Shown here one piece after another: positions 1 to 64,000 of a stretch of 64,000 nt of DNA. Where the stretch lies: NCBI GenBank assembly GCA_016458225.1, contig JAEMGR010000009.1, positions 1 to 64,000 on the forward strand, written 5' to 3'. The position numbers and the translations under genes are program-made. The notes beneath the pieces are model-generated. The model was not told the origin of the DNA. It worked only from the letters and a program-made list of their open reading frames with translations, and made no database searches. This DNA is from Myxococcaceae bacterium JPH2. Lineage in GTDB: Bacteria > Myxococcota > Myxococcia > Myxococcales > Myxococcaceae. Position 1 is the first letter of the stretch, and every line of letters begins with the position of its first letter.

Positions 1-1
1 C

Positions 2-1246
2 GTTCCCTCCGGCACGCCTCCGACTCTCGACGCCCTGCGTGTGCACCTGAGACTCCAGCTGCCCGAGTACATGGTGCCCTCCGGCTTCGTCTTCCTCGAC
101 TCGCTCCCCCTCTCTCCCAACGGCAAGGTCGACCGCCGCGCGCTCCCCGCGCCTCGGGCCGAGGAGCGCATCACACGAGAGCGACTCGCGCCTCGCGACA
201 CCGTGGAGCAACAGCTCGCGCGAATCTGGGAGGAAATACTCGGCGCGAGCGCGCTCGACGTGCGCGACAACTTCTTCGACCTGGGAGGGCACTCCCTGCT
301 CGCGGTGACGGTGATGGCGCGCATCCGCGAGGCCATGGGACGCCGTCTGCCCTTGGCGGCGCTGTTCCGCGCGCCGACGATCGAAGCACTCGCCGCGCTG
401 ATGCGAGACGCCCACGCCGAGGTCCACACCTCGCTCGTGCCCTTCGGTGGCACAACGACGGGAGCGCGACCGCCGCTCTTCTTCATCCACCCCGTGGGTG
501 GCGGCGTCCTCTGCTACGCGGAGCTGGCACGACTGCTGGGCCCGGATCAGCCGTTCTACGGACTCCAGGCGCGCGGGCTCGACGGCACCAGCGCCCCCCG
601 TGAGAGCATCGAGTCGCTCGCGACGGCCTACGTGAAGGCCATCCAGGAGGTTCAGCCCCACGGTCCCTACACCTTGGGCGGGTGGTCACTCGGAGGCGTC
701 ATCGCCTACGAGATGGCGCGCCAGCTCCGAGCGCAAGGCGAGCAGGTGGCCCGCGTGGTCCTCATCGACGCCTACGCGCCCACGCCGCCCCACGCGACGG
801 ATCCGGAACCGGATTCGCTCCAGCGGCTCGCCATGTTCGCGAGAGACTTGATGGGCCTGTCCCTGGCGAACCTGGACCTGGGCGCCGCGCTGCGCGCGGA
901 CCTGGAGCCTGAGGCCCTCATGAAGGTCATGCTGGAGGAGGCCGCGAAGTCCGGCGCGCTCCCGCCCGGCATGGGAGCGGACTCGCTGCGCGCGCTCTAT
1001 CGCGTGTTCGAGGCGCACCTGCGCGCCGGACGGAGCTACATCGCTCGCGCCAGCTCGGGGCCCGTGATGCTGCTCAAGGCCACGGAGACGCCAACGGACC
1101 TGCCCCAGGATGGAGGCTGGTCCGCGCTCGTGGGCGCCGAGTTGGAGGTGCACACCGTGCCAGGCGACCACTACAGCCTGCTGAAGGCCCCCGCGGTCGA
1201 GGAGCTGGCACGGAGGCTCAGGGAAGCGCTCGGGGCGTCACGCTGA
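2..1246 (+). CDS. NRPS terminal module, C-terminal fragment (A-domain tail, PCP, thioesterase)
   Basis: This is the 3' end of a non-ribosomal peptide synthetase; the open frame enters from the left edge, so the start is outside the window. Seen: the end of an adenylation domain (LPEYMVPSGF, then the A10 motif NGKVDR with its conserved Lys), a carrier domain with the phosphopantetheine Ser in LGGHSL (base about 293), and a type I thioesterase with the nucleophile in GWSLGG (about base 686), an Asp in VVLIDAY and a His in PGDHYSLL. A terminal thioesterase means this is the last module and releases the product by hydrolysis or cyclisation. The product cannot be predicted because the specificity-determining part of the A domain is not in the window. 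It converges on the DedA gene with a 19-bp gap. Confidence 0.95.
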   Translation, partial: VPSGTPPTLDALRVHLRLQLPEYMVPSGFVFLDSLPLSPNGKVDRRALPAPRAEERITRERLAPRDTVEQQLARIWEEILGASALDVRDNFFDLGGHSLLAVTVMARIREAMGRRLPLAALFRAPTIEALAALMRDAHAEVHTSLVPFGGTTTGARPPLFFIHPVGGGVLCYAELARLLGPDQPFYGLQARGLDGTSAPRESIESLATAYVKAIQEVQPHGPYTLGGWSLGGVIAYEMARQLRAQGEQVARVVLIDAYAPTPPHATDPEPDSLQRLAMFARDLMGLSLANLDLGAALRADLEPEALMKVMLEEAAKSGALPPGMGADSLRALYRVFEAHLRAGRSYIARASSGPVMLLKATETPTDLPQDGGWSALVGAELEVHTVPGDHYSLLKAPAVEELARRLREALGASR

Positions 1247-1265
1247 CGCCCACGCGAGCGCGGGA

Positions 1266-2069
1266 CTACTTCTGAAGCTCTCGGAGCGGATCCGCCGAGG
1301 TCCGCTCCGAGGAGACATCGAAGAAGGAGCTGCTGCTGGGCGCGCGCGAGGACGCCACCGTGTTCGGCCCGCTGGGCTCGACCTTCGTCGAGGACGCCAT
1401 CTCGGGAGGAGTCGACACGGGCGTGGCCTTCGCGGCCTCGGCGCGCTGGATGGCGGCGCGCCGCCGGCGCCACAGGAAGTAGCCCACGGCCAGGACCGCC
1501 AACGTCCCGAGGACCGCGACCTGCCCCTCCTTCATCTTCGAGATGACCATGTCCAGCTCGCTGCCGAAGTGGAAGCCCAGCCAGACGAAGACAGGCGCGG
1601 ACAGGAGCGCGGCCAGCCCATCCCAGAAGATGAAGCGCCAGTACGGCATGCCCACCGAGCCCGCGGTGAAGTACGTCACCGCGCGCACGCCCGGCATGAA
1701 GCGGGCAATCATGACGATCTTCTGGCCATGCGCGGTGAACAGCGACTCCACCTTCGCGCGCTTCTCCGGGGTGACGATGCGCGCGAAGAAGCCGCCCGCG
1801 CCGCCCTTCCCATCCCGCCCGATGCGCGAGCCCAACCGCCGCCCCGCCAGGTAGATGAGGCTGTCGCCCGCGAGGATGCCGAGGAAGCCCACCGCCATCA
1901 TGATGGGCAGGCTGGCGGCGCCCTTGTGCGCGAGGAAGCCTCCCAGGATGAGCGAGATGTCTTCCGGAAGAGGAACCCCCAGGCCGCACGCCACCAGGAT
2001 GCCGAACACCGTGGCGTAGGCGATGAACCCCTGTGAGTTTCCCAGCAGCTGGGTGAGCAGATTCTCCAC
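1266..2069 (-). CDS. DedA-family inner-membrane protein
   Basis: A 267-residue polytopic membrane protein of the DedA (SNARE-associated/VTT) family, whose members act in envelope homeostasis and in undecaprenyl-phosphate or lipid recycling. Seen: the early family motif GVPLPEDISLILGG, the signature ARFMPGVRAVTYFTAG, several hydrophobic segments, then RRRRR and a Ser/Thr/Pro-rich cytosolic tail of about 50 residues that is longer than in typical family members. I chose the GTG at 2069 (VENLLTQ), 16 bp after the upstream gene's stop. An upstream ATG at 2165 would overlap that gene by 80 bp and add a non-conserved Arg-rich leader. Confidence 0.85.
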   Translation of the reverse strand: MENLLTQLLGNSQGFIAYATVFGILVACGLGVPLPEDISLILGGFLAHKGAASLPIMMAVGFLGILAGDSLIYLAGRRLGSRIGRDGKGGAGGFFARIVTPEKRAKVESLFTAHGQKIVMIARFMPGVRAVTYFTAGSVGMPYWRFIFWDGLAALLSAPVFVWLGFHFGSELDMVISKMKEGQVAVLGTLAVLAVGYFLWRRRRAAIQRAEAAKATPVSTPPEMASSTKVEPSGPNTVASSRAPSSSSFFDVSSERTSADPLRELQK

Positions 2070-2085
2070 GCGTCGTTCCGTCCGT

Positions 2086-3069
2086 TCACTTCCGGAGGGG
2101 GCGCGCGGAAACCACCCGAGCCAGCCCCTCCAGCGCCCAAGCCTCAACCGGGCGCGAGTCCTCAAAACTCCGAGCCAGGGCCTTCAGACCGAAGTACCCC
2201 TCCCGCCCGGCCGCCACGTAGGCCGCTTCCGGCGCTCCCGTGGCTGACAGCGCCAGGGCGCGGCTGAGCAGCGCTACACCGAATTCTCCCACCGTCTCCT
2301 CGCGAGCCCCCTGCGCCCGAGCCTCCCGCAGCACCGCCGCGCCCGCTGTCCACCGTGCCTCTAACTGCCTGCCTACCCGCTCCGCCAGCACCTGTGCGGC
2401 CCAGGCACGCACCAGGCACTCGGCGCTCGGTGGCTCCCCAGGCCCCACCACGATCCGCCACCCTGCCCCTACTTTGGCCCCCCAGCACTCACCTTTGGCA
2501 CCCAACAGAGTAACCACAAGCTGAACCGGGGGCTTGCCCTCGGGAAGGGCGAGCAGGCGTGCGGCCCGCTGGAGCGGCGCATCCACCACGGGCAGCCACT
2601 GACGCTGAGCGGCCCGATGCGCCTCGAAGGTCTGCTCGCGGAGCGCCCGAAGGGGCCACTCCGCCTCCGCCCGAATCAACACGTCGTCGAGACCTGCCAG
2701 GTCGGAGGACTCCGTGTCACCCAGCACATGCCCCACGTAATCCCTTAAGCGCCGGGGGTGTGCGTCGAAAAGGGCCTCGGCCTGCGCCAAGGCGGCCGGG
2801 GGAGCGGCGCGGAGGGCCTCGCGAACGGCGCTCCGAGCAGGCCCGAAGTCATGCGCGCGGACGGGATGGTCGCGAAGCACCGGCGCGTCGTCGTAGCCCG
2901 CGCGATTGAGCAGCGCGAACAGGGAGAACACGCGGTCGTCCGAGCGGATTTCGATGCCACCGGGAGACCAGACGCTGGCGAACCAGTCCGAGTCCGTGCC
3001 CGTCGCACGCGCGCTGCCGGGCCCTAGGGCCACGAGCAGGACGGAGGACACCAAGACACGCAGACGCAT
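2086..3069 (-). CDS. Secreted protein of unknown function
   Basis: Unrecognised 327-residue protein. The N-terminus is a clear Sec signal peptide (MRLRVLVSSVLLVALGPGSARA) with probable cleavage after ARA. The rest is Ala/Arg/Leu-rich and looks helical, with no metal or catalytic motif that I can name. I chose the ATG at 3069 because it begins directly with the signal peptide; a GTG seven codons upstream is possible. The last codons lie 16 bp before the DedA start, so the two may be co-transcribed. Function unknown. Confidence 0.7.
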   Translation of the reverse strand: MRLRVLVSSVLLVALGPGSARATGTDSDWFASVWSPGGIEIRSDDRVFSLFALLNRAGYDDAPVLRDHPVRAHDFGPARSAVREALRAAPPAALAQAEALFDAHPRRLRDYVGHVLGDTESSDLAGLDDVLIRAEAEWPLRALREQTFEAHRAAQRQWLPVVDAPLQRAARLLALPEGKPPVQLVVTLLGAKGECWGAKVGAGWRIVVGPGEPPSAECLVRAWAAQVLAERVGRQLEARWTAGAAVLREARAQGAREETVGEFGVALLSRALALSATGAPEAAYVAAGREGYFGLKALARSFEDSRPVEAWALEGLARVVSARPLRK

Positions 3070-3136
3070 GAGCGGAGCACACGCTAACACGGCAAGCGTA
3101 CAGGCAGGCTGGCGAAACGCGCGCCGCGCGAAGGCT

Positions 3137-3607
3137 TCAAGCCGCGGGGGCCTTGGTGATGAGCGTGCGGAGCATGTCGCGGTTGTCGCGCGCCTTCGTC
3201 CCGAAGTGGCTGACGATTCCCATCAGCAACTTGATGCAGGCCTGGGGCTTGGAGACGAGCAGCTTCTGGAAGTCCGCGTAGCGGATCTCCAGGGCCGACA
3301 CATCGGACACGGCCGTGGCCGAGCACAGCCGCTCGCCCTTCTGCACGAGCGCGAGCTCCCCGAGCGGCTCCCCTGCCCCCACCTCGCCCAGTGACACGTC
3401 GTCGCCCGACACGCTCTTGGCGCTCAGCCGGACCGCGCCCTCACCGACAATCAGCAACGACTCGCCCGGCTTGCCCTCGGTAAACAAGACCGTGCCCTTG
3501 GGAAACGCCCGAGTCACCGCCACCCCCGCGAAGATCTGGATGCCGGTATCGGTGAAGCCCTTGAAGAGCGGGCACGCCTTGAGGGTCGTCTCGGGAACGA
3601 GAGGCAT
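3137..3607 (-). CDS. Single-domain cyclic-nucleotide-binding (CRP/cNMP fold) protein
   Basis: A 156-residue protein that is nearly all one cNMP-binding beta-roll: FPKGTVLFTEGKPGESLLIV, then GEPLGELALVQKGERLCSAT in the position of the phosphate-binding cassette. The canonical cassette reads FGE..L...PRxA(T/S); here the Phe is Leu and the phosphate-contacting Arg is not in the canonical place, so cyclic-nucleotide binding is uncertain. There is no HTH, so it is not a CRP-type transcription factor but probably a stand-alone sensor or scaffold. ATG 3607 is preceded by AGGA at about -10. Confidence 0.8.
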   Translation of the reverse strand: MPLVPETTLKACPLFKGFTDTGIQIFAGVAVTRAFPKGTVLFTEGKPGESLLIVGEGAVRLSAKSVSGDDVSLGEVGAGEPLGELALVQKGERLCSATAVSDVSALEIRYADFQKLLVSKPQACIKLLMGIVSHFGTKARDNRDMLRTLITKAPAA

Positions 3608-3639
3608 GGGAGTGTTCCTAACACGCACCAACGGTCGCG

Positions 3640-4155
3640 TCAGCGACTGGCACGGTGCTCGGCGGCAGTGTGCACGTAGTGGTGCGAGGACAAGACGAGG
3701 AACTCCCGCTCTGCCTCCGTCAGCGGGCGCTTGACCTTGCCGGGTGAGCCCACCACCAACGAGCCCGGGGGCACCTTCGTGCCGGGCGTCAGCAGCGTCC
3801 CCGCGCCGATGATGCACTCATCGCCAATCTCGACGCCGTCCATGACGATGGCGCCCATGCCCACCAGCACGCGGTTGCCGATGATGCAGCCGTGGAGGAT
3901 CACGCGGTGGCCCACCGTCACGTCATCCCCCACCTGGGTGGCGTAGGAGTCCGCGGTGACGTGGACCATGGTGAGGTCCTGGATGTTGGTGCGCTTGCCA
4001 ATGCGGATGGGATTCACGTCCCCGCGCATGACGGCGTTGAACCAGACCGAGGAGTCCTCGCCCAGCTCCACATCACCAATCACCTGCGCCGAGTCCTCGA
4101 CGAAGCAGCTCGGGTGGACGCGCGGGAGCATCCCGCGAAACGGCCTCAACGCCAT
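3640..4155 (-). CDS. Gamma-carbonic-anhydrase-like hexapeptide-repeat protein
   Basis: A 171-residue left-handed beta-helix protein of the YrdA/PaaY/gamma-carbonic anhydrase family. Seen: hexapeptide repeats through most of the length and the three zinc-ligand histidines in family spacing (H65 in MVHVT, H83 in VGHRV, H88 in ILHGC), then a C-terminal helix. Such trimers bind zinc; some hydrate CO2 and others have thioesterase or unknown activity, so the reaction is not certain. An excellent Shine-Dalgarno (AGGAGGTG) precedes ATG 4155. It follows miaB by 39 bp on the same strand. Confidence 0.9.
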   Translation of the reverse strand: MALRPFRGMLPRVHPSCFVEDSAQVIGDVELGEDSSVWFNAVMRGDVNPIRIGKRTNIQDLTMVHVTADSYATQVGDDVTVGHRVILHGCIIGNRVLVGMGAIVMDGVEIGDECIIGAGTLLTPGTKVPPGSLVVGSPGKVKRPLTEAEREFLVLSSHHYVHTAAEHRASR

Positions 4156-4194
4156 GGAGACACCTCCTGGAACTGGGACAGCGGACGACGGGCT

Positions 4195-5580
4195 TCAGGC
4201 CTCGGCGACCACGCAGGTCTGCGGCTCGACGGGGTCCTCGACGGGCGCCACGGTGGGGCCCTGGAGCACCGCCACCTGCTTGCCGGCGAGCTGGTTGGGC
4301 GTGGAGCGCTCCACCAGCACCTTCACGATGGCGCCGGCCAGCGCGTCGCCCTCGAAGTTCACGGTGCGGTTCTCCGGCGTGCGGCCGAAGCGCTTGGTGG
4401 CGTCGTACTTGGAATGGCCCTCCACCAGCACCTCGACCTCCGAGCCCACCAGCGCCGCGGTGTACTCGCCGCTGATGCGCCGCTGCACCTTCTGCAGCCG
4501 CTCCAGCCGAGCCACCTTCACCTCGTGCGACACCGGACCCCAGTCGTTCTCACGCAGCGCGGCGCCCGTCTTGGGGCGCGGGCTGAAGACGAAGGAGAAC
4601 TGGTTGTCGTAGCGCACCTGCTCGGTGAGCTGCATCGTCATCTCGAACTCTTCCTCGGTCTCTCCGGGGAAGCCCACGATGATGTCGGTGGTGACGGCGA
4701 TGCCGGGGCGCGCCTCGCGCAGCTTCGCCAGCCGCTCCAGGTACTGCACCACGGTGTAGTCGCGCCGCATCATCTTCAGGATGCGATCGCTCCCGCACTG
4801 CACGGGCAGGTGGAAGTGCGGGCAGATCTTCGGCTGCGTGCGGAACGCCTCGATGAGCTCGTCGGACAGGTCGTGCGGGTGGCTGGTGGTGAAGCGCACG
4901 CGCTCGATGCCCGGCACCTCGGCGGTGCGCAGCAGCAACTGCGCGAAGCTAATGCCGCCCTGGTACGAGTTCACGTTCTGCCCGATGAGCGTCACCTCGC
5001 GCACGCCCACGCGCGCCAGGTCCGCGACCTCCAGCAGCACGTCGGTGAAGCCTCGGCTCACCTCGCGGCCGCGCGTGTGCGGCACCACGCAGAACGAGCA
5101 GACGTTGTCGCAGCCCTTCATCACCGTGACGAACTCGGTGACCTTGCCGCGGGACGTCTCCGCGTCCGCGCGAGGGAAGACGTACTCCTCGGAGTCCACG
5201 AAGGCCGTCTCCACCACGCGCTCGCGCTCGTTCTCCACGCGGCCGATGATCTCCGGCAGCTTCGCGATGTTGTCCGGGCCGAAGACGAAGTCGAGGTACG
5301 GCACCTTCTTCAGCAGCTTGTCCTTCTCCTGCTGGGCCACGCACCCGCCCACGCCGATGAGCGCCTTGCGGCTGGCCTTGACCGTGCGGTAGCGCCCCAG
5401 CGCGGACAGCATCTTGTCCTCGGCCTTCTCACGGATGGCGCAGGTGTTGAGGATGATGAGGTCCGCGTTGTCCGGCACCGGGGTCGGCTCGTAGGACATC
5501 TTCGCCAGCGCCTCGCTCATGCGGAGCGAGTCATTGACGTTCATCTGGCAGCCGAAGGTGTGGATGAAGTAGCGCTTCAT
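4195..5580 (-). CDS. miaB: tRNA-2-methylthio-N6-dimethylallyladenosine synthase MiaB
   Basis: A 461-residue radical-SAM methylthiotransferase that adds the 2-methylthio group to i6A37 of tRNAs reading UNN codons. Seen: the N-terminal MTTase domain with cysteines for the auxiliary cluster (FGCQMN, NTCAIRE, GGCVAQ), the radical SAM CxxxCxxC in CDNVCSFC, PHTRGRE typical of MiaB, and a C-terminal TRAM domain with VEVLVEGHSK. Length and motifs fit MiaB rather than RimO. ATG 5580 begins at the conserved MKRYFIHTFGCQ; a TTG 11 codons upstream is less likely. Confidence 0.96.
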   Translation of the reverse strand: MKRYFIHTFGCQMNVNDSLRMSEALAKMSYEPTPVPDNADLIILNTCAIREKAEDKMLSALGRYRTVKASRKALIGVGGCVAQQEKDKLLKKVPYLDFVFGPDNIAKLPEIIGRVENERERVVETAFVDSEEYVFPRADAETSRGKVTEFVTVMKGCDNVCSFCVVPHTRGREVSRGFTDVLLEVADLARVGVREVTLIGQNVNSYQGGISFAQLLLRTAEVPGIERVRFTTSHPHDLSDELIEAFRTQPKICPHFHLPVQCGSDRILKMMRRDYTVVQYLERLAKLREARPGIAVTTDIIVGFPGETEEEFEMTMQLTEQVRYDNQFSFVFSPRPKTGAALRENDWGPVSHEVKVARLERLQKVQRRISGEYTAALVGSEVEVLVEGHSKYDATKRFGRTPENRTVNFEGDALAGAIVKVLVERSTPNQLAGKQVAVLQGPTVAPVEDPVEPQTCVVAEA

Positions 5581-5668
5581 GGGGTGGCTCTGGGTCTGGA
5601 CGGGCCCTGTCAAATCGGGCCCTTATGCGATGGCCGGGGCGGGATTGCAACCCGACGGGCGGAGGGCT

Positions 5669-6193
5669 TCATCCCCGGCTGAGCAGTTGCGTCAGCCGGA
5701 TGTGGAGGGCCAGGAGCTGGGCCTCGCGCTGGCGCAGGAGCGCCATGGGGGTCTCACCGTAGCGCCGGGCCAGGTTGTCGGTGGCGTGCTCCTGCTTGGC
5801 CACCTCCTGCTGGAGCCGCGCGCGCAGCTCGGGGGCGTCCGGGGTGTCCAGGGACTGCATCCGGGCCAGCCGCTCCCGGAGCTGCGCCACCGACCAGCGC
5901 CGGCCGCAGAAGGCGCGCAAGAGGGCCATGCCGGACTCCACCACCTGGGGCGTCAGGCCGCTGACGCGCACGCCCTCGGTGTGGGCGCGAGCCATGGCCT
6001 CGGCGTCACTCAGCAGGCCCACGTTCTCCAGGAAGGTCTCCTGGAAGCGGATCAGGGCCTCAAGCATCGCCTCATCCATCGGCAGGGCCGCCATGCGCAG
6101 CGTGCGATCATCCGCCGCCAAGAGGTCCGTGCCGGACGACTCCCGGTTGCGCACGTCCTGATACGAGAGGTCGTCGAAGATGGAGGGGGCCAT
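5669..6193 (-). CDS. Helical protein of unknown function downstream of a vWA/CoxE protein
   Basis: Unrecognised 174-residue cytosolic protein, predominantly helical, with a Gln/Arg/Leu-rich C-terminal half (VAKQEHATDNLARR, then REAQLLALHIRLTQLL) that could form coiled coil. No signal peptide, membrane segment or catalytic motif. ATG 6193 starts 32 bp after the vWA/CoxE stop on the same strand, so co-expression and a partnership with that protein are plausible inferences. It lies upstream of miaB with an 88-bp gap in which I see no clear element. Confidence 0.75.
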   Translation of the reverse strand: MAPSIFDDLSYQDVRNRESSGTDLLAADDRTLRMAALPMDEAMLEALIRFQETFLENVGLLSDAEAMARAHTEGVRVSGLTPQVVESGMALLRAFCGRRWSVAQLRERLARMQSLDTPDAPELRARLQQEVAKQEHATDNLARRYGETPMALLRQREAQLLALHIRLTQLLSRG

Positions 6194-6225
6194 GGAGGGT
6201 TCCCGATTCGAAAGGGGGATGGAAG

Positions 6226-7623
6226 TCAGGCGGGGACGAGCTGGTCCGCGATGCGGGCGAGGTCGGTGACGGAGGCCACCACCACCGCCTGGTGACAGTG
6301 CTTCTCGTAGGTGAGCATCTCGCTGTCGCCGATGCCCCAGTTGCCCCGCTCCTCGGGGCAGATCCACAGCAGCCGCTTGGCCTTGCGCCGCAGGTCCTTG
6401 AGCGCCCACGCGTTGTTGGGGTTGTAGTTGTTGCGGCCGTCGCCAATGACCATCACGGTGGTGCGCCGGGTGATGCTGCCCAGGTGGTCACGCGTGAAGT
6501 CCGCCAGCGCGCGCCCGTAGTTGGAGTTGGCGCTGAGCGACACGGTGCGCCCCGCGGTGGCCATGTCGATGGCCTCGTCCACGTCCAGGTCCTTGAAGTA
6601 CTGGGTCACCTCGCCCACGTCGGACACGAACACGAACGAGCGCACGCGCACGAACATCGACTGCAGCGTGTGCATGAACAGCAACATCATCCGCGACGCA
6701 TTGCGGACCGAGTCCGACACGTCGCACAGCACCACCAGCTCGGGGCGCTCCGGACGGCGCTTGCGGAACTGGGGCACCATGGGCACCCCACCCCACGGCA
6801 TGTTGCGCCGGAGCGTGCGGCGCACGTTGAGCGCGCCCTTGCGATGCGAGCGCTGCTTGCGGATGAGCCGGCTGCGCAGCTTGGCCGACAGCAGGCGCAC
6901 CGAGGCCTCCATCTGGTCCACTTCCGCCTGGGTGAGCAGGTGCAGCGGCTTCTCCTGCACGCTGTCCGTGCGGCGCCGGATGCGGGCCTCCGCCTGTCGC
7001 TTCACTTCCTGGCGCGCGGCCTCTTCAATCTTCCGCATGGCGCCAGCCACGTGCCGCGAGACGATCTCCACGCCCTCGGGGTTCACGCCGCGCGCCCGCA
7101 GCTCGTCCTCCAGCGACTTCACGTCCGAGCGCGCGCGCTCCATGCCCGCCGCCGCCAGCATCCGCCGCGAGAAGAAGCCCGCCTGCATCGGGCTCTCCAG
7201 CTGCGACAGGTCCAACTGAAGCGACGCCTGCCGGAAGATCTGCGCCAGCCGGGCCCGGTCCCCCGAGAGGATGGCCTGCGCCAGGGGCGACATCTCAGGG
7301 AGGAGCAGGTTCATCTGGTAGATGACCATCTTCAGCAGGTCACCCTCCAGGTAGCCCTCTTCCTCCAGCTGCTTGGCCAGGGACTTGTCGATGGCCTCGA
7401 AGGTGCTCGCGGCGCCGGAGAAGAAGAAGTCAAACGCGCGGTTGAACGTGTCCACGTCCAGCTCGCGCTTCACGAGCGTGGTGCGCAGCACGGAGCGGAA
7501 CAGGCTCCGACTCTTCAAGCCCACCTCGGCGGTGGCGCGCAGGGCGTCCTGGACCTCGGACGTGCTGACGCGCACGCCGTTCTGGCGGAGCACTTCGGCG
7601 AACTCGACGATGCGGGCTTCCAT
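6226..7623 (-). CDS. vWA-domain protein, CoxE/YehP-like
   Basis: A 465-residue protein with an N-terminal helical half and a C-terminal von Willebrand A domain. Seen: ELVVLCDVSDSVRNAS supplies the DxSxS MIDAS metal site, followed by VFVSDVGEVT and VMVIGDGRNN. This organisation is that of CoxE-like proteins, which work with MoxR/CoxD-type AAA+ ATPases in maturing metalloenzymes or other targets. No MoxR gene is adjacent here; the next gene downstream is an unknown helical protein. ATG 7623 lies 25 bp after the methyltransferase gene's stop, so the genes likely share a transcript. Confidence 0.88.
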   Translation of the reverse strand: MEARIVEFAEVLRQNGVRVSTSEVQDALRATAEVGLKSRSLFRSVLRTTLVKRELDVDTFNRAFDFFFSGAASTFEAIDKSLAKQLEEEGYLEGDLLKMVIYQMNLLLPEMSPLAQAILSGDRARLAQIFRQASLQLDLSQLESPMQAGFFSRRMLAAAGMERARSDVKSLEDELRARGVNPEGVEIVSRHVAGAMRKIEEAARQEVKRQAEARIRRRTDSVQEKPLHLLTQAEVDQMEASVRLLSAKLRSRLIRKQRSHRKGALNVRRTLRRNMPWGGVPMVPQFRKRRPERPELVVLCDVSDSVRNASRMMLLFMHTLQSMFVRVRSFVFVSDVGEVTQYFKDLDVDEAIDMATAGRTVSLSANSNYGRALADFTRDHLGSITRRTTVMVIGDGRNNYNPNNAWALKDLRRKAKRLLWICPEERGNWGIGDSEMLTYEKHCHQAVVVASVTDLARIADQLVPA

Positions 7624-7648
7624 GCGCCTCGGGTCCTCTCTGCTCGCG

Positions 7649-8938
7649 TCAGCGCTCGAACGACATGACGGCTTCGACGTGATGCGTCTGCGGGAACATG
7701 TCCACCACCTGCAGCGCCACGGGCCGGTAGCCCGCCGCCACCAACCCCGCCGCGTCCCGCGCGAGCGAGGCGGGATCGCACGCGACGTACACCACGCGCC
7801 GCACCCCCAACGCCGTCATCCACCCCGCGAGCCCCGGCGCACCGGTGCGCGGCGGATCCGCCAGGCACACGTCGAACCGCCGGCCCTCGGACACCAGACC
7901 GTCGCACACCTTGCGCGCATCGCCCTGGACGAAGCGCACGTTCGTCACCCCACCCTCGCGGGCGCTGCGCTGCGCGGCCTCCACGCCCACGGGCGACGTC
8001 TCCACGCCCAGCACCGACGCGGCAATCCCCGCCACGGGGAAGGTGAAGTTGCCGTTGCCCGAGTACAGCTCCAGCACGTGGTCGCCCTCGCGCACGGCCA
8101 GCTCCTGCACCGCGGACGTGACGAGCCCCACGTTGGCCTCCGCGTGCGCCTGCGCGAACGCATCCGGGCGCAGGAACATCGGCACCTCGGGCCGCAGCGG
8201 TGAGAAGGACCGCAGCGACGGGCGCCCCACCACGCGAGGCGAGCCCTCCTTCGGCACCAGCACCGCGCCCTCCAGCCGCAGCGCACGCACCGCGCCCTCG
8301 GCCGCTTCGAGGTGTCGCGCCGTCACCGGGCCCGTGAGGTTCACCGCGAACGCAGCGGCGTCTCCCTCGGCCAGCAGCAGCACCTCCTCCGCATCCTTCG
8401 CCAAGGGCTTGAGCAGGGGCGCCAGCTTCCCGGGGAGCGAAGCCAAGACGGGCGTCAGCGCGCCACACTCGGACACGGGGATGCGCTCGTGGCTGCGCCG
8501 GCCGAAGTAACCCAGCGCGCTCTTGCCCGCGAAGTGCAGCACCGCGCGCCGCCGGTAGCCCCAGTCACGCGGGGCCACCAGCAGCGGCCGCACGGTGAAG
8601 GACTCCCGAGACAAATGCCCCAGGTGCTCCAGCGTGGAGAGGACGATCTCCTGCTTCGCGGTGCGCTGCGCGGCCTCGTCCAGCTCCAGCCAGTCGCAGC
8701 CGCCACACTCACCCGCCACCGGGCAGCGAGCCGGGCGCCGGGCAGGCCCCGCGTCCACCACCTGGCGCAGGAGCCCTCGCAGCACCCGTCCCTGATGCTC
8801 CAGGTGGACGCGCACGGTGTCGCCGGGAAAGGCGCCGGGGATGAAGACGGTGCGCCCCTGCCAGGAGGCCACGCCTTCGCCGAGCTGCCCCAGGCGCTCG
8901 ATGGTCAACTCGATGGATTGTTCAGGCAACGGCAGCAT
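7649..8938 (-). CDS. rlmD: RlmD/TrmA-family RNA (uracil-5-)-methyltransferase
   Basis: A 429-residue SAM-dependent RNA m5U methyltransferase. Seen in order: an N-terminal TRAM domain (ERLGQLGEGVASWQGRTVF), an iron-sulfur cysteine cluster (RCPVAGECGGCDW), the SAM-binding loop ELYSGNGNFTFPVAG, ADPPRTGAPG, the catalytic cysteine in YVACDPASLARD, and a final HHVEAV containing the general-base Glu. Members modify U1939 or U747 of 23S rRNA or U54 of tRNA; the [4Fe-4S] cluster and TRAM domain favour RlmD-like 23S activity, but target specificity cannot be settled from sequence. Confidence 0.9.
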   Translation of the reverse strand: MLPLPEQSIELTIERLGQLGEGVASWQGRTVFIPGAFPGDTVRVHLEHQGRVLRGLLRQVVDAGPARRPARCPVAGECGGCDWLELDEAAQRTAKQEIVLSTLEHLGHLSRESFTVRPLLVAPRDWGYRRRAVLHFAGKSALGYFGRRSHERIPVSECGALTPVLASLPGKLAPLLKPLAKDAEEVLLLAEGDAAAFAVNLTGPVTARHLEAAEGAVRALRLEGAVLVPKEGSPRVVGRPSLRSFSPLRPEVPMFLRPDAFAQAHAEANVGLVTSAVQELAVREGDHVLELYSGNGNFTFPVAGIAASVLGVETSPVGVEAAQRSAREGGVTNVRFVQGDARKVCDGLVSEGRRFDVCLADPPRTGAPGLAGWMTALGVRRVVYVACDPASLARDAAGLVAAGYRPVALQVVDMFPQTHHVEAVMSFER

Positions 8939-8975
8939 TCAGGCGCTCGGCGGGTGGCGCCCAGGGCGGCCACCC

Positions 8976-9365
8976 CTACTTGCGGCTCGCGTCGCGCTCG
9001 TCCGGAGGCAGCGCCGCACGCAGGCGCTCCACGAACCGCTCGATGCGGGACCGCTTGTCGTCATCAACGTCCACGAACTCCACGGCCATCCCCGGCGATT
9101 CCGGCGCGGACACGCCTGGGGTGTTCGAGCGCGTCACCCGGCCCGTCAGGTCCACCGGGAAGTCCGCCCCCGGCAGCGACACCAGCACCCGCACCAGCGT
9201 CCCCACGTCCAACGGCTGGGACGTGTTGATGTACAGCCCGCCGCGAGACAGGTTCACCGCCCAGTCCGAGACGAAGCCCGCCACCGTGCGATACGCCACC
9301 GGCAGCTCGTGCTCCACGCGAGGCGCGCGGTGACCGGGGGATGTCTTCTCCAGGGAATCGGCCAT
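8976..9365 (-). CDS. Single-domain PilZ protein (Myxococcus paralogue type)
   Basis: A 129-residue PilZ-domain protein. PilZ domains bind cyclic-di-GMP through RxxxR and (D/N)xSxxG. Here the second motif is present (NLSRGGLY), but the first reads HRAPR, so the leading Arg is His and binding may be weak or lost. Small PilZ paralogues of this kind are abundant in Myxococcus, where they affect motility and exopolysaccharide. The C-terminal stretch after DVDDDKRSRIERFVERL is a charged helix. It sits alone between the CoA-transferase operon and the methyltransferase gene, preceded by a GC-rich hairpin. Confidence 0.9.
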   Translation of the reverse strand: MADSLEKTSPGHRAPRVEHELPVAYRTVAGFVSDWAVNLSRGGLYINTSQPLDVGTLVRVLVSLPGADFPVDLTGRVTRSNTPGVSAPESPGMAVEFVDVDDDKRSRIERFVERLRAALPPDERDASRK

Positions 9366-9372
9366 GGTGGGC

Positions 9373-9408
9373 TCCGCCGCGGCGCCAGAAGGTCCGGCGC
9401 GCGGCGGA
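9373..9408 (-). other. GC-rich hairpin between scoB and the pilZ gene
   Basis: A near-perfect inverted repeat: outer arms tccgccgc (from 9373) and gcggcgga (to 9408), one bulged G, inner arms gcgcc and ggcgc, and a 9-nt loop. No T-run follows in the minus direction, so it does not look like a standard intrinsic terminator. It could insulate the CoA-transferase mRNA from pilZ, or fold in the short pilZ leader, because it ends just before the pilZ ATG at 9365. Confidence 0.4.
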
Positions 9409-9418
9409 GGACCTTAGC

Positions 9419-10075
9419 TCAGAGCTTCATCTCGCGCAGGTCCGGCGCCACCTTCAGCGTCGGCTCGGTGAGCTTCTTCACCAACTCCACCGTCACGCCG
9501 GGCGCCACCTCGCGCAGCACCAGGCCCTCGGGCGTCACGTCCAGGAACGCGTGGTCCGTGACGATGTGGTGCACGCACTTGAGGCCCGTGAGCGGCAGCG
9601 AGCACTTCTTGAGGATCTTCGGCTGCCCCTCCTTGTTCGCGTGCTCCATGGCCACGTAGATGCGCTTGGCGCCCACCGCCAGGTCCATGGCGCCGCCCAT
9701 CCCCTTCACCATCTTCCCGGGGATCATCCAGTTGGCCAGGTCGCCCTGCTCGCTGACTTCCATGGCGCCCAGCACGGCCATGTCGATGTGGCCGCCGCGG
9801 ATCATCCCGAAGGACAGCGCCGAGTCGAAGAAGGCCGAGCCCTTGACGACCGTCACCGTCTCCTTGCCCGCGTTGATGAGGTCCGGATCCTCGTCGCCCG
9901 CCACGGGGTACGGCCCGATGCCGAGCAGTCCGTTCTCCGACTGGAGCACCACCTCCACGCCCGCGGGGAGGTAGTTGGGAACCAGCGTGGGGATGCCGAT
10001 GCCCAGGTTGACGTAGAAGCCGTCCCGAAGCTCCTGGGCGATGCGCTGCGCGATCTGTTCACGAGAGAGTGGCAT
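9419..10075 (-). CDS. scoB: 3-oxoacid CoA-transferase, subunit B
   Basis: The 218-residue catalytic subunit of a two-subunit class I CoA-transferase that moves CoA from succinyl-CoA (or another donor) to acetoacetate. Seen: the N-terminal [18 protein letters not shown] and the motif [12 protein letters not shown], which contains the glutamate that forms the glutamyl-CoA intermediate, then [10 protein letters not shown] chose ATG 10075 ([16 protein letters not shown]), 7 bp after the scoA stop; longer starts run into scoA. With thiolase upstream it links acetoacetate, acetoacetyl-CoA and acetyl-CoA. Confidence 0.95.
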
Positions 10076-10082
10076 GGGCTCC

Positions 10083-10781
10083 TCACGCCTGCTTGCGGAC
10101 GGTCCGCCGCTCGATCCACTTCTGGAGGTTCTTCGCCTGGATGATCCGGTGCACGAAGATGCTGGGCACGTGCACGAGGTCCGGGTCGAGTTCACCCGGC
10201 TGCACGATGTGCTCGGCCTCGACGATGGTCACCTTCGCCGCCATGCACATCATCGGGGAGAAGTTGCGCGCCGTCTTGCGGAACACCAGGTTGCCCCACG
10301 TGTCCGCCTTCCACGCGTGGATGATGGCGAAGTCGGCCTTGAGCGGCGTCTCCAGCACGTGGAGCCGACCGTCGATCATCCGCGACTCCTTGCCCTCGGC
10401 CACCTGCGTCCCGGCGCCCGTGGGGGTGAAGAAGCCACCGATGCCGCAGCCACCCGCGCGGATGCGCTCGGCCAAGGTGCCCTGCGGGTTCAGCTCCACC
10501 TCCAGCTCACCGGAGAGGAACTGCCGCTCGAACTCCTTGTTCTCCCCCACGTAGCTGGCCACCATCTTCTTCACCTGCTTGTTCTGAAGCAGGATGCCGA
10601 GCCCCAACTCCGTGGTGCCGCAGTTGTTGGAGATGATGGTGATGCGCTTCACGTTCTTCCGGTGGATCGCCTCGATGAGGTTCTCCGGGTTGCCGCACAG
10701 CCCGAAGCCACCACTCATCAGGGTGATGTCGTCGGGGATGTCGGCGACCGCCTCATCCGCGCTCGCGTAGACCTTGTTCAT
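10083..10781 (-). CDS. scoA: 3-oxoacid CoA-transferase, subunit A
   Basis: The 232-residue partner of scoB. Seen: the N-terminal [17 protein letters not shown] and the CoA-binding loop [13 protein letters not shown], then [20 protein letters not shown] typical of the alpha subunit of 3-oxoacid CoA-transferases. Gene order (thiolase, scoA, scoB) with gaps of 78 and 7 bp indicates one operon. Donor specificity, succinyl-CoA versus acetyl-CoA or butyryl-CoA, cannot be read from the sequence. Confidence 0.95.
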
Positions 10782-10859
10782 CCGTCCTCCCGCATGTGGA
10801 AACGGGATGGAGGCCCTGCTCCGGCCCCCATCCCGCGCAAGATGCCTACGTGCTGAGCC

Positions 10860-12041
10860 TCAGCGCTCCACCATCAGCGCGATGCCCTCGCCACCACCGA
10901 TGCACAGCGACGCCACGCCGCGCTTCTTGTCCAGGTCCTTCATCGTCTGCAGCAGCGTCACCAGCACGCGCGCGCCCGACGCCCCGATGGGGTGACCCAG
11001 GCACACCGCGCCGCCGCGCACGTTCACCTTGGACGGGTCCAGACCGAGCAGCCGGTTGTTCGCGATGGCCACCACCGCGAACGCCTCGTTGATCTCCCAG
11101 AGGTCCACGTCCTTGGCCGTCAGGGACGTCTTCTTCAAGAGCGTGTTGATGGAGTCCGCCGGCGCGATGGTGAACTCCACCGGCTTGCGAGCGGCCTGCG
11201 CGTGGCCCTTGATGCGGCCCAGGATGGTGCGGCCCTCGGCCTTGGCGCGCTCCTCGCTCATCAACACCAGCGCCGCGGCGCCGTCGTTGATGGAGGACGC
11301 GTTGGCCGCCGTCACCGTGCCGTCCTTCTTGAAGACCGGCTTCAGGCCGGCAATCTTCTCCGGCTTCGCGTTGCGAGGACCCTCGTCGTCCGTGACGGTG
11401 ACGACGTCCTCGGGCTTCTTGCCGGGAATCTGGACCGGGACGATCTCCGCGGCGAACAGGCCGTCCTTCTGGGCCTTGATGGCGCGCTGGGTGGACTCGA
11501 GCGCGAACTCATCCTGCTGCGCGCGGCTGATGCCCTGGGTCGTGGCGCAGTCCTCGGCGCACAGACCCATGTGGACGTTGCCGTACACGTCCCAGAGTCC
11601 GTCGTGGATCATCGCGTCCTTGAACTCCACGTTCCCCATGCGGGCGCCGCCGCGCATGGTGTGGCTCAGGTAGGGCGCGTTGCTCATGGACTCCATGCCG
11701 CCCGCGACGATGATGTCCGCGTCGCCCAGCGCGATGGCCTGCGCGGCGGAGATGACGGCCTTGAGGCCGGAGCCGCACACCTTGTTGAGCGTGACGGCGG
11801 GAACGCTGTCCGGGAGGCCCGCGAAGATGGCGGCCTGACGAGCGGGCGCCTGGCCCACGCCCGCCTGGAGCACGCAGCCCATGATGGCCTCCTGGACCGT
11901 CTCCGGCTTCACGCCCGCGCGCTCCAGCGCCGCCTTGATGGCGATGGCACCCAGTTGCGGCGCCGTGAGCTTGGAGAGGGCACCCTGGAAGGCCCCGATG
12001 GGGGTGCGGGCTGCGCCCACGATGACGACTTCACGAGCCAT
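10860..12041 (-). CDS. Acetyl-CoA C-acetyltransferase (thiolase)
   Basis: A 393-residue degradative or biosynthetic thiolase interconverting two acetyl-CoA with acetoacetyl-CoA. Seen: the acyl-accepting Cys89 in NKVCGSGLKAV, NEAFA, GHPIGASGAR containing the active-site His, and the second catalytic Cys in SLCIGGGEG. Length is normal. The start is supported by AGGAGG seven bases before ATG 12041. It is the first gene of the thiolase-scoA-scoB operon and has a good candidate promoter at 12087-12115. Together with the dehydrogenase/crotonase genes at 14.4-19 kb it completes a butyryl-CoA/acetoacetyl-CoA route. Confidence 0.95.
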   Translation of the reverse strand: MAREVVIVGAARTPIGAFQGALSKLTAPQLGAIAIKAALERAGVKPETVQEAIMGCVLQAGVGQAPARQAAIFAGLPDSVPAVTLNKVCGSGLKAVISAAQAIALGDADIIVAGGMESMSNAPYLSHTMRGGARMGNVEFKDAMIHDGLWDVYGNVHMGLCAEDCATTQGISRAQQDEFALESTQRAIKAQKDGLFAAEIVPVQIPGKKPEDVVTVTDDEGPRNAKPEKIAGLKPVFKKDGTVTAANASSINDGAAALVLMSEERAKAEGRTILGRIKGHAQAARKPVEFTIAPADSINTLLKKTSLTAKDVDLWEINEAFAVVAIANNRLLGLDPSKVNVRGGAVCLGHPIGASGARVLVTLLQTMKDLDKKRGVASLCIGGGEGIALMVER

Positions 12042-12086
12042 GACAACTGCCTCCTGAGATGACGTTCGTTAACAGCGGCGGGGGCC

Positions 12087-12115
12087 CTTATCACTGGGCG
12101 TTTCGGAGGGGTCAA
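12087..12115 (-). promoter_or_regulatory. Candidate sigma70-type promoter of the thiolase-CoA-transferase operon
   Basis: On the minus strand TTGACC (12115-12110), a 17-bp spacer, then GATAAG (12092-12087). The -35 matches 5 of 6 and the -10 matches 4 of 6 bases. It lies between the rpsA terminator and the thiolase start, giving a leader of about 40 nt that includes AGGAGG. Read by eye only. Confidence 0.5.
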
Positions 12116-12126
12116 GCGTCGTGCCC

Positions 12127-12167
12127 AAAAAGGAAACGGCCGGGCCCCCGCTCGGGAACCCGGCCGT
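12127..12167 (-). terminator. Intrinsic terminator of rpsA
   Basis: A perfect 9-bp GC-rich stem (ACGGCCGGG pairing with CCCGGCCGT; plus-strand arms 12136-12144 and 12159-12167, 14-nt loop) is followed in the minus direction by TTCCTTTTT. It starts about 20 bp after the rpsA stop codon. It isolates rpsA from the thiolase operon downstream and is the clearest terminator in the window. Confidence 0.88.
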
Positions 12168-12188
12168 CGCCGACATGACGCGAAGCGA

Positions 12189-13904
<1,716 letters not shown>

Positions 13905-14024
13905 GAAATGAAAGTCCTTGGAAACGGTACAACTGCCCCCTGTTTGAGAATGAATCGCAGCGCCTGCGGGGAGCAACCGGTCGCTGCGGGCGTCCCTCCA
14001 ATAGGGACATGATGCATGTTGAGG
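13905..14024 (-). promoter_or_regulatory. Structured 5' leader of rpsA
   Basis: About 120 nt between the predicted transcription start and ATG 13904. Two stem-loops are visible: GTCCCT/AGGGAC (13992-13997 with 14003-14008) and CGCAGCG/CGCTGCG (13956-13962 with 13982-13988). S1 represses its own translation through leader structure in Escherichia coli; a similar role here is inference. Confidence 0.4.
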
Positions 14025-14030
14025 CCGCGC

Positions 14031-14060
14031 ACCCTAGACACCGCTTATTCCGGTAGTCAA
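14031..14060 (-). promoter_or_regulatory. Candidate sigma70-type promoter of rpsA
   Basis: On the minus strand TTGACT (14060-14055), an 18-bp spacer and TAGGGT (14036-14031). The -35 is strong (5 of 6) and the -10 is weaker. Position and direction fit transcription of rpsA. Confidence 0.5.
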
Positions 14061-14428
14061 GCAGGCGCGTGCCTCATGTGAGGACTCGGGAGAAACTCCC
14101 CCTGGCCCTGTCTGCCCCGGGTGGGGTGTCCGACGCCCGCTCCGCGTGAGGGCGGGACCCTTGATGTAGGGATGCTCGCTGCGCGCCGCACCTGCTCGCC
14201 GCCGAGGGGAGCGCCCCTGCCCTGCCCGCCCGGTGGGACTGCCTGGACAGGAACGAGCGACGGGTGCGCTCGAAACAGGTGCGACATTTCGCGCCGGGGT
14301 TCGTCTTCCCGGTGGGCGGGGGCCGAGAAGTTCCGCGTCCGGCACGAAACACGGGGAGGTGCGCCCGGGGGGGTGGACTTGTTCCCGCGTGCCGGCGGAT
14401 TCGGCCCCGCCCGTCTACCGCTTGCCTC
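14061..14428. other. Intergenic stretch without a supported gene
   Basis: About 370 bp between the rpsA promoter and the end of the acyl-CoA dehydrogenase gene. Several short overlapping open frames on the minus strand (within 14034-14345) have no ribosome-binding site, no recognisable domain and compete with each other, so I do not call them. I looked for tRNA, RNase P, SRP and 6S RNA hallmarks and saw none. GC-rich inverted segments exist but none forms a convincing terminator. Confidence 0.5.
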
Positions 14429-15574
14429 CTAGCTGATGAGGCGGAACGTCTCGCGGGCGATCACCAGGCGCTGCACCTCGCTGGTGCCCTCGTAGATGGT
14501 CTGCACGCGCGCGTCGCGGAAGTAGCGCTCCACCGGGAACTCGTCGATGTAGCCGTAGCCGCCGTGGAGCTGGACCGCCTTGTCGCACACGCGGTTGCTC
14601 GTCTCGCTGGCGAACAGCTTGGCCATGGACGCCTCGCGGGTGAAGGGCTGCTTCTGCTCCTTCAGGTACGCGGCGCGCAGGGTCAGCAGCTCCGCCGCGG
14701 ACAGCTGCGTCTTCATGTCCGCCATCATGAAGCGAGGTCCCTGGAACTCCGCCACGGCCTCGCCGAACGCCTTGCGGTCCTTCGTGTACGAGACGGTGGC
14801 CTCCATCGCCGCGCGGGCCACGCCGCACGCCTGCGCCGCGATGCCAATGCGCCCGCCGTCCAGCGCGGTCATCGCCAGCTTGAAGCCGTCGCCCTCCTTG
14901 CCCAGGAGGTTCTCGGCGGGGATCTCGCAGTCCTCGAAGGTGAGCGCCACCGTGTTGGAGGCGCGCAGGCCCATCTTGTCCTCGTGCCGGCCGATGTGCA
15001 GACCCTTCGTGCCGCCCTCGACGATGAAGCAGGACAGGCCCTTGTTGCCCACGCCGGACGTGCGCGCCCACACCACCATCACCCCGGCGTGCGCGCCGGA
15101 GGTGATCCACTGCTTGCTGCCGTTGAGGACGTAGCGGTCGCCGCGCTTGACGGCGCTGGTGAGCAGCGCGCCCGGATCCGAGCCCGCGTGCGGCTCGGAG
15201 AGCGCGAACGAGCCCACCACCGCCTCGCCCGACGTGAGCCGGGTGACGTACGTCTCGCGCTGCGCGTCGGTGCCGAAGGCGTGGATCAGCTCCGCGCACA
15301 TGTTGGTCACCGCCATGGCCACGGACACGGAGGCATCCGCCGCCGCCATCTCCATCATCGCCAGGGCGTAGGCGACCACGCCCGCCTCCGCGCCGCCGTA
15401 CTTCGACGGGAGGTTCACGCCCAGGAGGCCCAGCTCGGCCAGCTCGCGGAAAATCTCCGTGGGGAAGCGCTCCTCGCGGTCCATCGCGCGCGCCTGCGGA
15501 GCCACCCGCTCCCGCGCGAACTTGCGGGCGGTGTCACGAATGAGGGTCTGCGTCTCGGTCAGCTCGAGGTTCAC
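14429..15574 (-). CDS. Acyl-CoA dehydrogenase (short-chain type), copy 2
   Basis: A 381-residue FAD-dependent acyl-CoA dehydrogenase. Seen: the N-terminal helical domain (MNLELTETQTLIRDTARKFA), the FAD/substrate loop FALSEPHAGSDPG, the beta-domain WITSGAHAG, and the catalytic base Glu in YEGTSEVQRLVIARE near the end. It is the last gene of the hbd-crotonase-dehydrogenase cluster, 15 bp after the AgmX-tail protein. Substrate could be butyryl-CoA, isovaleryl-CoA or another short or branched acyl-CoA. It is a clear paralogue of the dehydrogenase at 16039-17181, suggesting divided substrate ranges. Confidence 0.95.
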   Translation of the reverse strand: MNLELTETQTLIRDTARKFARERVAPQARAMDREERFPTEIFRELAELGLLGVNLPSKYGGAEAGVVAYALAMMEMAAADASVSVAMAVTNMCAELIHAFGTDAQRETYVTRLTSGEAVVGSFALSEPHAGSDPGALLTSAVKRGDRYVLNGSKQWITSGAHAGVMVVWARTSGVGNKGLSCFIVEGGTKGLHIGRHEDKMGLRASNTVALTFEDCEIPAENLLGKEGDGFKLAMTALDGGRIGIAAQACGVARAAMEATVSYTKDRKAFGEAVAEFQGPRFMMADMKTQLSAAELLTLRAAYLKEQKQPFTREASMAKLFASETSNRVCDKAVQLHGGYGYIDEFPVERYFRDARVQTIYEGTSEVQRLVIARETFRLIS

Positions 15575-15589
15575 GGCGGGCGTCCTGTC

Positions 15590-16033
15590 CTACTCGATGG
15601 CCTTGAGGTTGAACGGGTACTCGATGGGGTGATCGCGTCCGTCCGTGGGCTTGGGGAAGCTCATGGACATCAGCACCGCCACCACGCAGTCGTTGAGCCC
15701 CGCGTCCTTCAGCGTGCTCGCCTTCTTCACGACCTTGGCGTCCTTCACCAGCCCCTCGGGCGTGATGGTGAAGGACGTCATCAGCTTGCCCTCCACCTTC
15801 TTGCCCTTCTCCACCAGGTGGTCCTCGTAGCACTCCTGGATGCGGACCTTGTGGTGGAGCATGACCTGCTGGATGGAGTCCGGCGTGAAGGGCAGCGCGC
15901 TGACATCCAGCGCCTCCGGCTGCTTGTTGGCCGGAGCCTTCTGGGCCGTCTTGTGCTTCGCGGGCGCACCCTGCCCCAGCGCCAGCGCCGGGCTCAGGAA
16001 CACCGCCATCGCGAGGGCGAGCGAGCGCGTCAT
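15590..16033 (-). CDS. Small secreted protein with AgmX/PglI-type C-terminal domain
   Basis: A 147-residue protein with a signal peptide (MTRSLALAMAVFLSPALALG), a Lys/Ala-rich linker, and a C-terminal domain with the pattern IQECYEDHLVEKGKKVEGKL, FTITPEGLVKDAKVV, LNDCVVAVLMSMSFPKPTDG. This TonB-C-like domain with paired cysteines is found at the end of many myxobacterial AgmX/PglI-related proteins. ATG 16033 is only 5 bp after the stop of the preceding dehydrogenase gene, so it is embedded in a metabolic operon. Role unknown; probably periplasmic. Confidence 0.85.
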   Translation of the reverse strand: MTRSLALAMAVFLSPALALGQGAPAKHKTAQKAPANKQPEALDVSALPFTPDSIQQVMLHHKVRIQECYEDHLVEKGKKVEGKLMTSFTITPEGLVKDAKVVKKASTLKDAGLNDCVVAVLMSMSFPKPTDGRDHPIEYPFNLKAIE

Positions 16034-16038
16034 GGCGA

Positions 16039-17181
<1,143 letters not shown>

Positions 17182-17312
17182 GAGGCTTCTCGGACGGCGG
17201 GAGGTAAAAAGTCGAGCCTACATAGTATGCGGACCCGCGTCCGGGAACAGCGAAGACGCGGGGCCTCGGGACAAGCGCGGGTTGCCGCCGGGATTAGCCG
17301 GCGGCCCCTCGC

Positions 17313-18089
17313 TCACTTCCCGGTGAACTGGGCCGGGCGCTTCTCCAGGAAGGCCTTCATGCCCTCGCGCTGGTCTTCCGAGCCGAAGAGCACCGCGAAC
17401 CCCTGGCGCTCCAGCTCGTTCGCCGCGCGCAGGTCCTGGTCCGCGCCGAACTCCACCACCCGCTTGGCCTGGGACACGGCCAGGGGGCCGTTCTTGAGAA
17501 TCTTCCCGGCCACGGCGCGGCAGTGCTCCATGAGCTTGTCCGCCGGCAGCACGTCCAGCACCAGGCCGATCTCCTTGGCCCGGGCCGCGTCGATGCGGTC
17601 CGCGGTGAAGAGCAGCTCCTTGGCCCGCGAGCGACCCACCAGGCGCGTGAGCCGCTGGGTGCCGCCGAAGCCCGGGATGACGCCCAGGGTGACCTCGGGC
17701 AGCCCCAGCTTCGCCTTCTCCGAGGCGTAGATGAGGTCGCACGCCATGGCCAGCTCGCAGCCGCCGCCCAGCGCGAAGCCGTTCACGGCCGCGATGGTGA
17801 CGATGGGCAGCGACTCCAGCGTCTGGAAGACGTGGTGCCCCAGCGCGGAGAACTCGCGCGCCTGGGCCGCGGTGATGGTGACCATCTCCGCGATGTCCGC
17901 GCCCGCCACGAAGGCCTTGTCGCCGCCGCCGGTGACGATGAGCGCGCGGGTGTCGTCGCCCAAGGACTTCAGGGCGGCGTCCATCTCGTGGAAGGTCTTG
18001 CTGTTGAGGGCGTTGAGCGCCTTGGGCCGGTCAATCGTGAGGACCGCGATGCCGCCGTCCTTCTCCAGCCGGATGTTCTCGTAGGCCAT
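17313..18089 (-). CDS. crt: Enoyl-CoA hydratase (crotonase)
   Basis: A 258-residue crotonase that hydrates crotonyl-CoA to 3-hydroxybutyryl-CoA. Seen: the first oxyanion-hole segment DKAFVAGADIAEM, the second GFALGGGCELAMACD including the first catalytic Glu, and GLPEVTLGVIPGFGGTQRL with the second catalytic Glu. It starts 30 bp after the hbd stop and is followed by the first acyl-CoA dehydrogenase. The 131-bp gap downstream shows no clear terminator. Confidence 0.95.
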   Translation of the reverse strand: MAYENIRLEKDGGIAVLTIDRPKALNALNSKTFHEMDAALKSLGDDTRALIVTGGGDKAFVAGADIAEMVTITAAQAREFSALGHHVFQTLESLPIVTIAAVNGFALGGGCELAMACDLIYASEKAKLGLPEVTLGVIPGFGGTQRLTRLVGRSRAKELLFTADRIDAARAKEIGLVLDVLPADKLMEHCRAVAGKILKNGPLAVSQAKRVVEFGADQDLRAANELERQGFAVLFGSEDQREGMKAFLEKRPAQFTGK

Positions 18090-18119
18090 GGTGCGGGCTC
18101 CTGTCCGTGCTCGGGGGAA

Positions 18120-18968
18120 CTAGTACTTGTAGAAGCCGCGGCCGCTCTTCTTGCCGAACCAGCCGGCGTCCACGTACTGACGCAGCAGCGGGCACGGGCG
18201 GTACTTCGGGTCGCCCAAGCCCTTGTGCAGCACCTCGGCGATGAAGAGCACGGTGTCCAGGCCGATGAAGTCCGCGAGCTGCAGCGGGCCCATGGGCTGG
18301 TTGGTGCCCAGCTTCATCGCGGTGTCGATGTCCTCCGCGGTGCCCAGGCCCTCCATCAGCGCGTAGCAGGCCTCGTTCAGCATGGGGATGAGGATGCGGT
18401 TGACGATGAAGCCCGGGAAGTCCTTGGACACCACCGTCGTCTTGCCCATGCGCTCGGCCAGCGCGCGCGTGGTGTTGTAGGTCTCCTCGGAGGTGGCCGC
18501 GCCGCGGATCAGCTCCACCAGCTGCATCACCGGCACCGGGTTCATGAAGTGCATCCCGATGACGGACTCGGGGCGCTTCGTGGACGCGGCGATGCGGGTG
18601 ATGGGGATGGAGGACGTGTTGGTGGCCAGGATGCCGCCGGGCCGCACCACCGCGTCCAGCTCCAGGAAGATGCGGCGCTTGAGGTCCTCGTTCTCGGTGA
18701 CGGCCTCGATGGCGAAGTCCACGTCCTTGGCGTCCGTGGCCTGGGTCAGCGTGGCGAGGTTGGCCTCGGCGGCCTTCTGCTTCGCCTCGTCCAGCTTGCC
18801 CTTCTCCACCAGCTTCTTCAGGCCGCCGCGGATGCGCTCGGCGCCCTTGGCGAGCCCTTCCTTGGACACATCCACCAGCGTGACGCGCAGGCCCGCGACC
18901 AGCGCCACCTGCGCGATGCCCGCGCCCATCTGCCCTGCACCGACGACGACGACGTGCTCCGTTGCCAT
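18120..18968 (-). CDS. hbd: 3-hydroxybutyryl-CoA dehydrogenase
   Basis: A 282-residue NAD(P)-dependent dehydrogenase interconverting acetoacetyl-CoA and 3-hydroxybutyryl-CoA. Seen: the Rossmann motif VVGAGQMGAGIAQVA, the catalytic His and following Asn in GMHFMNPVPVMQLVE, GFIVNRILIPMLNEA, and the family ending GKKSGRGFYKY. I chose ATG 18968 because it gives the usual family length; an ATG eight codons upstream is possible. A promoter candidate lies at 19012-19040. Confidence 0.95.
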   Translation of the reverse strand: MATEHVVVVGAGQMGAGIAQVALVAGLRVTLVDVSKEGLAKGAERIRGGLKKLVEKGKLDEAKQKAAEANLATLTQATDAKDVDFAIEAVTENEDLKRRIFLELDAVVRPGGILATNTSSIPITRIAASTKRPESVIGMHFMNPVPVMQLVELIRGAATSEETYNTTRALAERMGKTTVVSKDFPGFIVNRILIPMLNEACYALMEGLGTAEDIDTAMKLGTNQPMGPLQLADFIGLDTVLFIAEVLHKGLGDPKYRPCPLLRQYVDAGWFGKKSGRGFYKY

Positions 18969-19011
18969 GGCGTTCGTGGACCCCTCGGTCATTTGGGAAA
19001 ACGTGCGGGCG

Positions 19012-19040
19012 GCCATAACGCACGCCCTGGGGGCGGTCAA
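19012..19040 (-). promoter_or_regulatory. Candidate promoter of the hbd-crt-acyl-CoA dehydrogenase operon
   Basis: Minus strand TTGACC (19040-19035), 17-bp spacer, TATGGC (19017-19012). The -35 hexamer is identical to that proposed for the thiolase operon and overlaps the stop codon of the upstream gene. The -10 matches only 3 of 6 bases. Confidence 0.4.
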
Positions 19041-19471
19041 CGACTGGCGTCTGGCAGGCGGAGCTGGCGAACGATGCGCGCATCCTCTCCCACGGAGAGC
19101 GTGTCCTCCACGCGCAGCCGGGCCTCCTGCCCTTCCCGCTTCACGAACAGCAGCGCGCGGAAGGTGCCCTCGGGCAGGGCCGCCTGGACCTCCACCCGGG
19201 GCGGCGGCCCGGAGGGAAAGAAGCGCTCCTCGCGCTTCTCGATGTGGCCGTCCTCGCCCACCACCTGGATGTCCAACGCGCGCGCCGAGGCCCAGCCTGG
19301 GCCCTCCAGCTCGAACACCAGCTCGCGCTCCGGGATGGACGTGGAGCGCCACAGCCACAGGCCCAGCGCCGCCAGGAGGAGCACCGGGAGCCGCTTGGCC
19401 AACGGGTGGGAGCGCCACCCCGCGCGAGACCCAGGCCGCGGGGAGGAGGAAGACTCGGGTGCTTCCGCCAC
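19037..19471 (-). CDS. Membrane-anchored protein of unknown function
   Basis: A 144-residue protein. The N-terminus is Ser/Pro/Arg-rich and cytosolic, followed by one membrane segment (LPVLLLAALGLWLWRS) and an extracytoplasmic beta-rich domain of about 95 residues (RELVFELEGPGWASARALDI ... LPEGTFRALLFVKREG). I recognise no family. GTG 19471 is chosen because AAGGAG lies 8 bases upstream, overlapping the end of the preceding gene, which implies translational coupling. Confidence 0.75.
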   Translation of the reverse strand: MAEAPESSSSPRPGSRAGWRSHPLAKRLPVLLLAALGLWLWRSTSIPERELVFELEGPGWASARALDIQVVGEDGHIEKREERFFPSGPPPRVEVQAALPEGTFRALLFVKREGQEARLRVEDTLSVGEDARIVRQLRLPDASR

Positions 19472-19475
19472 CCCG

Positions 19476-19994
19476 TTACTCCTTCTTGGTCCGCCGCGAG
19501 GGGCGACGGGCATTCAGCTCGGAGATGACCACGCGGGCCGAGTGCTGCACGGGCGCCTCGGCGGCCTTCTTGCGCGGCTCCGGCTCTTCCTGGGGCTCCG
19601 GCTCGCGCGCCGGTTCGTCCTTCTCGTGCGGCACCAGGCGGATCTGCGCCTTCACTTCCACGGTCATGCCGGACAGGAGCTTGAGGAACTCGTCGCGCAG
19701 CTTCTCCGACTGGAGGAAGCGCCGGAGCTCCTCGGAGACGACCCGGGTGAGGTCGTCCTTCGTCTTCTCCGCCTGGGAGAGGATGAAGCCCAGCGCCTCC
19801 TTCGGGAGCTTGAGCTGACCCGCCAGCGAGCGGATGCCCTCCTCCGTCATGAAGATGGCGCCCAGACCCGCGACCGCCATGCGCCGCACGAACTCGGGAA
19901 CGAAGCCGCCCACACCCGGGCGCCCGTCACGGCCGGGGTGCTGCTCGTCATCGTCGAGCAGCGGATCAGGCGGGAAGTCATCGTTGCCGGCCAT
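19476..19994 (-). CDS. Helical, charged protein of unknown function (phasin-like appearance)
   Basis: A 172-residue soluble protein. An acidic N-terminus is followed by a hydrophobic helix (RRMAVAGLGAIFMTEEG) and amphipathic helices (ALGFILSQAEKTKDDLTRVV), a short strand segment (VEVKAQIRLVPHE) and a long Pro/Glu/Arg tail ending in RRPSRRTKKE. The helical core vaguely recalls phasin or granule-associated proteins, which would suit the neighbouring 3-hydroxybutyryl-CoA genes, but this is a guess. ATG 19994 lies 18 bp after the mrp stop. Confidence 0.75.
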   Translation of the reverse strand: MAGNDDFPPDPLLDDDEQHPGRDGRPGVGGFVPEFVRRMAVAGLGAIFMTEEGIRSLAGQLKLPKEALGFILSQAEKTKDDLTRVVSEELRRFLQSEKLRDEFLKLLSGMTVEVKAQIRLVPHEKDEPAREPEPQEEPEPRKKAAEAPVQHSARVVISELNARRPSRRTKKE

Positions 19995-20012
19995 GCGGTC
20001 TCCTCGGGTTGT

Positions 20013-21095
20013 TCAGCGGGCCTGGACTACGGGCAGCGGAATGCCCTTCATCGTCTGCGCGGACACGCGCCCCGCGATGTTGCGCGCCACGTCCTGGAAG
20101 GCCTTGGCCTCCGGGCTGTCCTTGGCGGACACCACCACGGGCGTGCCGGAGTCTCCGGACTCGCGCACCTTGAGGTCCAGGGGAATCTCCCCCAGGAACG
20201 GGATGCCGAACATCTCGGCGGCCTTGCGCCCACCGCCGTGGTTGAAGATGGCCGTGGTGTGCGAGCAGTGCGGGCACACGAACTGGCTCATGTTCTCCAC
20301 GATGCCCAGCACGGGGATGTGAACCTTGTCGAACATCTGCTTGGCGCGCACCACGTCCGCCAGCGCCACGTCCTGCGGCGTCGTCACCAGCACCGCGCCG
20401 GCCGCGCGCACCGACTGCGACAGGCTGAGCGCCACGTCGCCCGTGCCCGGCGGCAGGTCCAGCACCAGGTAGTCCAGCTCGCCCCAGTTCACGTCTCGCA
20501 CCAGCTGCATCAGCGCGCCGTGCAGCATGGGGCCGCGCCAGATGAGCGCCTGATCCGCCTCCACCAGGAAGCCGATGGACATGACCTTGAGGCCGTGCGC
20601 GGTGAGCGGCTCCAGCGACTTGCCATCCGGGCTCACGGGACGCTTGTCGGACAGGCCCGTCATGAGCGGCACGGAGGGGCCGTAGAAGTCCGCGTCCAGC
20701 AGGCCCACCTTGGCCCCGTGCTGGGCCAGCGCGGTGGCCAGGTTCACCGCCACGGTGCTCTTGCCCACGCCGCCCTTGCCGGCGCCCACGAGGATGATGT
20801 TCTTCACCTTGGGCAGCATCGCGTTGCCCGAGCCGCCCGCCACCGAGCGCACCTGGGCGCCCCACTCGATGTCGAACTTCTTCAGTCCGGGCACCGCCTT
20901 GAGCGCCGCCTCGGCGTCCGCCTGGATCTTCCCCTTCATGGGACAGGCGGGCGTGGTCAGCTCAATCTTGAGTTTCACCGAGTCACCGGCGACGCGGACA
21001 TCCTTCACCATCCCGGCCTTCACCAGGTCCACGTGCAGCTCGGGATCCATCACCTTCGACATCGCCGTGAGGATGTCGGACTCGGAAACGCTCAT
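20013..21095 (-). CDS. mrp: Mrp/ApbC-family iron-sulfur cluster carrier ATPase
   Basis: A 360-residue P-loop ATPase that binds and transfers Fe-S clusters. Seen: an N-terminal MIP18/DUF59 domain (MSVSESDILTAMSKVMDPEL ... TTPACPMKGKI), the deviant Walker A GAGKGGVGKSTVAVNLA, the aspartate in LLDADFYGPSVP, and the CPxC pair in FVCPHCSH that bridges the cluster. ATG 21095 has AGGTG nearby; the longer frame upstream lacks homology. A TTGACA lies 80 bp upstream (21179-21174), but the matching -10 is weak. Confidence 0.95.
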   Translation of the reverse strand: MSVSESDILTAMSKVMDPELHVDLVKAGMVKDVRVAGDSVKLKIELTTPACPMKGKIQADAEAALKAVPGLKKFDIEWGAQVRSVAGGSGNAMLPKVKNIILVGAGKGGVGKSTVAVNLATALAQHGAKVGLLDADFYGPSVPLMTGLSDKRPVSPDGKSLEPLTAHGLKVMSIGFLVEADQALIWRGPMLHGALMQLVRDVNWGELDYLVLDLPPGTGDVALSLSQSVRAAGAVLVTTPQDVALADVVRAKQMFDKVHIPVLGIVENMSQFVCPHCSHTTAIFNHGGGRKAAEMFGIPFLGEIPLDLKVRESGDSGTPVVVSAKDSPEAKAFQDVARNIAGRVSAQTMKGIPLPVVQAR

Positions 21096-21231
21096 CAGGA
21101 CACCTGAAACCTTTTGGAATACGGGCGTTTGCACGCCTGAACGGGGCGCGGAGATTGCCAGCCCCCCGAGGGCTGTCAACGTCGATTAACGCGCCGGCAC
21201 GACTGCCGCACGGGAGCGGAAGGACGCCTGT

Positions 21232-21834
21232 TCATTCGAGCGCCGCCACCCGGTACTCGCCATCCTCCAGGACGAGCCGCACCGCTCGCTCCTCGCCCAC
21301 GGGCAGCACCGCCGCCCCCGCGGCCACTCGGATGGGCGCATGCAGGGCGAGCCGGGCGCGTCTCAGGCGCTCCTTCGCCAGGGGCTCTCGCTCGAAGTCC
21401 TCGCGCAGCCGCTCCGGGGTGTAGCGGGCGCGCAACGGCGCGGCGAGCAGCCCCCAGGTGGTCTTCCAGTCCCGGGCCTCGGCCGCGTCCAAGAAGCGCG
21501 TCAGCGCGGCGCGGGGGGCGTCGGCGGGGCGGGCCTCCACCACCTTCCAGCCCTCCGGACCTCGCGCGAGGGTCAGCGAGGGCGAGCGCGCCTCCAGCTC
21601 GGCGCTCCCAGCCCGTACCGCGGCGGCCCGCTCCCGGCGGACCTTCTCATCCGCGTACTGCTCCAGGAAGGCCACCTCTCCGTCGGGGGCGCCTTGGGTG
21701 AGCGCGTACGCCGCCGGCAGCCGGTTCTCCTCGAGCGCCTTCGCATAGGCCTCGGCCACGGCTCCGGGCTCGCGCGGCGCGGTGGCGCAGGCGGCGAGCA
21801 GGGGCAGGCTCAGCAGCACGGTGGGCGTTCTCAT
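21232..21834 (-). CDS. Lipoprotein of unknown function
   Basis: A 200-residue protein with a lipoprotein signal (MRTPTVLLSLPLLAACAT, lipid-accepting Cys16). The mature part has two similar segments that recall a duplicated alpha+beta NTF2-like fold: AVAEAYAKALEENRLPAAY near the start and ALTRFLDAAEARDWKTTWGL in the middle, each followed by strand-like EGWKVVEARP or EDGEYRVAAL. The fold is inference. It lies 46 bp upstream of the sppA stop on the same strand, so it may be co-transcribed. Confidence 0.75.
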   Translation of the reverse strand: MRTPTVLLSLPLLAACATAPREPGAVAEAYAKALEENRLPAAYALTQGAPDGEVAFLEQYADEKVRRERAAAVRAGSAELEARSPSLTLARGPEGWKVVEARPADAPRAALTRFLDAAEARDWKTTWGLLAAPLRARYTPERLREDFEREPLAKERLRRARLALHAPIRVAAGAAVLPVGEERAVRLVLEDGEYRVAALE

Positions 21835-21880
21835 GGGGCGCGGCAGGGTAGACCCGGCATGGACGGAGCGGCAATCCCCG

Positions 21881-23620
21881 TCACGGGCGCGTGGCTCGCC
21901 AGAGGTGATGGAGCCACGGAGGCAGTGCGCCTTCGGGCTCCTCCTCGTCCCAGGACTCCAGGCCGACCGCAACGGGACACAGGGCATAGGTCCGCGCGTG
22001 CGCCACGCTCGACAGCAGGCGCAGCAGGGACAGGCGCCGCTCGGCGGCCCCGTAGCGCACCAGCTCGAAGTGCTCGGTGCCCTGCCCCGCCAGCTCCAGG
22101 GCGCGCCGGCAGGCCTCCTCGAAGCCACCGATCCGGTCCACCAGCCCCGCGTCCCGGGCCCGCAGGCCCGAGTAGACCCGCCCCTCGGCTCGCGCGTGGA
22201 TCTCCTCCGTCGTCCGGCCTCGCGCCTGGGCGACGGTCTCCAGGAAGGACTGGTAGGACTCCTCCACCTCCGCTTCGAGCGTGGCCCGCTCATGGGGCGT
22301 GAAGCCGCGCGCCGCGGAGGCGAAGCCGGCGTTCTGGCCCCGGGTGATGACGGTACGCCGCACGCCGAACCACTCCAGCAACTCGGAGAACTCGAACTTG
22401 CCGATGAACACGCCGATGGAGCCCACCACGGCGTAGGGCGCGGACCAGAGTTCCCGAGCGCCGAGCGCCGCCATGTACCCGCCGCTGGCGCAGACCGAGT
22501 CCATGTAGGCCACCACGGGCTTGGCGGCCGCCACGCGCCGCACGGCCTCGAGGATCTGCTCCGACGGGAGCGCTCCGCCTCCCGGGCTGCTCACATGCAG
22601 CAGCACGGCCCGCACGCGGGGATCTCTCCCCGCGCGCCGCAGCGACTTCACCACCGCCTCCGCCGCCGCGAAGCGACCCCGCCCCGCGCCTCCGCCGACA
22701 ATCACCCCGGACACCGGCACCAGCCCAAGCCGAGGCGGTCGACGCACCGGGCGCCACCGCACCGGGGGGAACACCCGCGTGTCCAGATAGGCCGCGAAGG
22801 GCTCCAGCGGCGCGGCGTCCTCACCAGGCTCCGTGGGCGGCAGGCCCAGCCGCGCGGGGAGATCCGCCTCGCTCACCAGCGCGTCCACCAGCCCCGCTGC
22901 CAACGCCCGGCGCGCGCTGTAGGGCCCGGCGTCGATGAGCGCCCGTGCCTCCTCGGGCGTGCGCCGCCGGCCCCGCGCCACGGCGTCCACCAGCACCGCG
23001 TAGCGCTCGTCGAGCAGGGCCTCGATGGTCTGTCGCTGGATGTCCGACACCGCGGCGTGGGTGAACAGCTCCGGCGCCGTCTTGTAGTCGCCCCGGCGCA
23101 CGAACTGCGCCTGGACGCCGAAGCGCTTCAGGGCCTCGCCAATCACGGTGGCCTCGGCCGCGTAGCCCACCAGCTCCACGCGGCCCATGGGCGCCAGGAG
23201 CACCTCGTCCGCCGCGCACAGCACCGGATAGGAGTCCGTGTCCACCGCCACCGCCCACGCCACCACGCGCTTGCCCTGGGCCCGAAAGTCCTCCAGCGAA
23301 CGAATGAGCGCCTCCCGCCGGGCCAGCGACACGGACAGCGCCTCCACCTCCACGAGGACGCCTCGCACACGCGGATCCGCCGCCAGCACCTGGAGGGCCT
23401 CTCGGAACGCCGCGAGCGACGTCACCGTGGCGGGCTCGGGTCGGGCGCCGCCCAGCCAGGCCCAGCGACGCCGAGGCTCCCGGTACGCAGGCGCCCCCGT
23501 CAGCCGGAAGCGCACCCAGGCGGGCCGGTGCCTCCGGGCCAGCAGGCGCCAGGGGAGCCCCAGCAGGACGCGCACCAGGAGAAGCAGGTTGGCGAGGGCG
23601 ACGAACGGGAGTCGCAGCAT
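21881..23620 (-). CDS. sppA: Signal peptide peptidase SppA, 67K type (S49 family)
   Basis: A 579-residue membrane serine protease with two tandem S49 domains and an N-terminal membrane anchor (ALANLLLLVRVLLGLPW). Seen: Lys180 in GDYKTAPELF matches the general base of Escherichia coli SppA, and Ser379 in DSVCASGGYMAAL matches its nucleophile. Length equals the double-domain class, in which Lys and Ser come from different halves. It degrades cleaved signal peptides in the inner membrane. The start faces the small membrane protein gene, with 79 bp between them. Confidence 0.93.
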   Translation of the reverse strand: MLRLPFVALANLLLLVRVLLGLPWRLLARRHRPAWVRFRLTGAPAYREPRRRWAWLGGARPEPATVTSLAAFREALQVLAADPRVRGVLVEVEALSVSLARREALIRSLEDFRAQGKRVVAWAVAVDTDSYPVLCAADEVLLAPMGRVELVGYAAEATVIGEALKRFGVQAQFVRRGDYKTAPELFTHAAVSDIQRQTIEALLDERYAVLVDAVARGRRRTPEEARALIDAGPYSARRALAAGLVDALVSEADLPARLGLPPTEPGEDAAPLEPFAAYLDTRVFPPVRWRPVRRPPRLGLVPVSGVIVGGGAGRGRFAAAEAVVKSLRRAGRDPRVRAVLLHVSSPGGGALPSEQILEAVRRVAAAKPVVAYMDSVCASGGYMAALGARELWSAPYAVVGSIGVFIGKFEFSELLEWFGVRRTVITRGQNAGFASAARGFTPHERATLEAEVEESYQSFLETVAQARGRTTEEIHARAEGRVYSGLRARDAGLVDRIGGFEEACRRALELAGQGTEHFELVRYGAAERRLSLLRLLSSVAHARTYALCPVAVGLESWDEEEPEGALPPWLHHLWRATRP

Positions 23621-23699
23621 GGGGGGCAGCTACGGGAGCGCCCGGGGCCGCGCAAGGCTTGTTCTGCGCGGATGTTGGCTCATGGTAGCGTCGAGCGCC

Positions 23700-24059
23700 A
23701 TGCGCTCTGTCTCCCTCTCCCGGCTTCTGCTCGTCACCACGCTCGTCTGGGGCGGCGCCGCGTTGGCCCAACCGGCGCGCCGCCACCCCCAGGACTTCCA
23801 AGCTCCCCAGGCCCAGTCCGCCGAGGAGCGAGAGGCCGCCAAGCAACGCGCCATGGGCGGCAACATCAACTCCTACGGTCGCGACATCGTGCCCAAGGAG
23901 CCCACCATCCCGTGGATGGCCGTGGGCCTGGCCATCATCGTCCTCACCGTCGCCACGCCCTTCGCCATCCGCGCCTACCGCGGCACCGCGAAAGAGATCG
24001 ACAGCCACAAGGCGTTCGGTGACCGGCACGAGGACAGCGAAGAGGACGAGGCCGCCTGA
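23700..24059 (+). CDS. Small secreted/membrane protein of unknown function
   Basis: A 119-residue protein with a signal peptide (MRSVSLSRLLLVTTLVWGGAALA), a Gln/Pro/Ala-rich linker, a membrane segment (WMAVGLAIIVLTVATPFAIR) and an acidic tail (EDSEEDEAA). The membrane segment after the signal peptide implies a periplasmic N-terminus and a cytosolic C-terminus. No family recognised. ATG 23682 is an alternative start. It is divergent from sppA and convergent with the RtcA-like gene, 15 bp apart. Confidence 0.7.
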   Translation: MRSVSLSRLLLVTTLVWGGAALAQPARRHPQDFQAPQAQSAEEREAAKQRAMGGNINSYGRDIVPKEPTIPWMAVGLAIIVLTVATPFAIRAYRGTAKEIDSHKAFGDRHEDSEEDEAA

Positions 24060-24074
24060 AGGCAGCCCTCCGCC

Positions 24075-25163
24075 TCACACCGGACTGACTTCCACCATGT
24101 CGTCCGGCCCTGCCGTCACCTTCACCGCCAGGAACCGCTCGATGATGCGCGCATGCGCCTCGAGCGGTTCACGGTCTCCCGCGACCTTGAAGCGCGTGGT
24201 GCCCGGCGTCACCGGCCCCAGCCGACCCGAGGCCAGCAGCGCCGCCGGCAGGAGTATCTGCTGAGCCAGGAGCGCGTCGAGCGCGCCGCCCGCCTCCATG
24301 AAGTCCGCCAGCGCCCCGGCGGCCTCGCGTCCCACGTCCTCGGGTGACCGCCCTCGGTCCCCCAGCGCGAGGAAGCCCGCGAGGGTGAACTCGAACTGCG
24401 CCAGCACGAAGGTCGCCATCCCGGCCGAGCGCGTGACGGACACCGGGCGATTCTCCGCCTCCGCATGGATGCCGCGCTCGCGCAGCAGGGCCACCGCCGC
24501 GCGCGACTGACGCTCCGCGAGCGCGAACGGGAGTCCTCCCACGCACGCCGCCACGCGCACCTCGCGGAGCATGCCCCGCGCGGGCAGCTCCACCCGGAAC
24601 GGGGGCGCCTGGGGCGCGTGCACCTCGGCGGAGAAGTCGCCGCCGCCATCCGGATAGAAGCCGGCGTGCTGCAGCGAGAACTGCACGGGCAACCCATAGG
24701 CCTGGGCCAGCGGCTGCCACGCGCCCACCAGGTACGGATAGCTGGCGCCCGAAGGCAGATGCGTGCTGCCGCGCAGCGTGAGCCGCCCTCCTCCCGCCAG
24801 CGCGAGCGGATAGAACAGACACAGGAACAGCTCCGGCGCGCTGCCCGTTGGCCCCAGCTCCACCACGTAGTCGCTGGGGCGCACGGTGCCGGGTGTGAAC
24901 GACAGCTCCGTGGAGCCCACGACCGCGCCCTCGCTGAGCCCGCTGCCCAGCGCCTCGGCGCCCCGAATCTCCGCCAGATGCTGCGGCCGGAGGCCCGGGG
25001 GCTCGCCACGCGCGAGCAGGTGCGTGAAGCGAAACGGTCGGCCCGTGATGAGCGACAAGGACAGAGCCGTGCGGAGGGACTGCGTCTCTCCCGCGGACTC
25101 GCTCCCGTCGAGCAGCACCGGCTCGGTGCCGGGCCGGTCGGTGCCGGTCATGACCCTCCCCAT
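24075..25163 (-). CDS. RtcA-like (RNA 3'-phosphate cyclase fold) protein, catalytically divergent
   Basis: A 362-residue protein whose length and order of elements match RNA 3'-terminal phosphate cyclase: SLRTALSLSLITGRPFRF, PGLRPQHLAEIRGAEAL, SFTPGTVRPSDYVVELG, AGFYPDGGGDFSAEV and IIERFLAVKV. Key catalytic features differ. The nucleotide loop GEGGGQ of Escherichia coli RtcA is SAGETQ, LADQ is LAQQ, and the nucleophilic histidine position before the final ERFL does not hold His by my alignment. It may therefore be an RNA-binding or Rcl1-like pseudoenzyme. ATG 25163 or 25151 could be the start. It follows the CocE-like gene on the same strand. Confidence 0.8.
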   Translation of the reverse strand: MGRVMTGTDRPGTEPVLLDGSESAGETQSLRTALSLSLITGRPFRFTHLLARGEPPGLRPQHLAEIRGAEALGSGLSEGAVVGSTELSFTPGTVRPSDYVVELGPTGSAPELFLCLFYPLALAGGGRLTLRGSTHLPSGASYPYLVGAWQPLAQAYGLPVQFSLQHAGFYPDGGGDFSAEVHAPQAPPFRVELPARGMLREVRVAACVGGLPFALAERQSRAAVALLRERGIHAEAENRPVSVTRSAGMATFVLAQFEFTLAGFLALGDRGRSPEDVGREAAGALADFMEAGGALDALLAQQILLPAALLASGRLGPVTPGTTRFKVAGDREPLEAHARIIERFLAVKVTAGPDDMVEVSPV

Positions 25164-25230
25164 CCAGATGCCTGCGCGTGCGGGCGCGCAGCCTAGCAGA
25201 ATCGACGACGCGCCCGCGTGAGATGCCGCG

Positions 25231-27174
<1,944 letters not shown>

Positions 27175-27250
27175 GCACGCTCCTGGAAGGGATGCGCGAC
27201 ATTGTGAGGGATACGCGTCCCTCCTTCCACCACCGTGTGTCCCCTGCCCG

Positions 27251-30001
27251 CTAGAGCTGCGACGACTCCTTCGCGGCGGCCTTCGCCTGGGCCTCATCGC
27301 CCTGGACGCCCATGACCAGGTGCTCCGCGCAGCGAGCGAACTCGGACTTGAGGTCCGAGGACGTGACGCCTTGGATCAGCGTGGGGCGCTGCGCCACGGA
27401 CTCGGCCGCGAAGTCGCGCACGCGCGCGTCGAGGAGCGCATCCACCCACGCCTCGGTGCTGCTGAAGTCCACCACGGCCTGTGTCATGAGGCGCGTGCGG
27501 GCCCGCTCCAGCTCGGCTGGCGGCACGCCGTCCTTGGCGAAGCTCGCGAACATCCGACGCGCCACGCCCAGCGCCATGCCCAGCTGCGGCGAGTCCACCA
27601 CGCCCTCCACCTGGAGGTGCGCCGCGCCGCCGCGGGCCACCGACACCTGGGTGTCGAAGCCATAGCTGGCGCCGCGCTGCTCACGCACCTGCGTCCACAG
27701 GCGCGCCCGCGCCAGCTCGGCCATGACCGCGTAGCGAGCCTCGGCCTCGGGCGTCGCGGCCGGCAGCCGACAGGCGACGCTCAGCGCGGCCTGGGAGGCT
27801 CCCGTGACCGGCGTGATGTACAGCGTCGGAGGCGTGGCCGCGGGCGGCGCGGGAGGAGCCGGAGGCGCGACGGCGGGCCCCTTGCCACCCCAGCCCCCGA
27901 GGTACTTTCGGGCCAGCGGCTCCACCTGCGCGATGTCGAACTCGCCGGCGATCACCACCACCGCGTTGGCGGGCGTGTAGTTCTCCTTCACCCAGTTCCG
28001 CGCGGACTCCCAATCCACCGCGGACATCGTCTGATAGGTCGCGGGCTGCGCATAGAGGTGCTTCCCATAGAGCGCCTGCATGAGCTGACGGCTCGCGACG
28101 ACGTCGGGGCGCGCATCCACGGCCGCGGTCCAGGGCAGGACCTCGTCGTGAATGAACTTCACGACCGGCTCGGTGATGCGCATGGTGGAGAGCTTCTCCG
28201 CCGTGATGGCCAGCATGTTGCCAACGTTGCCAGCGGGGCCCGCGACCTCGTAGCGGACCTGGTCGCTGCGCAGCGACTTGCGGGTGTGGAGCCCCCAGTC
28301 TCCGGGACTGCCCTCGAAGCTCGTCTCGGCCGAGGCGCCGATGTCCCCGATGGTGGCCACCGCGCTGGGGCCACTCACCTCGCCACCCCGCAGCGCCACG
28401 CCCACGCGAACCAGCGGGAGGCCCGGCCGCGGCACCATCACCACCTCCACCCCATTGTCGAGCCGCACGGTCTTCACCGGAGCGGAGAACGCGGCCAGTG
28501 ACGGCGTCACGGGCCGCGTGCTCGCCACCGTCTCGTCCGGAATCAGGAGCGACGGAGCCTTGAGCGCCCCGACCCCGGTGGCACCCGGGCGCACGAAGAA
28601 CGCGCGGGCGCGCGAGCGCTGCAGCCACTGATACGCGAAGCCCGTCACCTTGCTACCACTGAGGGACAGCAGCGCTCCCTGCGCGCGGCTGAAGGCGCGC
28701 GCGTCCGTCATGAAGTGCGTCAGCTCGGCCCGGCGCACCGCGCGCGCCTGGAGGTCCTCGGAGTCCAGCAGCATTCCGGCGGCCACATGGCGTCGCATCT
28801 CGATGATGCTCTGCTCGCGCTGAGCAACACCTGCGGCATCGTTGGTGTCGGACCAGGAATGGTGCACCTCGTCGAGCACCTTCTCCAGCGAGCGCTTGGG
28901 ATGATCTCCCTTGTTGAGCACCACGCGCACCAGCAACAGCGACGCGCGCGTGCCGCGGATGAGGCCGGTGTCGATGTACGAGATGTCTCCATCGTTCCAG
29001 GCCGCGCGCATCAGGCTGGAGTCCAGCGAGGACGCCACGAACTCCTGCACGGCGCTGGCCTCGTCGAAGCCGCGCGGCAGCACCCACGACACGTACAGCT
29101 CGGGCGACGTCACCGCGGCCTCGTGCGTCACCAGCTCCTTGGACGCGGGCGCGACGGGCGGCTCGACAGTATCTCGCGGAAGGCGCTGCTCCAGCGCCAG
29201 CGGCGGCCCCGAGCCCACCCACGAGGGCGGCAGGGCCTTGTTGAGGAGGGCGTCCACCGTCGTCAGCTCCACGTCACCGGAGATGACGATGGTCACGTTC
29301 TCGGGCCGGTAGTTCAGCCGCGCGAAGCGCTGCGCGTCCGCGAGCGTGGTGGCGGTCAGGCTCTCATGCGTCCCGATGCCGGGGCGCGCGTACGGGTGGC
29401 CCGCGGGGAACGCGTTCTCGAAGGCCCAGCTCGTCACCTTGCCCACGTAGCCCGACTCGTTGCGCTGGCGCAGCTCGTTGCGCACGACCTCGCGCTCCAC
29501 GGTGAACACGTCCGGCGTCACGCCATCGAGCGGCGCGGCCAGCCGCTGCCCTTCGAGCGTGAGCAGGGCCGGGAGGGACTCACGGGGCCCCATGGTCTCG
29601 TAGACGGTGTGATCCATGCCGGTGAAGGCGTTGAACCGTCCCGCGCCGCTCTGCTCCAACCGCGTCCAGACCGAGGCCGTGCCGCCATGCCGCGCGCGGA
29701 ACGCGAGGTGCTCGACGAGGTGCGCCAGTCCCTCCTTGCCCTGGGGATCGCTGGAGCTGCCCACGCCCACCAGCGCCGCGACCGCGACCACGGGCGCACG
29801 CGAGTCCTGCTCGACGACGACGCGCAGGCCCGAGCCCAAGCGGAAGTCGCGGAGCGGGAAGGCCGTATCGCGCATGACGAGTTGGCCACGGGGCGGCACG
29901 GTGGCGCACCCGCCCAGGGCCAGTGCGAGCATGGACAACACGCCCGGTAGGGCAAACAGAGAGCGCCGTCCGAGGGGACGAACGCGAGACATTGGGTTCA
30001 T
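27251..30001 (-). CDS. Two-domain M16 zinc metalloprotease lipoprotein
   Basis: A 916-residue lipoprotein (signal ending LALALGGCATV, Cys32) with two M16 (pitrilysin/insulinase) halves. The first half carries the inverted zinc motif HLVEH (His94, Glu97, His98) and a downstream VEREVVRNE that probably supplies the third ligand. The second half (VRLDNGVEVVMVPRPGLPLV ... EQRGASYGFDTQVSVARG) lacks HxxEH and supplies the substrate-binding half, as usual. Cell location is probably the inner leaflet of the outer membrane. Neighbouring CocE-like hydrolase suggests joint extracytoplasmic protein or peptide degradation. Confidence 0.92.
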   Translation of the reverse strand: MNPMSRVRPLGRRSLFALPGVLSMLALALGGCATVPPRGQLVMRDTAFPLRDFRLGSGLRVVVEQDSRAPVVAVAALVGVGSSSDPQGKEGLAHLVEHLAFRARHGGTASVWTRLEQSGAGRFNAFTGMDHTVYETMGPRESLPALLTLEGQRLAAPLDGVTPDVFTVEREVVRNELRQRNESGYVGKVTSWAFENAFPAGHPYARPGIGTHESLTATTLADAQRFARLNYRPENVTIVISGDVELTTVDALLNKALPPSWVGSGPPLALEQRLPRDTVEPPVAPASKELVTHEAAVTSPELYVSWVLPRGFDEASAVQEFVASSLDSSLMRAAWNDGDISYIDTGLIRGTRASLLLVRVVLNKGDHPKRSLEKVLDEVHHSWSDTNDAAGVAQREQSIIEMRRHVAAGMLLDSEDLQARAVRRAELTHFMTDARAFSRAQGALLSLSGSKVTGFAYQWLQRSRARAFFVRPGATGVGALKAPSLLIPDETVASTRPVTPSLAAFSAPVKTVRLDNGVEVVMVPRPGLPLVRVGVALRGGEVSGPSAVATIGDIGASAETSFEGSPGDWGLHTRKSLRSDQVRYEVAGPAGNVGNMLAITAEKLSTMRITEPVVKFIHDEVLPWTAAVDARPDVVASRQLMQALYGKHLYAQPATYQTMSAVDWESARNWVKENYTPANAVVVIAGEFDIAQVEPLARKYLGGWGGKGPAVAPPAPPAPPAATPPTLYITPVTGASQAALSVACRLPAATPEAEARYAVMAELARARLWTQVREQRGASYGFDTQVSVARGGAAHLQVEGVVDSPQLGMALGVARRMFASFAKDGVPPAELERARTRLMTQAVVDFSSTEAWVDALLDARVRDFAAESVAQRPTLIQGVTSSDLKSEFARCAEHLVMGVQGDEAQAKAAAKESSQL

Positions 30002-30158
30002 GGAGTTCCGGAGAAGAGTGAAGGTGCTGCGACGACGGCGCGGGAAGATAGCGGTTCCGCTTTCGGAACACCTGACACTGTGAGCGGGATTTCTCCGTAT
30101 AGAATGGCCCGAGTTCACCGACGGGCAGGGTTTGCCTCGCCCGTCCTGAAAGCGAGCC

Positions 30159-30650
30159 ATGGCCAGAGCGAAGACGCTGCAAGAGGGCGAAGCCATTCCA
30201 GACGTCACGCTGATGGGCCCGGGCGACAAGCCGGTTCGCCTGAAGGATCTGCTCGGAGACAAGGTCCTGGTCGTCTACTTCTACCCGCGGGACGACTCTC
30301 CGGGATGCACCGTGCAGTCCTGCAGCTTTCGCGATCAGTACGAGGACTTCACCGCGGCGGGTGCGGAGGTGGTGGGCATCAGCAGCGACTCGGTCGCGTC
30401 CCACGAGGGTTTCGCCGCCAAGTACCGTCTGCCTTTCAAGCTCCTGAGCGACCCCGAAGGCCAGGCGCGTGCCGCCTTCGGCATTCGCTCCACCCTCGGC
30501 CTCATCCCCGGCCGTGTGACATTCATTGTCGACCGCTCGGGCATCGTCCGCCACGCGTTCGATTCACAGATTCGCGTGGGGGAGCACGTGCGGCAGGCGC
30601 TCGAAGTGGTGCGCTCGCTCAGCGCATCCAAGGCGCCCGTCGCGCGCTGA
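30159..30650 (+). CDS. bcp: Bcp/PrxQ-type peroxiredoxin
   Basis: A 163-residue thiol peroxidase that reduces hydrogen and organic peroxides. Seen: the peroxidatic Cys50 in YFYPRDDSPGCTVQSC with the resolving Cys55 five residues later, which defines the Bcp alpha-type class, and later GRVTFIVDRSGIVRH. The neighbourhood is a divergent gap of 157 bp with the M16 gene; TATAGA at 30098-30103 could be a -10, but no matching -35 is evident. It converges with the response regulator gene 19 bp away. Confidence 0.94.
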   Translation: MARAKTLQEGEAIPDVTLMGPGDKPVRLKDLLGDKVLVVYFYPRDDSPGCTVQSCSFRDQYEDFTAAGAEVVGISSDSVASHEGFAAKYRLPFKLLSDPEGQARAAFGIRSTLGLIPGRVTFIVDRSGIVRHAFDSQIRVGEHVRQALEVVRSLSASKAPVAR

Positions 30651-30669
30651 CAGACTCGCGGAGGGCGGA

Positions 30670-32091
30670 TCACACCGGTGCCCCGCCCTCCTCCGTCCCG
30701 TCCAACCCATACTTGCGCAGCTTGTCGTGCAGCGTCGCGCGGCCGATTCCCAGACGCCGCGCCGCCTCGCTGCGGTTGCCTCCGGCCAATGCCATCGCGT
30801 CCAGCACGAGCCCTCGCTCATAGGCTTCCACGCGCTCCTTGAGCCCCGCGCCCGCGACAGCCTCTCCAGCGCCTGAGGCGGTGCCGCGTGCGGCCGTGGT
30901 CGACGTCGCATCCGCTCGCTGGAGCAAGGCCACATCCAGCTCGCCGTCGCTGGAGAGCGCCACCATGCTCTCCAGCGTGTTCTCCAACTCGCGGACGTTG
31001 CCGGGCCACGGCATGGCCGTCAGTCGCTCGATGAAGCCCGAGGGCACCTTCAGAGGCCCGGCGTGGAAGCGGTCTCGGAAGCGCTCCAGGAACATCCTCG
31101 CGAGGACCGGGATGTCCTCGGGCCGCTCGCGCAGCGCCGGCACGCGCAGATGCACCACGTTGAGCCGGTAGAAGAGGTCCTCGCGAAAGCGCCCCTCCGC
31201 CACGAGCTTGCGCAAATCACGGTGCGTGGCGGCCAGGATCCTCACGTCGACCTTCACCGGGCGATCCGTCCCCACCGGCCGCACCTCGCCCTCTTGCAGG
31301 ACACGCAGCAAGCGGGCCTGGAGCGTGGGCGCCAGCTCCCCCACTTCGTCGAGCAACAGCGTGCCCCCGTCCGCCTCGCGGAACAGACCCGCGCGCTCAC
31401 GGTGCGCTCCCGTGAAGGCGCCCTTCGTGTGGCCGAACAACTCAGCCTCCGCGAGGTCCTCCGTGAGCGAGGCGCAGTTGAAGCACAGGTAGGGCTTGTC
31501 CGCGCGTGGGGAGGCGCGCACCAGCGCTTCGGCCACGCGCTCCTTGCCGGTGCCACTCTCTCCCGTCACCAGCACCGTGACGTCTCGCGGCCCCGCGCGC
31601 TGGACGAGCTGCGCCAGCCGGCTCATCGACTCGGAGGCGAACACCATGGAGCGCGAGAGGTTCAGCTCTCCGGCCAGCCGCTCGTTGTCCATTCGCAGGC
31701 GCACTGCCTCCAGCGCGCGCGACACCACGGACAACAGCTCGTCCACATCGAAGGGCTTGCGGAAGTAGTCGTAGGCCCCGGCCTTGATGGCCTCCACCGC
31801 GAAGCGCTCCGAGCCATGCGCCGTGATGACGATGACTCGAGGTGCATGCGGCATCGCGTGGATGCGCCGCACCAACTGCATGCCATCCATGCGCGGCATC
31901 CGCAGGTCCGTGATGACCAATCCGTAGGCGCGCTCGGCCATGGCCTGAAGCGCGGCCTCGCCATCCACGGCCTCGTCCACTTCCAACTGGGCGGTGCTGG
32001 TCAGCGTCTCTCGCAAGGTGAAGCGAACGCCCGCGTCGTCATCCACCACCAGGACCCGCGGGCCTCCGGGCACAGCCGAATCCCTAGACAT
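30670..32091 (-). CDS. Sigma54-dependent response regulator (NtrC family)
   Basis: A 473-residue transcription activator with a receiver domain (phospho-acceptor Asp62 in VITDLRMPRMDG, Lys in FRKPFD), an AAA+ domain (Walker A GESGTGKE, the sigma54-contact loop GAFTGA, DEVGELAPTLQARLL, RPVGTDRPVKVDVRILAAT) and a C-terminal Fis-type HTH (GGNRSEAARRLGIGRATLHD). All elements for sigma54 activation are intact. Its ATG overlaps the last 8 bases of the kinase gene, so the two form a coupled two-component system. Targets are unknown. Confidence 0.96.
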   Translation of the reverse strand: MSRDSAVPGGPRVLVVDDDAGVRFTLRETLTSTAQLEVDEAVDGEAALQAMAERAYGLVITDLRMPRMDGMQLVRRIHAMPHAPRVIVITAHGSERFAVEAIKAGAYDYFRKPFDVDELLSVVSRALEAVRLRMDNERLAGELNLSRSMVFASESMSRLAQLVQRAGPRDVTVLVTGESGTGKERVAEALVRASPRADKPYLCFNCASLTEDLAEAELFGHTKGAFTGAHRERAGLFREADGGTLLLDEVGELAPTLQARLLRVLQEGEVRPVGTDRPVKVDVRILAATHRDLRKLVAEGRFREDLFYRLNVVHLRVPALRERPEDIPVLARMFLERFRDRFHAGPLKVPSGFIERLTAMPWPGNVRELENTLESMVALSSDGELDVALLQRADATSTTAARGTASGAGEAVAGAGLKERVEAYERGLVLDAMALAGGNRSEAARRLGIGRATLHDKLRKYGLDGTEEGGAPV

Positions 32092-33421
32092 GCGCCCTCG
32101 CCTCCCCACCTGTGCCCAATGCGCCCTCGGGCAGCTCTCGTGGGAGCACCAGCTCCGCCACACAGCCGCTCGGCCGCCCGTTCTCCAGACGCAGCTCCCC
32201 GCCGTGCTGGCGCGCCAGCGCGCGCGCCACCGTCAATCCCAACCCAGAGCCTCGTGCCTTCGACGTGACGCCTGCCTCGAAGACCCGCTCGCCCAGCTCG
32301 GGCGCGATCCCCGAGCCTTCGTCCACCACCGCGACCCGCGCGTCCCCTGTGTCCGTCGTGCCCACGCGCATCACCACGTGCGCCCCGGGTGGACTGGCCT
32401 CGATGGCGTTGTGCAGCAGGTTCATCATCACTTGCTTCACCTTGCGCGAATCACACCGCGCCAGCACCGGCCCCGAACCCTCGCGGAGCAGGCGCACCGC
32501 GTGCTCCGACGCGAGCCCCTCATGCAGGACGAGCGCTTCGTCACACAGCTCCGCGAGGTCGATGGCGCTGACGGACAGCGGCACCAGCGGCCGGGAGAAG
32601 TTGAGGAATTCGTCGAGGATGCCTTGCATGCGCGCCACCTCCGACGACAGGACGCGGAGGCGCTCGCTGGGCTGCGGCCGTCCGGGCTCGCGAGCCATGA
32701 GCTGCGTGAGTCCCTTCACCGTCGCCAGCGGGTTCTTCAGCTCGTGGGCGATCTCCCCCGACAGCGCCTCCAGCTCGCGGGCGTGGTTGCGGTGGACGGC
32801 CAGCAGCTCATCGCGATGGTCGAGCGCATCCTCCAGCATGTTGTCGAAGGCGACGCGGATGAGCGCGCCAGCGCGGTTGGCGATGACTCCGAGGACCGCC
32901 ACGACGATGACCCCCACGAGGAGGAACGCAGGCGGCGCCGAGCCCAGGAAGCTCAAGGGCAGGCCGGGCAAGACTCCGGAGAGCTGCAGCCACGCCAGCG
33001 CCGACAACGCGAAGGTGTTCGCCGCGAGGATCATCCGCCGGGCGTCGTCCTTCAGCACGATGCCGCTCACGAAGGACAGCGGCAGCAGCGCGGGCAGCAG
33101 CGGACTGGCGATGCCTCCCGTGCACACGATGAACCCGACCTGGAACACCAGGCTGCCCCAGAGGTTGGACGGCATGCTGGAGGCCGTGAGGCCCCGTCGG
33201 CCGAAACGCCACAACTCGAAGACCGACAGGCCCACCGCGCCCGCCACCAGCATGCCCACGGCCACGCGCCGCCACAGGGCTGGATCCAACACCGCCGCCA
33301 TCGCGGTCGCGGTCAGCAGCAGCTTTCCGATGTGCAACCGCACGCGCACCATCCGGCCGAACACGCGGCTGAAGTGTCGGAGCTGGATCTCGTTGAAGTC
33401 GCGCTGCCTCGCCGTGTCCAT
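32084..33421 (-). CDS. Membrane histidine kinase, partner of the sigma54 regulator
   Basis: A 445-residue sensor kinase. The N-terminal ~180 residues hold about five or six membrane segments (for example LTATAMAAVL, VGMLVAGAVGLSVF, FLLVGVIVVAVLGVIA) with little periplasmic sequence, so it likely senses a membrane or lipid-associated signal. Then the HisKA domain with His226 in GEIAHELKNPLATVK, the N-box LLHNAIEAS, and G-boxes VDEGSGIAPE and GSGLGLTVARAL. GAGG precedes ATG 33421. Gene order is small basic protein, kinase, regulator. Confidence 0.94.
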   Translation of the reverse strand: MDTARQRDFNEIQLRHFSRVFGRMVRVRLHIGKLLLTATAMAAVLDPALWRRVAVGMLVAGAVGLSVFELWRFGRRGLTASSMPSNLWGSLVFQVGFIVCTGGIASPLLPALLPLSFVSGIVLKDDARRMILAANTFALSALAWLQLSGVLPGLPLSFLGSAPPAFLLVGVIVVAVLGVIANRAGALIRVAFDNMLEDALDHRDELLAVHRNHARELEALSGEIAHELKNPLATVKGLTQLMAREPGRPQPSERLRVLSSEVARMQGILDEFLNFSRPLVPLSVSAIDLAELCDEALVLHEGLASEHAVRLLREGSGPVLARCDSRKVKQVMMNLLHNAIEASPPGAHVVMRVGTTDTGDARVAVVDEGSGIAPELGERVFEAGVTSKARGSGLGLTVARALARQHGGELRLENGRPSGCVAELVLPRELPEGALGTGGEARAHV

Positions 33422-33436
33422 GGCCACCTCGGAACG

Positions 33437-33625
33437 TCACTTCGTCTTCGTCCGCGTGCGCATGGTACGCCGTCGTGTGGAGCGCGCGGGGGCCTTCGGA
33501 GCCTGCGCCCGACGCGGCTTCGCGCGCACCGGACGGCGCGCGGGAATGGGGCGCGGCGCAGGGCGCGCGAGCGCCTTGACGCTCCAGGGAAGCGCGAGGC
33601 CGTAGAACAAGAACATGTCGAGCAT
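33437..33625 (-). CDS. Predicted small basic membrane-associated protein
   Basis: A possible 62-residue protein. The first 20 residues are hydrophobic (MLDMFLFYGLALPWSVKALA) and the rest is Arg/Lys/Pro/Ala-rich (for example PARRPVRAKPRRAQAPK), ending RTRTKTK, like a histone-H1-type tail. It ends 15 bp before the kinase ATG, so it would be the first gene of the two-component operon. No strong ribosome-binding site lies close to the ATG; GGAGGG is about 15 bases upstream. Coding status is uncertain because the basic tail is also what GC-rich sequence yields by chance. Confidence 0.35.
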   Translation of the reverse strand: MLDMFLFYGLALPWSVKALARPAPRPIPARRPVRAKPRRAQAPKAPARSTRRRTMRTRTKTK

Positions 33626-33731
33626 GGGAGAGCGGCCCTCCAAGTGTGGCGAGTGGTCCCGGCCTCCCCTGAGCAATGGCGATGCCACGCTCTGTCCCGA
33701 GGGAGGCGCGGTCCTCGCCCCTGCCTGGAAT

Positions 33732-33745
33732 CCGACAGGTGTCGG
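33732..33745. promoter_or_regulatory. Short palindrome upstream of the ABC exporter operon
   Basis: CCGACAGGTGTCGG: 6-bp arms with a 2-bp centre, in the 249-bp gap between the divergent small-protein/kinase operon and the hlyD-type gene. Operators of TetR-type repressors often look like this, and the Escherichia coli ybh operon is controlled by the TetR-type CecR, but no regulator gene is adjacent here. Confidence 0.25.
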
Positions 33746-33874
33746 GTTTCCGGCAGTCCGGTCGGCCGGGCTTCCGACGGGTGCCTCGGCTCCTCCAGCG
33801 TGAGGCATCACCGGCACGGGCCTTGCGAGCGGGCCGCCGGTGGCACCACGGTGACTCGTGGGCCGGGAGGGGTC

Positions 33875-34939
33875 ATGCGCCGCGCCGTCCTGCTGTTCGT
33901 CGCTTTGATTGGAGTTCTCGCTGCGCTGCTGGGCGCGCGCCTGCTGCGGGAGCGCCGCGCGGCGCAAGGGCCGCCGGGTGGCTCGGGCGTGGTGGAGGGC
34001 ACGGTGGTGGACGTGCGCTCGCGCCTCAACGCGCGCATCGTCGCCTTCCATGTGGAGGAAGGCGCCTCCGTGGAGAAGGGGGCGCTCCTGGCCACGCTCG
34101 ACTGCAATGAGCCCGAGGCAGGGCTCGCCGAGGCAGAGGCGCGGCTCGCGCAGACTCGGGCCCAGGCGGATGCGGCGCGGACATCGGCCGTGGCGGCCGG
34201 CCGCAGCAGCGAGGCCGTCGCCGCGCAGGCGGAAGGGACCGCGGCGCAGCAGGAGTCGCTGGCGGATCAGCTCGGCCTCGCGCAACGCAACGCCGAGCGC
34301 ATCGACAAGCTGGGCGAAGCGGCGGCCGAGTCCACGCGAGATCAGGCCCGCGCCCAGGCGGATGCCCTGAGCCGCCAGCTCATCGCCTCGCGCCACGCGA
34401 GCACCGCGGCGTCGCGACAGGCCCGCGCGGCCACCGAGCAGGAGCGCGCCAGTCAGCAGCAAGCTGAAGCCGCGCTCCAAGCGGTCCAGGCCGCGGAGGC
34501 AGCGCTGCGGCGGGCCCGCGTCGCCGTGAACGAGTGTGAGCTGCGCGCCCCGCTCAGCGCCACGGTGGAGACGCTGCCGCTGGAGCCCGGAGACCTGGCG
34601 ATGCCGGGCACGGTGCTGGCGCGACTGGTGGACACGCGCCACCCGAAGGCGACGTTCTACCTGCCCAACGCGGAGCTGGCCGCCGCGCGCCCGGGGCAGT
34701 CCGCCACGGTCCACGCAGATGCGTACCCGGATCGCTCCTTCTCGGCGCGCGTGGTGACGGTGTCGCGCGAAGCGGCCTTCACGCCGCGCAACGTGCAGAC
34801 GCGCAGCGATCGCGATCGGCTCGTCTACCCGGTGGAGGTTCACATCGACGCGCCGGACGGGGCGCTGCTGCCGGGCATGCCGGTGGACATCCTCCTGGGG
34901 CCCACGCCCGATGCCTCGGTGGCGGAGCAGCGCCCATGA
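33875..34939 (+). CDS. HlyD-family membrane-fusion (adaptor) protein of an ABC-2 exporter
   Basis: A 354-residue periplasmic adaptor. Seen: an N-terminal membrane anchor (AVLLFVALIGVLAALLGARL), the split biotinyl-lipoyl domain (NARIVAFHVEEGASVEKGAL and later CELRAPLSATVETLPLEPGD), a long Ala/Gln/Arg-rich coiled-coil hairpin of about 150 residues between them, and a C-terminal beta-barrel (ATFYLPNAELAAARPGQSAT). It corresponds to YbhG. GGGAGG precedes ATG 33875. The stop overlaps the next gene's start (ATGA). Confidence 0.93.
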   Translation: MRRAVLLFVALIGVLAALLGARLLRERRAAQGPPGGSGVVEGTVVDVRSRLNARIVAFHVEEGASVEKGALLATLDCNEPEAGLAEAEARLAQTRAQADAARTSAVAAGRSSEAVAAQAEGTAAQQESLADQLGLAQRNAERIDKLGEAAAESTRDQARAQADALSRQLIASRHASTAASRQARAATEQERASQQQAEAALQAVQAAEAALRRARVAVNECELRAPLSATVETLPLEPGDLAMPGTVLARLVDTRHPKATFYLPNAELAAARPGQSATVHADAYPDRSFSARVVTVSREAAFTPRNVQTRSDRDRLVYPVEVHIDAPDGALLPGMPVDILLGPTPDASVAEQRP

Positions 34940-35694
34940 GCGCCACCGAGTCGTGGGACCTGGAGCTGCGCGACGTGCGGCGGAGCTTCGGTGCCACCCA
35001 GGCGCTGCGAGGCGTGTCGCTCGCCGTGCGCCAGGGTGAGGTGTACGGACTCGTGGGGCCCGATGGCGCGGGGAAGACGACCGCCATCCGCATCCTCTCC
35101 GGACTCCTGCAGCCCCATGCGGGCTCCGCGACGGTGCTGGGCGTGGACCCCGCCCATCCGCGCGGCGAGGCACGCGAGCGACTGGGCCTCGTGCCACAAC
35201 GCAACACGCTCTACGGGGACCTGAGCGTGGCCGAGAACCTGCGCTTCTTCGCGCACCTGTTTGGCCTCACTCGACCCGATTTCGAATCGCGGCGGGAGCG
35301 GCTGCTGCACATCACCCGCCTGGGGCGCTTCACGGAGCGGCGCGCGGATGCGCTGTCCGGAGGCATGTACAAGAAGCTCGCGCTCGCGTGCGCCCTGCTC
35401 CACCGGCCTCGCGTGTTGCTGCTCGATGAGCCCACGAACGGAGTGGATCCAGTGAGCCGCCGTGAGCTGTGGGAGCTGCTCTACGGACTGGTGCACGAGG
35501 GGATGACCCTGGTGGTGTCCACGCCGTACATGGACGAGGCCGCGAGGTGTCACCGCGTGGGCCTGCTGTACGAGGGACAGCTCATCGCGGAGGGAGATCC
35601 CCGCGCCCTCGCGCGCGAGCATGGCGTGTCTCCATCCAGCTTCGAGTCGGTGTTCCTGGCGCTCATCGCCCGCCGCGACGGGAGGGCCGCGTGA
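34936..35694 (+). CDS. ABC transporter ATPase 1 (degenerate switch His), ABC-2 exporter
   Basis: A 252-residue nucleotide-binding protein. Seen: Walker A GPDGAGKTTAIR, Q-loop region LVPQRNTLYGD, signature LSGGMYKKLALA, Walker B VLLLDEPTNGVDP, but the H-loop reads STPYMDEAARC, with Pro where the switch histidine normally stands. The N-terminal half of Escherichia coli YbhF shows the same loss (from memory), so this protein corresponds to that half as a separate gene. It starts with a 4-bp overlap with the adaptor gene and ends with a GTGA overlap with ATPase 2. Confidence 0.93.
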   Translation: MSATESWDLELRDVRRSFGATQALRGVSLAVRQGEVYGLVGPDGAGKTTAIRILSGLLQPHAGSATVLGVDPAHPRGEARERLGLVPQRNTLYGDLSVAENLRFFAHLFGLTRPDFESRRERLLHITRLGRFTERRADALSGGMYKKLALACALLHRPRVLLLDEPTNGVDPVSRRELWELLYGLVHEGMTLVVSTPYMDEAARCHRVGLLYEGQLIAEGDPRALAREHGVSPSSFESVFLALIARRDGRAA

Positions 35695-36626
35695 ACGTCA
35701 TCGAGGTGGAGCACCTGTCGCGACGCTTCGGCGACTTCAAGGCCGTGGATGACGTGAGCTTCACCGTGGGGGCCGGAGAAATCTTTGGCTACCTGGGCGC
35801 CAACGGCGCGGGCAAGTCCACCACCATCCGCATGTTGTGCGGCCTGCTCCAACCCTCGGGGGGACATGCGCGCGTGGCGGGCCACGACGTGGCGAGCGAC
35901 CCCGAGCGCGTGAAGGCGGGCATCGGCTACATGTCCCAGCGCTTCTCGCTCTACCTGGACCTCACGGTGCGCGCGAACCTGGAGTTCTTCGCCGCCGCGT
36001 ATGGTGGGCACGGCGCCGCGCTGCGCACCGCCATCGACGCGATGCTGGAGCGCATGCAACTGACCGCCGTGCGCAATGAGGTGACGGGCTCGCTGCCGGG
36101 CGGTCTCCAGCAGCGCGTGGCCCTGGCGAGCGCGGTGATGCACCGGCCGCGCATCGTCTTCCTGGATGAGCCCACGGCGGGCGTGGATCCGCTCCAGCGT
36201 CGCTCCTTCTGGCAGCTCATCCGCGATCTGGCCGCGCAAGGCACCACGGTCTTCGTCACGACGCACTACATGGACGAAGCGGAGAACTGCGCGCGCATCG
36301 GCATCATGGTGGACGGGCGACTGGTCGCGCTCGACACGCCCGAGGCGCTCAAGCGCGACCACGCCCCAGGCCGAGTGCTGGAGGTCCGCGGCCCCGGGCT
36401 GGCCCAGGCGCTCGAGGGACTGCGCGGCGAGCCCGGCGTGCTGGACGTGAGCCGCTTCGGCTCAGGGGCCACGGTGCGCGTGGATCCAACGCGAATGGAG
36501 GCGCACGGCTTGGAGCAGTGGTTGCGCGCCCGGGGCGTGGATCCGCTGGAGCTGGAGGAGTCCGCGCCCACGCTGGATGACGTGTTCCTGGCCCTGACGG
36601 CCTCCGCGCAGCGAGGAGAGGACTAG
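35691..36626 (+). CDS. ABC transporter ATPase 2 (canonical), ABC-2 exporter
   Basis: A 311-residue nucleotide-binding protein with intact motifs: Walker A GANGAGKSTTIR, signature LPGGLQQRVALA, Walker B IVFLDEPTAGVDP and the switch His in TTHYMDEAENC. A C-terminal regulatory segment of about 85 residues follows, as in DrrA-type ATPases. It matches the C-terminal half of YbhF, so with ATPase 1 it likely forms a heterodimer in which only one site hydrolyses normally. The start is GTG 35691, preceded by GGGAGGG. Confidence 0.94.
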   Translation: MNVIEVEHLSRRFGDFKAVDDVSFTVGAGEIFGYLGANGAGKSTTIRMLCGLLQPSGGHARVAGHDVASDPERVKAGIGYMSQRFSLYLDLTVRANLEFFAAAYGGHGAALRTAIDAMLERMQLTAVRNEVTGSLPGGLQQRVALASAVMHRPRIVFLDEPTAGVDPLQRRSFWQLIRDLAAQGTTVFVTTHYMDEAENCARIGIMVDGRLVALDTPEALKRDHAPGRVLEVRGPGLAQALEGLRGEPGVLDVSRFGSGATVRVDPTRMEAHGLEQWLRARGVDPLELEESAPTLDDVFLALTASAQRGED

Positions 36627-36630
36627 CGCC

Positions 36631-37767
36631 ATGGGTGCTTCGACTGTCCGTCGCTCGATGGGTCGCATCCTCGCCATCGCGGGCAAGGAGGTGCTGCACA
36701 TCCGCCGCGACCCCCGCACGCTCTACCTCGCGCTGGCCATGCCCGTGGTGATGCTGGTGCTGTTCGGGTACGGCATCAGCTTCGACGTGGACCACCTGGA
36801 CCTGGCGGTGGTGGACCAGGACCGGACGTGGGCCTCGCGCGAGCTGGTGCGCCAGTTCACCGCCTCCGAGGAGTTCGTGGTCGGCACCGAGAGCCCGTCA
36901 ACGGAGCAGGCGCTGCGTGACGCTCGGCGAGGCCGCGCTGTCGCGGTGCTGGTTCTGCCCAAGGGCTTCGCGCGGGACGTGTCCTCAGGAGGCGCCCAGG
37001 TGCAGCTCCTGGTGGACGGCGCGGACGGCAACACCGCCACGCAGGTGCTCGCCAAGGCACAGGCGCTCGTCCAGGTCGCGAGCACCCGACTGGCTGGCGC
37101 GGGCGCGCCCATCCCCGCCCCTCCGGTGGAGGTGCGGATCCGCACGCTGTTCAATCCGGCGGGACGCTCGGCGCTGTTCGTCGTGCCGGGGCTGGCGGCG
37201 TATCTCCTGGCCATCGTCGCGGTGCTCATGACGGCGCTCACGGTGGCGCGGGAGTGGGAGCGCGGCTCGATGGAGCAGCTCTTCGCCACGCCCGTGGGAC
37301 GGATGGAGATCGTCGTGGGCAAGCTGCTGCCGTACCTGTGCATCGGGCTCGCGCAGGTGCTGCTGGTGCTCACCGCGGGCGCGTGGGTGTTCAGCGTTCC
37401 CATTCGAGGCAGCCTGCCCGTGCTCGGCTTGGGGGCGCTGTTGTTCCTCATCGGAATGCTGGGCCAGGGGTTGCTCATCTCGGTGGTGACGCGCAATCAG
37501 GTGGTGGCGACCCAGGTGGCGACGCTGACGTCCATGCTGCCCTCGATGCTCCTGTCGGGCTTCATCTTCCCCATCTCCAACCTGCCCGCACCGCTGCGGG
37601 CACTGAGCACGCTCATCCCCGCGCGCTACTTCGTCAGCGTGCTGCGCGGCGTGCTGCTGCGCGGCAACGGGCTGGAGGTGTTGTGGCCCCAGCTCGGGGC
37701 GCTCGCCCTCTTCGCGCTGCTCATCCTCACCGTGGCCATGGCGCGCTTCCAGCGCCGGCTCGACTGA
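36631..37767 (+). CDS. ABC-2 type permease 1
   Basis: A 378-residue inner-membrane permease of the YhhJ/YbhS type. Seen: one N-terminal membrane segment (LYLALAMPVVMLVLFGYGIS), a large periplasmic domain (LDLAVVDQDRTWASRELVRQ to FNPAGRSALFVVPG), then five clustered C-terminal segments with REWERGSMEQLFATPVGR between the first two. It probably pairs with permease 2. ATG 36631 lies 4 bp after the ATPase stop. Confidence 0.93.
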   Translation: MGASTVRRSMGRILAIAGKEVLHIRRDPRTLYLALAMPVVMLVLFGYGISFDVDHLDLAVVDQDRTWASRELVRQFTASEEFVVGTESPSTEQALRDARRGRAVAVLVLPKGFARDVSSGGAQVQLLVDGADGNTATQVLAKAQALVQVASTRLAGAGAPIPAPPVEVRIRTLFNPAGRSALFVVPGLAAYLLAIVAVLMTALTVAREWERGSMEQLFATPVGRMEIVVGKLLPYLCIGLAQVLLVLTAGAWVFSVPIRGSLPVLGLGALLFLIGMLGQGLLISVVTRNQVVATQVATLTSMLPSMLLSGFIFPISNLPAPLRALSTLIPARYFVSVLRGVLLRGNGLEVLWPQLGALALFALLILTVAMARFQRRLD

Positions 37768-37779
37768 AAGGCCGGACAC

Positions 37780-38916
37780 ATGCATCCGCTCCTCGTGCAG
37801 TACCGCGCGGTGGTGGTGAAGGAGGTCCGGCAGACGGTGCGCGACCGGCGCGTCATGGCGCTGCTGACCATCGCACCGCTGATGCAGCTCTTCGTGCTGG
37901 GGTTCGCCGTCAACTTCGACGTGCGGCGCGTTCCCACCGCCGTGGTCGATCGCAGTCAGACCGTGGAGAGCCGCGAGCACGCCCGCACCCTGCTGGCGGG
38001 AGACACCCTGCAACTGACAGCGGAGCCACACGATGAGCGGGCCGCCGCGACACTCCTGGAGGATGGCGCGGCCTCGGTGGCGCTCGTCTTCCCGCCGTCC
38101 TTCGAGAAGGACCTGCTGCGCGGCGATGGCGCCTGGGTGCAAGCCCTGGTGGATGGCTCGGATCCGGTGCGTTCGAGCGTGGCCGTGGACGCGGTGGCTC
38201 GGCACGCCGCCGCGCGGGCCGCGACCCTGGGCCAGGAGCGGGCACGGCGCTTCGGCAGCGAACCTCCCCATCCCACGGTCACGCTGGAGTCGCGCGTCCT
38301 CTACAACCCGGCCCTGGAGACCGCGGTGTACGTGGTGCCCGGCATCGCCGCGATGCTGCTGCTCATCGTCACCACCATCATCATGTCCATGGGACTGGCG
38401 CGTGAGCGCGAGACGGGCACGCTGGAGCAGCTCCAGGTGACGCCCCTGCGCTCCAGCGTGTTGATGCTGGGCAAGGTGACGCCGTTCCTGCTCGTGGGGC
38501 TCGTGGATGTGGGGCTGGCGCTGTGCGTGGGCACGTGGGTGTTCGGCGTGCCGCTGCGCGGAAGCCTGTTGCTGGTGGCGCTGGCCACCCTGCTCTACCT
38601 GATGTCCACCTTGGGTGTGGGGCTGCTCATCGCGACGGCCAGCCGCACGCAGCAGCAGGCCTTCGTCGGCGGCTTCCTCTTCATGCTCCCGGCGGTGCTG
38701 TTGTCCGGCGTGATGACGTCGCTGCGCGCGATGCCGGACTGGCTCGTGTGGATCACCTGGCTCAATCCGGTGCGCCACTACGCCGAAGTGTTGCGCGGTG
38801 TGCTCCTCAAGGGAGCGGGCCTCTCCGACCTGTGGCCACAGTTCCTCCTGCTCTCAGGTTTTGGAGTGCTGATGCTGGGCATTGCGACCCGTCGATTCCA
38901 CAAGACCGCCGCGTAG
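37780..38916 (+). CDS. ABC-2 type permease 2
   Basis: A 378-residue paralogue of the preceding permease with the same topology: RDRRVMALLTIAPLMQLFVL, a periplasmic domain (YNPALETAVYVVPG) and the cytosolic loop ARERETGTLEQLQVTPLR. Identical length to permease 1 suggests tandem duplication and a heterodimeric channel, as in YbhS/YbhR. It ends the five-gene exporter operon; the next gene is 154 bp away without a clear terminator. Substrates of the family include drugs and lipids; none is indicated here. Confidence 0.93.
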   Translation: MHPLLVQYRAVVVKEVRQTVRDRRVMALLTIAPLMQLFVLGFAVNFDVRRVPTAVVDRSQTVESREHARTLLAGDTLQLTAEPHDERAAATLLEDGAASVALVFPPSFEKDLLRGDGAWVQALVDGSDPVRSSVAVDAVARHAAARAATLGQERARRFGSEPPHPTVTLESRVLYNPALETAVYVVPGIAAMLLLIVTTIIMSMGLARERETGTLEQLQVTPLRSSVLMLGKVTPFLLVGLVDVGLALCVGTWVFGVPLRGSLLLVALATLLYLMSTLGVGLLIATASRTQQQAFVGGFLFMLPAVLLSGVMTSLRAMPDWLVWITWLNPVRHYAEVLRGVLLKGAGLSDLWPQFLLLSGFGVLMLGIATRRFHKTAA

Positions 38917-39070
38917 CCATCCAACCCCCGACGATGGCCAGACCCCGAGCCCCCTTCCGCCACTTGCCTTCCCGACGATATGTCAGAGGCGTCGTGGACG
39001 TTGACGGGCGTGTGAGCAAGCCCTCCGTGCTGAGGGCCTCGGCCAGACCTGGACTGACGGGAGCGATGCG

Positions 39071-40534
39071 ATGCGGTGGCACTGGATGCTGGGACTGTTG
39101 TGCATGGGCTGCGCGAGCGTGTCGGGCTCGCGGGGGCAGTCCGCGGAGACGCGAGCAGAGGACGAGGACGCCGTCCCGACCCAGGAGACCGTGTACCTGG
39201 TGCCGCTCGACGAAGCGTTGATGATGACGCGACACGTCTTCGAGGACATGAAGTACGACGTCTTCGAGCGTGCCGGGACGCATGAGCTGTACACGTCCGC
39301 GCACGAGCCGGGGCTCAACCTCCCGGGCAATCGCTCCTGGGAGCGCTACTTCGTTCGCGGGGTGCAGGTGGCGCCGCGGCAGTCGGTGGTGCGCGTCTTC
39401 CGGCTCCGCTACAGCGAGAACGAGATGAAGATCGACGAGAAGCCGAAGTTCATCGGCGACCGTCTCGCGGAGGAAGAGAAGTACCTGTCGCGCAAGACCT
39501 TCATCCACGACACCTTCGAGGGCGTTCCGGCCATGGAGGGCTTCAAGCTGGTGCGCGGCACGCGCGACCTGGAGATCGAGCGCCGACTCCTCGCCCGGCT
39601 GGAGATGGTCCCCTCGCTGGAGCTGGTGGGCGGCAACGCCTCGGTGCCGATGCTCTCGATGGTGTCGGAGGACAGCTCGGAAACAGAGACCGCCGAGCGC
39701 GAGCCCGCCGACTGCGGCGCGCCCCTTCCGGGCGACGAGGCGCTCATCCAGAAGGGCCACGTGCTGATGCTGGCGGATCCGCTCGGCACGCGCGAGCTGC
39801 CCGAGGCCGCCACGCGGCTGCTGTGCGACGCGACCGCGCGCGACGTGCCCGTGTCCCTGGCCCTGTCCCTCCCCGCGTCCGAGCAGCGCATCCTGGACGC
39901 GTACATGACGAGCGAGGGCCGCCCGGCGGACCTGGAGCGCCTGCTGCGCGACAGCGCGTTCTGGCGCCGCGCGTACCAGGATGGCCGCAGCAGCAGCGCG
40001 ATGCTCCGGCTGGTGGAGCAGGCACGGCGCCTGCGGGCCTCGGGGCGCACGGTGTCCGTGATTGCCTTCGACTCGGACGCGGCGTCGGGCAATGCGCGCG
40101 AGGCGGAGATGGAGCAGCACCTGATGGCTCACCGCGCGAAGAACCCGGACGCCTGGACGCTGGTGCTGGCGGGTGACGTGCACGTGCGCACCGTCAGCGT
40201 GCGGTGGGATCGCAAGTTCGAGCCGCTCGGCGCGCGGCTCTCGCACCAGCTCGGGGCCGACAGCGTGAAGGCGCTCGACGTGGGCTTCCAGCGCGGCACC
40301 CAGTTCGCGTGCCGCTTCAACGTCTGGGAGAAGGTGGCGTGTGACACCTTCGCGCTCAGCCCCAACGCCGAGGCACGCCAGGGCATGGACACCCCGCGCG
40401 GCGTGCGCCTCTTCTCGGAGACGAACGACAAGGGCTTCCATGGCCGGCTGTACGTGGGCACGCTGAGCGCCTCGGCGCCGGTGCTGCGCCGCTCGACCTC
40501 CGAGAGCATCGCGCAGCCGGTGGCGTCACACTGA
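39071..40534 (+). CDS. Large lipoprotein of unknown function (possible ChaN/Tiki-like C-terminal half)
   Basis: A 487-residue protein with a lipoprotein signal (MRWHWMLGLLCMGCAS, Cys14). The N-terminal third is acidic with BamC-like wording (LDEALMMTRHVFEDMKYDVF). The C-terminal half has LSLPASEQRILDAYMTSEGR, LLRDSAFWRRAYQDGRSSSA, GRTVSVIAFDSDAASGNARE, and LVLAGDVHVRT. This order of E, W, R, D and a late H motif recalls the haem-binding ChaN/EreA-like Tiki superfamily, but I cannot confirm it. It overlaps the PAS kinase gene end by 9 bp, tail to tail. Confidence 0.75.
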   Translation: MRWHWMLGLLCMGCASVSGSRGQSAETRAEDEDAVPTQETVYLVPLDEALMMTRHVFEDMKYDVFERAGTHELYTSAHEPGLNLPGNRSWERYFVRGVQVAPRQSVVRVFRLRYSENEMKIDEKPKFIGDRLAEEEKYLSRKTFIHDTFEGVPAMEGFKLVRGTRDLEIERRLLARLEMVPSLELVGGNASVPMLSMVSEDSSETETAEREPADCGAPLPGDEALIQKGHVLMLADPLGTRELPEAATRLLCDATARDVPVSLALSLPASEQRILDAYMTSEGRPADLERLLRDSAFWRRAYQDGRSSSAMLRLVEQARRLRASGRTVSVIAFDSDAASGNAREAEMEQHLMAHRAKNPDAWTLVLAGDVHVRTVSVRWDRKFEPLGARLSHQLGADSVKALDVGFQRGTQFACRFNVWEKVACDTFALSPNAEARQGMDTPRGVRLFSETNDKGFHGRLYVGTLSASAPVLRRSTSESIAQPVASH

Positions 40535-43453
40535 GGCTTGAGCCGGAGGCTGGGGCGTCGCGAGCGGCAGGGTGAACGCGAACGTGGCGCCCTGCCCCGG
40601 CGGGCTCTCGACCTTGACGAGCCCGCCGTGGGCCTCCACCACGCTCTTGACGATGGCCAGGCCCAGCCCCGCCCCCGCCTTGCGCGCGTGGCGGGCCTGC
40701 CAGAAGCGATCGAACACGTGCGGCAGCGCCGCCGGCTCGATGCCCGGCCCCGTGTCCGACACGGAGAAGCGCATGAAGTCCCCCCACGGCTCGGCGCGCA
40801 GCAGCAGGCTGCCGCCGCGCGGGGTGAACTTGATGGCGTTGTCCAAGAGGTTCTGGAACACGCGCAGGACGCGCCCGCGATCCGCCCAGACCGCGGAGTC
40901 CTTGCCCTCCATCGACACGCGCAACGTCAGGCCCTGGCTGGTGGCGAGGGGCTCGTTGAGTTCCACCACCTGGGCCAGGAGCCCCGGGACCTCCAGGCGC
41001 TCGGCATCCAAGGGCGAGTGTCCCGACTCCAGCCGAGCCACCTCCAGCAAGTCCTCGATGAGCCGGTTCATCCCCACCGTCACGCGGCGGATCTTCTCCA
41101 GCCCCTCGCGTCCGCGCTCGCCGGGCTCACCCGGTGGCAGGTGCCGCGCCGTCACGCGACACAGGAGCGAGATGGCGCCCAGGGGCGAGCGCAGGTCGTG
41201 TGACACGATGCCGAGCATCTCGTCCCGCACGCTGATGGCCTCGCGCGAGGCGCGGTACAGGCGCGCGTTCTCCATGGCCAGCGCGGCACGGCGGGCGAAC
41301 TCCCGCGCGAGCGCGAGGTCGTCCGCGTCATAGCGCCGGCCCGGCCCCACCGCGGCCAGCAGCACGCCCACCGTGCGCTCGTGCGCCACGAGCGGCGCGG
41401 CCAGCACCGACACCACCCCCGAGGCATCGCCCGCGGGCGCGTCCCACCGCACGGCCTCGCCCGTCGACAGCGCGTGCTCCACCACTCCGCCCAGCGCGCC
41501 CCGAGGAGGCCGCGCCACGGCCGCACGCAAGAGCGCGCTGAGCGCCGGGCTCCTCGCCGCCACCTCGGTGCAAGGCTCGACCTTGCCCTCGGTGTCGCGC
41601 GCCACCACCGCGCAGCCATCCGCCAGCAGCGGCACGGCGAGCCTCGCGATGGCCCGCGCGGTGTCCTCCCAATCCAGCGTGTGGGTGATGGCGGCTCCGG
41701 CCTCCGCGAGGAAGTGCTGCCGTCGCTCCGCGTTGCGCCGGGCGGTGACGTCGCGAAGCATGGCGACCATCACCCGTCCGTCATCCAGGTCCAGCCGGGA
41801 GATGGATGCCTCGGCGGGAAACACCTCGCCGTTCTTGCGCCGGCCGAGGATTCCCGCCCGCTCGCCCATGCCCCGTGAGGGCGCGCCTGACTGCTCGCTG
41901 AAGCGCTGCACGAACTCGCGGTGGCGCGTGCGCGACGCCTCCGGAAGCAGGACATCCAGCGGCTGTCCGAGGACCTCCTCGGGGGCATAGCCGAAGATGC
42001 GGCGCGCGCCCTCGTTGAAGAGCTGGATGCGCTGGCTTGCGTCCACCACGATGATGGCATCCAGGGCCATGGCGATGATGCCGGACAGCTTCGCCTCGGA
42101 GCGCCGCAGTTCCTGCTGTGCCACGCGACGCGCGGTGACATCGCGGAAGTAGAACGACAGTCCCTCGGGCGACGGGTGGACCACGACGCGCAGCCACCGG
42201 TCGGAGATGGACGAGGGCAGCTCCTCTTCCTGGACCCGCTGGGTCTGCGCCGCCCGACGCAGCAGGTGGTCCAACGGCGAGCCCACCGCCGCCGGGAACG
42301 CCTCCCAGACGTAGCGCCCCAGGAGTGAGCCGCGAGGGCGCCCGATGTGGGCCTCGGCGTGCTGGTTCACGTAGGTGAAGCGCCAGGAGAGGTCGCACGC
42401 GACGAAGCCGTCCTCGATGCGCTCGAGCGCCGCGACCATGGCCTCGCGCGAGGCCTCCGCCTCCTTGCGGGCCGCCTCCTCGCGCGCGAGCAGTCGCTGG
42501 GCCTCCATCGCGGCGCGGCGCACGCGCGCGTCCTCGTGGTCCGAGGAGAGCGCGCCCAGCACCGAGCGCATGAAGCGCTCCGAGTCTCGCAGGTGCAGCT
42601 CGGCGCGCTTGCGCTCGCCGATGTCGCGGAAGAAGACGGACAGGCCCTCATCGGAGGGGTACGCCCGCACCTCGAACCACGAGTCGAGCGAGGGATAGAA
42701 CTCCTCGAACACGAGGGTGCGCTGCTCGGCCAGGGCGCGCCGGTAGCTGCGCTCGAACGCGCCGCCCACCAGCTCCGGGAACGCTGTCCACAGCTCGCGG
42801 CCCAGCAGCGTCTCGCGGCTTCGGCGCATGAGGCGCTCCGCGTGCTGGTTCATGTACGTCAGGCGCCAGTCCCGATCGACCGCGAAGAACGCATCGGTGA
42901 CGCGGTCCAGCGTCTGGATCATCAGGGAGCGCTCCCGCGCGAGTTCGCGGGACGTGGACTTCCAGCGCGACGTGCGCTCCCGGACGCGGCGCTCCAGCTT
43001 CGCGGTGAGCTGCCGGACCTCCGCCTGAGCCTGTTCTCGCTCGGTCACGTCCCGGGCGATGTGGAAGGCCCCCTGCCGCGTGCCGGCGGCATCACAGAGC
43101 GGCCGGAACACGATTTCATAGGTGCGGCGCAGGCGGCGCAGCTCCCCGAAATCGGAGACGAGGGTGTAGGCCTCGCCCTGGAGCGCGCGAGCCCAGGCGG
43201 CCTCGGCGTTGGCCCGATCCGCCGGGTGCTGGATCGCCGCGCGCAGGTCCATGCCCACCGCGATGGCGACGCCGAAGAGCTGCTCGAAGGTCCGAGCGTA
43301 GGCGGGATTGAAGGCGACGAAGCGAAAGCCGGTATCCAGGGCGGCGATGAGGTCATCGCTGCTCTCCGAGATGTACCGGAGGATGTCGTCCTGGGATGAC
43401 GCCGGTGGAGCCACCGTCGGCCGCACAAGCCCCGGCGGCGGTCGCGAGACCAT
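40526..43453 (-). CDS. Multi-PAS/GAF hybrid-less histidine kinase
   Basis: A 975-residue soluble sensor kinase without membrane segments. Domain order: PAS (about 25-140), PAS (DRVTDAFFAVDRDWRLTYMN), PAS (ERIEDGFVACDLSWRFTYVN), PAS (ALDAIIVVDASQRIQLFNEG, with the FGYAPEEVLGQP signature), a GAF domain, then HisKA with the phosphorylated His in GIVSHDLRSPLGAIS, N-box LLDNAIKF and G-box VSDTGPGIEP/GAGLGLAIVKSV. PAS 2 and 3 are near copies, likely by duplication. No receiver domain or adjacent regulator, so it is an orphan kinase. I chose ATG 43453. Confidence 0.93.
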   Translation of the reverse strand: MVSRPPPGLVRPTVAPPASSQDDILRYISESSDDLIAALDTGFRFVAFNPAYARTFEQLFGVAIAVGMDLRAAIQHPADRANAEAAWARALQGEAYTLVSDFGELRRLRRTYEIVFRPLCDAAGTRQGAFHIARDVTEREQAQAEVRQLTAKLERRVRERTSRWKSTSRELARERSLMIQTLDRVTDAFFAVDRDWRLTYMNQHAERLMRRSRETLLGRELWTAFPELVGGAFERSYRRALAEQRTLVFEEFYPSLDSWFEVRAYPSDEGLSVFFRDIGERKRAELHLRDSERFMRSVLGALSSDHEDARVRRAAMEAQRLLAREEAARKEAEASREAMVAALERIEDGFVACDLSWRFTYVNQHAEAHIGRPRGSLLGRYVWEAFPAAVGSPLDHLLRRAAQTQRVQEEELPSSISDRWLRVVVHPSPEGLSFYFRDVTARRVAQQELRRSEAKLSGIIAMALDAIIVVDASQRIQLFNEGARRIFGYAPEEVLGQPLDVLLPEASRTRHREFVQRFSEQSGAPSRGMGERAGILGRRKNGEVFPAEASISRLDLDDGRVMVAMLRDVTARRNAERRQHFLAEAGAAITHTLDWEDTARAIARLAVPLLADGCAVVARDTEGKVEPCTEVAARSPALSALLRAAVARPPRGALGGVVEHALSTGEAVRWDAPAGDASGVVSVLAAPLVAHERTVGVLLAAVGPGRRYDADDLALAREFARRAALAMENARLYRASREAISVRDEMLGIVSHDLRSPLGAISLLCRVTARHLPPGEPGERGREGLEKIRRVTVGMNRLIEDLLEVARLESGHSPLDAERLEVPGLLAQVVELNEPLATSQGLTLRVSMEGKDSAVWADRGRVLRVFQNLLDNAIKFTPRGGSLLLRAEPWGDFMRFSVSDTGPGIEPAALPHVFDRFWQARHARKAGAGLGLAIVKSVVEAHGGLVKVESPPGQGATFAFTLPLATPQPPAQASV

Positions 43454-43614
43454 GCGAACCCCCCCTGTACCTGGTGCGAGAACCCCGCGCCCCCCGCCCC
43501 TATTCGAGGGCCCGGCGCCCGGCCACGCGAAGCGCTCTACTGCTTGGATGCCGGGCAAAGGTATGGTGCGCCCCACGCCACCCCGGGTTCTCACCCCGGC
43601 GTCATGGAGGGCCC

Positions 43615-44535
43615 ATGTCCTTGCTGAGTGCACGCATCCTGTCCCTCTTCGCGCCCAAGCAACGCGGCGCACAGGCGCCCGCGGGCGACGCGCAGGCGAG
43701 CGACTCGCGCCTGGGCGACGTGCACACGGCCTGGGCGGCCCCTCCCATGTGGACGCGCTTCTATCCCGCGGGCCAGGTGGTGGTCCGCGAGGGAGAGGCC
43801 GGCCGCTCCATGTTCGTCGTCCTGGGCGGGCGCGTGTCCGTGGTGCGCGAAGCGCGGGATGGCGCGCGCGACGAGGTGGGGCAGCTGGGCGCCGGTGAGT
43901 TCTTCGGCGAGCTGGCGATGCTCACCGGGACGCCGCGCACCGCCAGCGTGGTGGCCCTGGAGAGCACCGAGCTCTTGGAGATCACCGAGGCGGGCGTGAA
44001 GGAAGCCGAGGAGCGCTACGGCGTGAAGGGCGAGGCCATCGTCGAGGCCTGCCGCGCCCGGCTGCTCGCGGACGCGCTGCGCAGCAGCCCCCTGCTCGCG
44101 GGACTCTCCACCGAGCTGCGCTGCCAACTGGGCAGCGCGTTCGTGCCCTGCACCCTGGACGCCGGTACGTCCCTCCTGACGCGCGGCAAGCCGGGCAACG
44201 CGCTGTACCTGCTCCTGCGCGGGCGCTGCGAGGTCTTCCATACCTACGAGGATGGCCGGGTGACGTCCTACCCGGAGCTGGTGGAGGGGGCGCTCTTCGG
44301 GGAGATCTCCCTGCTGCGCAGCCGCCTGGCCACGGCCACGGTGCGGACCCTCACGCCGTGCACGCTGTTGCGGCTGGACCGCGACGTCTTCGAGAAGTTC
44401 TTCCTCAGCCAACCCGAGCTGCGCGGCGCGCTCGTGCGCATGGGGCTCCAGCGCCTGAAGCACACCATGGAGGTGATGGGCCTGGACGCCGAGGTGCCTA
44501 CGGGCGCAGGAGCACCAACTCCACGCGGCGGTTGA
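43615..44535 (+). CDS. Double cyclic-nucleotide-binding-domain protein
   Basis: A 306-residue protein with two cNMP folds. The first carries a canonical phosphate cassette (FFGELAMLTGTPRTASV), the second a degenerate one (LFGEISLLRSRLATATV) in which the phosphate-contacting Arg is Ala. No DNA-binding or enzymatic domain is seen. GGAGG lies six bases before ATG 43615. It is divergent from the PAS kinase (161-bp gap), and its last 38 bases overlap the OmpA-like gene on the other strand. Confidence 0.9.
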   Translation: MSLLSARILSLFAPKQRGAQAPAGDAQASDSRLGDVHTAWAAPPMWTRFYPAGQVVVREGEAGRSMFVVLGGRVSVVREARDGARDEVGQLGAGEFFGELAMLTGTPRTASVVALESTELLEITEAGVKEAEERYGVKGEAIVEACRARLLADALRSSPLLAGLSTELRCQLGSAFVPCTLDAGTSLLTRGKPGNALYLLLRGRCEVFHTYEDGRVTSYPELVEGALFGEISLLRSRLATATVRTLTPCTLLRLDRDVFEKFFLSQPELRGALVRMGLQRLKHTMEVMGLDAEVPTGAGAPTPRGG

Positions 44536-45796
44536 GCTGCCGACCGCGGGGAATGAGGTTGGGGGCCTTGGGCCGGCTGTCGCCCAGGCCCGCGGTCTCC
44601 ACCCGAGCCGGATCCACGCCCGCCCGCGTCAGCAGCTCGGCGACCGCCTTGGCCCGCGCCTCGGACAGGCCCTTGCGCGCGGCGGCCGGCACCTCCTGAC
44701 CGTCCGTGTGCCCCTCGATGCGCAGGCGCGTTCCCGACTCGCGCACCAGCACGTCGACCACCAGGTCCACGGTCGCCAGGGACGCCTTGTCGGGAGCGGG
44801 CTTCTGCTCGGGGAAGCCCAGGGGGGTGGGCAGCTCCACGTGGTTGCCCTTCACCGTCGCGCGCTGGGCGGGCTTGGGCTGGGGCACCAGCGCGAACGCC
44901 AGCGCGGACTCCGCGCCCGCGGCGAGCTGCACGCGGCGCGTCTGGGCGAGGAAGCCCTGCGCCACCACGTCGACGTTGTAGGTGCCCGCCGTGACCGCGA
45001 CGTCCGCGGGCTTGCGGGCCTTGGCGTCCACCGACACCTTCGTGGGCGCCGCGGCACCTCGCACGAAGACGGTGGCGGCCACGGGCTTCTTCTTGGCGGT
45101 CACCTTCAGCACCAGCCGCCCGGGTCGCGCGGTGGGCGTCGGAGGAGACGCCGGGGCCTGGACGCGCGGCGTTGGCGTGCCCGCATCTGGATGAAGCTCC
45201 GCCTGCGAGACCTCCTGGACGGGCTTCATCATCTCCGCCGTCACCTGGTGCCCGAGCTTGAGCTTGAGGCGCGGATCCGGCGCGTTGGGGACCACGGCGG
45301 GGACGACCTTCACCAGCACGCGCAGCCCCCGCTGCGACTGGAAGCCGACCGAGGCGGTGAGCTTCCACAAGAAGCCGTTGGTCGCGCTGAACAGACTCCA
45401 TGAGTCGTTCGCGAGGCTCACGCGCGACACCAGGGTGTGCTCGCCCGGCTCCACCTTCACCACCGCGAGCCGATGCGGACCCGCCGCGTTCAGCTCCTCC
45501 ACCGAGGGCACCGCCAGCGGCTTGCCGTCGAGGACGAAGTCGGTCTCGACGACCTTGTAGCCCTCCTCGGGAGCGAAGCCCTCGAACGAGAGGACCACCT
45601 CGGTGGGGGACTCGGGGACCATCTCGCGAAGCTGGCGCTCCAGCTCTTCGCGCACTGCGTCCTCGCGCGTCGGCTCGGCGGCGCGCGCCACGCTGGCCAG
45701 CAGGCCCAGCAGGAGGACCAGGAGGGCTTTGAAGGAGGACAGGATCACGACGGCCTGACAGCATGGCACATCAGGGCGTCGGGAGGATGCAGGCAT
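44498..45796 (-). CDS. OmpA-C-like peptidoglycan-associated exported protein
   Basis: A 432-residue exported protein. Seen: a signal peptide (FKALLVLLLGLLASVARA), an N-terminal beta-rich region (LSFEGFAPEEGYKVVETDFV), a Pro-rich linker, a PEGA-like domain (TYNVDVVAQGFLAQTRRVQL), and a C-terminal OmpA-like domain (RLRIEGHTDGQEVP, LSEARAKAVAELLTRAGV, LNRRVELVL) that binds peptidoglycan. ATG 45796 has GAGG in good spacing; a GTG at 45748 would begin nearer the hydrophobic core. Convergent overlap of 38 bp with the double-cNMP gene. Confidence 0.85.
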   Translation of the reverse strand: MPASSRRPDVPCCQAVVILSSFKALLVLLLGLLASVARAAEPTREDAVREELERQLREMVPESPTEVVLSFEGFAPEEGYKVVETDFVLDGKPLAVPSVEELNAAGPHRLAVVKVEPGEHTLVSRVSLANDSWSLFSATNGFLWKLTASVGFQSQRGLRVLVKVVPAVVPNAPDPRLKLKLGHQVTAEMMKPVQEVSQAELHPDAGTPTPRVQAPASPPTPTARPGRLVLKVTAKKKPVAATVFVRGAAAPTKVSVDAKARKPADVAVTAGTYNVDVVAQGFLAQTRRVQLAAGAESALAFALVPQPKPAQRATVKGNHVELPTPLGFPEQKPAPDKASLATVDLVVDVLVRESGTRLRIEGHTDGQEVPAAARKGLSEARAKAVAELLTRAGVDPARVETAGLGDSRPKAPNLIPRGRQLNRRVELVLLRP

Positions 45797-45942
45797 ACAT
45801 GCCTCGGAGTCGCATCCCGGCCCACCTGTGCCCGGACAGCCCCGCAACCCCGGCGCTCCAGGGGGCGCAAACGCGACCGCGGGCCTCGCCTCCGTGCTGG
45901 AAGGCCCCACCGGACTGCCCCATCCTGCGCGCGGAGGAACCC

Positions 45943-46626
45943 GTGCCCCCTGCCCCATCGAGTCCGTCGCAGGATCATTCGACATCCCCACGCCGCGGGC
46001 GCTGGGCCTGGATCGCGCTGCCCCTCGTCGCGCTGCTCGTCGGCGTGGGGCTGTGGGCGCGCTCCCCTGGGGACATCCAGGGGGGCGTGCTCGTGCAGAT
46101 GGGCGAGCGAGTTCCCTTCGAGGCGGGCGCCGAGGGGCAGCTCCAGGAGCTCCTCGTGGGGCCGGGGCAGCCGGTGGAGGAAGGACAGGTGCTCGCGCGC
46201 CTCGCGACACAGGGAGGCCCGGTGGCGCTCAAGGCGCCTCGGACTGGCGTGGTGGGCGACGTGCGCGCGAACCCCGGCGATGCGGTGCGGCCAGGGCAGC
46301 TGCTGTTGTGGCTGGTGGCACCGAACGCCTTGCCCTCCCTCGTCGCGCTGTTCCCGGAGCGCTATCGCGGAGACCTCGCGCCCGGCATGACGCTGCGCTA
46401 CCGGATCCCCGGCATCCCCTCCGTCATCGAGACGACCATCGAGTCCGTGGAGCCGCCCGAGGCCGCCCGCGCGGTCAGCCAGGGGCAGCCGTGGCCGGGC
46501 ATGGCCCCGGGCGAGGCGGCCGTCCTGGTGCGGGCCCACGTGCCCTCGCGCACGTACCTCATCGATGGGCGCTCGCATGTGTACATGGACGGGATGATGG
46601 GCAAGGCGACGGTGCCTCGACGCTAG
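45943..46626 (+). CDS. Solitary HlyD-like/lipoyl-domain membrane protein
   Basis: A 227-residue protein: Pro/Ser-rich N-terminus, one membrane anchor (WAWIALPLVALLVGVGLWAR), and a periplasmic biotinyl-lipoyl-like domain (VPFEAGAEGQLQELLVGPGQ ... APRTGVVGDVRANPGDAVRP) followed by a short barrel. No coiled-coil hairpin and no ABC or RND partner genes nearby, so it is not a complete efflux adaptor. The start is GTG 45943, with GGAGG seven bases upstream. A multi-pass membrane protein follows after 96 bp. Confidence 0.8.
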   Translation: MPPAPSSPSQDHSTSPRRGRWAWIALPLVALLVGVGLWARSPGDIQGGVLVQMGERVPFEAGAEGQLQELLVGPGQPVEEGQVLARLATQGGPVALKAPRTGVVGDVRANPGDAVRPGQLLLWLVAPNALPSLVALFPERYRGDLAPGMTLRYRIPGIPSVIETTIESVEPPEAARAVSQGQPWPGMAPGEAAVLVRAHVPSRTYLIDGRSHVYMDGMMGKATVPRR

Positions 46627-46722
46627 CGCGTTTCACCTTGGGTGAGCCCCCCAGGCTGTGCCTAGAGTCGCGCCCTGCCCGCGGCGTGAAGTGGATCCGC
46701 GGCGCGAACCCGGCGAGCGCGC

Positions 46723-48297
46723 GTGAACCTGTTGCAGCGATGGAAAGCCGTGACCCACGGGCGGGCGGTCTTCGCGACCCTCGTCGCTGGGCTGGCCTGG
46801 GCACTCACGCTGCTGCTGGTCGTGCGGCTCATCCCGCCCTCGTCCCCGTGGCTCGTCGAGTTCTCGTCCGACAGTGGCATCCCGGTCCTGGTGACGCGGG
46901 CGCGCACGCTGGACCTCTTTCACATCTTCTATTTCGGACAGGACCGCTTCGGCATGTGGCCCTTCCTCCTGGCTCGCGCGCTGGGAGGAACGGACTGGAC
47001 GGCCGAGGGACTCCAGCGCGTGATGTTCGTGGCGCTATGGCCCACGGCGCTCGTGCTGGGTGGGCTGGTCCCCGCGGGCCCCCTGCGGCGGGGCCTGTGG
47101 CTCCTCGTTCCGCTCGTCTTGGCGCTCTCGCCCGGGCAGGCGCGCTACGCGCTCGACCTCTCGCAGCCCTACGGCTGGCAGATCGCCGCACTGGCATGGA
47201 GCTGGCTTGCCCTGCGGGCCCAGGCGCAGGCCCGTGAACGCAGCGGAGTCATGGTCCACGGCGCCCTCGCGTTCCTCGCGGCGACGCTCGCGATGTGGAT
47301 GTCCTCCTCGAGCCTGCCGTCGCTCCTCGTGCTCGCGGGCCTCGAGGTCGCCAAGGCCCGCGTGGAGGGCACCGGCCGGGCGCGCGCATGGCGACTGGCG
47401 CCGCTCGTGCCCTTGTTGGGTGCGTTCCTCGTGGAGCGCGAACTCCAAGTCCTCTACCACCGCTTCGCGAAGCAAGCGTTCGGGCATGTCTACCGCACCC
47501 AGCTCAAGCTGGACCGAGGCTACCTGCTTGAGAACGCGCGGCAGGTGCTGGGTCAGCTGATGGACGGCCCCGTTCCCTCGCTGGCAGTACTCGCGGCCCT
47601 GGTGGCAGCGGGGCTCTGGAGCTGGGTGGCGGCACGACGACAGGCCCACCTTCCCTCTCCCACGGTCTGGTTCGCAGCCGGCTGCGCGCTCGTGGCCCTG
47701 TCGCAGATTCCCGCCTTGGTGCTCATCCAGCACGTGCGCCTGAACGACTTCAACCCGCGCTACTTCTGCCTCACGCTGCTGTTCGCGCAGATGGGCCTGG
47801 GAGCTGTCATCCTCTCCGCGCTCGCCGCGCGCGTCCCGGCGAGCCTGCGATTCGCCGCGGGGATCCTCGTGGCGGGTGCGCTGCTCCTGGCGAGCTTCAT
47901 GATTCGTCAGCCGCCACCGGAGAACCCCCATTACGCCGAAGCCCGGGCGGCGGCCCGCGCCCTGTCCGAGACAGCTCCGAGCACGCTCCTGCTCGGAGAC
48001 TACTGGCGCGTCTATCTCATCGCCGCGTTGCAGCCTCCGGACGACCGCGCGGCACGGCCACTCCCCCGCTCGGGGGACTATCAGCGGACGCCCTTTCTCA
48101 TCCCCGCGGTGCAGACGGCTTCCTCGGTCGTCTGGGTCCAGGCCGAGGCGGAGGACCGCGAGCCCCCCAAGCTGCAGGTGCAGCATGGAGTCCAGATCGC
48201 GCGAGACGACGCTCCGCTGCTGCGCAGCTCGGGGTTCGCCTTCTGGCACTACCGGGTGATGGGCCCCGCCCCTCAGCTGACGGAATCCGTGCCCTGA
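46723..48297 (+). CDS. Polytopic membrane protein, possible GT-C glycosyltransferase
   Basis: A 524-residue integral membrane protein with roughly nine to eleven hydrophobic segments (AVFATLVAGLAWALTLLLVV, GLWLLVPLVLALSPG, SLAVLAALVAAGLW and others) and a short C-terminal periplasmic domain. The first loop contains SSDSGIP, and the topology of an early loop plus many segments resembles GT-C or PMT-type transferases, but I see no diagnostic motif. GTG 46723 is the likely start. It precedes the short-chain dehydrogenase by 29 bp on the same strand. Confidence 0.7.
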   Translation: MNLLQRWKAVTHGRAVFATLVAGLAWALTLLLVVRLIPPSSPWLVEFSSDSGIPVLVTRARTLDLFHIFYFGQDRFGMWPFLLARALGGTDWTAEGLQRVMFVALWPTALVLGGLVPAGPLRRGLWLLVPLVLALSPGQARYALDLSQPYGWQIAALAWSWLALRAQAQARERSGVMVHGALAFLAATLAMWMSSSSLPSLLVLAGLEVAKARVEGTGRARAWRLAPLVPLLGAFLVERELQVLYHRFAKQAFGHVYRTQLKLDRGYLLENARQVLGQLMDGPVPSLAVLAALVAAGLWSWVAARRQAHLPSPTVWFAAGCALVALSQIPALVLIQHVRLNDFNPRYFCLTLLFAQMGLGAVILSALAARVPASLRFAAGILVAGALLLASFMIRQPPPENPHYAEARAAARALSETAPSTLLLGDYWRVYLIAALQPPDDRAARPLPRSGDYQRTPFLIPAVQTASSVVWVQAEAEDREPPKLQVQHGVQIARDDAPLLRSSGFAFWHYRVMGPAPQLTESVP

Positions 48298-48326
48298 CCT
48301 CGGGGCACTCCAATCGGAGACACGAT

Positions 48327-49109
48327 ATGTCGCGCAAAGTGGCCCTCATCACGGGCGCATCCATGGGTCTGGGCGAGCAGTTCGCGGAGTGCTTCGCGCG
48401 GGATGGGCATGACGTCATCCTCGTGGCGAGGAGCGCCGAGCGCCTCCAGACGCTCGCCACGCGGCTGGAGAAGGATCACGGCATCCGCGCGCACGTGCTG
48501 CCCGCGGACCTCACTCAGCCCGAGACCCCCGAGCGCCTCTTCGAGGACGTGAATGCCCGAGGCCTGGAGGTGGAGTTCCTCGTCAACAACGCGGGCTTCG
48601 GCTCCGCGGGTGCCTTCCTCGAGTTGGACCTGGCTCGGGAGGCGGAGATGGTGGAGGTCAACTGCACGGCGCTCCTCAAGCTCACGCACCTCTTCGTTCG
48701 CCCCATGCGCGAGCGAGGCAGCGGGCGCGTGCTGAACATCGCGTCCACCGCGGGCTTCCAGCCGGGTCCGTACATGGCCACGTACTACGCGACCAAGGCC
48801 TTCGTGGTGTCGTTCTCGGAGGCGCTGGCGTACGAGCTGAAGGACTCCGCCGTGACGGTGACGTGCGCATGCCCGGGTGCGACGCGCACCGAGTTCGCGT
48901 CGCGGGCAGGCACGGAGAAGTCCCGCCTGTTCCAGCGGCCCGGCGTCGCCCAGGCCTCGGACGTCGCCTCGGATGCATACCGGGCGATGATGAAGGGCCG
49001 GGTGCTGTCCGTGCACGGCCTGGCCAACTGGTTCGGCATGGAGATGGTGCGCTTCAGCCCGCGCGCGCTGGTGCGTTCCATCGCCGCGGGGCTCAACCAG
49101 AAGTCCTGA
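48327..49109 (+). CDS. Short-chain dehydrogenase/reductase
   Basis: A 260-residue SDR of classical type: cofactor motif TGASMGLG, NNAGFGSAG, catalytic Ser in NIASTAGF and the YxxxK in YYATKAF, and SEALAYELKDSAVTVTCACPG of the family. A tail helix follows. Substrate unknown; similar proteins act on hydroxy-fatty-acyl or ketone substrates. It shares 17 bp at its end with the mrfB-type gene on the opposite strand. Confidence 0.93.
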   Translation: MSRKVALITGASMGLGEQFAECFARDGHDVILVARSAERLQTLATRLEKDHGIRAHVLPADLTQPETPERLFEDVNARGLEVEFLVNNAGFGSAGAFLELDLAREAEMVEVNCTALLKLTHLFVRPMRERGSGRVLNIASTAGFQPGPYMATYYATKAFVVSFSEALAYELKDSAVTVTCACPGATRTEFASRAGTEKSRLFQRPGVAQASDVASDAYRAMMKGRVLSVHGLANWFGMEMVRFSPRALVRSIAAGLNQKS

Positions 49110-50514
49110 CGCTCCCGCGGGGCTCGACCTCGAGCGCGAGAGACAGCTCTCGCGCTCCGCGAGACACCCTGCGCTCCAACCGCTCGACGCGGCTCCGATG
49201 CGCCTCGGGCACCTCCGCTGCCCCCGCGAGCCGCGCATGTTCCAGTGCACGCGGCAGTCGCTTGAGCGCGTGCTCATACAGCTTGGACAGGGACAGGTGC
49301 AGCTCGGCCGCCTGCGAGCCTCGCGCGGTGGCCAGGGCTCGGTGGAGATAGGTCACCGCGGCCTCGTTGTCCCCCGCGCGGCGCGACACGCGTGACGCCA
49401 GCACCAGGGCCTCCATGCCGACATCGCCTCGGCCGCCGTCGGCAGCGGCTTGCGCGAAGGCCCGGGCACGCTCGGCGTCCCCCGCGCGCTCGGCCACGCC
49501 CGCGAAGCCCAGGAGGTCTCTTGGGTCCTCCCCCGCGCCTCCGACGCCACGGAAGCGCCGGACCATCTCCCCCAGCAGCGCGGCCAGGAGGAGCAAGTCG
49601 TTCACGTTGTGCTCCAGCACGCCCGTGAGCTCCGACCCATCCGTGCCGCGCAGGAAGCGGAAGTACAGCTCGGGGATCAGCGAGCCATCCACGTCCCCCA
49701 CCCGCCGGTGGCCGAGCCACTGTTCCTCCAGGTGCACCAGCCGCGCGCCACCACCGCGATGCTTGAACACGCGCCGCGCGCAGTGCAGCAGGTCCAGATG
49801 CAGCGGCACAGGTGGCGTGGGCACGCGGTTCAGCACGAAGCGCGTGCGCAGCAACGGCCAGTCGAAGCTCTTGCCGTTGTACGTCACCAGGCACGACGAC
49901 TCCGCCATGCGCTCGGCGAGCATGCGCAGCATCGGGCCTTCTTCGCCCAGGCGACGCAGGAAGAGCTGTTGCACGCGCAGCGCCCGGCCCTCGAACCACG
50001 CCATGCCCACGAGGAACGGCACGGTGCCCGTTCCGCCCGCGAGCCCCGTGGTCTCGGTGTCGAGCAGCAGCATGCGCTGGAGATCCACGCCAGCCAGCTC
50101 GGGGTGCAGCGCGAGGCTGGCCACCAGCGCGGCGTCCGCGTCCAGCGCGCCGTCCAGCGGGGCACTGCCGTGCCGGTGCCCAGGAGGGTGCAGCCGCTCA
50201 TGCACGTGCACCGTGCCATGAGGGGTCTCGCGAGCCTCCACGGGCAGCGGAGTCGGAGGCAGCACAGGCCCCACGGCTCGACGGGCCGAAGCGGTCCCCT
50301 GTCGCTCGGCCCACCCTGTCAGCAAGCGCCGCAGGGACTCCACGCGCGGATCCGTGGACTGCGGCACGGACGGTTCGGCCACGGGCTCCGCGGCGGAAGG
50401 CACTGACTCCGGAGCGGAGGGCTCCAGCGCAACAGGAGGCTCCGCGGCCTTGGCGATGGGCCGGCCTCCTGGCCCCGCACTGGTGAGCCGCGACAGCTTG
50501 CGCTTCAGGTCCAT
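49093..50514 (-). CDS. mrfB: YprB/MrfB-type RNase H-fold 3'-5' exonuclease with TPR-like tail
   Basis: A 473-residue protein with a Pro/Ala-rich N-terminus, a DEDDh exonuclease domain (Asp152 and Glu154 in LLLDTETTGLAGG, Asp218 in TYNGKSFDWPLL, and the HNVND histidine/aspartate late in the fold) and helical tetratricopeptide-like repeats in the last 140 residues (AAVTYLHRALATARGSQ and others). In Bacillus subtilis the YprB/MrfB exonuclease acts with the YprA/MrfA helicase in mitomycin C repair. Here the two genes are 15 bp apart in the same order, supporting the assignment. Confidence 0.88.
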   Translation of the reverse strand: MDLKRKLSRLTSAGPGGRPIAKAAEPPVALEPSAPESVPSAAEPVAEPSVPQSTDPRVESLRRLLTGWAERQGTASARRAVGPVLPPTPLPVEARETPHGTVHVHERLHPPGHRHGSAPLDGALDADAALVASLALHPELAGVDLQRMLLLDTETTGLAGGTGTVPFLVGMAWFEGRALRVQQLFLRRLGEEGPMLRMLAERMAESSCLVTYNGKSFDWPLLRTRFVLNRVPTPPVPLHLDLLHCARRVFKHRGGGARLVHLEEQWLGHRRVGDVDGSLIPELYFRFLRGTDGSELTGVLEHNVNDLLLLAALLGEMVRRFRGVGGAGEDPRDLLGFAGVAERAGDAERARAFAQAAADGGRGDVGMEALVLASRVSRRAGDNEAAVTYLHRALATARGSQAAELHLSLSKLYEHALKRLPRALEHARLAGAAEVPEAHRSRVERLERRVSRGARELSLALEVEPRGSVRTSG

Positions 50515-50529
50515 GCCCGCGCCCCCCGA

Positions 50530-52947
50530 CTACTGCACGCCCGCGATGCCCAGCGCCGCCAGCACATCGAGCCCCAGGCGCTTGCGCGGATGCGGATCCA
50601 CCGGCGCCACACCCGGCATGTTCCCCGCCGCCGGACCGATGCACGCGGGGCAGCCCTCTTCACACGCGCACGTCTCCAGCAACTTGCGCGCGCGAAGCAG
50701 CAGCTCGTCACGCTGATCAAACAACCGCGCCGCCAACCCCACGCCACCGGGGATGTTGTCGTAGAGGAAGATGGTGGGGTCGAAGCCCACGCTCCCGTCC
50801 TTGCGCGGCGGACCGTCCGCCTCGTCGCGATTGCCCAGCGTCTTGCCCAGATCGCGTGGGTCGATCATCAGCCCCACGCACGCCACGGTGCGCAGCGCGG
50901 TCGCCAGCCCTCGCAGCGAGTCGATGACCGCGGGCCGGGGCGCATCGAGCGAGCGCACCACCGACTCCGGCACCGTCAGCCACAGCGCCGTGGTGTGCAT
51001 CTGCATCTCAGGGAGGCGCACGTCGCCGTAGCCCACGTTCTCGTGCGTGTGGAACTTGATCTTCTTGTAGCCCACCACCTTCTCGATGACGGACACCTCG
51101 CCCATTCCCACCTGGAGCGCGGGCCCGAGCGGCGCGCCCTGGTCCTCCTGGATGACGTTCACGCGGACGTAGGTCATCGCGTCGGTGAAGTAGTCCGGCG
51201 CCACCTTGCGCACGAAGGCCTTGTGGTTCTCCAGGTCCAGGCGCTCGACCTGATACTGCTCGCCCTCGTGCTGATAGATGGCCTGCTCGTGCAGCATCGT
51301 GTGCGCCGAGCGGAAGTCCATCTCCGCGAGCGTGCGATCCGAGCCCAGCTCGATGATGACCACGTTGTCCCAGCCCACGCTGCGCAGCGACACATGGTTG
51401 GCCGGGTACGCATCCGACGACCAGTGGAACACCCGCCGTCCGCCCTCGCCCGCCGAGGGATGCACCACCTGATGCTGCGCCAGGAACCCGAGCGCCTCGG
51501 TGGTATTCTCCACCGGCACGTCGCCAAAGGAGTCGCCCTCCTCGAAGGGCAGCTCGAACGCGGCGCACTTGAGATGCTGGACGAGGATCTCGACGTTGTC
51601 GGGATCGATGCGCGCGTGCTCAACAGGAGCGCCCGTGAGCGCGCGAGGATCTCCCGCGAGGTATTGATCCAACGGCGCGCTGGAGGTGACGAGCAACGCG
51701 AGGCTGCCCGCGCCTCGGCGCCCGGCTCGACCGAAGCGCTGCCATAGCGCGGCCACCGAGCCGGGATAGCCCGCGCACACCACCGCGTCCAACGAGCCGA
51801 TGTCGATGCCCAGCTCCAGCGCGTTCGTGGCCACCACGCAGCGCACCTCGCCCGCGCGCATGGCCGCTTCGGTGGAGCGTCGCGTCCCAGGCAGGTAGCC
51901 GCCGCGATAGCCCTGGATGAGCGAAGGGTCCAGCTTCTCCTCGACGAAGCGATCGCGCAGGTACTTGAGCATCACCTCGATGTTGTTGCGAGACTGGCCG
52001 AACAACAGCGTGGACACGCCCGAGCGCACCAGGTCCGCCGTGAGCCGCACCGCGCTCTTGAGGTAGCTGGCGCGGATGCCCAGCTCGGCGTTCACCACCG
52101 GTGGGTTGTAGACGAGCACGCGGCGCTCGCCCGAGGGCGCCCCGCTCTCCGACACCAGCGCCACCTTCCGCCCGAGCATCCGCTCCGCGTGCGCCTTCGG
52201 ATTGCCGATGGTGGCCGAGGCCAGGATGAACGTGGGCGATGAGCCATGGAACCGCGCGACGCGCTGGAGCCGCCGGAGCACGTTGGCCAGATGCGAGCCG
52301 AACACGCCACGGTACGTGTGCAGCTCGTCGATGACGACGTAGCGCAGGTTCGCGAACAGCCGAGCCCAGCCCGCGTGGTGCGGAAGAATCCCCGTGTGGA
52401 GCATGTCCGGGTTGGTGAGCACCACACCGCTGCGCTCACGGGCCACGCGCCGCGCGTCTCCGGGCGTATCGCCGTCGAAGGTGATGGCGCCGTGCTCCAG
52501 CCCCGCCTCGCGCATGAACGCGCGCAGCGACTCTTCCTGATCGCGCGACAGGGCCTTGGTGGGAAACAGATAGAGCGCTCGCGCCTGGGGTTCGCGCGCG
52601 AAGCGGTCGAGCAACGGCAGGTTGTAACAAAGGCTCTTGCCGGAGGCCGTGGGGGTGGCGATGACCAGATCCTGGCCCTCGCGTGCGCGCTGGTATGCCT
52701 CGGCCTGATGCGAGAAGAGCTGCTCGACGCCTCGGCGCCGGAGCGCTTCGCGGACCTGGGGCGCGACATCCTCGGGCACGGGCGCGAAGGAGCCGGTCCG
52801 CGCGGGAGTCACCTCGTCGAGGGCAAAGTTGGACCAGAGCTGGCGATCGCGCTGCCACCCCTGGAGGACGGCGTCGAGCCCGCGAGGACCCGACCACGGC
52901 GTGCGGCGAGCCCCGGAGAACGCCTCGGGTTCCTTCACGGACTTCAT
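50530..52947 (-). CDS. mrfA: YprA/MrfA-type DEAD/DEAH helicase with DUF1998 zinc-binding end
   Basis: An 805-residue superfamily 2 helicase. Seen: Q/Walker A in VIATPTASGKSLCYNLP (about 96-112), Walker B as DELH (207-210), SAT (244-246), a second RecA domain with QRFGRAGRRG, and a C-terminal DUF1998 part with the four cysteines of MrfA-type proteins in CACEEGCPAC (760-769). Bacillus MrfA is a 3'-5' helicase for mitomycin C damage in a pathway separate from UvrABC. Co-transcribed with mrfB. There is no SD before ATG 52947, but a promoter candidate is just upstream. Confidence 0.92.
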   Translation of the reverse strand: MKSVKEPEAFSGARRTPWSGPRGLDAVLQGWQRDRQLWSNFALDEVTPARTGSFAPVPEDVAPQVREALRRRGVEQLFSHQAEAYQRAREGQDLVIATPTASGKSLCYNLPLLDRFAREPQARALYLFPTKALSRDQEESLRAFMREAGLEHGAITFDGDTPGDARRVARERSGVVLTNPDMLHTGILPHHAGWARLFANLRYVVIDELHTYRGVFGSHLANVLRRLQRVARFHGSSPTFILASATIGNPKAHAERMLGRKVALVSESGAPSGERRVLVYNPPVVNAELGIRASYLKSAVRLTADLVRSGVSTLLFGQSRNNIEVMLKYLRDRFVEEKLDPSLIQGYRGGYLPGTRRSTEAAMRAGEVRCVVATNALELGIDIGSLDAVVCAGYPGSVAALWQRFGRAGRRGAGSLALLVTSSAPLDQYLAGDPRALTGAPVEHARIDPDNVEILVQHLKCAAFELPFEEGDSFGDVPVENTTEALGFLAQHQVVHPSAGEGGRRVFHWSSDAYPANHVSLRSVGWDNVVIIELGSDRTLAEMDFRSAHTMLHEQAIYQHEGEQYQVERLDLENHKAFVRKVAPDYFTDAMTYVRVNVIQEDQGAPLGPALQVGMGEVSVIEKVVGYKKIKFHTHENVGYGDVRLPEMQMHTTALWLTVPESVVRSLDAPRPAVIDSLRGLATALRTVACVGLMIDPRDLGKTLGNRDEADGPPRKDGSVGFDPTIFLYDNIPGGVGLAARLFDQRDELLLRARKLLETCACEEGCPACIGPAAGNMPGVAPVDPHPRKRLGLDVLAALGIAGVQ

Positions 52948-52956
52948 GGGCCGGGC

Positions 52957-52985
52957 ACTGTACAGACGTGCACCGAGCGAGACAA
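52957..52985 (-). promoter_or_regulatory. Candidate promoter of mrfA-mrfB, near-leaderless
   Basis: Minus strand TTGTCT (52985-52980), exactly 17 bp, then TACAGT (52962-52957). Both hexamers match 4 of 6 consensus bases. Transcription would start roughly 3 nt before the ATG at 52947, so the mRNA could be almost leaderless, consistent with the missing Shine-Dalgarno. Confidence 0.4.
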
Positions 52986-53137
52986 CGCGCGAACTCGGCG
53001 TTCGCACAGCCTCCAAGTGCTCATCAAGGATAACGGGGAGTCCTACTGAGACAGCGGACGAGGGAGCGCTCCACGAATAGGGAGCAGTGGTCGGGCGCTT
53101 CCGGTACCCTCGCGTCCCCCCTTTTGACGGAGCCCCC

Positions 53138-53581
53138 ATGCGCCGCATCACGCCCATGCTGCTCGCCCTCGGAATCATGGGCTGCGCCTCGACGCGAGGC
53201 AGCGCGGCATCGGGTGTGACGGAGGCCGCGGTCCTGGAGACCGAGCAGGCGTGGTACGCGGCCCTGGTCGCGAAGGACTCGGCCCGACTGGAGAAGTTCC
53301 TGGCGGACGACTTCGTGCTGAGCGGGCTCGACCCGTCTGTCGAGTGCCGTGAGCGCTACCTCCAGACCGTGGCCATGCCCGAGCGCAGCCTGGAGCCGCT
53401 CGCGCTCGATGATCGACAGGCGCGCGTGTATGGCGACAGCGCCGTCACCACCGGCCGGGCCCAGCTTCGGGGGCTCTGGAACGATCGCCCACTGGCCATC
53501 ACCTTTCGCTACACGAACGTCTTTGTCTTGCGGGACGGACATTGGCTTGCGGTGGCGTCACACGTCAGCAAGGTTGAGTAG
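53138..53581 (+). CDS. SnoaL/DUF4440-like lipoprotein
   Basis: A 147-residue lipoprotein (MRRITPMLLALGIMGCAS, Cys16) with an NTF2-like/DUF4440 fold: TEQAWYAALVAKDSARLEKF, ADDFVLSGLDP, RERYLQTV, GDSAVTTGRAQLRGLW, TNVFVLRDGHWLAVASHVSK. Such domains bind small ligands or catalyse isomerisations; the function is not predictable here. It starts 190 bp from the divergent mrfA gene and is followed by the AgmX-like gene. Confidence 0.85.
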   Translation: MRRITPMLLALGIMGCASTRGSAASGVTEAAVLETEQAWYAALVAKDSARLEKFLADDFVLSGLDPSVECRERYLQTVAMPERSLEPLALDDRQARVYGDSAVTTGRAQLRGLWNDRPLAITFRYTNVFVLRDGHWLAVASHVSKVE

Positions 53582-53667
53582 GCTCTCGCGCGGGAGCGGC
53601 GCGTCAGGGTCCAAAGTCACCGGGGCCCTTCTGGCCCGGCCCTGGCGAGCGATGAAGGAGCAGCAGC

Positions 53668-55479
53668 ATGGGCAGCAACCCTGAGGACGGTGGAAAACCC
53701 CCGGCCACTCCTGCGGCAGACCGGTCCTCCGTCTTGGGTGAGGTGTCGGAGTCGGAGCTGGATGCGTTCGTCGGCCAGCTTCGCACCGCGCGCAACGCCG
53801 TGGTCCCCCGCGCGCCGGCGCCACGCTCGCGCTGGGATGTGGGCTCGGAGCGCTTGCACCGAGGCACGCGGTACTCGCAGCGCGCGAGCCCGCTCGAGGG
53901 TCCCCCTGAGCCGCCGAAGGAAGAGAGCCCGCCGAGTCACGCGTGGTACGCGGTCATGGGTGGAAGAATCACCGGGCCCTACGACGTCGCCGCCCTGCGG
54001 GGCCATTGGCAGCGGGGAGAGCTTCACGCCGACTCACTCTGCTGGCGCGAAGGACTCGCGGCCTGGCAGCCCATTCATCAACTGACAGAGCTTCGTGAAG
54101 TGCTCGCGGCCGCCGCCGCGACCTCGCCCGGAGCAACGCCGGCGCAGGTCGGCCAGGTGCAGCCAGCGCAGACGATGGGACAGGTGGGCCCAGTCCATCC
54201 GGCCGCGCCCGCGCAGGCGACCCAGGCGCAAGCGGGCCGGGCTCCCGTGTCGCAGCCCACCGCTCCCGCGCAGCCAGCACCGTCGCCGCAGACGTCGTGG
54301 GGCGCCGAGGCTCGGGCGACGACAGTGGACGCAGCCCCCGTGGATTCCAGCGGGCCCACGCCACAGGCGAATCCGGAGCCCCTGCACATCGTCGCAGCGC
54401 CCCGCGACATCTCGGGAGACCCGACGCTCCTCGTGCCCATGCTCGCCGGAGACTCAGCGCCGAGTGGCCACGAGCCTTCTTCGGAGGCTCAGGGCGCGAC
54501 GCGAAAGCGACGCTGGCTCTCCGGGCTCCTGCCGCTGCTGGGCGGTGGCCTCCTCGGAGGCGCGGCCGTGGCGGCGGTTCTCGTCTACGTGGGGAACCGG
54601 GGCGCGAGCCCTCCGCTCGTGACTCACGAAGCAGCGCCCGCGCCCCAAGCGCAGGCCCCCCTGCCTGAGACAACCGTTCCCCCGCCCGCGCCCCCGCCGA
54701 CACAGGACCCGGCGCTCGCCGCCCCCACGGCGCCCATCGCGAGCACGCCATCCGTCGCGACCGACGCCGTGCACGCAGCCTCACCCGTGGCTTCCACTCC
54801 GGCGCCCACGGCTGGCGCGCCCATCGCCGCGCTGCGAGCGCCCGTGACCGCGGCTCCCGATGACGACGACTCGGAGGACGAGCCGCCCCCGTCCAGGAAG
54901 GGCGCCTCGCAGGAGACCGAAGCGGACGAAGGGACGCCGCTGCCTCCGCTCGCGCCGGAGGTCCACGTGCGCGCCTCGGCCGTGGCGCCCCTGTCCGGCC
55001 GCGCTCGAGTCCAGCCCGAGGTCACCCCGCCTCCGCCCCACGACGCCGCTCCGCCCCCGCCGGCGCCGCCCAAGGAGCCCGGCGAGGAGCTGGGGCCAGA
55101 CGAGGCCTACGCCCACGAGTTGGAGCACCCGCCGGCCCGCCCCCCTCCACCGAAGCCGTCTGTGTGGATTCCTCCGGATCCCTCGGTGAAGGCGATGCCG
55201 GCGACGCTGGCGCAGGAGGACATCTTCACCGTCGTCCTCGCGAATCAGTCGGAGTTGGCGACCTGCGCGGCCTTGCCTGGCGCGACCTCCAACGAGGGAA
55301 AGCGGGTCATCGTTCGCTGGAGCATCCTGCCCAATGGTCGCGTGACGGACGTGTTGTTGGAGAACGGTCGGCTGCGCGGCACGCCCATGGCTCGATGCAT
55401 CGAGGGAAAGGTCCGGGCGTGGACATTCACGCCCCATCGAGAGCAGGGCGAGCCCGTCCGCTTTCCGTTCGTGTTCTGA
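53668..55479 (+). CDS. AgmX-like protein (GYF_2 domain, membrane segment, TonB-C-like end)
   Basis: A 603-residue protein. Residues 92-137 form a GYF_2 domain (AWYAVMGGRITGPYDVAALR, LCWREGLAAWQPI); a Pro/Ala/Gln-rich linker leads to one membrane segment (LLPLLGGGLLGGAAVAAVLV, about 285-308), a long Pro-rich periplasmic stretch and a C-terminal AgmX/PglI domain (LATCAALPGATSNEG, VRWSILPNGRVTDVLLENG, MARCIEGKVRAWTF) with its two conserved cysteines. AgmX-type proteins support adventurous gliding in Myxococcus. AAGGAG supports ATG 53668. This copy lacks the N-terminal zinc ribbon often seen in the family. Confidence 0.85.
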   Translation: MGSNPEDGGKPPATPAADRSSVLGEVSESELDAFVGQLRTARNAVVPRAPAPRSRWDVGSERLHRGTRYSQRASPLEGPPEPPKEESPPSHAWYAVMGGRITGPYDVAALRGHWQRGELHADSLCWREGLAAWQPIHQLTELREVLAAAAATSPGATPAQVGQVQPAQTMGQVGPVHPAAPAQATQAQAGRAPVSQPTAPAQPAPSPQTSWGAEARATTVDAAPVDSSGPTPQANPEPLHIVAAPRDISGDPTLLVPMLAGDSAPSGHEPSSEAQGATRKRRWLSGLLPLLGGGLLGGAAVAAVLVYVGNRGASPPLVTHEAAPAPQAQAPLPETTVPPPAPPPTQDPALAAPTAPIASTPSVATDAVHAASPVASTPAPTAGAPIAALRAPVTAAPDDDDSEDEPPPSRKGASQETEADEGTPLPPLAPEVHVRASAVAPLSGRARVQPEVTPPPPHDAAPPPPAPPKEPGEELGPDEAYAHELEHPPARPPPPKPSVWIPPDPSVKAMPATLAQEDIFTVVLANQSELATCAALPGATSNEGKRVIVRWSILPNGRVTDVLLENGRLRGTPMARCIEGKVRAWTFTPHREQGEPVRFPFVF

Positions 55480-55520
55480 GCACCAGCGAAGCGCCTCGGT
55501 TCGGTTAGTGTGCCGCCACC

Positions 55521-56768
55521 GTGGCGCTCGCGATCTTCCTCTTCACGTATGTCTTCATCGCCGGGGCGAAGCTGCCCGGGCTCAAGCTGGACCGCGCGGG
55601 TGGAGCGCTGCTGGGCGCCCTGCTCATGGTCGTCTTCGGCATCGTCACGCCCGCCCAGGTCATGGGCCACAGCTCGCTGCCGAGCGGGCGCGCCATCGAC
55701 GGCGACACCATCCTCCTGCTGCTCGGGATGATGCTGCTGGCCGAGTACCTGTCGGTCGCGAACGTCTTCCGGCTCGCGGGAGCCCAAGCGGTCCGAGTGG
55801 CGCACACGCCGCGCCGGCTCCTGGTGGCGGTGACGTTCGTGAGCGCGGGCCTCTCCGCGTTCCTCGTCAACGACACCGTGTGCCTGATGCTGACCCCGCT
55901 CGTGCTGGCGGTGGTCGAAGAGGTCGACCTGCCGCCCGCGCCGTACCTGCTCGCCACCTGCATGGGCAGCAACAGCGGCTCGGTGGCCACCTTCACGGGC
56001 AACCCGCAGAACATGCTCATCCAGGGGGCCTCGGGGCTGTCCTATGCGAGCTTCGCGGCCTACATGGCGCTGCCCGCGCTGCTCTCGACCGCCCTCGTCG
56101 CCGCGGCGCTCGTGTTCCTCTTCCGCTACGATCTGCCCGATCGCCGCTTCGATCCCCACCCTCCCCCGACCGACGTGAACCGCCGGCTGATGTGGCTCGC
56201 GCTGGGCTCGCTGCTCGGCGTCGTGATCGCGTTCTTCATGGGCCTGCCCATGAGCTGGAGCGCGCTGGCCGGTGGCGTCGCCGTGATGACGCTCAGCGGA
56301 CTGGAGCCGAGGCATCACCTGGAGCGCGTTGACTGGGTGCTGTTGCTGTTCTTCGCCAGCCTGTTCGTCGTCGTGTACGGGGTGAATCAGGGCGGCTGGG
56401 CGGAGGCCATTCGCGGGCTGTTCTCACCGCTGATGGCGGGGCCTCCGTGGCGCGAGACGCTCGGCTTCGCCACATTGACCTTGGTGGGCTCCAACATCTT
56501 CAGCAACGTGCCCTTCGTGATGCTGGCGCGCTCGTGGGTGCCCGGCCTGCAGAACCCCGAGCTGGGCTGGCACGTGCTCGCGCTCGGCTCCACGCTGGCG
56601 GGCAACCTCACGCTGGTGGGCAGCGTGGCGAACCTCATCGTGTTCGAGGCCGCGCGCGGCAAGGTGCACATGAGCTTCATGCGCTACCTGCGCGTGGGCC
56701 TCCCCGTGACACTGCTCAGCTTCGTCATCGGTCTGGCCGTGCTGCTGGCCGAGCACGCGCTGTTCTGA
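55521..56768 (+). CDS. SLC13/ArsB-type anion permease
   Basis: A 415-residue inner-membrane transporter with about 11 segments. Seen: LKLDRAGGALLGALLMVVFG, DTILLLLGMMLLAEYLS, SAFLVNDTVCLMLTPLVLAV, GSNSGSVATFTGNPQNMLI and, in the second half, SNIFSNVPFVMLARSW and AGNLTLVGSVANLIVFEAAR; these asparagine-rich hairpins with N-P or A-N are the signature of the ArsB/NhaD/SLC13 superfamily. The transported ion is unknown; no arsR or arsC is near. The start is GTG 55521. It ends 1 bp before the convergent lipoprotein gene. Confidence 0.9.
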   Translation: MALAIFLFTYVFIAGAKLPGLKLDRAGGALLGALLMVVFGIVTPAQVMGHSSLPSGRAIDGDTILLLLGMMLLAEYLSVANVFRLAGAQAVRVAHTPRRLLVAVTFVSAGLSAFLVNDTVCLMLTPLVLAVVEEVDLPPAPYLLATCMGSNSGSVATFTGNPQNMLIQGASGLSYASFAAYMALPALLSTALVAAALVFLFRYDLPDRRFDPHPPPTDVNRRLMWLALGSLLGVVIAFFMGLPMSWSALAGGVAVMTLSGLEPRHHLERVDWVLLLFFASLFVVVYGVNQGGWAEAIRGLFSPLMAGPPWRETLGFATLTLVGSNIFSNVPFVMLARSWVPGLQNPELGWHVLALGSTLAGNLTLVGSVANLIVFEAARGKVHMSFMRYLRVGLPVTLLSFVIGLAVLLAEHALF

Positions 56769-56769
56769 G

Positions 56770-57603
56770 TCAGGGATCCGGCGCGGGCAGCTCGCCCGCG
56801 GGAAGCTCCGGCTCCGCGGGCTTGGGCGGCGCGACCTGACGCCCCGTCACGTGCACGCTGTCCGGCCCGCTCCCTTCCAGCCGCGTGGGCGGCGCCTTGG
56901 CGCTCGCGTGCCGGTCCTTCGGCGTGAGGTCCTTCACGAAGGTCGCGGCCACCTCGTCCAGCATCGCCGTCACCGCGATCCGGAACAGCTCCGGCTCCTT
57001 GCCCACCTTGAACGGATCCAGGTGCGGCGCGCCCGCGACGACCTGATCGACGTGGAACGGCCGGCGCCACACCTCCGAGCGACCGCTCAGCGAGAACATG
57101 CGCCCGTAGCCCTCGACGAACGCGCCCGCGCGCCCGCCCTTGCTGCGCATGCCGTAGTCCTGGATGACGAACTCGACGATGGTGTCCGCCCCCAGCGGCG
57201 AGAGCAGCTCGTAGTCCGGCGCGTTGGCGGGGACCTCCTCCACCAGGAAGCTCTCCAGCGACGAGGCCACCTGCGCCGGATCCACCGTCTGCGTCCACGG
57301 CGCCTCGCGCGGCAGCTGCGTCAGCGTGTTGACGCGCAGGCGCTCGGAGATCTCGAAGCGCGTGACGGCCTTCTGCAGCTTCACCACGAGCCGGCGATCC
57401 GCCTCCTTCGGCTCCAGCTTCTTCAGCTTGCCGCCGTACGAGTCATCGTCGCGGAACACCACGCTGCGAGGCCCCGCGCCATCCTCGATGCGCGAAATGA
57501 ACGCGGGCCGCTGCACGCTGTCCAGGTCCGCCCCCGCCAACCGCTGGGTGGCACAACCGGAGATGAGCAACCCAAGGATTCCCATGAACAGACTTCGAGC
57601 CAT
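56770..57603 (-). CDS. Lipoprotein of unknown function
   Basis: A 277-residue lipoprotein (MARSLFMGILGLLISGCATQ, Cys17). Seen: LKKLEPKEADRRLVVKLQKA, ADTIVEFVIQDYGMRSKGGR, GYGRMFSLSGRSEVWRRPFH and a helical AVTAMLDEVAATFVKDL, then a Pro-rich end. It resembles myxobacterial lipoproteins with a C-terminal DUF but I cannot name the family. A TTG two codons before the ATG exists; I start at ATG 57603. It is divergent from the MshEN gene with 93 bp between them. Confidence 0.75.
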   Translation of the reverse strand: MARSLFMGILGLLISGCATQRLAGADLDSVQRPAFISRIEDGAGPRSVVFRDDDSYGGKLKKLEPKEADRRLVVKLQKAVTRFEISERLRVNTLTQLPREAPWTQTVDPAQVASSLESFLVEEVPANAPDYELLSPLGADTIVEFVIQDYGMRSKGGRAGAFVEGYGRMFSLSGRSEVWRRPFHVDQVVAGAPHLDPFKVGKEPELFRIAVTAMLDEVAATFVKDLTPKDRHASAKAPPTRLEGSGPDSVHVTGRQVAPPKPAEPELPAGELPAPDP

Positions 57604-57696
57604 GTGCAAAAGCTACCTCAACCGAGCCCCGCAGGCGCCTTCCCGAGCAGGTTCCTCGGACGCGACCTCGCCCGCTCGCTGGTATGCTCGACGGCC

Positions 57697-58452
57697 GTGA
57701 ATCCCCTGTCGCCCCCACCTTCCGCACCCTCGATGGGCCGCAAGCGCCGCCTGGGTGAAATCCTCATGGACGCTGGCCTGCTGACGGAGACGCAGCTGCG
57801 CTCCGCGCTCGCGGAGCAGCGCAAGTGGGGCGGACGGCTCGGCCTGACGTTGGTGCAGATGGGCTACTTGGACGAAAGCTCCATGGTCCATGCACTGTCA
57901 CGGCAGCTCTCCATCCCCACGGTGGAGCTGGAGTCGTTCGTCCCCTCCCCGCCCGCGCTCCAGGCGCTGCGCGTGGACATCGCCGAGCGCTACACCGTGT
58001 TCCCCACCGCCGTGGACACCCAGCACAAGCTGCTGACCGTGGCCACGGCGGATCCAACGAACGTCGAGTCGCTCCAGGAGCTGGCCTTCCACGCGGGCCT
58101 GCGCATCGGCGTCGTGGTGGCGAGCGCGTCGTCCATCGAGCGCGCCATCCGCCGCAACTACCACGGCGAGGTCACCGCCACCGCCGCGACGCCGCTCACC
58201 TTCGGCATGGAGGAGGCCCTCTTCGAGCTGGCTCCACCCGCCGAGGCCGAGAGCGTCCGCGCCTCGACGGGCCCCGTCGCCAGTCCTCCGCGCGAGTCCG
58301 AGCTGGCGCGTCGCGTGGAGGCCCTCACGCAGCAGGTCGCGGACCTGGAGCGGATGGTCGCCCAGCAGGCGCGCGTCGTGCGCGGGGTGATGGCGGTGAT
58401 GGAGTCGCGGGGGCTCGCCACCCGCGAGGAGCTGCTGTCGAAGGGGAAGTAG
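57697..58452 (+). CDS. Stand-alone MshEN (GspE N-terminal) cyclic-di-GMP-binding protein
   Basis: A 251-residue protein. Residues 18-41 and 47-70 each match the 24-residue MshEN motif (RLGxx..xxG...L...L..Q): RLGEILMDAGLLTETQLRSA plus LAEQ, a five-residue spacer RKWGG, then RLGLTLVQMGYLDESSMVHA plus LSRQ. This double motif binds cyclic-di-GMP in MshE/XpsE-type ATPases. A GspE-N-like second half (LLTVATADPTNVESLQELAF) follows, then a coiled coil (LARRVEALTQQVADLERMVA). The ATPase domain is absent, so it is a free sensor. The start is GTG 57697 or ATG 57733. Confidence 0.88.
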   Translation: MNPLSPPPSAPSMGRKRRLGEILMDAGLLTETQLRSALAEQRKWGGRLGLTLVQMGYLDESSMVHALSRQLSIPTVELESFVPSPPALQALRVDIAERYTVFPTAVDTQHKLLTVATADPTNVESLQELAFHAGLRIGVVVASASSIERAIRRNYHGEVTATAATPLTFGMEEALFELAPPAEAESVRASTGPVASPPRESELARRVEALTQQVADLERMVAQQARVVRGVMAVMESRGLATREELLSKGK

Positions 58453-58459
58453 CGAGCCC

Positions 58460-60550
58460 TCAGACGAGGATGAGGTCCTCCTCCAGCTCATGCGCATCGG
58501 CCCCCGCGGCCTGCGTGCTCAAGAGCGCCTCGGTTCGACGGAGGCGCTCGTCGGTCAGCTCCGACACGAGCACGAGGATCTGCGGGTGGCTGGAGATGAG
58601 CTGATCGAAGTCCTCGCGCGGCAGCCGCAGCAGCGTGGTGTGCCGAGCCGCCTTCACCGTCGCGGTGGCAGGCGTCTTCTGGAGCAGGGAGATCTCTCCG
58701 AAGAGCTCCCCCTCCTTGAGCCGCGTCAGCAGGTGGCCGTCCTTGTGGACCTCCACTTCGCCGGACAGGACGACGTAGAGGCCATCCGTCGCGGCGCCAT
58801 CGCGGATGATGACGTCATCGCGCTCGACGTCGCGCGCGCGGAAGCGCTCCACCAGGCCACGGCGGTCCTTCCGGCTGAACGGACGGAACAGCGCCGAGCC
58901 ATTCATGACGTTCACGAGCAGGCGCTCGCGGCAGAACTTCTTGAGGGCCTGGGCAACCTGCGGATAGCTCCGCGACAGCTCCGCGAGCACGGACGCGGAG
59001 ATCTCCAGGAGCTGCGTGTCCTCGGAGGCGCCCTCGACCGAAGCCGTGCGAGGCGCGCCGGAGAGCAGCGCCATCTCGCCGAAGAAGGTGCCGCCTTCGA
59101 GGGTGGCCAGCACGTCGCGACGACCGGAGTCCTCCCGGAAGACGCGCACGCTGCCCTCGCAGATGACGTAGAAGGCGTCGCCCAGGCTGCCCTGCTCGAT
59201 GATGCGCTCGCCCGCGACGAGCCGGCGCAGCGGACACCGCTCGAACAGCGCGATGAACGCCTCGCGAGGCAGGTCCGAGAACAGCGGGATGGTGGGCAGC
59301 GCTTCCAGATCCGGAGACTCGGCGCCGAGTTCCTCCGTGAGCGGATAGGCCTCTTCCTCCACGGCGACCTCAACCGCCTGAGCCTCGCTGCCCGCGCGCG
59401 CGGCCAGCTCCACCGCGTGCAGAAGCGAGTCCGCCTCCAGCTCCAGCTCCGTGAACGACGAGACCACCACGGAGGGACGCGCGGGCGCGCTCACGGGCTC
59501 CGGGGTCCGAGGCGTGGACTCCGCCCGGCGAGGCCGCATTCCGGGAGGAGCCGCGGCGGGAGCGCGCGCCACGGCGGGCTCCGATGCTGACGTCGCGGTG
59601 TGCATGGGCGCCGCAAGCGCAGTCCACCGAGTCGACGCGCCACCCGGCGCAGGCCCCGTGCCAGGAGCGACTTCGGTCCGCGCCGCGCCCTCCGCGTGAG
59701 CCCCCGCCCCATCGGGCGCGGCGACCGCGGACCAAGCCGAGGCGTCAGCGCTCGGTCCCGCCGCAGGACGAACGGCCGCACCCATCGGCACGGCCGGAGC
59801 ACTGTCCGCGAGCGCGCCGGAGTCGGCCCGACGAACAGCGCCCCCAAGCGCGGCGCCTTCATTTCGAGGCGCGCCATCGGACCGACCACCGGCCTCGGGC
59901 GCACGACCTGCGCTGCGCGGAGACAGCCCCGGGGGCAGTGCCCGCGTGTCCACGGGCGCAGGGGCGTCCGCTGGGAAGATCTCCACGCCCGTGACATCCG
60001 CGGGCTCGACCTCCACTTCGACCGTCACCACGACCGAGTCAGGCTCGACGCCCCCCGTCGGCCGGACCAGCTCGAGCGGCAGCTCGTCCGAGAGGTCCAC
60101 GGGCTCGCCCGCAGCGTCCAGCGACACCGGCGCGGGACGCCGAGACGACAGCGGGACGGGAAGCTCCGGCCCTACCGCGGTCGCGGCGGCGGGTGGTGGA
60201 CCGTCAGACCTCCGGGCACGCGGCGAGGCAGGCGTGCCTCGGCGCGCATAGAGGTCCGCGAGCATCTGCTGGACACCGCTGTGCTGCGGATCCAGCTCGA
60301 GGATCAGCTTGCTGGCTGCGATGGCTCGTGGAAGGAAACCCTCGCGCGCGAAGCCCTCCGCGGCGGATTGATACGCGGCGATGGCTCGCACGCGCTGGCC
60401 CGCCTTGGACCACGCATCCCCCAGGCGCAGGCGCGACTGGTGGTCCTTCGGATCGGCCCGGCAGTACTCGTCGTACAGCTCCGCGGCCTTGGAAAAGCGC
60501 CCCTTGGTGAAGGCCTCGCTGGCCTTGTCCTTGAGCTGGCGCAGTTCCAT
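58460..60550 (-). CDS. TPR protein with two cyclic-nucleotide-binding domains
   Basis: A 696-residue protein. N-terminal TPR-like helices (KGRFSKAAELYDEYCRADPK, AGQRVRAIAAYQSAAEGFAR) precede a long low-complexity Pro/Ala/Ser-rich linker of about 220 residues and two cNMP domains. The first cassette is canonical (FFGEMALLSGAPRTASV), the second degenerate (LFGEISLLQKTPATATV; Arg replaced by Ala). ATG 60550 abuts the TAG of the HEAT gene with no intervening base; GAGGGGG in that gene's end is its ribosome-binding site. A signalling scaffold is likely. It converges with the MshEN gene, 7 bp apart. Confidence 0.88.
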   Translation of the reverse strand: MELRQLKDKASEAFTKGRFSKAAELYDEYCRADPKDHQSRLRLGDAWSKAGQRVRAIAAYQSAAEGFAREGFLPRAIAASKLILELDPQHSGVQQMLADLYARRGTPASPRARRSDGPPPAAATAVGPELPVPLSSRRPAPVSLDAAGEPVDLSDELPLELVRPTGGVEPDSVVVTVEVEVEPADVTGVEIFPADAPAPVDTRALPPGLSPRSAGRAPEAGGRSDGAPRNEGAALGGAVRRADSGALADSAPAVPMGAAVRPAAGPSADASAWSAVAAPDGAGAHAEGAARTEVAPGTGPAPGGASTRWTALAAPMHTATSASEPAVARAPAAAPPGMRPRRAESTPRTPEPVSAPARPSVVVSSFTELELEADSLLHAVELAARAGSEAQAVEVAVEEEAYPLTEELGAESPDLEALPTIPLFSDLPREAFIALFERCPLRRLVAGERIIEQGSLGDAFYVICEGSVRVFREDSGRRDVLATLEGGTFFGEMALLSGAPRTASVEGASEDTQLLEISASVLAELSRSYPQVAQALKKFCRERLLVNVMNGSALFRPFSRKDRRGLVERFRARDVERDDVIIRDGAATDGLYVVLSGEVEVHKDGHLLTRLKEGELFGEISLLQKTPATATVKAARHTTLLRLPREDFDQLISSHPQILVLVSELTDERLRRTEALLSTQAAGADAHELEEDLILV

Positions 60551-62665
60551 CTAGTGAGCCCCCTCGGAAGCAGTGCCTCCCTTGGCGAGCGCCGCTCCCA
60601 CGGACTCGCGGACCGAGCGGAAGTAGTCGCCCTTGAGCGCATCGAGCGGCTCACTCTGCGGCCCGCCGCCAATCTCCTTGAGCGCTCGGGCCGCCGCCGC
60701 GCGAATCTCGGGGAGGTCGTGGTACAGGTCGCGAGCCACGGCATCCGCCGCGCGCGGATCCCCAATCGCGCCCAGCGCGAGCAGCACATCCCGGCGCGCC
60801 ACGCTGTTCGTCTCGTCCAGCGCCTTGAGCAGCGTGGGCACCGCGTCCTTGGCGGGGATTCGCCCCAGCAGCGACGCCGCCAGCGCGGCCTCGGGGCCCC
60901 CTTCGCGAACCACGGCCTGAAGTGACTCGGAGGCCGCGGGGGGCACCGTCGCGCTGTGCGACAGCGCATCCAGCACGAGGAGCTTCTCGCCGCCCATCTT
61001 CGGCAGCGCCTCGACCAGGGCGTCCCGGCCCGGCTCGGCCTGCTCGGAGAGCGCCTCGGCGAGCGCCTTCTGGAGGTCTCGGTCCGGCTCCAGGAGCGCG
61101 GACTTCGCCAGCGCCACACCCTCGGGGCCCAGGTGCGTCAGCCCCACCAGCGCCGCGGTACGCAGCGTGGTGCTGGAGTCGTTCGCGTAGCCCGTCAGAA
61201 GCTCCAGCGCCCCGGGCGCCTTCAGCTCGCCCAACGCGCCCAGGAGGCTCGCCAAGGGAACCAGGCGCGCCGGCTCCACGTCGTCGCAAAGCTCCGAGGG
61301 CGCGCGAGGCGCAACCACTTCCCGCCCCGCCGCACGAGCCCGCGCCGCGTTGAGCGCGCGGATCCGATCGAACAACTGCGTGTGACGGGCCGCTCGCCCA
61401 TCTTCGCTCCCGCGTCCCGGGGCAGCGGGTCCATCCGGATCGAAGCCCGGGCCGTACTGGCGCGGCAGCGCATCCGACACCCAGTCCGCGCGCAGCGCCG
61501 CGAGCCCCTTCACTTCCTGTTCGTACAGCTTCTGGAGCGCGGGAACGACCGAGGCATCCCCCACGGCCGCCACGGCCTCCACCGCGAGCCCACGCAGGCC
61601 CGCATCAGACTGGTTCAGCCAGGGGGTGACCTTGGGAAGCAGCGCCTGCGCGGAAGGCCCCAGGCCCATGATGGCCTGGAGTCCCGTGGCCGCGGTGGTG
61701 GCCCGCGAGAGGCGATCCGCGATGGGCTCCGCGGGGCATCCGCCGCGCTGGCGCATGGCCCGGCCAGAGGACAGGGCCTCGGCGCGAGCACCGTCGAGCG
61801 CAATGGCACACAGCGCCGCGTCGGTCGCGGGCGTGCGCGGGAAGGACAGGATCGCGTCCGTGGCCTGAGGGCTCACGGCGCTCTTCTCCATCGCCACGGC
61901 CTGGAGGCGCGGCGCGATGGCCGGGTCCTGCAACTTCATCAACGCGATGAGCGCGGACTCGCGCAGCTCCGGGAAGCTCTCGTCGAGCAGCAGACCGATG
62001 GGACCGACAGCGGCCTTGTCTCCCGCGTCGCCCAGGCCCCGGACCGCGGCGGCGGCGAGGATGACCTGGCTGTCGCGCACGAGCGGCAGGAGGCGATTGA
62101 CGGCCTCGGCGCGTCCACTCTTGCCCAGCTCTTCAGCCGCGCCCACGCGCTCGGGCAGCGCGCCCTCGGTCAGGGCAAGGAGGTTGCGATCCCAGAGGCC
62201 CTTGGACTCGGCGGCGACGACCTCGGCCATCGCGCCTGGAACGTTCGCGCTCTTGAGGGCCTGGACGATGACCTGCCGCGTGGCCCGGCCGCGCCGACCG
62301 TACTGAAGCTTGAGGTAGCCCTTGGCCTTGTCGTTCTTGACCTTGGCGAGCGCCATGGCGGCGCGACCCTGGACATCCTCGTCGGGGTCCTCCAGCAGCT
62401 CGCCGAGCAGATCGACGACGCGAGGATCCTGACTCTCTCCCAGCGCGACAGCGGCCTCGCCGCGCACGATGGCGGCGAGGTCCTTGGCCGCGCGGGTGAA
62501 GAGGACGAGGTCATCCGCGTTGCCTTGGGTGGCCAGCTTCTTCACCGCCGCGGCGCGAATCTCCGGGCGAGGGCTCTGGATATCAGCCAGGAGCTGGTCC
62601 CGGCTGCCGTTGCACCCGAGGACCAGTGCCATTGCGAGAATGAGGGGGCGCGCGCCGGTTCGCAT
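60551..62665 (-). CDS. HEAT-repeat lipoprotein
   Basis: A 704-residue lipoprotein (MRTGARPLILAMALVLGCNG, Cys18) built from about 15 HEAT repeats, for example SPRPEIRAAAVKKLATQGNA, EDPDEDVQGRAAMALAKVKN, DESFPELRESALIALMKLQD and NDSSTTLRTAALVGLTHLGP. HEAT solenoids bind proteins; this one would act at the periplasmic face of the envelope. CGGAG lies just before ATG 62665. It is translationally coupled to the TPR/cNMP gene. Confidence 0.9.
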   Translation of the reverse strand: MRTGARPLILAMALVLGCNGSRDQLLADIQSPRPEIRAAAVKKLATQGNADDLVLFTRAAKDLAAIVRGEAAVALGESQDPRVVDLLGELLEDPDEDVQGRAAMALAKVKNDKAKGYLKLQYGRRGRATRQVIVQALKSANVPGAMAEVVAAESKGLWDRNLLALTEGALPERVGAAEELGKSGRAEAVNRLLPLVRDSQVILAAAAVRGLGDAGDKAAVGPIGLLLDESFPELRESALIALMKLQDPAIAPRLQAVAMEKSAVSPQATDAILSFPRTPATDAALCAIALDGARAEALSSGRAMRQRGGCPAEPIADRLSRATTAATGLQAIMGLGPSAQALLPKVTPWLNQSDAGLRGLAVEAVAAVGDASVVPALQKLYEQEVKGLAALRADWVSDALPRQYGPGFDPDGPAAPGRGSEDGRAARHTQLFDRIRALNAARARAAGREVVAPRAPSELCDDVEPARLVPLASLLGALGELKAPGALELLTGYANDSSTTLRTAALVGLTHLGPEGVALAKSALLEPDRDLQKALAEALSEQAEPGRDALVEALPKMGGEKLLVLDALSHSATVPPAASESLQAVVREGGPEAALAASLLGRIPAKDAVPTLLKALDETNSVARRDVLLALGAIGDPRAADAVARDLYHDLPEIRAAAARALKEIGGGPQSEPLDALKGDYFRSVRESVGAALAKGGTASEGAH

Positions 62666-62723
62666 CGATCTCCGAGGAGGCAGACGGTGGAGTATGCGGC
62701 CGGGGTTATATCAACGCGCCCCC

Positions 62724-62746
62724 GAGCCGCCCACTGGGGGCGGCTC
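62724..62746 (-). other. Hairpin between the repeat-tail gene and the HEAT gene
   Basis: A perfect 9-bp stem (gagccgccc 62724-62732, gggcggctc 62738-62746) with a 5-nt loop, 14 bp after the upstream stop codon. There is no T-run behind it on the minus strand, so it may be a weak terminator or an mRNA-stabilising 3' end rather than a strong terminator. TATAAC (62710-62705) just after it could be the -10 of a HEAT-gene promoter. Confidence 0.45.
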
Positions 62747-62759
62747 TTCCCTACCCGAC

Positions 62760-64000
62760 TCAGGAGGGACGGCGAGGCCCACGCGACGGCGGACGGCCGG
62801 CACCCCCACGAGGAGGCTTGGACCCGAAGTCGTCCGACGCGCCCCGACGTGAGCCCGCCTTCACGACGCGCTCCTGCGGACGTCCAGAGGCGTCATACGG
62901 CGCCCACGAACGCCCCTCGGAGCCACCAGAGCGAGGTCCACGCCCACGCGGCGCGCGATCCTCACCGGCGGGCTTCCACTCGCGCCGCTCCGGACGACCC
63001 GCGGGCTTGCCGGCCCCGAAGCCACCCCGAGCCCCACCCGGGGAGCGAGGGGCGCGACCACCCCCCTCGTCACCCCCGAAGCGCTCCCGAGAAGCCCCCG
63101 CCGGCTTGCCCGCGCCGAAGCGCGACCCGCCACGAGCGCCGCCCTCGGAACCGCCGAAGCGCCCCCGAGGAGCCCCGGCCGGCTTGCCCGCGCCGAAGCG
63201 CGAACCGCCACGAGCACCGCCCTCGGAAGCACCGAAGCGCGAACCCCCACGCGCGCCACCTTCATCGCCGCCGAAGCGCCCGCGAGGAGCCCCCGCCGGC
63301 TTGCCCGCGCCGAAGCGCGACCCGCCACGAGCGCCGCCCTCGGAACCGCCGAAGCGCCCCCGAGGAGCCCCGGCCGGCTTGCCCGCGCCGAAGCGCGAAC
63401 CGCCACGAGCACCGCCCTCGGAAGCACCGAAGCGCGAACCACCACGGGCGCCACCTTCATCGCCGCCGAAGCGCCCGCGAGGAGCACCCGCCGGCTTGCC
63501 CGCGCCGAAGCGCGAACCGCCACGAGCGCCGCCCTCGGAACCACCGAAGCGCGAGCCGCCACGAGCACCGCCGTCGGAAGCACCGAAGCGCGACCCACCA
63601 CGGGCGCCCCCTTCATCGCCGCCGAAGCGCCCGCGAGGAGCCCCCGCCGGCGTGCCCGCGCCGAAGCGAGAGCCGCCACGGGCCCCCCCCTCGTCACCAC
63701 CGAAGCGCCCCCGAGGAGCACCCGCCGGCTTGCCCGCGCCGAAGCGCGAACCGCCACGAGCGCCACCCTCGGAGCCACCGAAGCGCGAACCACCACGGGC
63801 GCCCCCCTCATCGCCGCCGAAGCGGCCACGAGGAGCACCCGCCGGCTTGCCCGCGCCGAAGCGAGAGCCGCCACGAGCACCACCTTCGGAACCACCGAAG
63901 CGAGAGCCGCCACGGGCCCCCCCCTCGTCACCACCGAAGCGCCCCCGAGGAGCACCCGCCGGCTTGCCCGCGCCGACGCGCGAACCACCACGAGCGCCAC
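62760..64000 (-). CDS. C-terminal RGG/FG-repeat tail of a large protein, probably a DEAD-box RNA helicase
   Basis: An open frame of 412 codons runs from the right edge to TGA at 62760-62762 and has no start in the window. It reads as repeated 13-residue modules, such as FGAGKPAGAPRGR, FGGDEGGARGGSR and FGGSEGGARGGSR, ending with a diverged Arg/Gly/Pro tail (RGGAGRPPSRGPRRPS). RGG-rich tails bind RNA and promote condensates; in myxobacteria such tails typically end DEAD-box RNA helicases, but the helicase core is outside the window, so this is inference. The competing Ala/Val/Arg-rich open frame on the same strand (62861-64000) is a shadow: this frame has the coherent modules and the Gly/Arg/Ser/Phe bias. 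Confidence 0.72.
   Translation of the reverse strand, partial: GARGGSRVGAGKPAGAPRGRFGGDEGGARGGSRFGGSEGGARGGSRFGAGKPAGAPRGRFGGDEGGARGGSRFGGSEGGARGGSRFGAGKPAGAPRGRFGGDEGGARGGSRFGAGTPAGAPRGRFGGDEGGARGGSRFGASDGGARGGSRFGGSEGGARGGSRFGAGKPAGAPRGRFGGDEGGARGGSRFGASEGGARGGSRFGAGKPAGAPRGRFGGSEGGARGGSRFGAGKPAGAPRGRFGGDEGGARGGSRFGASEGGARGGSRFGAGKPAGAPRGRFGGSEGGARGGSRFGAGKPAGASRERFGGDEGGGRAPRSPGGARGGFGAGKPAGRPERREWKPAGEDRAPRGRGPRSGGSEGRSWAPYDASGRPQERVVKAGSRRGASDDFGSKPPRGGAGRPPSRGPRRPS
63106..63978 (-). repeat. Tandem 39-bp modules, in 78-, 117- and 156-bp higher-order units
   Basis: The element ttgcccgcgccgaag (or near variants) recurs at 63106, 63184, 63301, 63379, 63496, 63652, 63730, 63847 and 63964. 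The spacings are 78, 117, 78, 117, 156, 78, 117 and 117, all multiples of 39. Each 39-bp unit encodes one 13-residue module, so insertions or losses keep the frame. Expansion by unequal recombination or slippage is likely; assembly collapse is also possible. Confidence 0.9.

Follow-up and report, generated by a model that had tools for sequence, protein, structure and literature searches.

The question raised by this locus is whether a bacterial protein of the RNA 3'-phosphate cyclase (RTC) family, in which the catalytic nucleophile appears to be missing, is encoded by a decaying gene or by one that is retained. The window, a stretch of 64,000 nucleotides from the genome of Myxococcaceae bacterium JPH2 (family Myxococcaceae, taken here as Citreicoccus; the assembly comprises 144 contigs, totals 9.0 Mb and is 99.6% complete), carries on its reverse strand an open reading frame of 362 residues at 24075-25163, and the residue numbers given here follow that frame. 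The true start is probably the second ATG, at 25151, which would give a protein of 358 residues, because GGGGAGGG lies shortly upstream of it and it aligns with the MTG starts of orthologues. The codon-position G+C values of 0.76, 0.54 and 0.90 are like those of a genuine GC-rich gene. The gene, termed rtcA2, and the codons of its altered active site, located by alignment, are as follows.

24075-25151, reverse strand: rtcA2, predicted pseudoenzyme gene, probable extent (358 aa; the listed frame begins at 25163; Pfam RTC and RTC_insert)
25083-25097, reverse strand: SAGET codons replacing GEGGG; Glu14 corresponds to Ala24
25005-25016, reverse strand: codons of residues 50-53 (L-A-R-G); Arg40 corresponds to Leu50 and Arg43 to Gly53
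24261-24263, reverse strand: codon of Gln301, which replaces Asp287 (LADQ reads LAQQ)
24165-24167, reverse strand: codon of Pro333, aligned with the nucleophile His309 that becomes adenylated in RtcA

The placement of the protein in the cyclase family, made in a sequence-only reading of this DNA, holds. Both Pfam gathering cut-offs are exceeded, for RTC (PF01137) with 139 bits against 27 and for RTC_insert (PF05189) with 59.3 against 23, and by these matches the protein is a full-length member of the family; its closest solved structures are the E. coli RtcA chains in the PDB (about 1e-35). Identity amounts to 33% with E. coli RtcA and 36% with the canonical RtcA of the same genome. The scores against the two NCBIfam models of the RtcA equivalog fall below their cut-offs (TIGR03399, 202.5 against 250.05; NF003246, 216.7 against 352). 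As controls, the canonical RtcA of the window genome exceeds both, and an intact RtcA2 (L006) is above the first (306.3) and below the second (320.9). A structure prediction from two sequences did not succeed (mean pLDDT 40.3). A plasmid search with the window protein as query returned 17 records, all below 60% identity, and 12 of the 15 matches listed span 74-93% of the query.

Catalytic residues are cited in the numbering of the literature, which is the index of E. coli K-12 b4475 plus one. At positions 14, 18, 21, 40 and 43 the window protein has A, Q, R, L and G where E. coli RtcA has E, Q, R, R and R, and at positions 51, 52, 287, 288 and 309 it has Q, H, Q, Q and P where E. coli RtcA has Q, H, D, Q and H. 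The changes are E14A, R40L, R43G, D287Q and H309P; Q18, R21, Q51, H52 and Q288 are retained, Gln51 and His52 being Gln61 and His62 of the window protein. The alignment confirms what had been read from the letters, namely SAGETQ for GEGGGQ, LAQQ for LADQ and the absence of the nucleophilic histidine. The replacement of His309 by proline is secure because the alignment of the window protein, TEHLTTHARIVERFL, with an intact orthologue of 63% identity, REPLEAHARIIERFL, is free of gaps around His309/Pro333. The sole histidine nearby, His337, lies four residues on and is not a shifted nucleophile, since the orthologue that bears His309 has its counterpart too. A sequencing error is rejected as well, as the protein of Citreicoccus inhibens M34 (L175, 90% identical) carries the identical Ala, Leu, Gln and Pro and the two assemblies agree.

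A published account states that His309 carries the AMP in RtcA, and that Glu14, Arg43, Gln51, His52 and His320 (human numbering) are among seven conserved residues essential for cyclisation (PMC9048941). The window protein is without three of these five (Glu14, Arg43 and the nucleophile) and has Gln51 and His52. With His309, Glu14, Arg40, Arg43 and Asp287 gone, the Citreicoccus RtcA2 would be unable to accept AMP or to pass it on, so that RNA 3'-phosphate cyclisation by this protein should be impossible. Binding of a nucleotide or phosphate may still occur through the remaining Q18, R21, Q51 and H52.

A loss of cyclase from the whole genome is ruled out. The second intact rtcA that the sequence-only reading had proposed to look for is present on contig 7, in a canonical rtcR-rtcB-rtcA locus, with every active-site residue. 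Canonical RtcA, counted once per genome, has nucleophile and active site intact in 37 of 37 Myxococcota genomes, and one scan for viral relatives of it found none. The window protein shares with E. coli RtcA and with this canonical copy (L001) the RTC and insert domains and the five retained residues, and is distinguished from them by the five changed ones, by its position outside the rtcBA operon and by its scores under the equivalog cut-offs. RtcB gave seven matches in the window genome, on contigs C3, C5 and C7 (L034-L040); by position these are five genes, two of which were matched in two pieces each.

RTC proteins were extracted from searches of 40 related genomes and 195 of the phylum. 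The 134 proteins comprise 115 RtcA2, 17 canonical RtcA (18 rows with that of E. coli) and two fragments (L027 and L159), which were left out of the 115; a partial protein from G106 and an RtcA2 fragment from G145 are also uncounted. The division into canonical RtcA and RtcA2 was assigned by genus; the tree bears it out for the rows included, and for the others it rests on genus and sequence. The tree, built from 98 of 135 rows after removal of the catalytic columns, reveals that RtcA2 is monophyletic and apart from canonical RtcA (80 rows, support 100/100, stem 1.15). All RtcA2 rows come from the order of the window, Myxococcales, and the six tree rows that represent other orders lie outside the clade. 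RtcA2 is a second RtcA of long standing in that order.

When nine active-site residues are scored, 73 of the 115 RtcA2 proteins are intact, 11 are changed with His309 kept, and 31 are without His309. The last are found in the genus of the window, g1 (2 of 2, with Pro), in g38 (15 of 15, with Asp, Glu or Ala), in g13 (one), in family f7 (10 of 10), and in G030, G025 and G026. Intact members of the clade such as L005 and L006 are 63-68% identical to the window protein and share the neighbour sppA with it, and differ from it in retaining all nine residues. Could the altered site have been remodelled for a different chemistry, that of a hydrolase or another transferase, on Q18, R21, Q51 and H52, which the window protein still has? 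The kept residues vary from group to group, f7 retaining none of ten catalytic positions throughout and g38 three, so that no common new site is seen; we give this explanation very little credence.

Parsimony on the tree made without catalytic columns requires at least five changes at His309 and seven at Asp287. The union of g1 and g38 in one clade is, however, not rejected by the AU test (p = 0.479), and long branches converge in the part of the tree that contains f7, G026, G030 and G025. For these reasons the safe minimum is lower, and the data point to at least three losses of His309 within RtcA2, most simply five. The first of the three is that of g1 with g38, within a starred clade of 18 rows that also contains the intact g23; the second is that of g13, within a starred clade of four rows together with the histidine-bearing g7 and g21; the third lies in the non-f1 group. 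In the RtcA2 of G021, G007 and G151 (L014, L015 and L120) a deletion of three residues removes Glu14 while His309 and Asp287 are kept, and this loop deletion, seen in g7 and g21, looks like a possible intermediate of the loss.

The surroundings of rtcA2 were compared in 20 loci, the window and 19 others, some on contigs too short to judge. The neighbours of the gene in the window are as follows.

20013-21179, reverse strand: mrp/ApbC-type P-loop ATPase, a neighbour conserved at 11 of the 20 loci
21881-23620, reverse strand: sppA, conserved downstream neighbour of rtcA2 (Pfam/NCBIfam and synteny, 12 of 20 loci)
23748-24056, forward strand: matched part (tblastn) of a small convergent open reading frame between rtcA2 and sppA, common to several orthologous loci
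25231-27297, reverse strand: CocE/NonD hydrolase, upstream neighbour, present in G001 and G023 as well

Among the 20 loci sppA lies downstream in 12, and mrp and a divergent CitMHS-type transporter occur in 11 each; 17 loci have one or more of the three, and the window locus has sppA and mrp. Even the highly divergent f7 gene (L060) is adjoined by both the CitMHS-type transporter and mrp. Since these neighbours are common to rtcA2 loci and absent at the canonical locus (L041, with none of sppA, mrp and CitMHS), vertical descent from intact genes is the simplest account of the dead rtcA2 genes. Elsewhere in the window, two ABC ATPase frames are followed by two ABC-2 permease frames of 378 aa each (34936-38916, forward strand), two similar acyl-CoA dehydrogenase genes stand in tandem (14429-17181), and one protein resembling ribosomal protein S1 has six matches to the S1 RNA-binding domain (12189-13976).

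Recurrent loss of an active site could mark the early decay of a gene made redundant by canonical RtcA and on its way to being lost. Canonical RtcA is indeed present in the genomes of g1, g38, g13 and g25, and the active-site residues have gone first. In the groups without His309, 20 of 70 catalytic core columns are kept against 300 of 560 others (Fisher 5.6e-5, a guide only, because the seven groups are partly non-independent and were selected for the absence of His309, one of the ten positions), and in histidine-bearing RtcA2, sampled once per genus (22 proteins), the figures are 215 of 220 catalytic columns against 1243 of 1760 others, the core columns of these pooled figures being defined from canonical rows alone. 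The alignment thus indicates that losses in the groups without His309 are concentrated at the active site. Taken group by group, with columns partly defined by intact RtcA2, the contrast falls below 0.05 in g38, f8 and g25; in g1, g13, f7 and g26 it does not.

The rates of substitution, estimated as dN/dS by the method of Nei and Gojobori, bear on the same question. For rtcA2 of the window and G001, the g1 pair, dN/dS is 0.305 (CI 0.20-0.46), which exceeds both the 0.166 of the canonical rtcA pair (CI 0.08-0.31; the intervals overlap) and the median of 0.118 for intact g23 rtcA2 (10 genomes, 45 pairs; canonical 0.225), as early decay would have it. The neighbours of the same pair gave 0.120 (sppA), 0.112 (mrp) and 0.138 (cocE), and a 3HCDH gene 0.91 (0.45-1.98) on few changes and with a start that is probably wrong. 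In g38 the rtcA2 genes without His309 have a median of 0.198 (11 genomes, 55 pairs; canonical 0.228); the g38 and g23 medians are for genomes whose canonical copy was fetched. Three f7 pairs gave 0.111, 0.136 and 0.174. Relaxation in g1 is real because its rtcA2 evolves faster than the canonical paralogue and has a long stem (0.37). Selection on rtcA2 of g1 and g38 is weaker than on intact g23 RtcA2, yet clearly purifying, and if the loss was inherited once per group, the divergence within g1, g38 and f7 is later than the loss.

Against decay, then, dN/dS is far under 1 in all three groups without His309 that were tested, the frames of all 31 matches are open with no stop codon reported within them, and f7 retains the gene as its sole detected RTC gene at a dN/dS of 0.11-0.17. 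In all, twelve genomes contain a single RTC match, which is without His309; ten of them belong to f7 and the other two are G026 and G030 (some of the assemblies are only 61-90% complete), and so the retained function seems not to need a cyclase. The purifying selection (dN/dS 0.11-0.31) and these twelve genomes with no other detected RTC gene indicate that the window rtcA2 is the gene of a retained pseudoenzyme and not a decaying one, and we consider early decay distinctly unlikely. The earlier view of the protein as a pseudoenzyme is thereby upheld, the nucleophile and neighbouring active-site residues being lost while the gene is kept under purifying selection. In the open-licence literature searched, which lacks most subscription papers, we found no description of a bacterial RTC pseudoenzyme.

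What the retained protein does is best explained, in our judgement and with moderate confidence, by a binding or scaffold role that is non-catalytic and makes the chemistry of RtcA2 dispensable. This second role would act through the kept RTC fold, the insert domain and residues specific to RtcA2, and the cyclase chemistry would have been lost where it sufficed; candidates for the bound partner are RNA ends, ribonucleoproteins and other proteins. Among the residues specific to RtcA2, W140 (97%), D282 (97%), A111 (100%), P109 and G114 are kept in 94-100% of the rows without His309, which is consistent with a common interface or a constraint of the fold; Y135, V139 and G249 are kept in just 10-26%.

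One candidate partner is the Rtc system itself. According to PMC9650030, E. coli RtcAB need no catalytic activity in order to bind RtcR at its CARF domain, and Citreicoccus has both RtcR and RtcB, so a pseudoenzyme that binds this domain or RtcB and tunes rtcBA can be envisaged. Of 40 genomes tested, however, only 12 yielded RtcR, and 34 yielded RtcB. RtcR went undetected in the genomes of g13, g25, g26 and f7 whose RtcA2 is without His309 (6 of 6 f7 genomes tested), RtcB went undetected in G026, G062 and G064, and rtcA2 is unlinked to rtcBA. A role through RtcR could apply in Citreicoccus, not generally, and as the explanation of RtcA2 we regard such regulation as improbable.

The non-catalytic role that we favour also invites comparison with eukaryotic Rcl1, the parallel drawn when the gene was first read. 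The lost chemistry supports it: both are non-catalytic proteins of the RTC fold without Glu14, Arg43 and the nucleophile, and the window protein is without three of the five residues (Glu14, Arg43, Gln51, His52 and His320) that maize RCL1 lacks according to PMC9048941. Kinship does not follow, since the score of 45 bits against the Rcl1 model TIGR03400 (cut-off 227.95) rules out membership and the loss is recurrent inside a mostly intact bacterial clade of RtcA paralogues, in which the window protein arose. A factor that, like Rcl1, serves the biogenesis of ribosomes or RNA by binding RNA or a ribonucleoprotein without chemistry would agree with the independence of the f7 gene from canonical RtcA. 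However, Gln51 and His52 are kept, no ribosome-biogenesis gene adjoins rtcA2 in Pfam scans, and the protein is acidic (pI 5.72, where the larger RtcA2 groups have medians of 6.1-6.9 and canonical RtcA one of 8.56), a charge that does not favour RNA binding; such a factor is unlikely.

A broader form of the favoured non-catalytic role, in which the main selected role of RtcA2 across Myxococcales is an ancestral non-catalytic function and the protein a bacterial counterpart of Rcl1, is put forward only tentatively, as possible but somewhat doubtful; it would account for the disappearance of the cyclase site on three or more occasions, one of which left f7 without any further detected RTC protein. 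Closely related genera with intact and dead RtcA2 offer a route to what proteins of the RtcA fold do without chemistry, the question that Rcl1 leaves open, in bacteria some of whose relatives are cultured and mutable.
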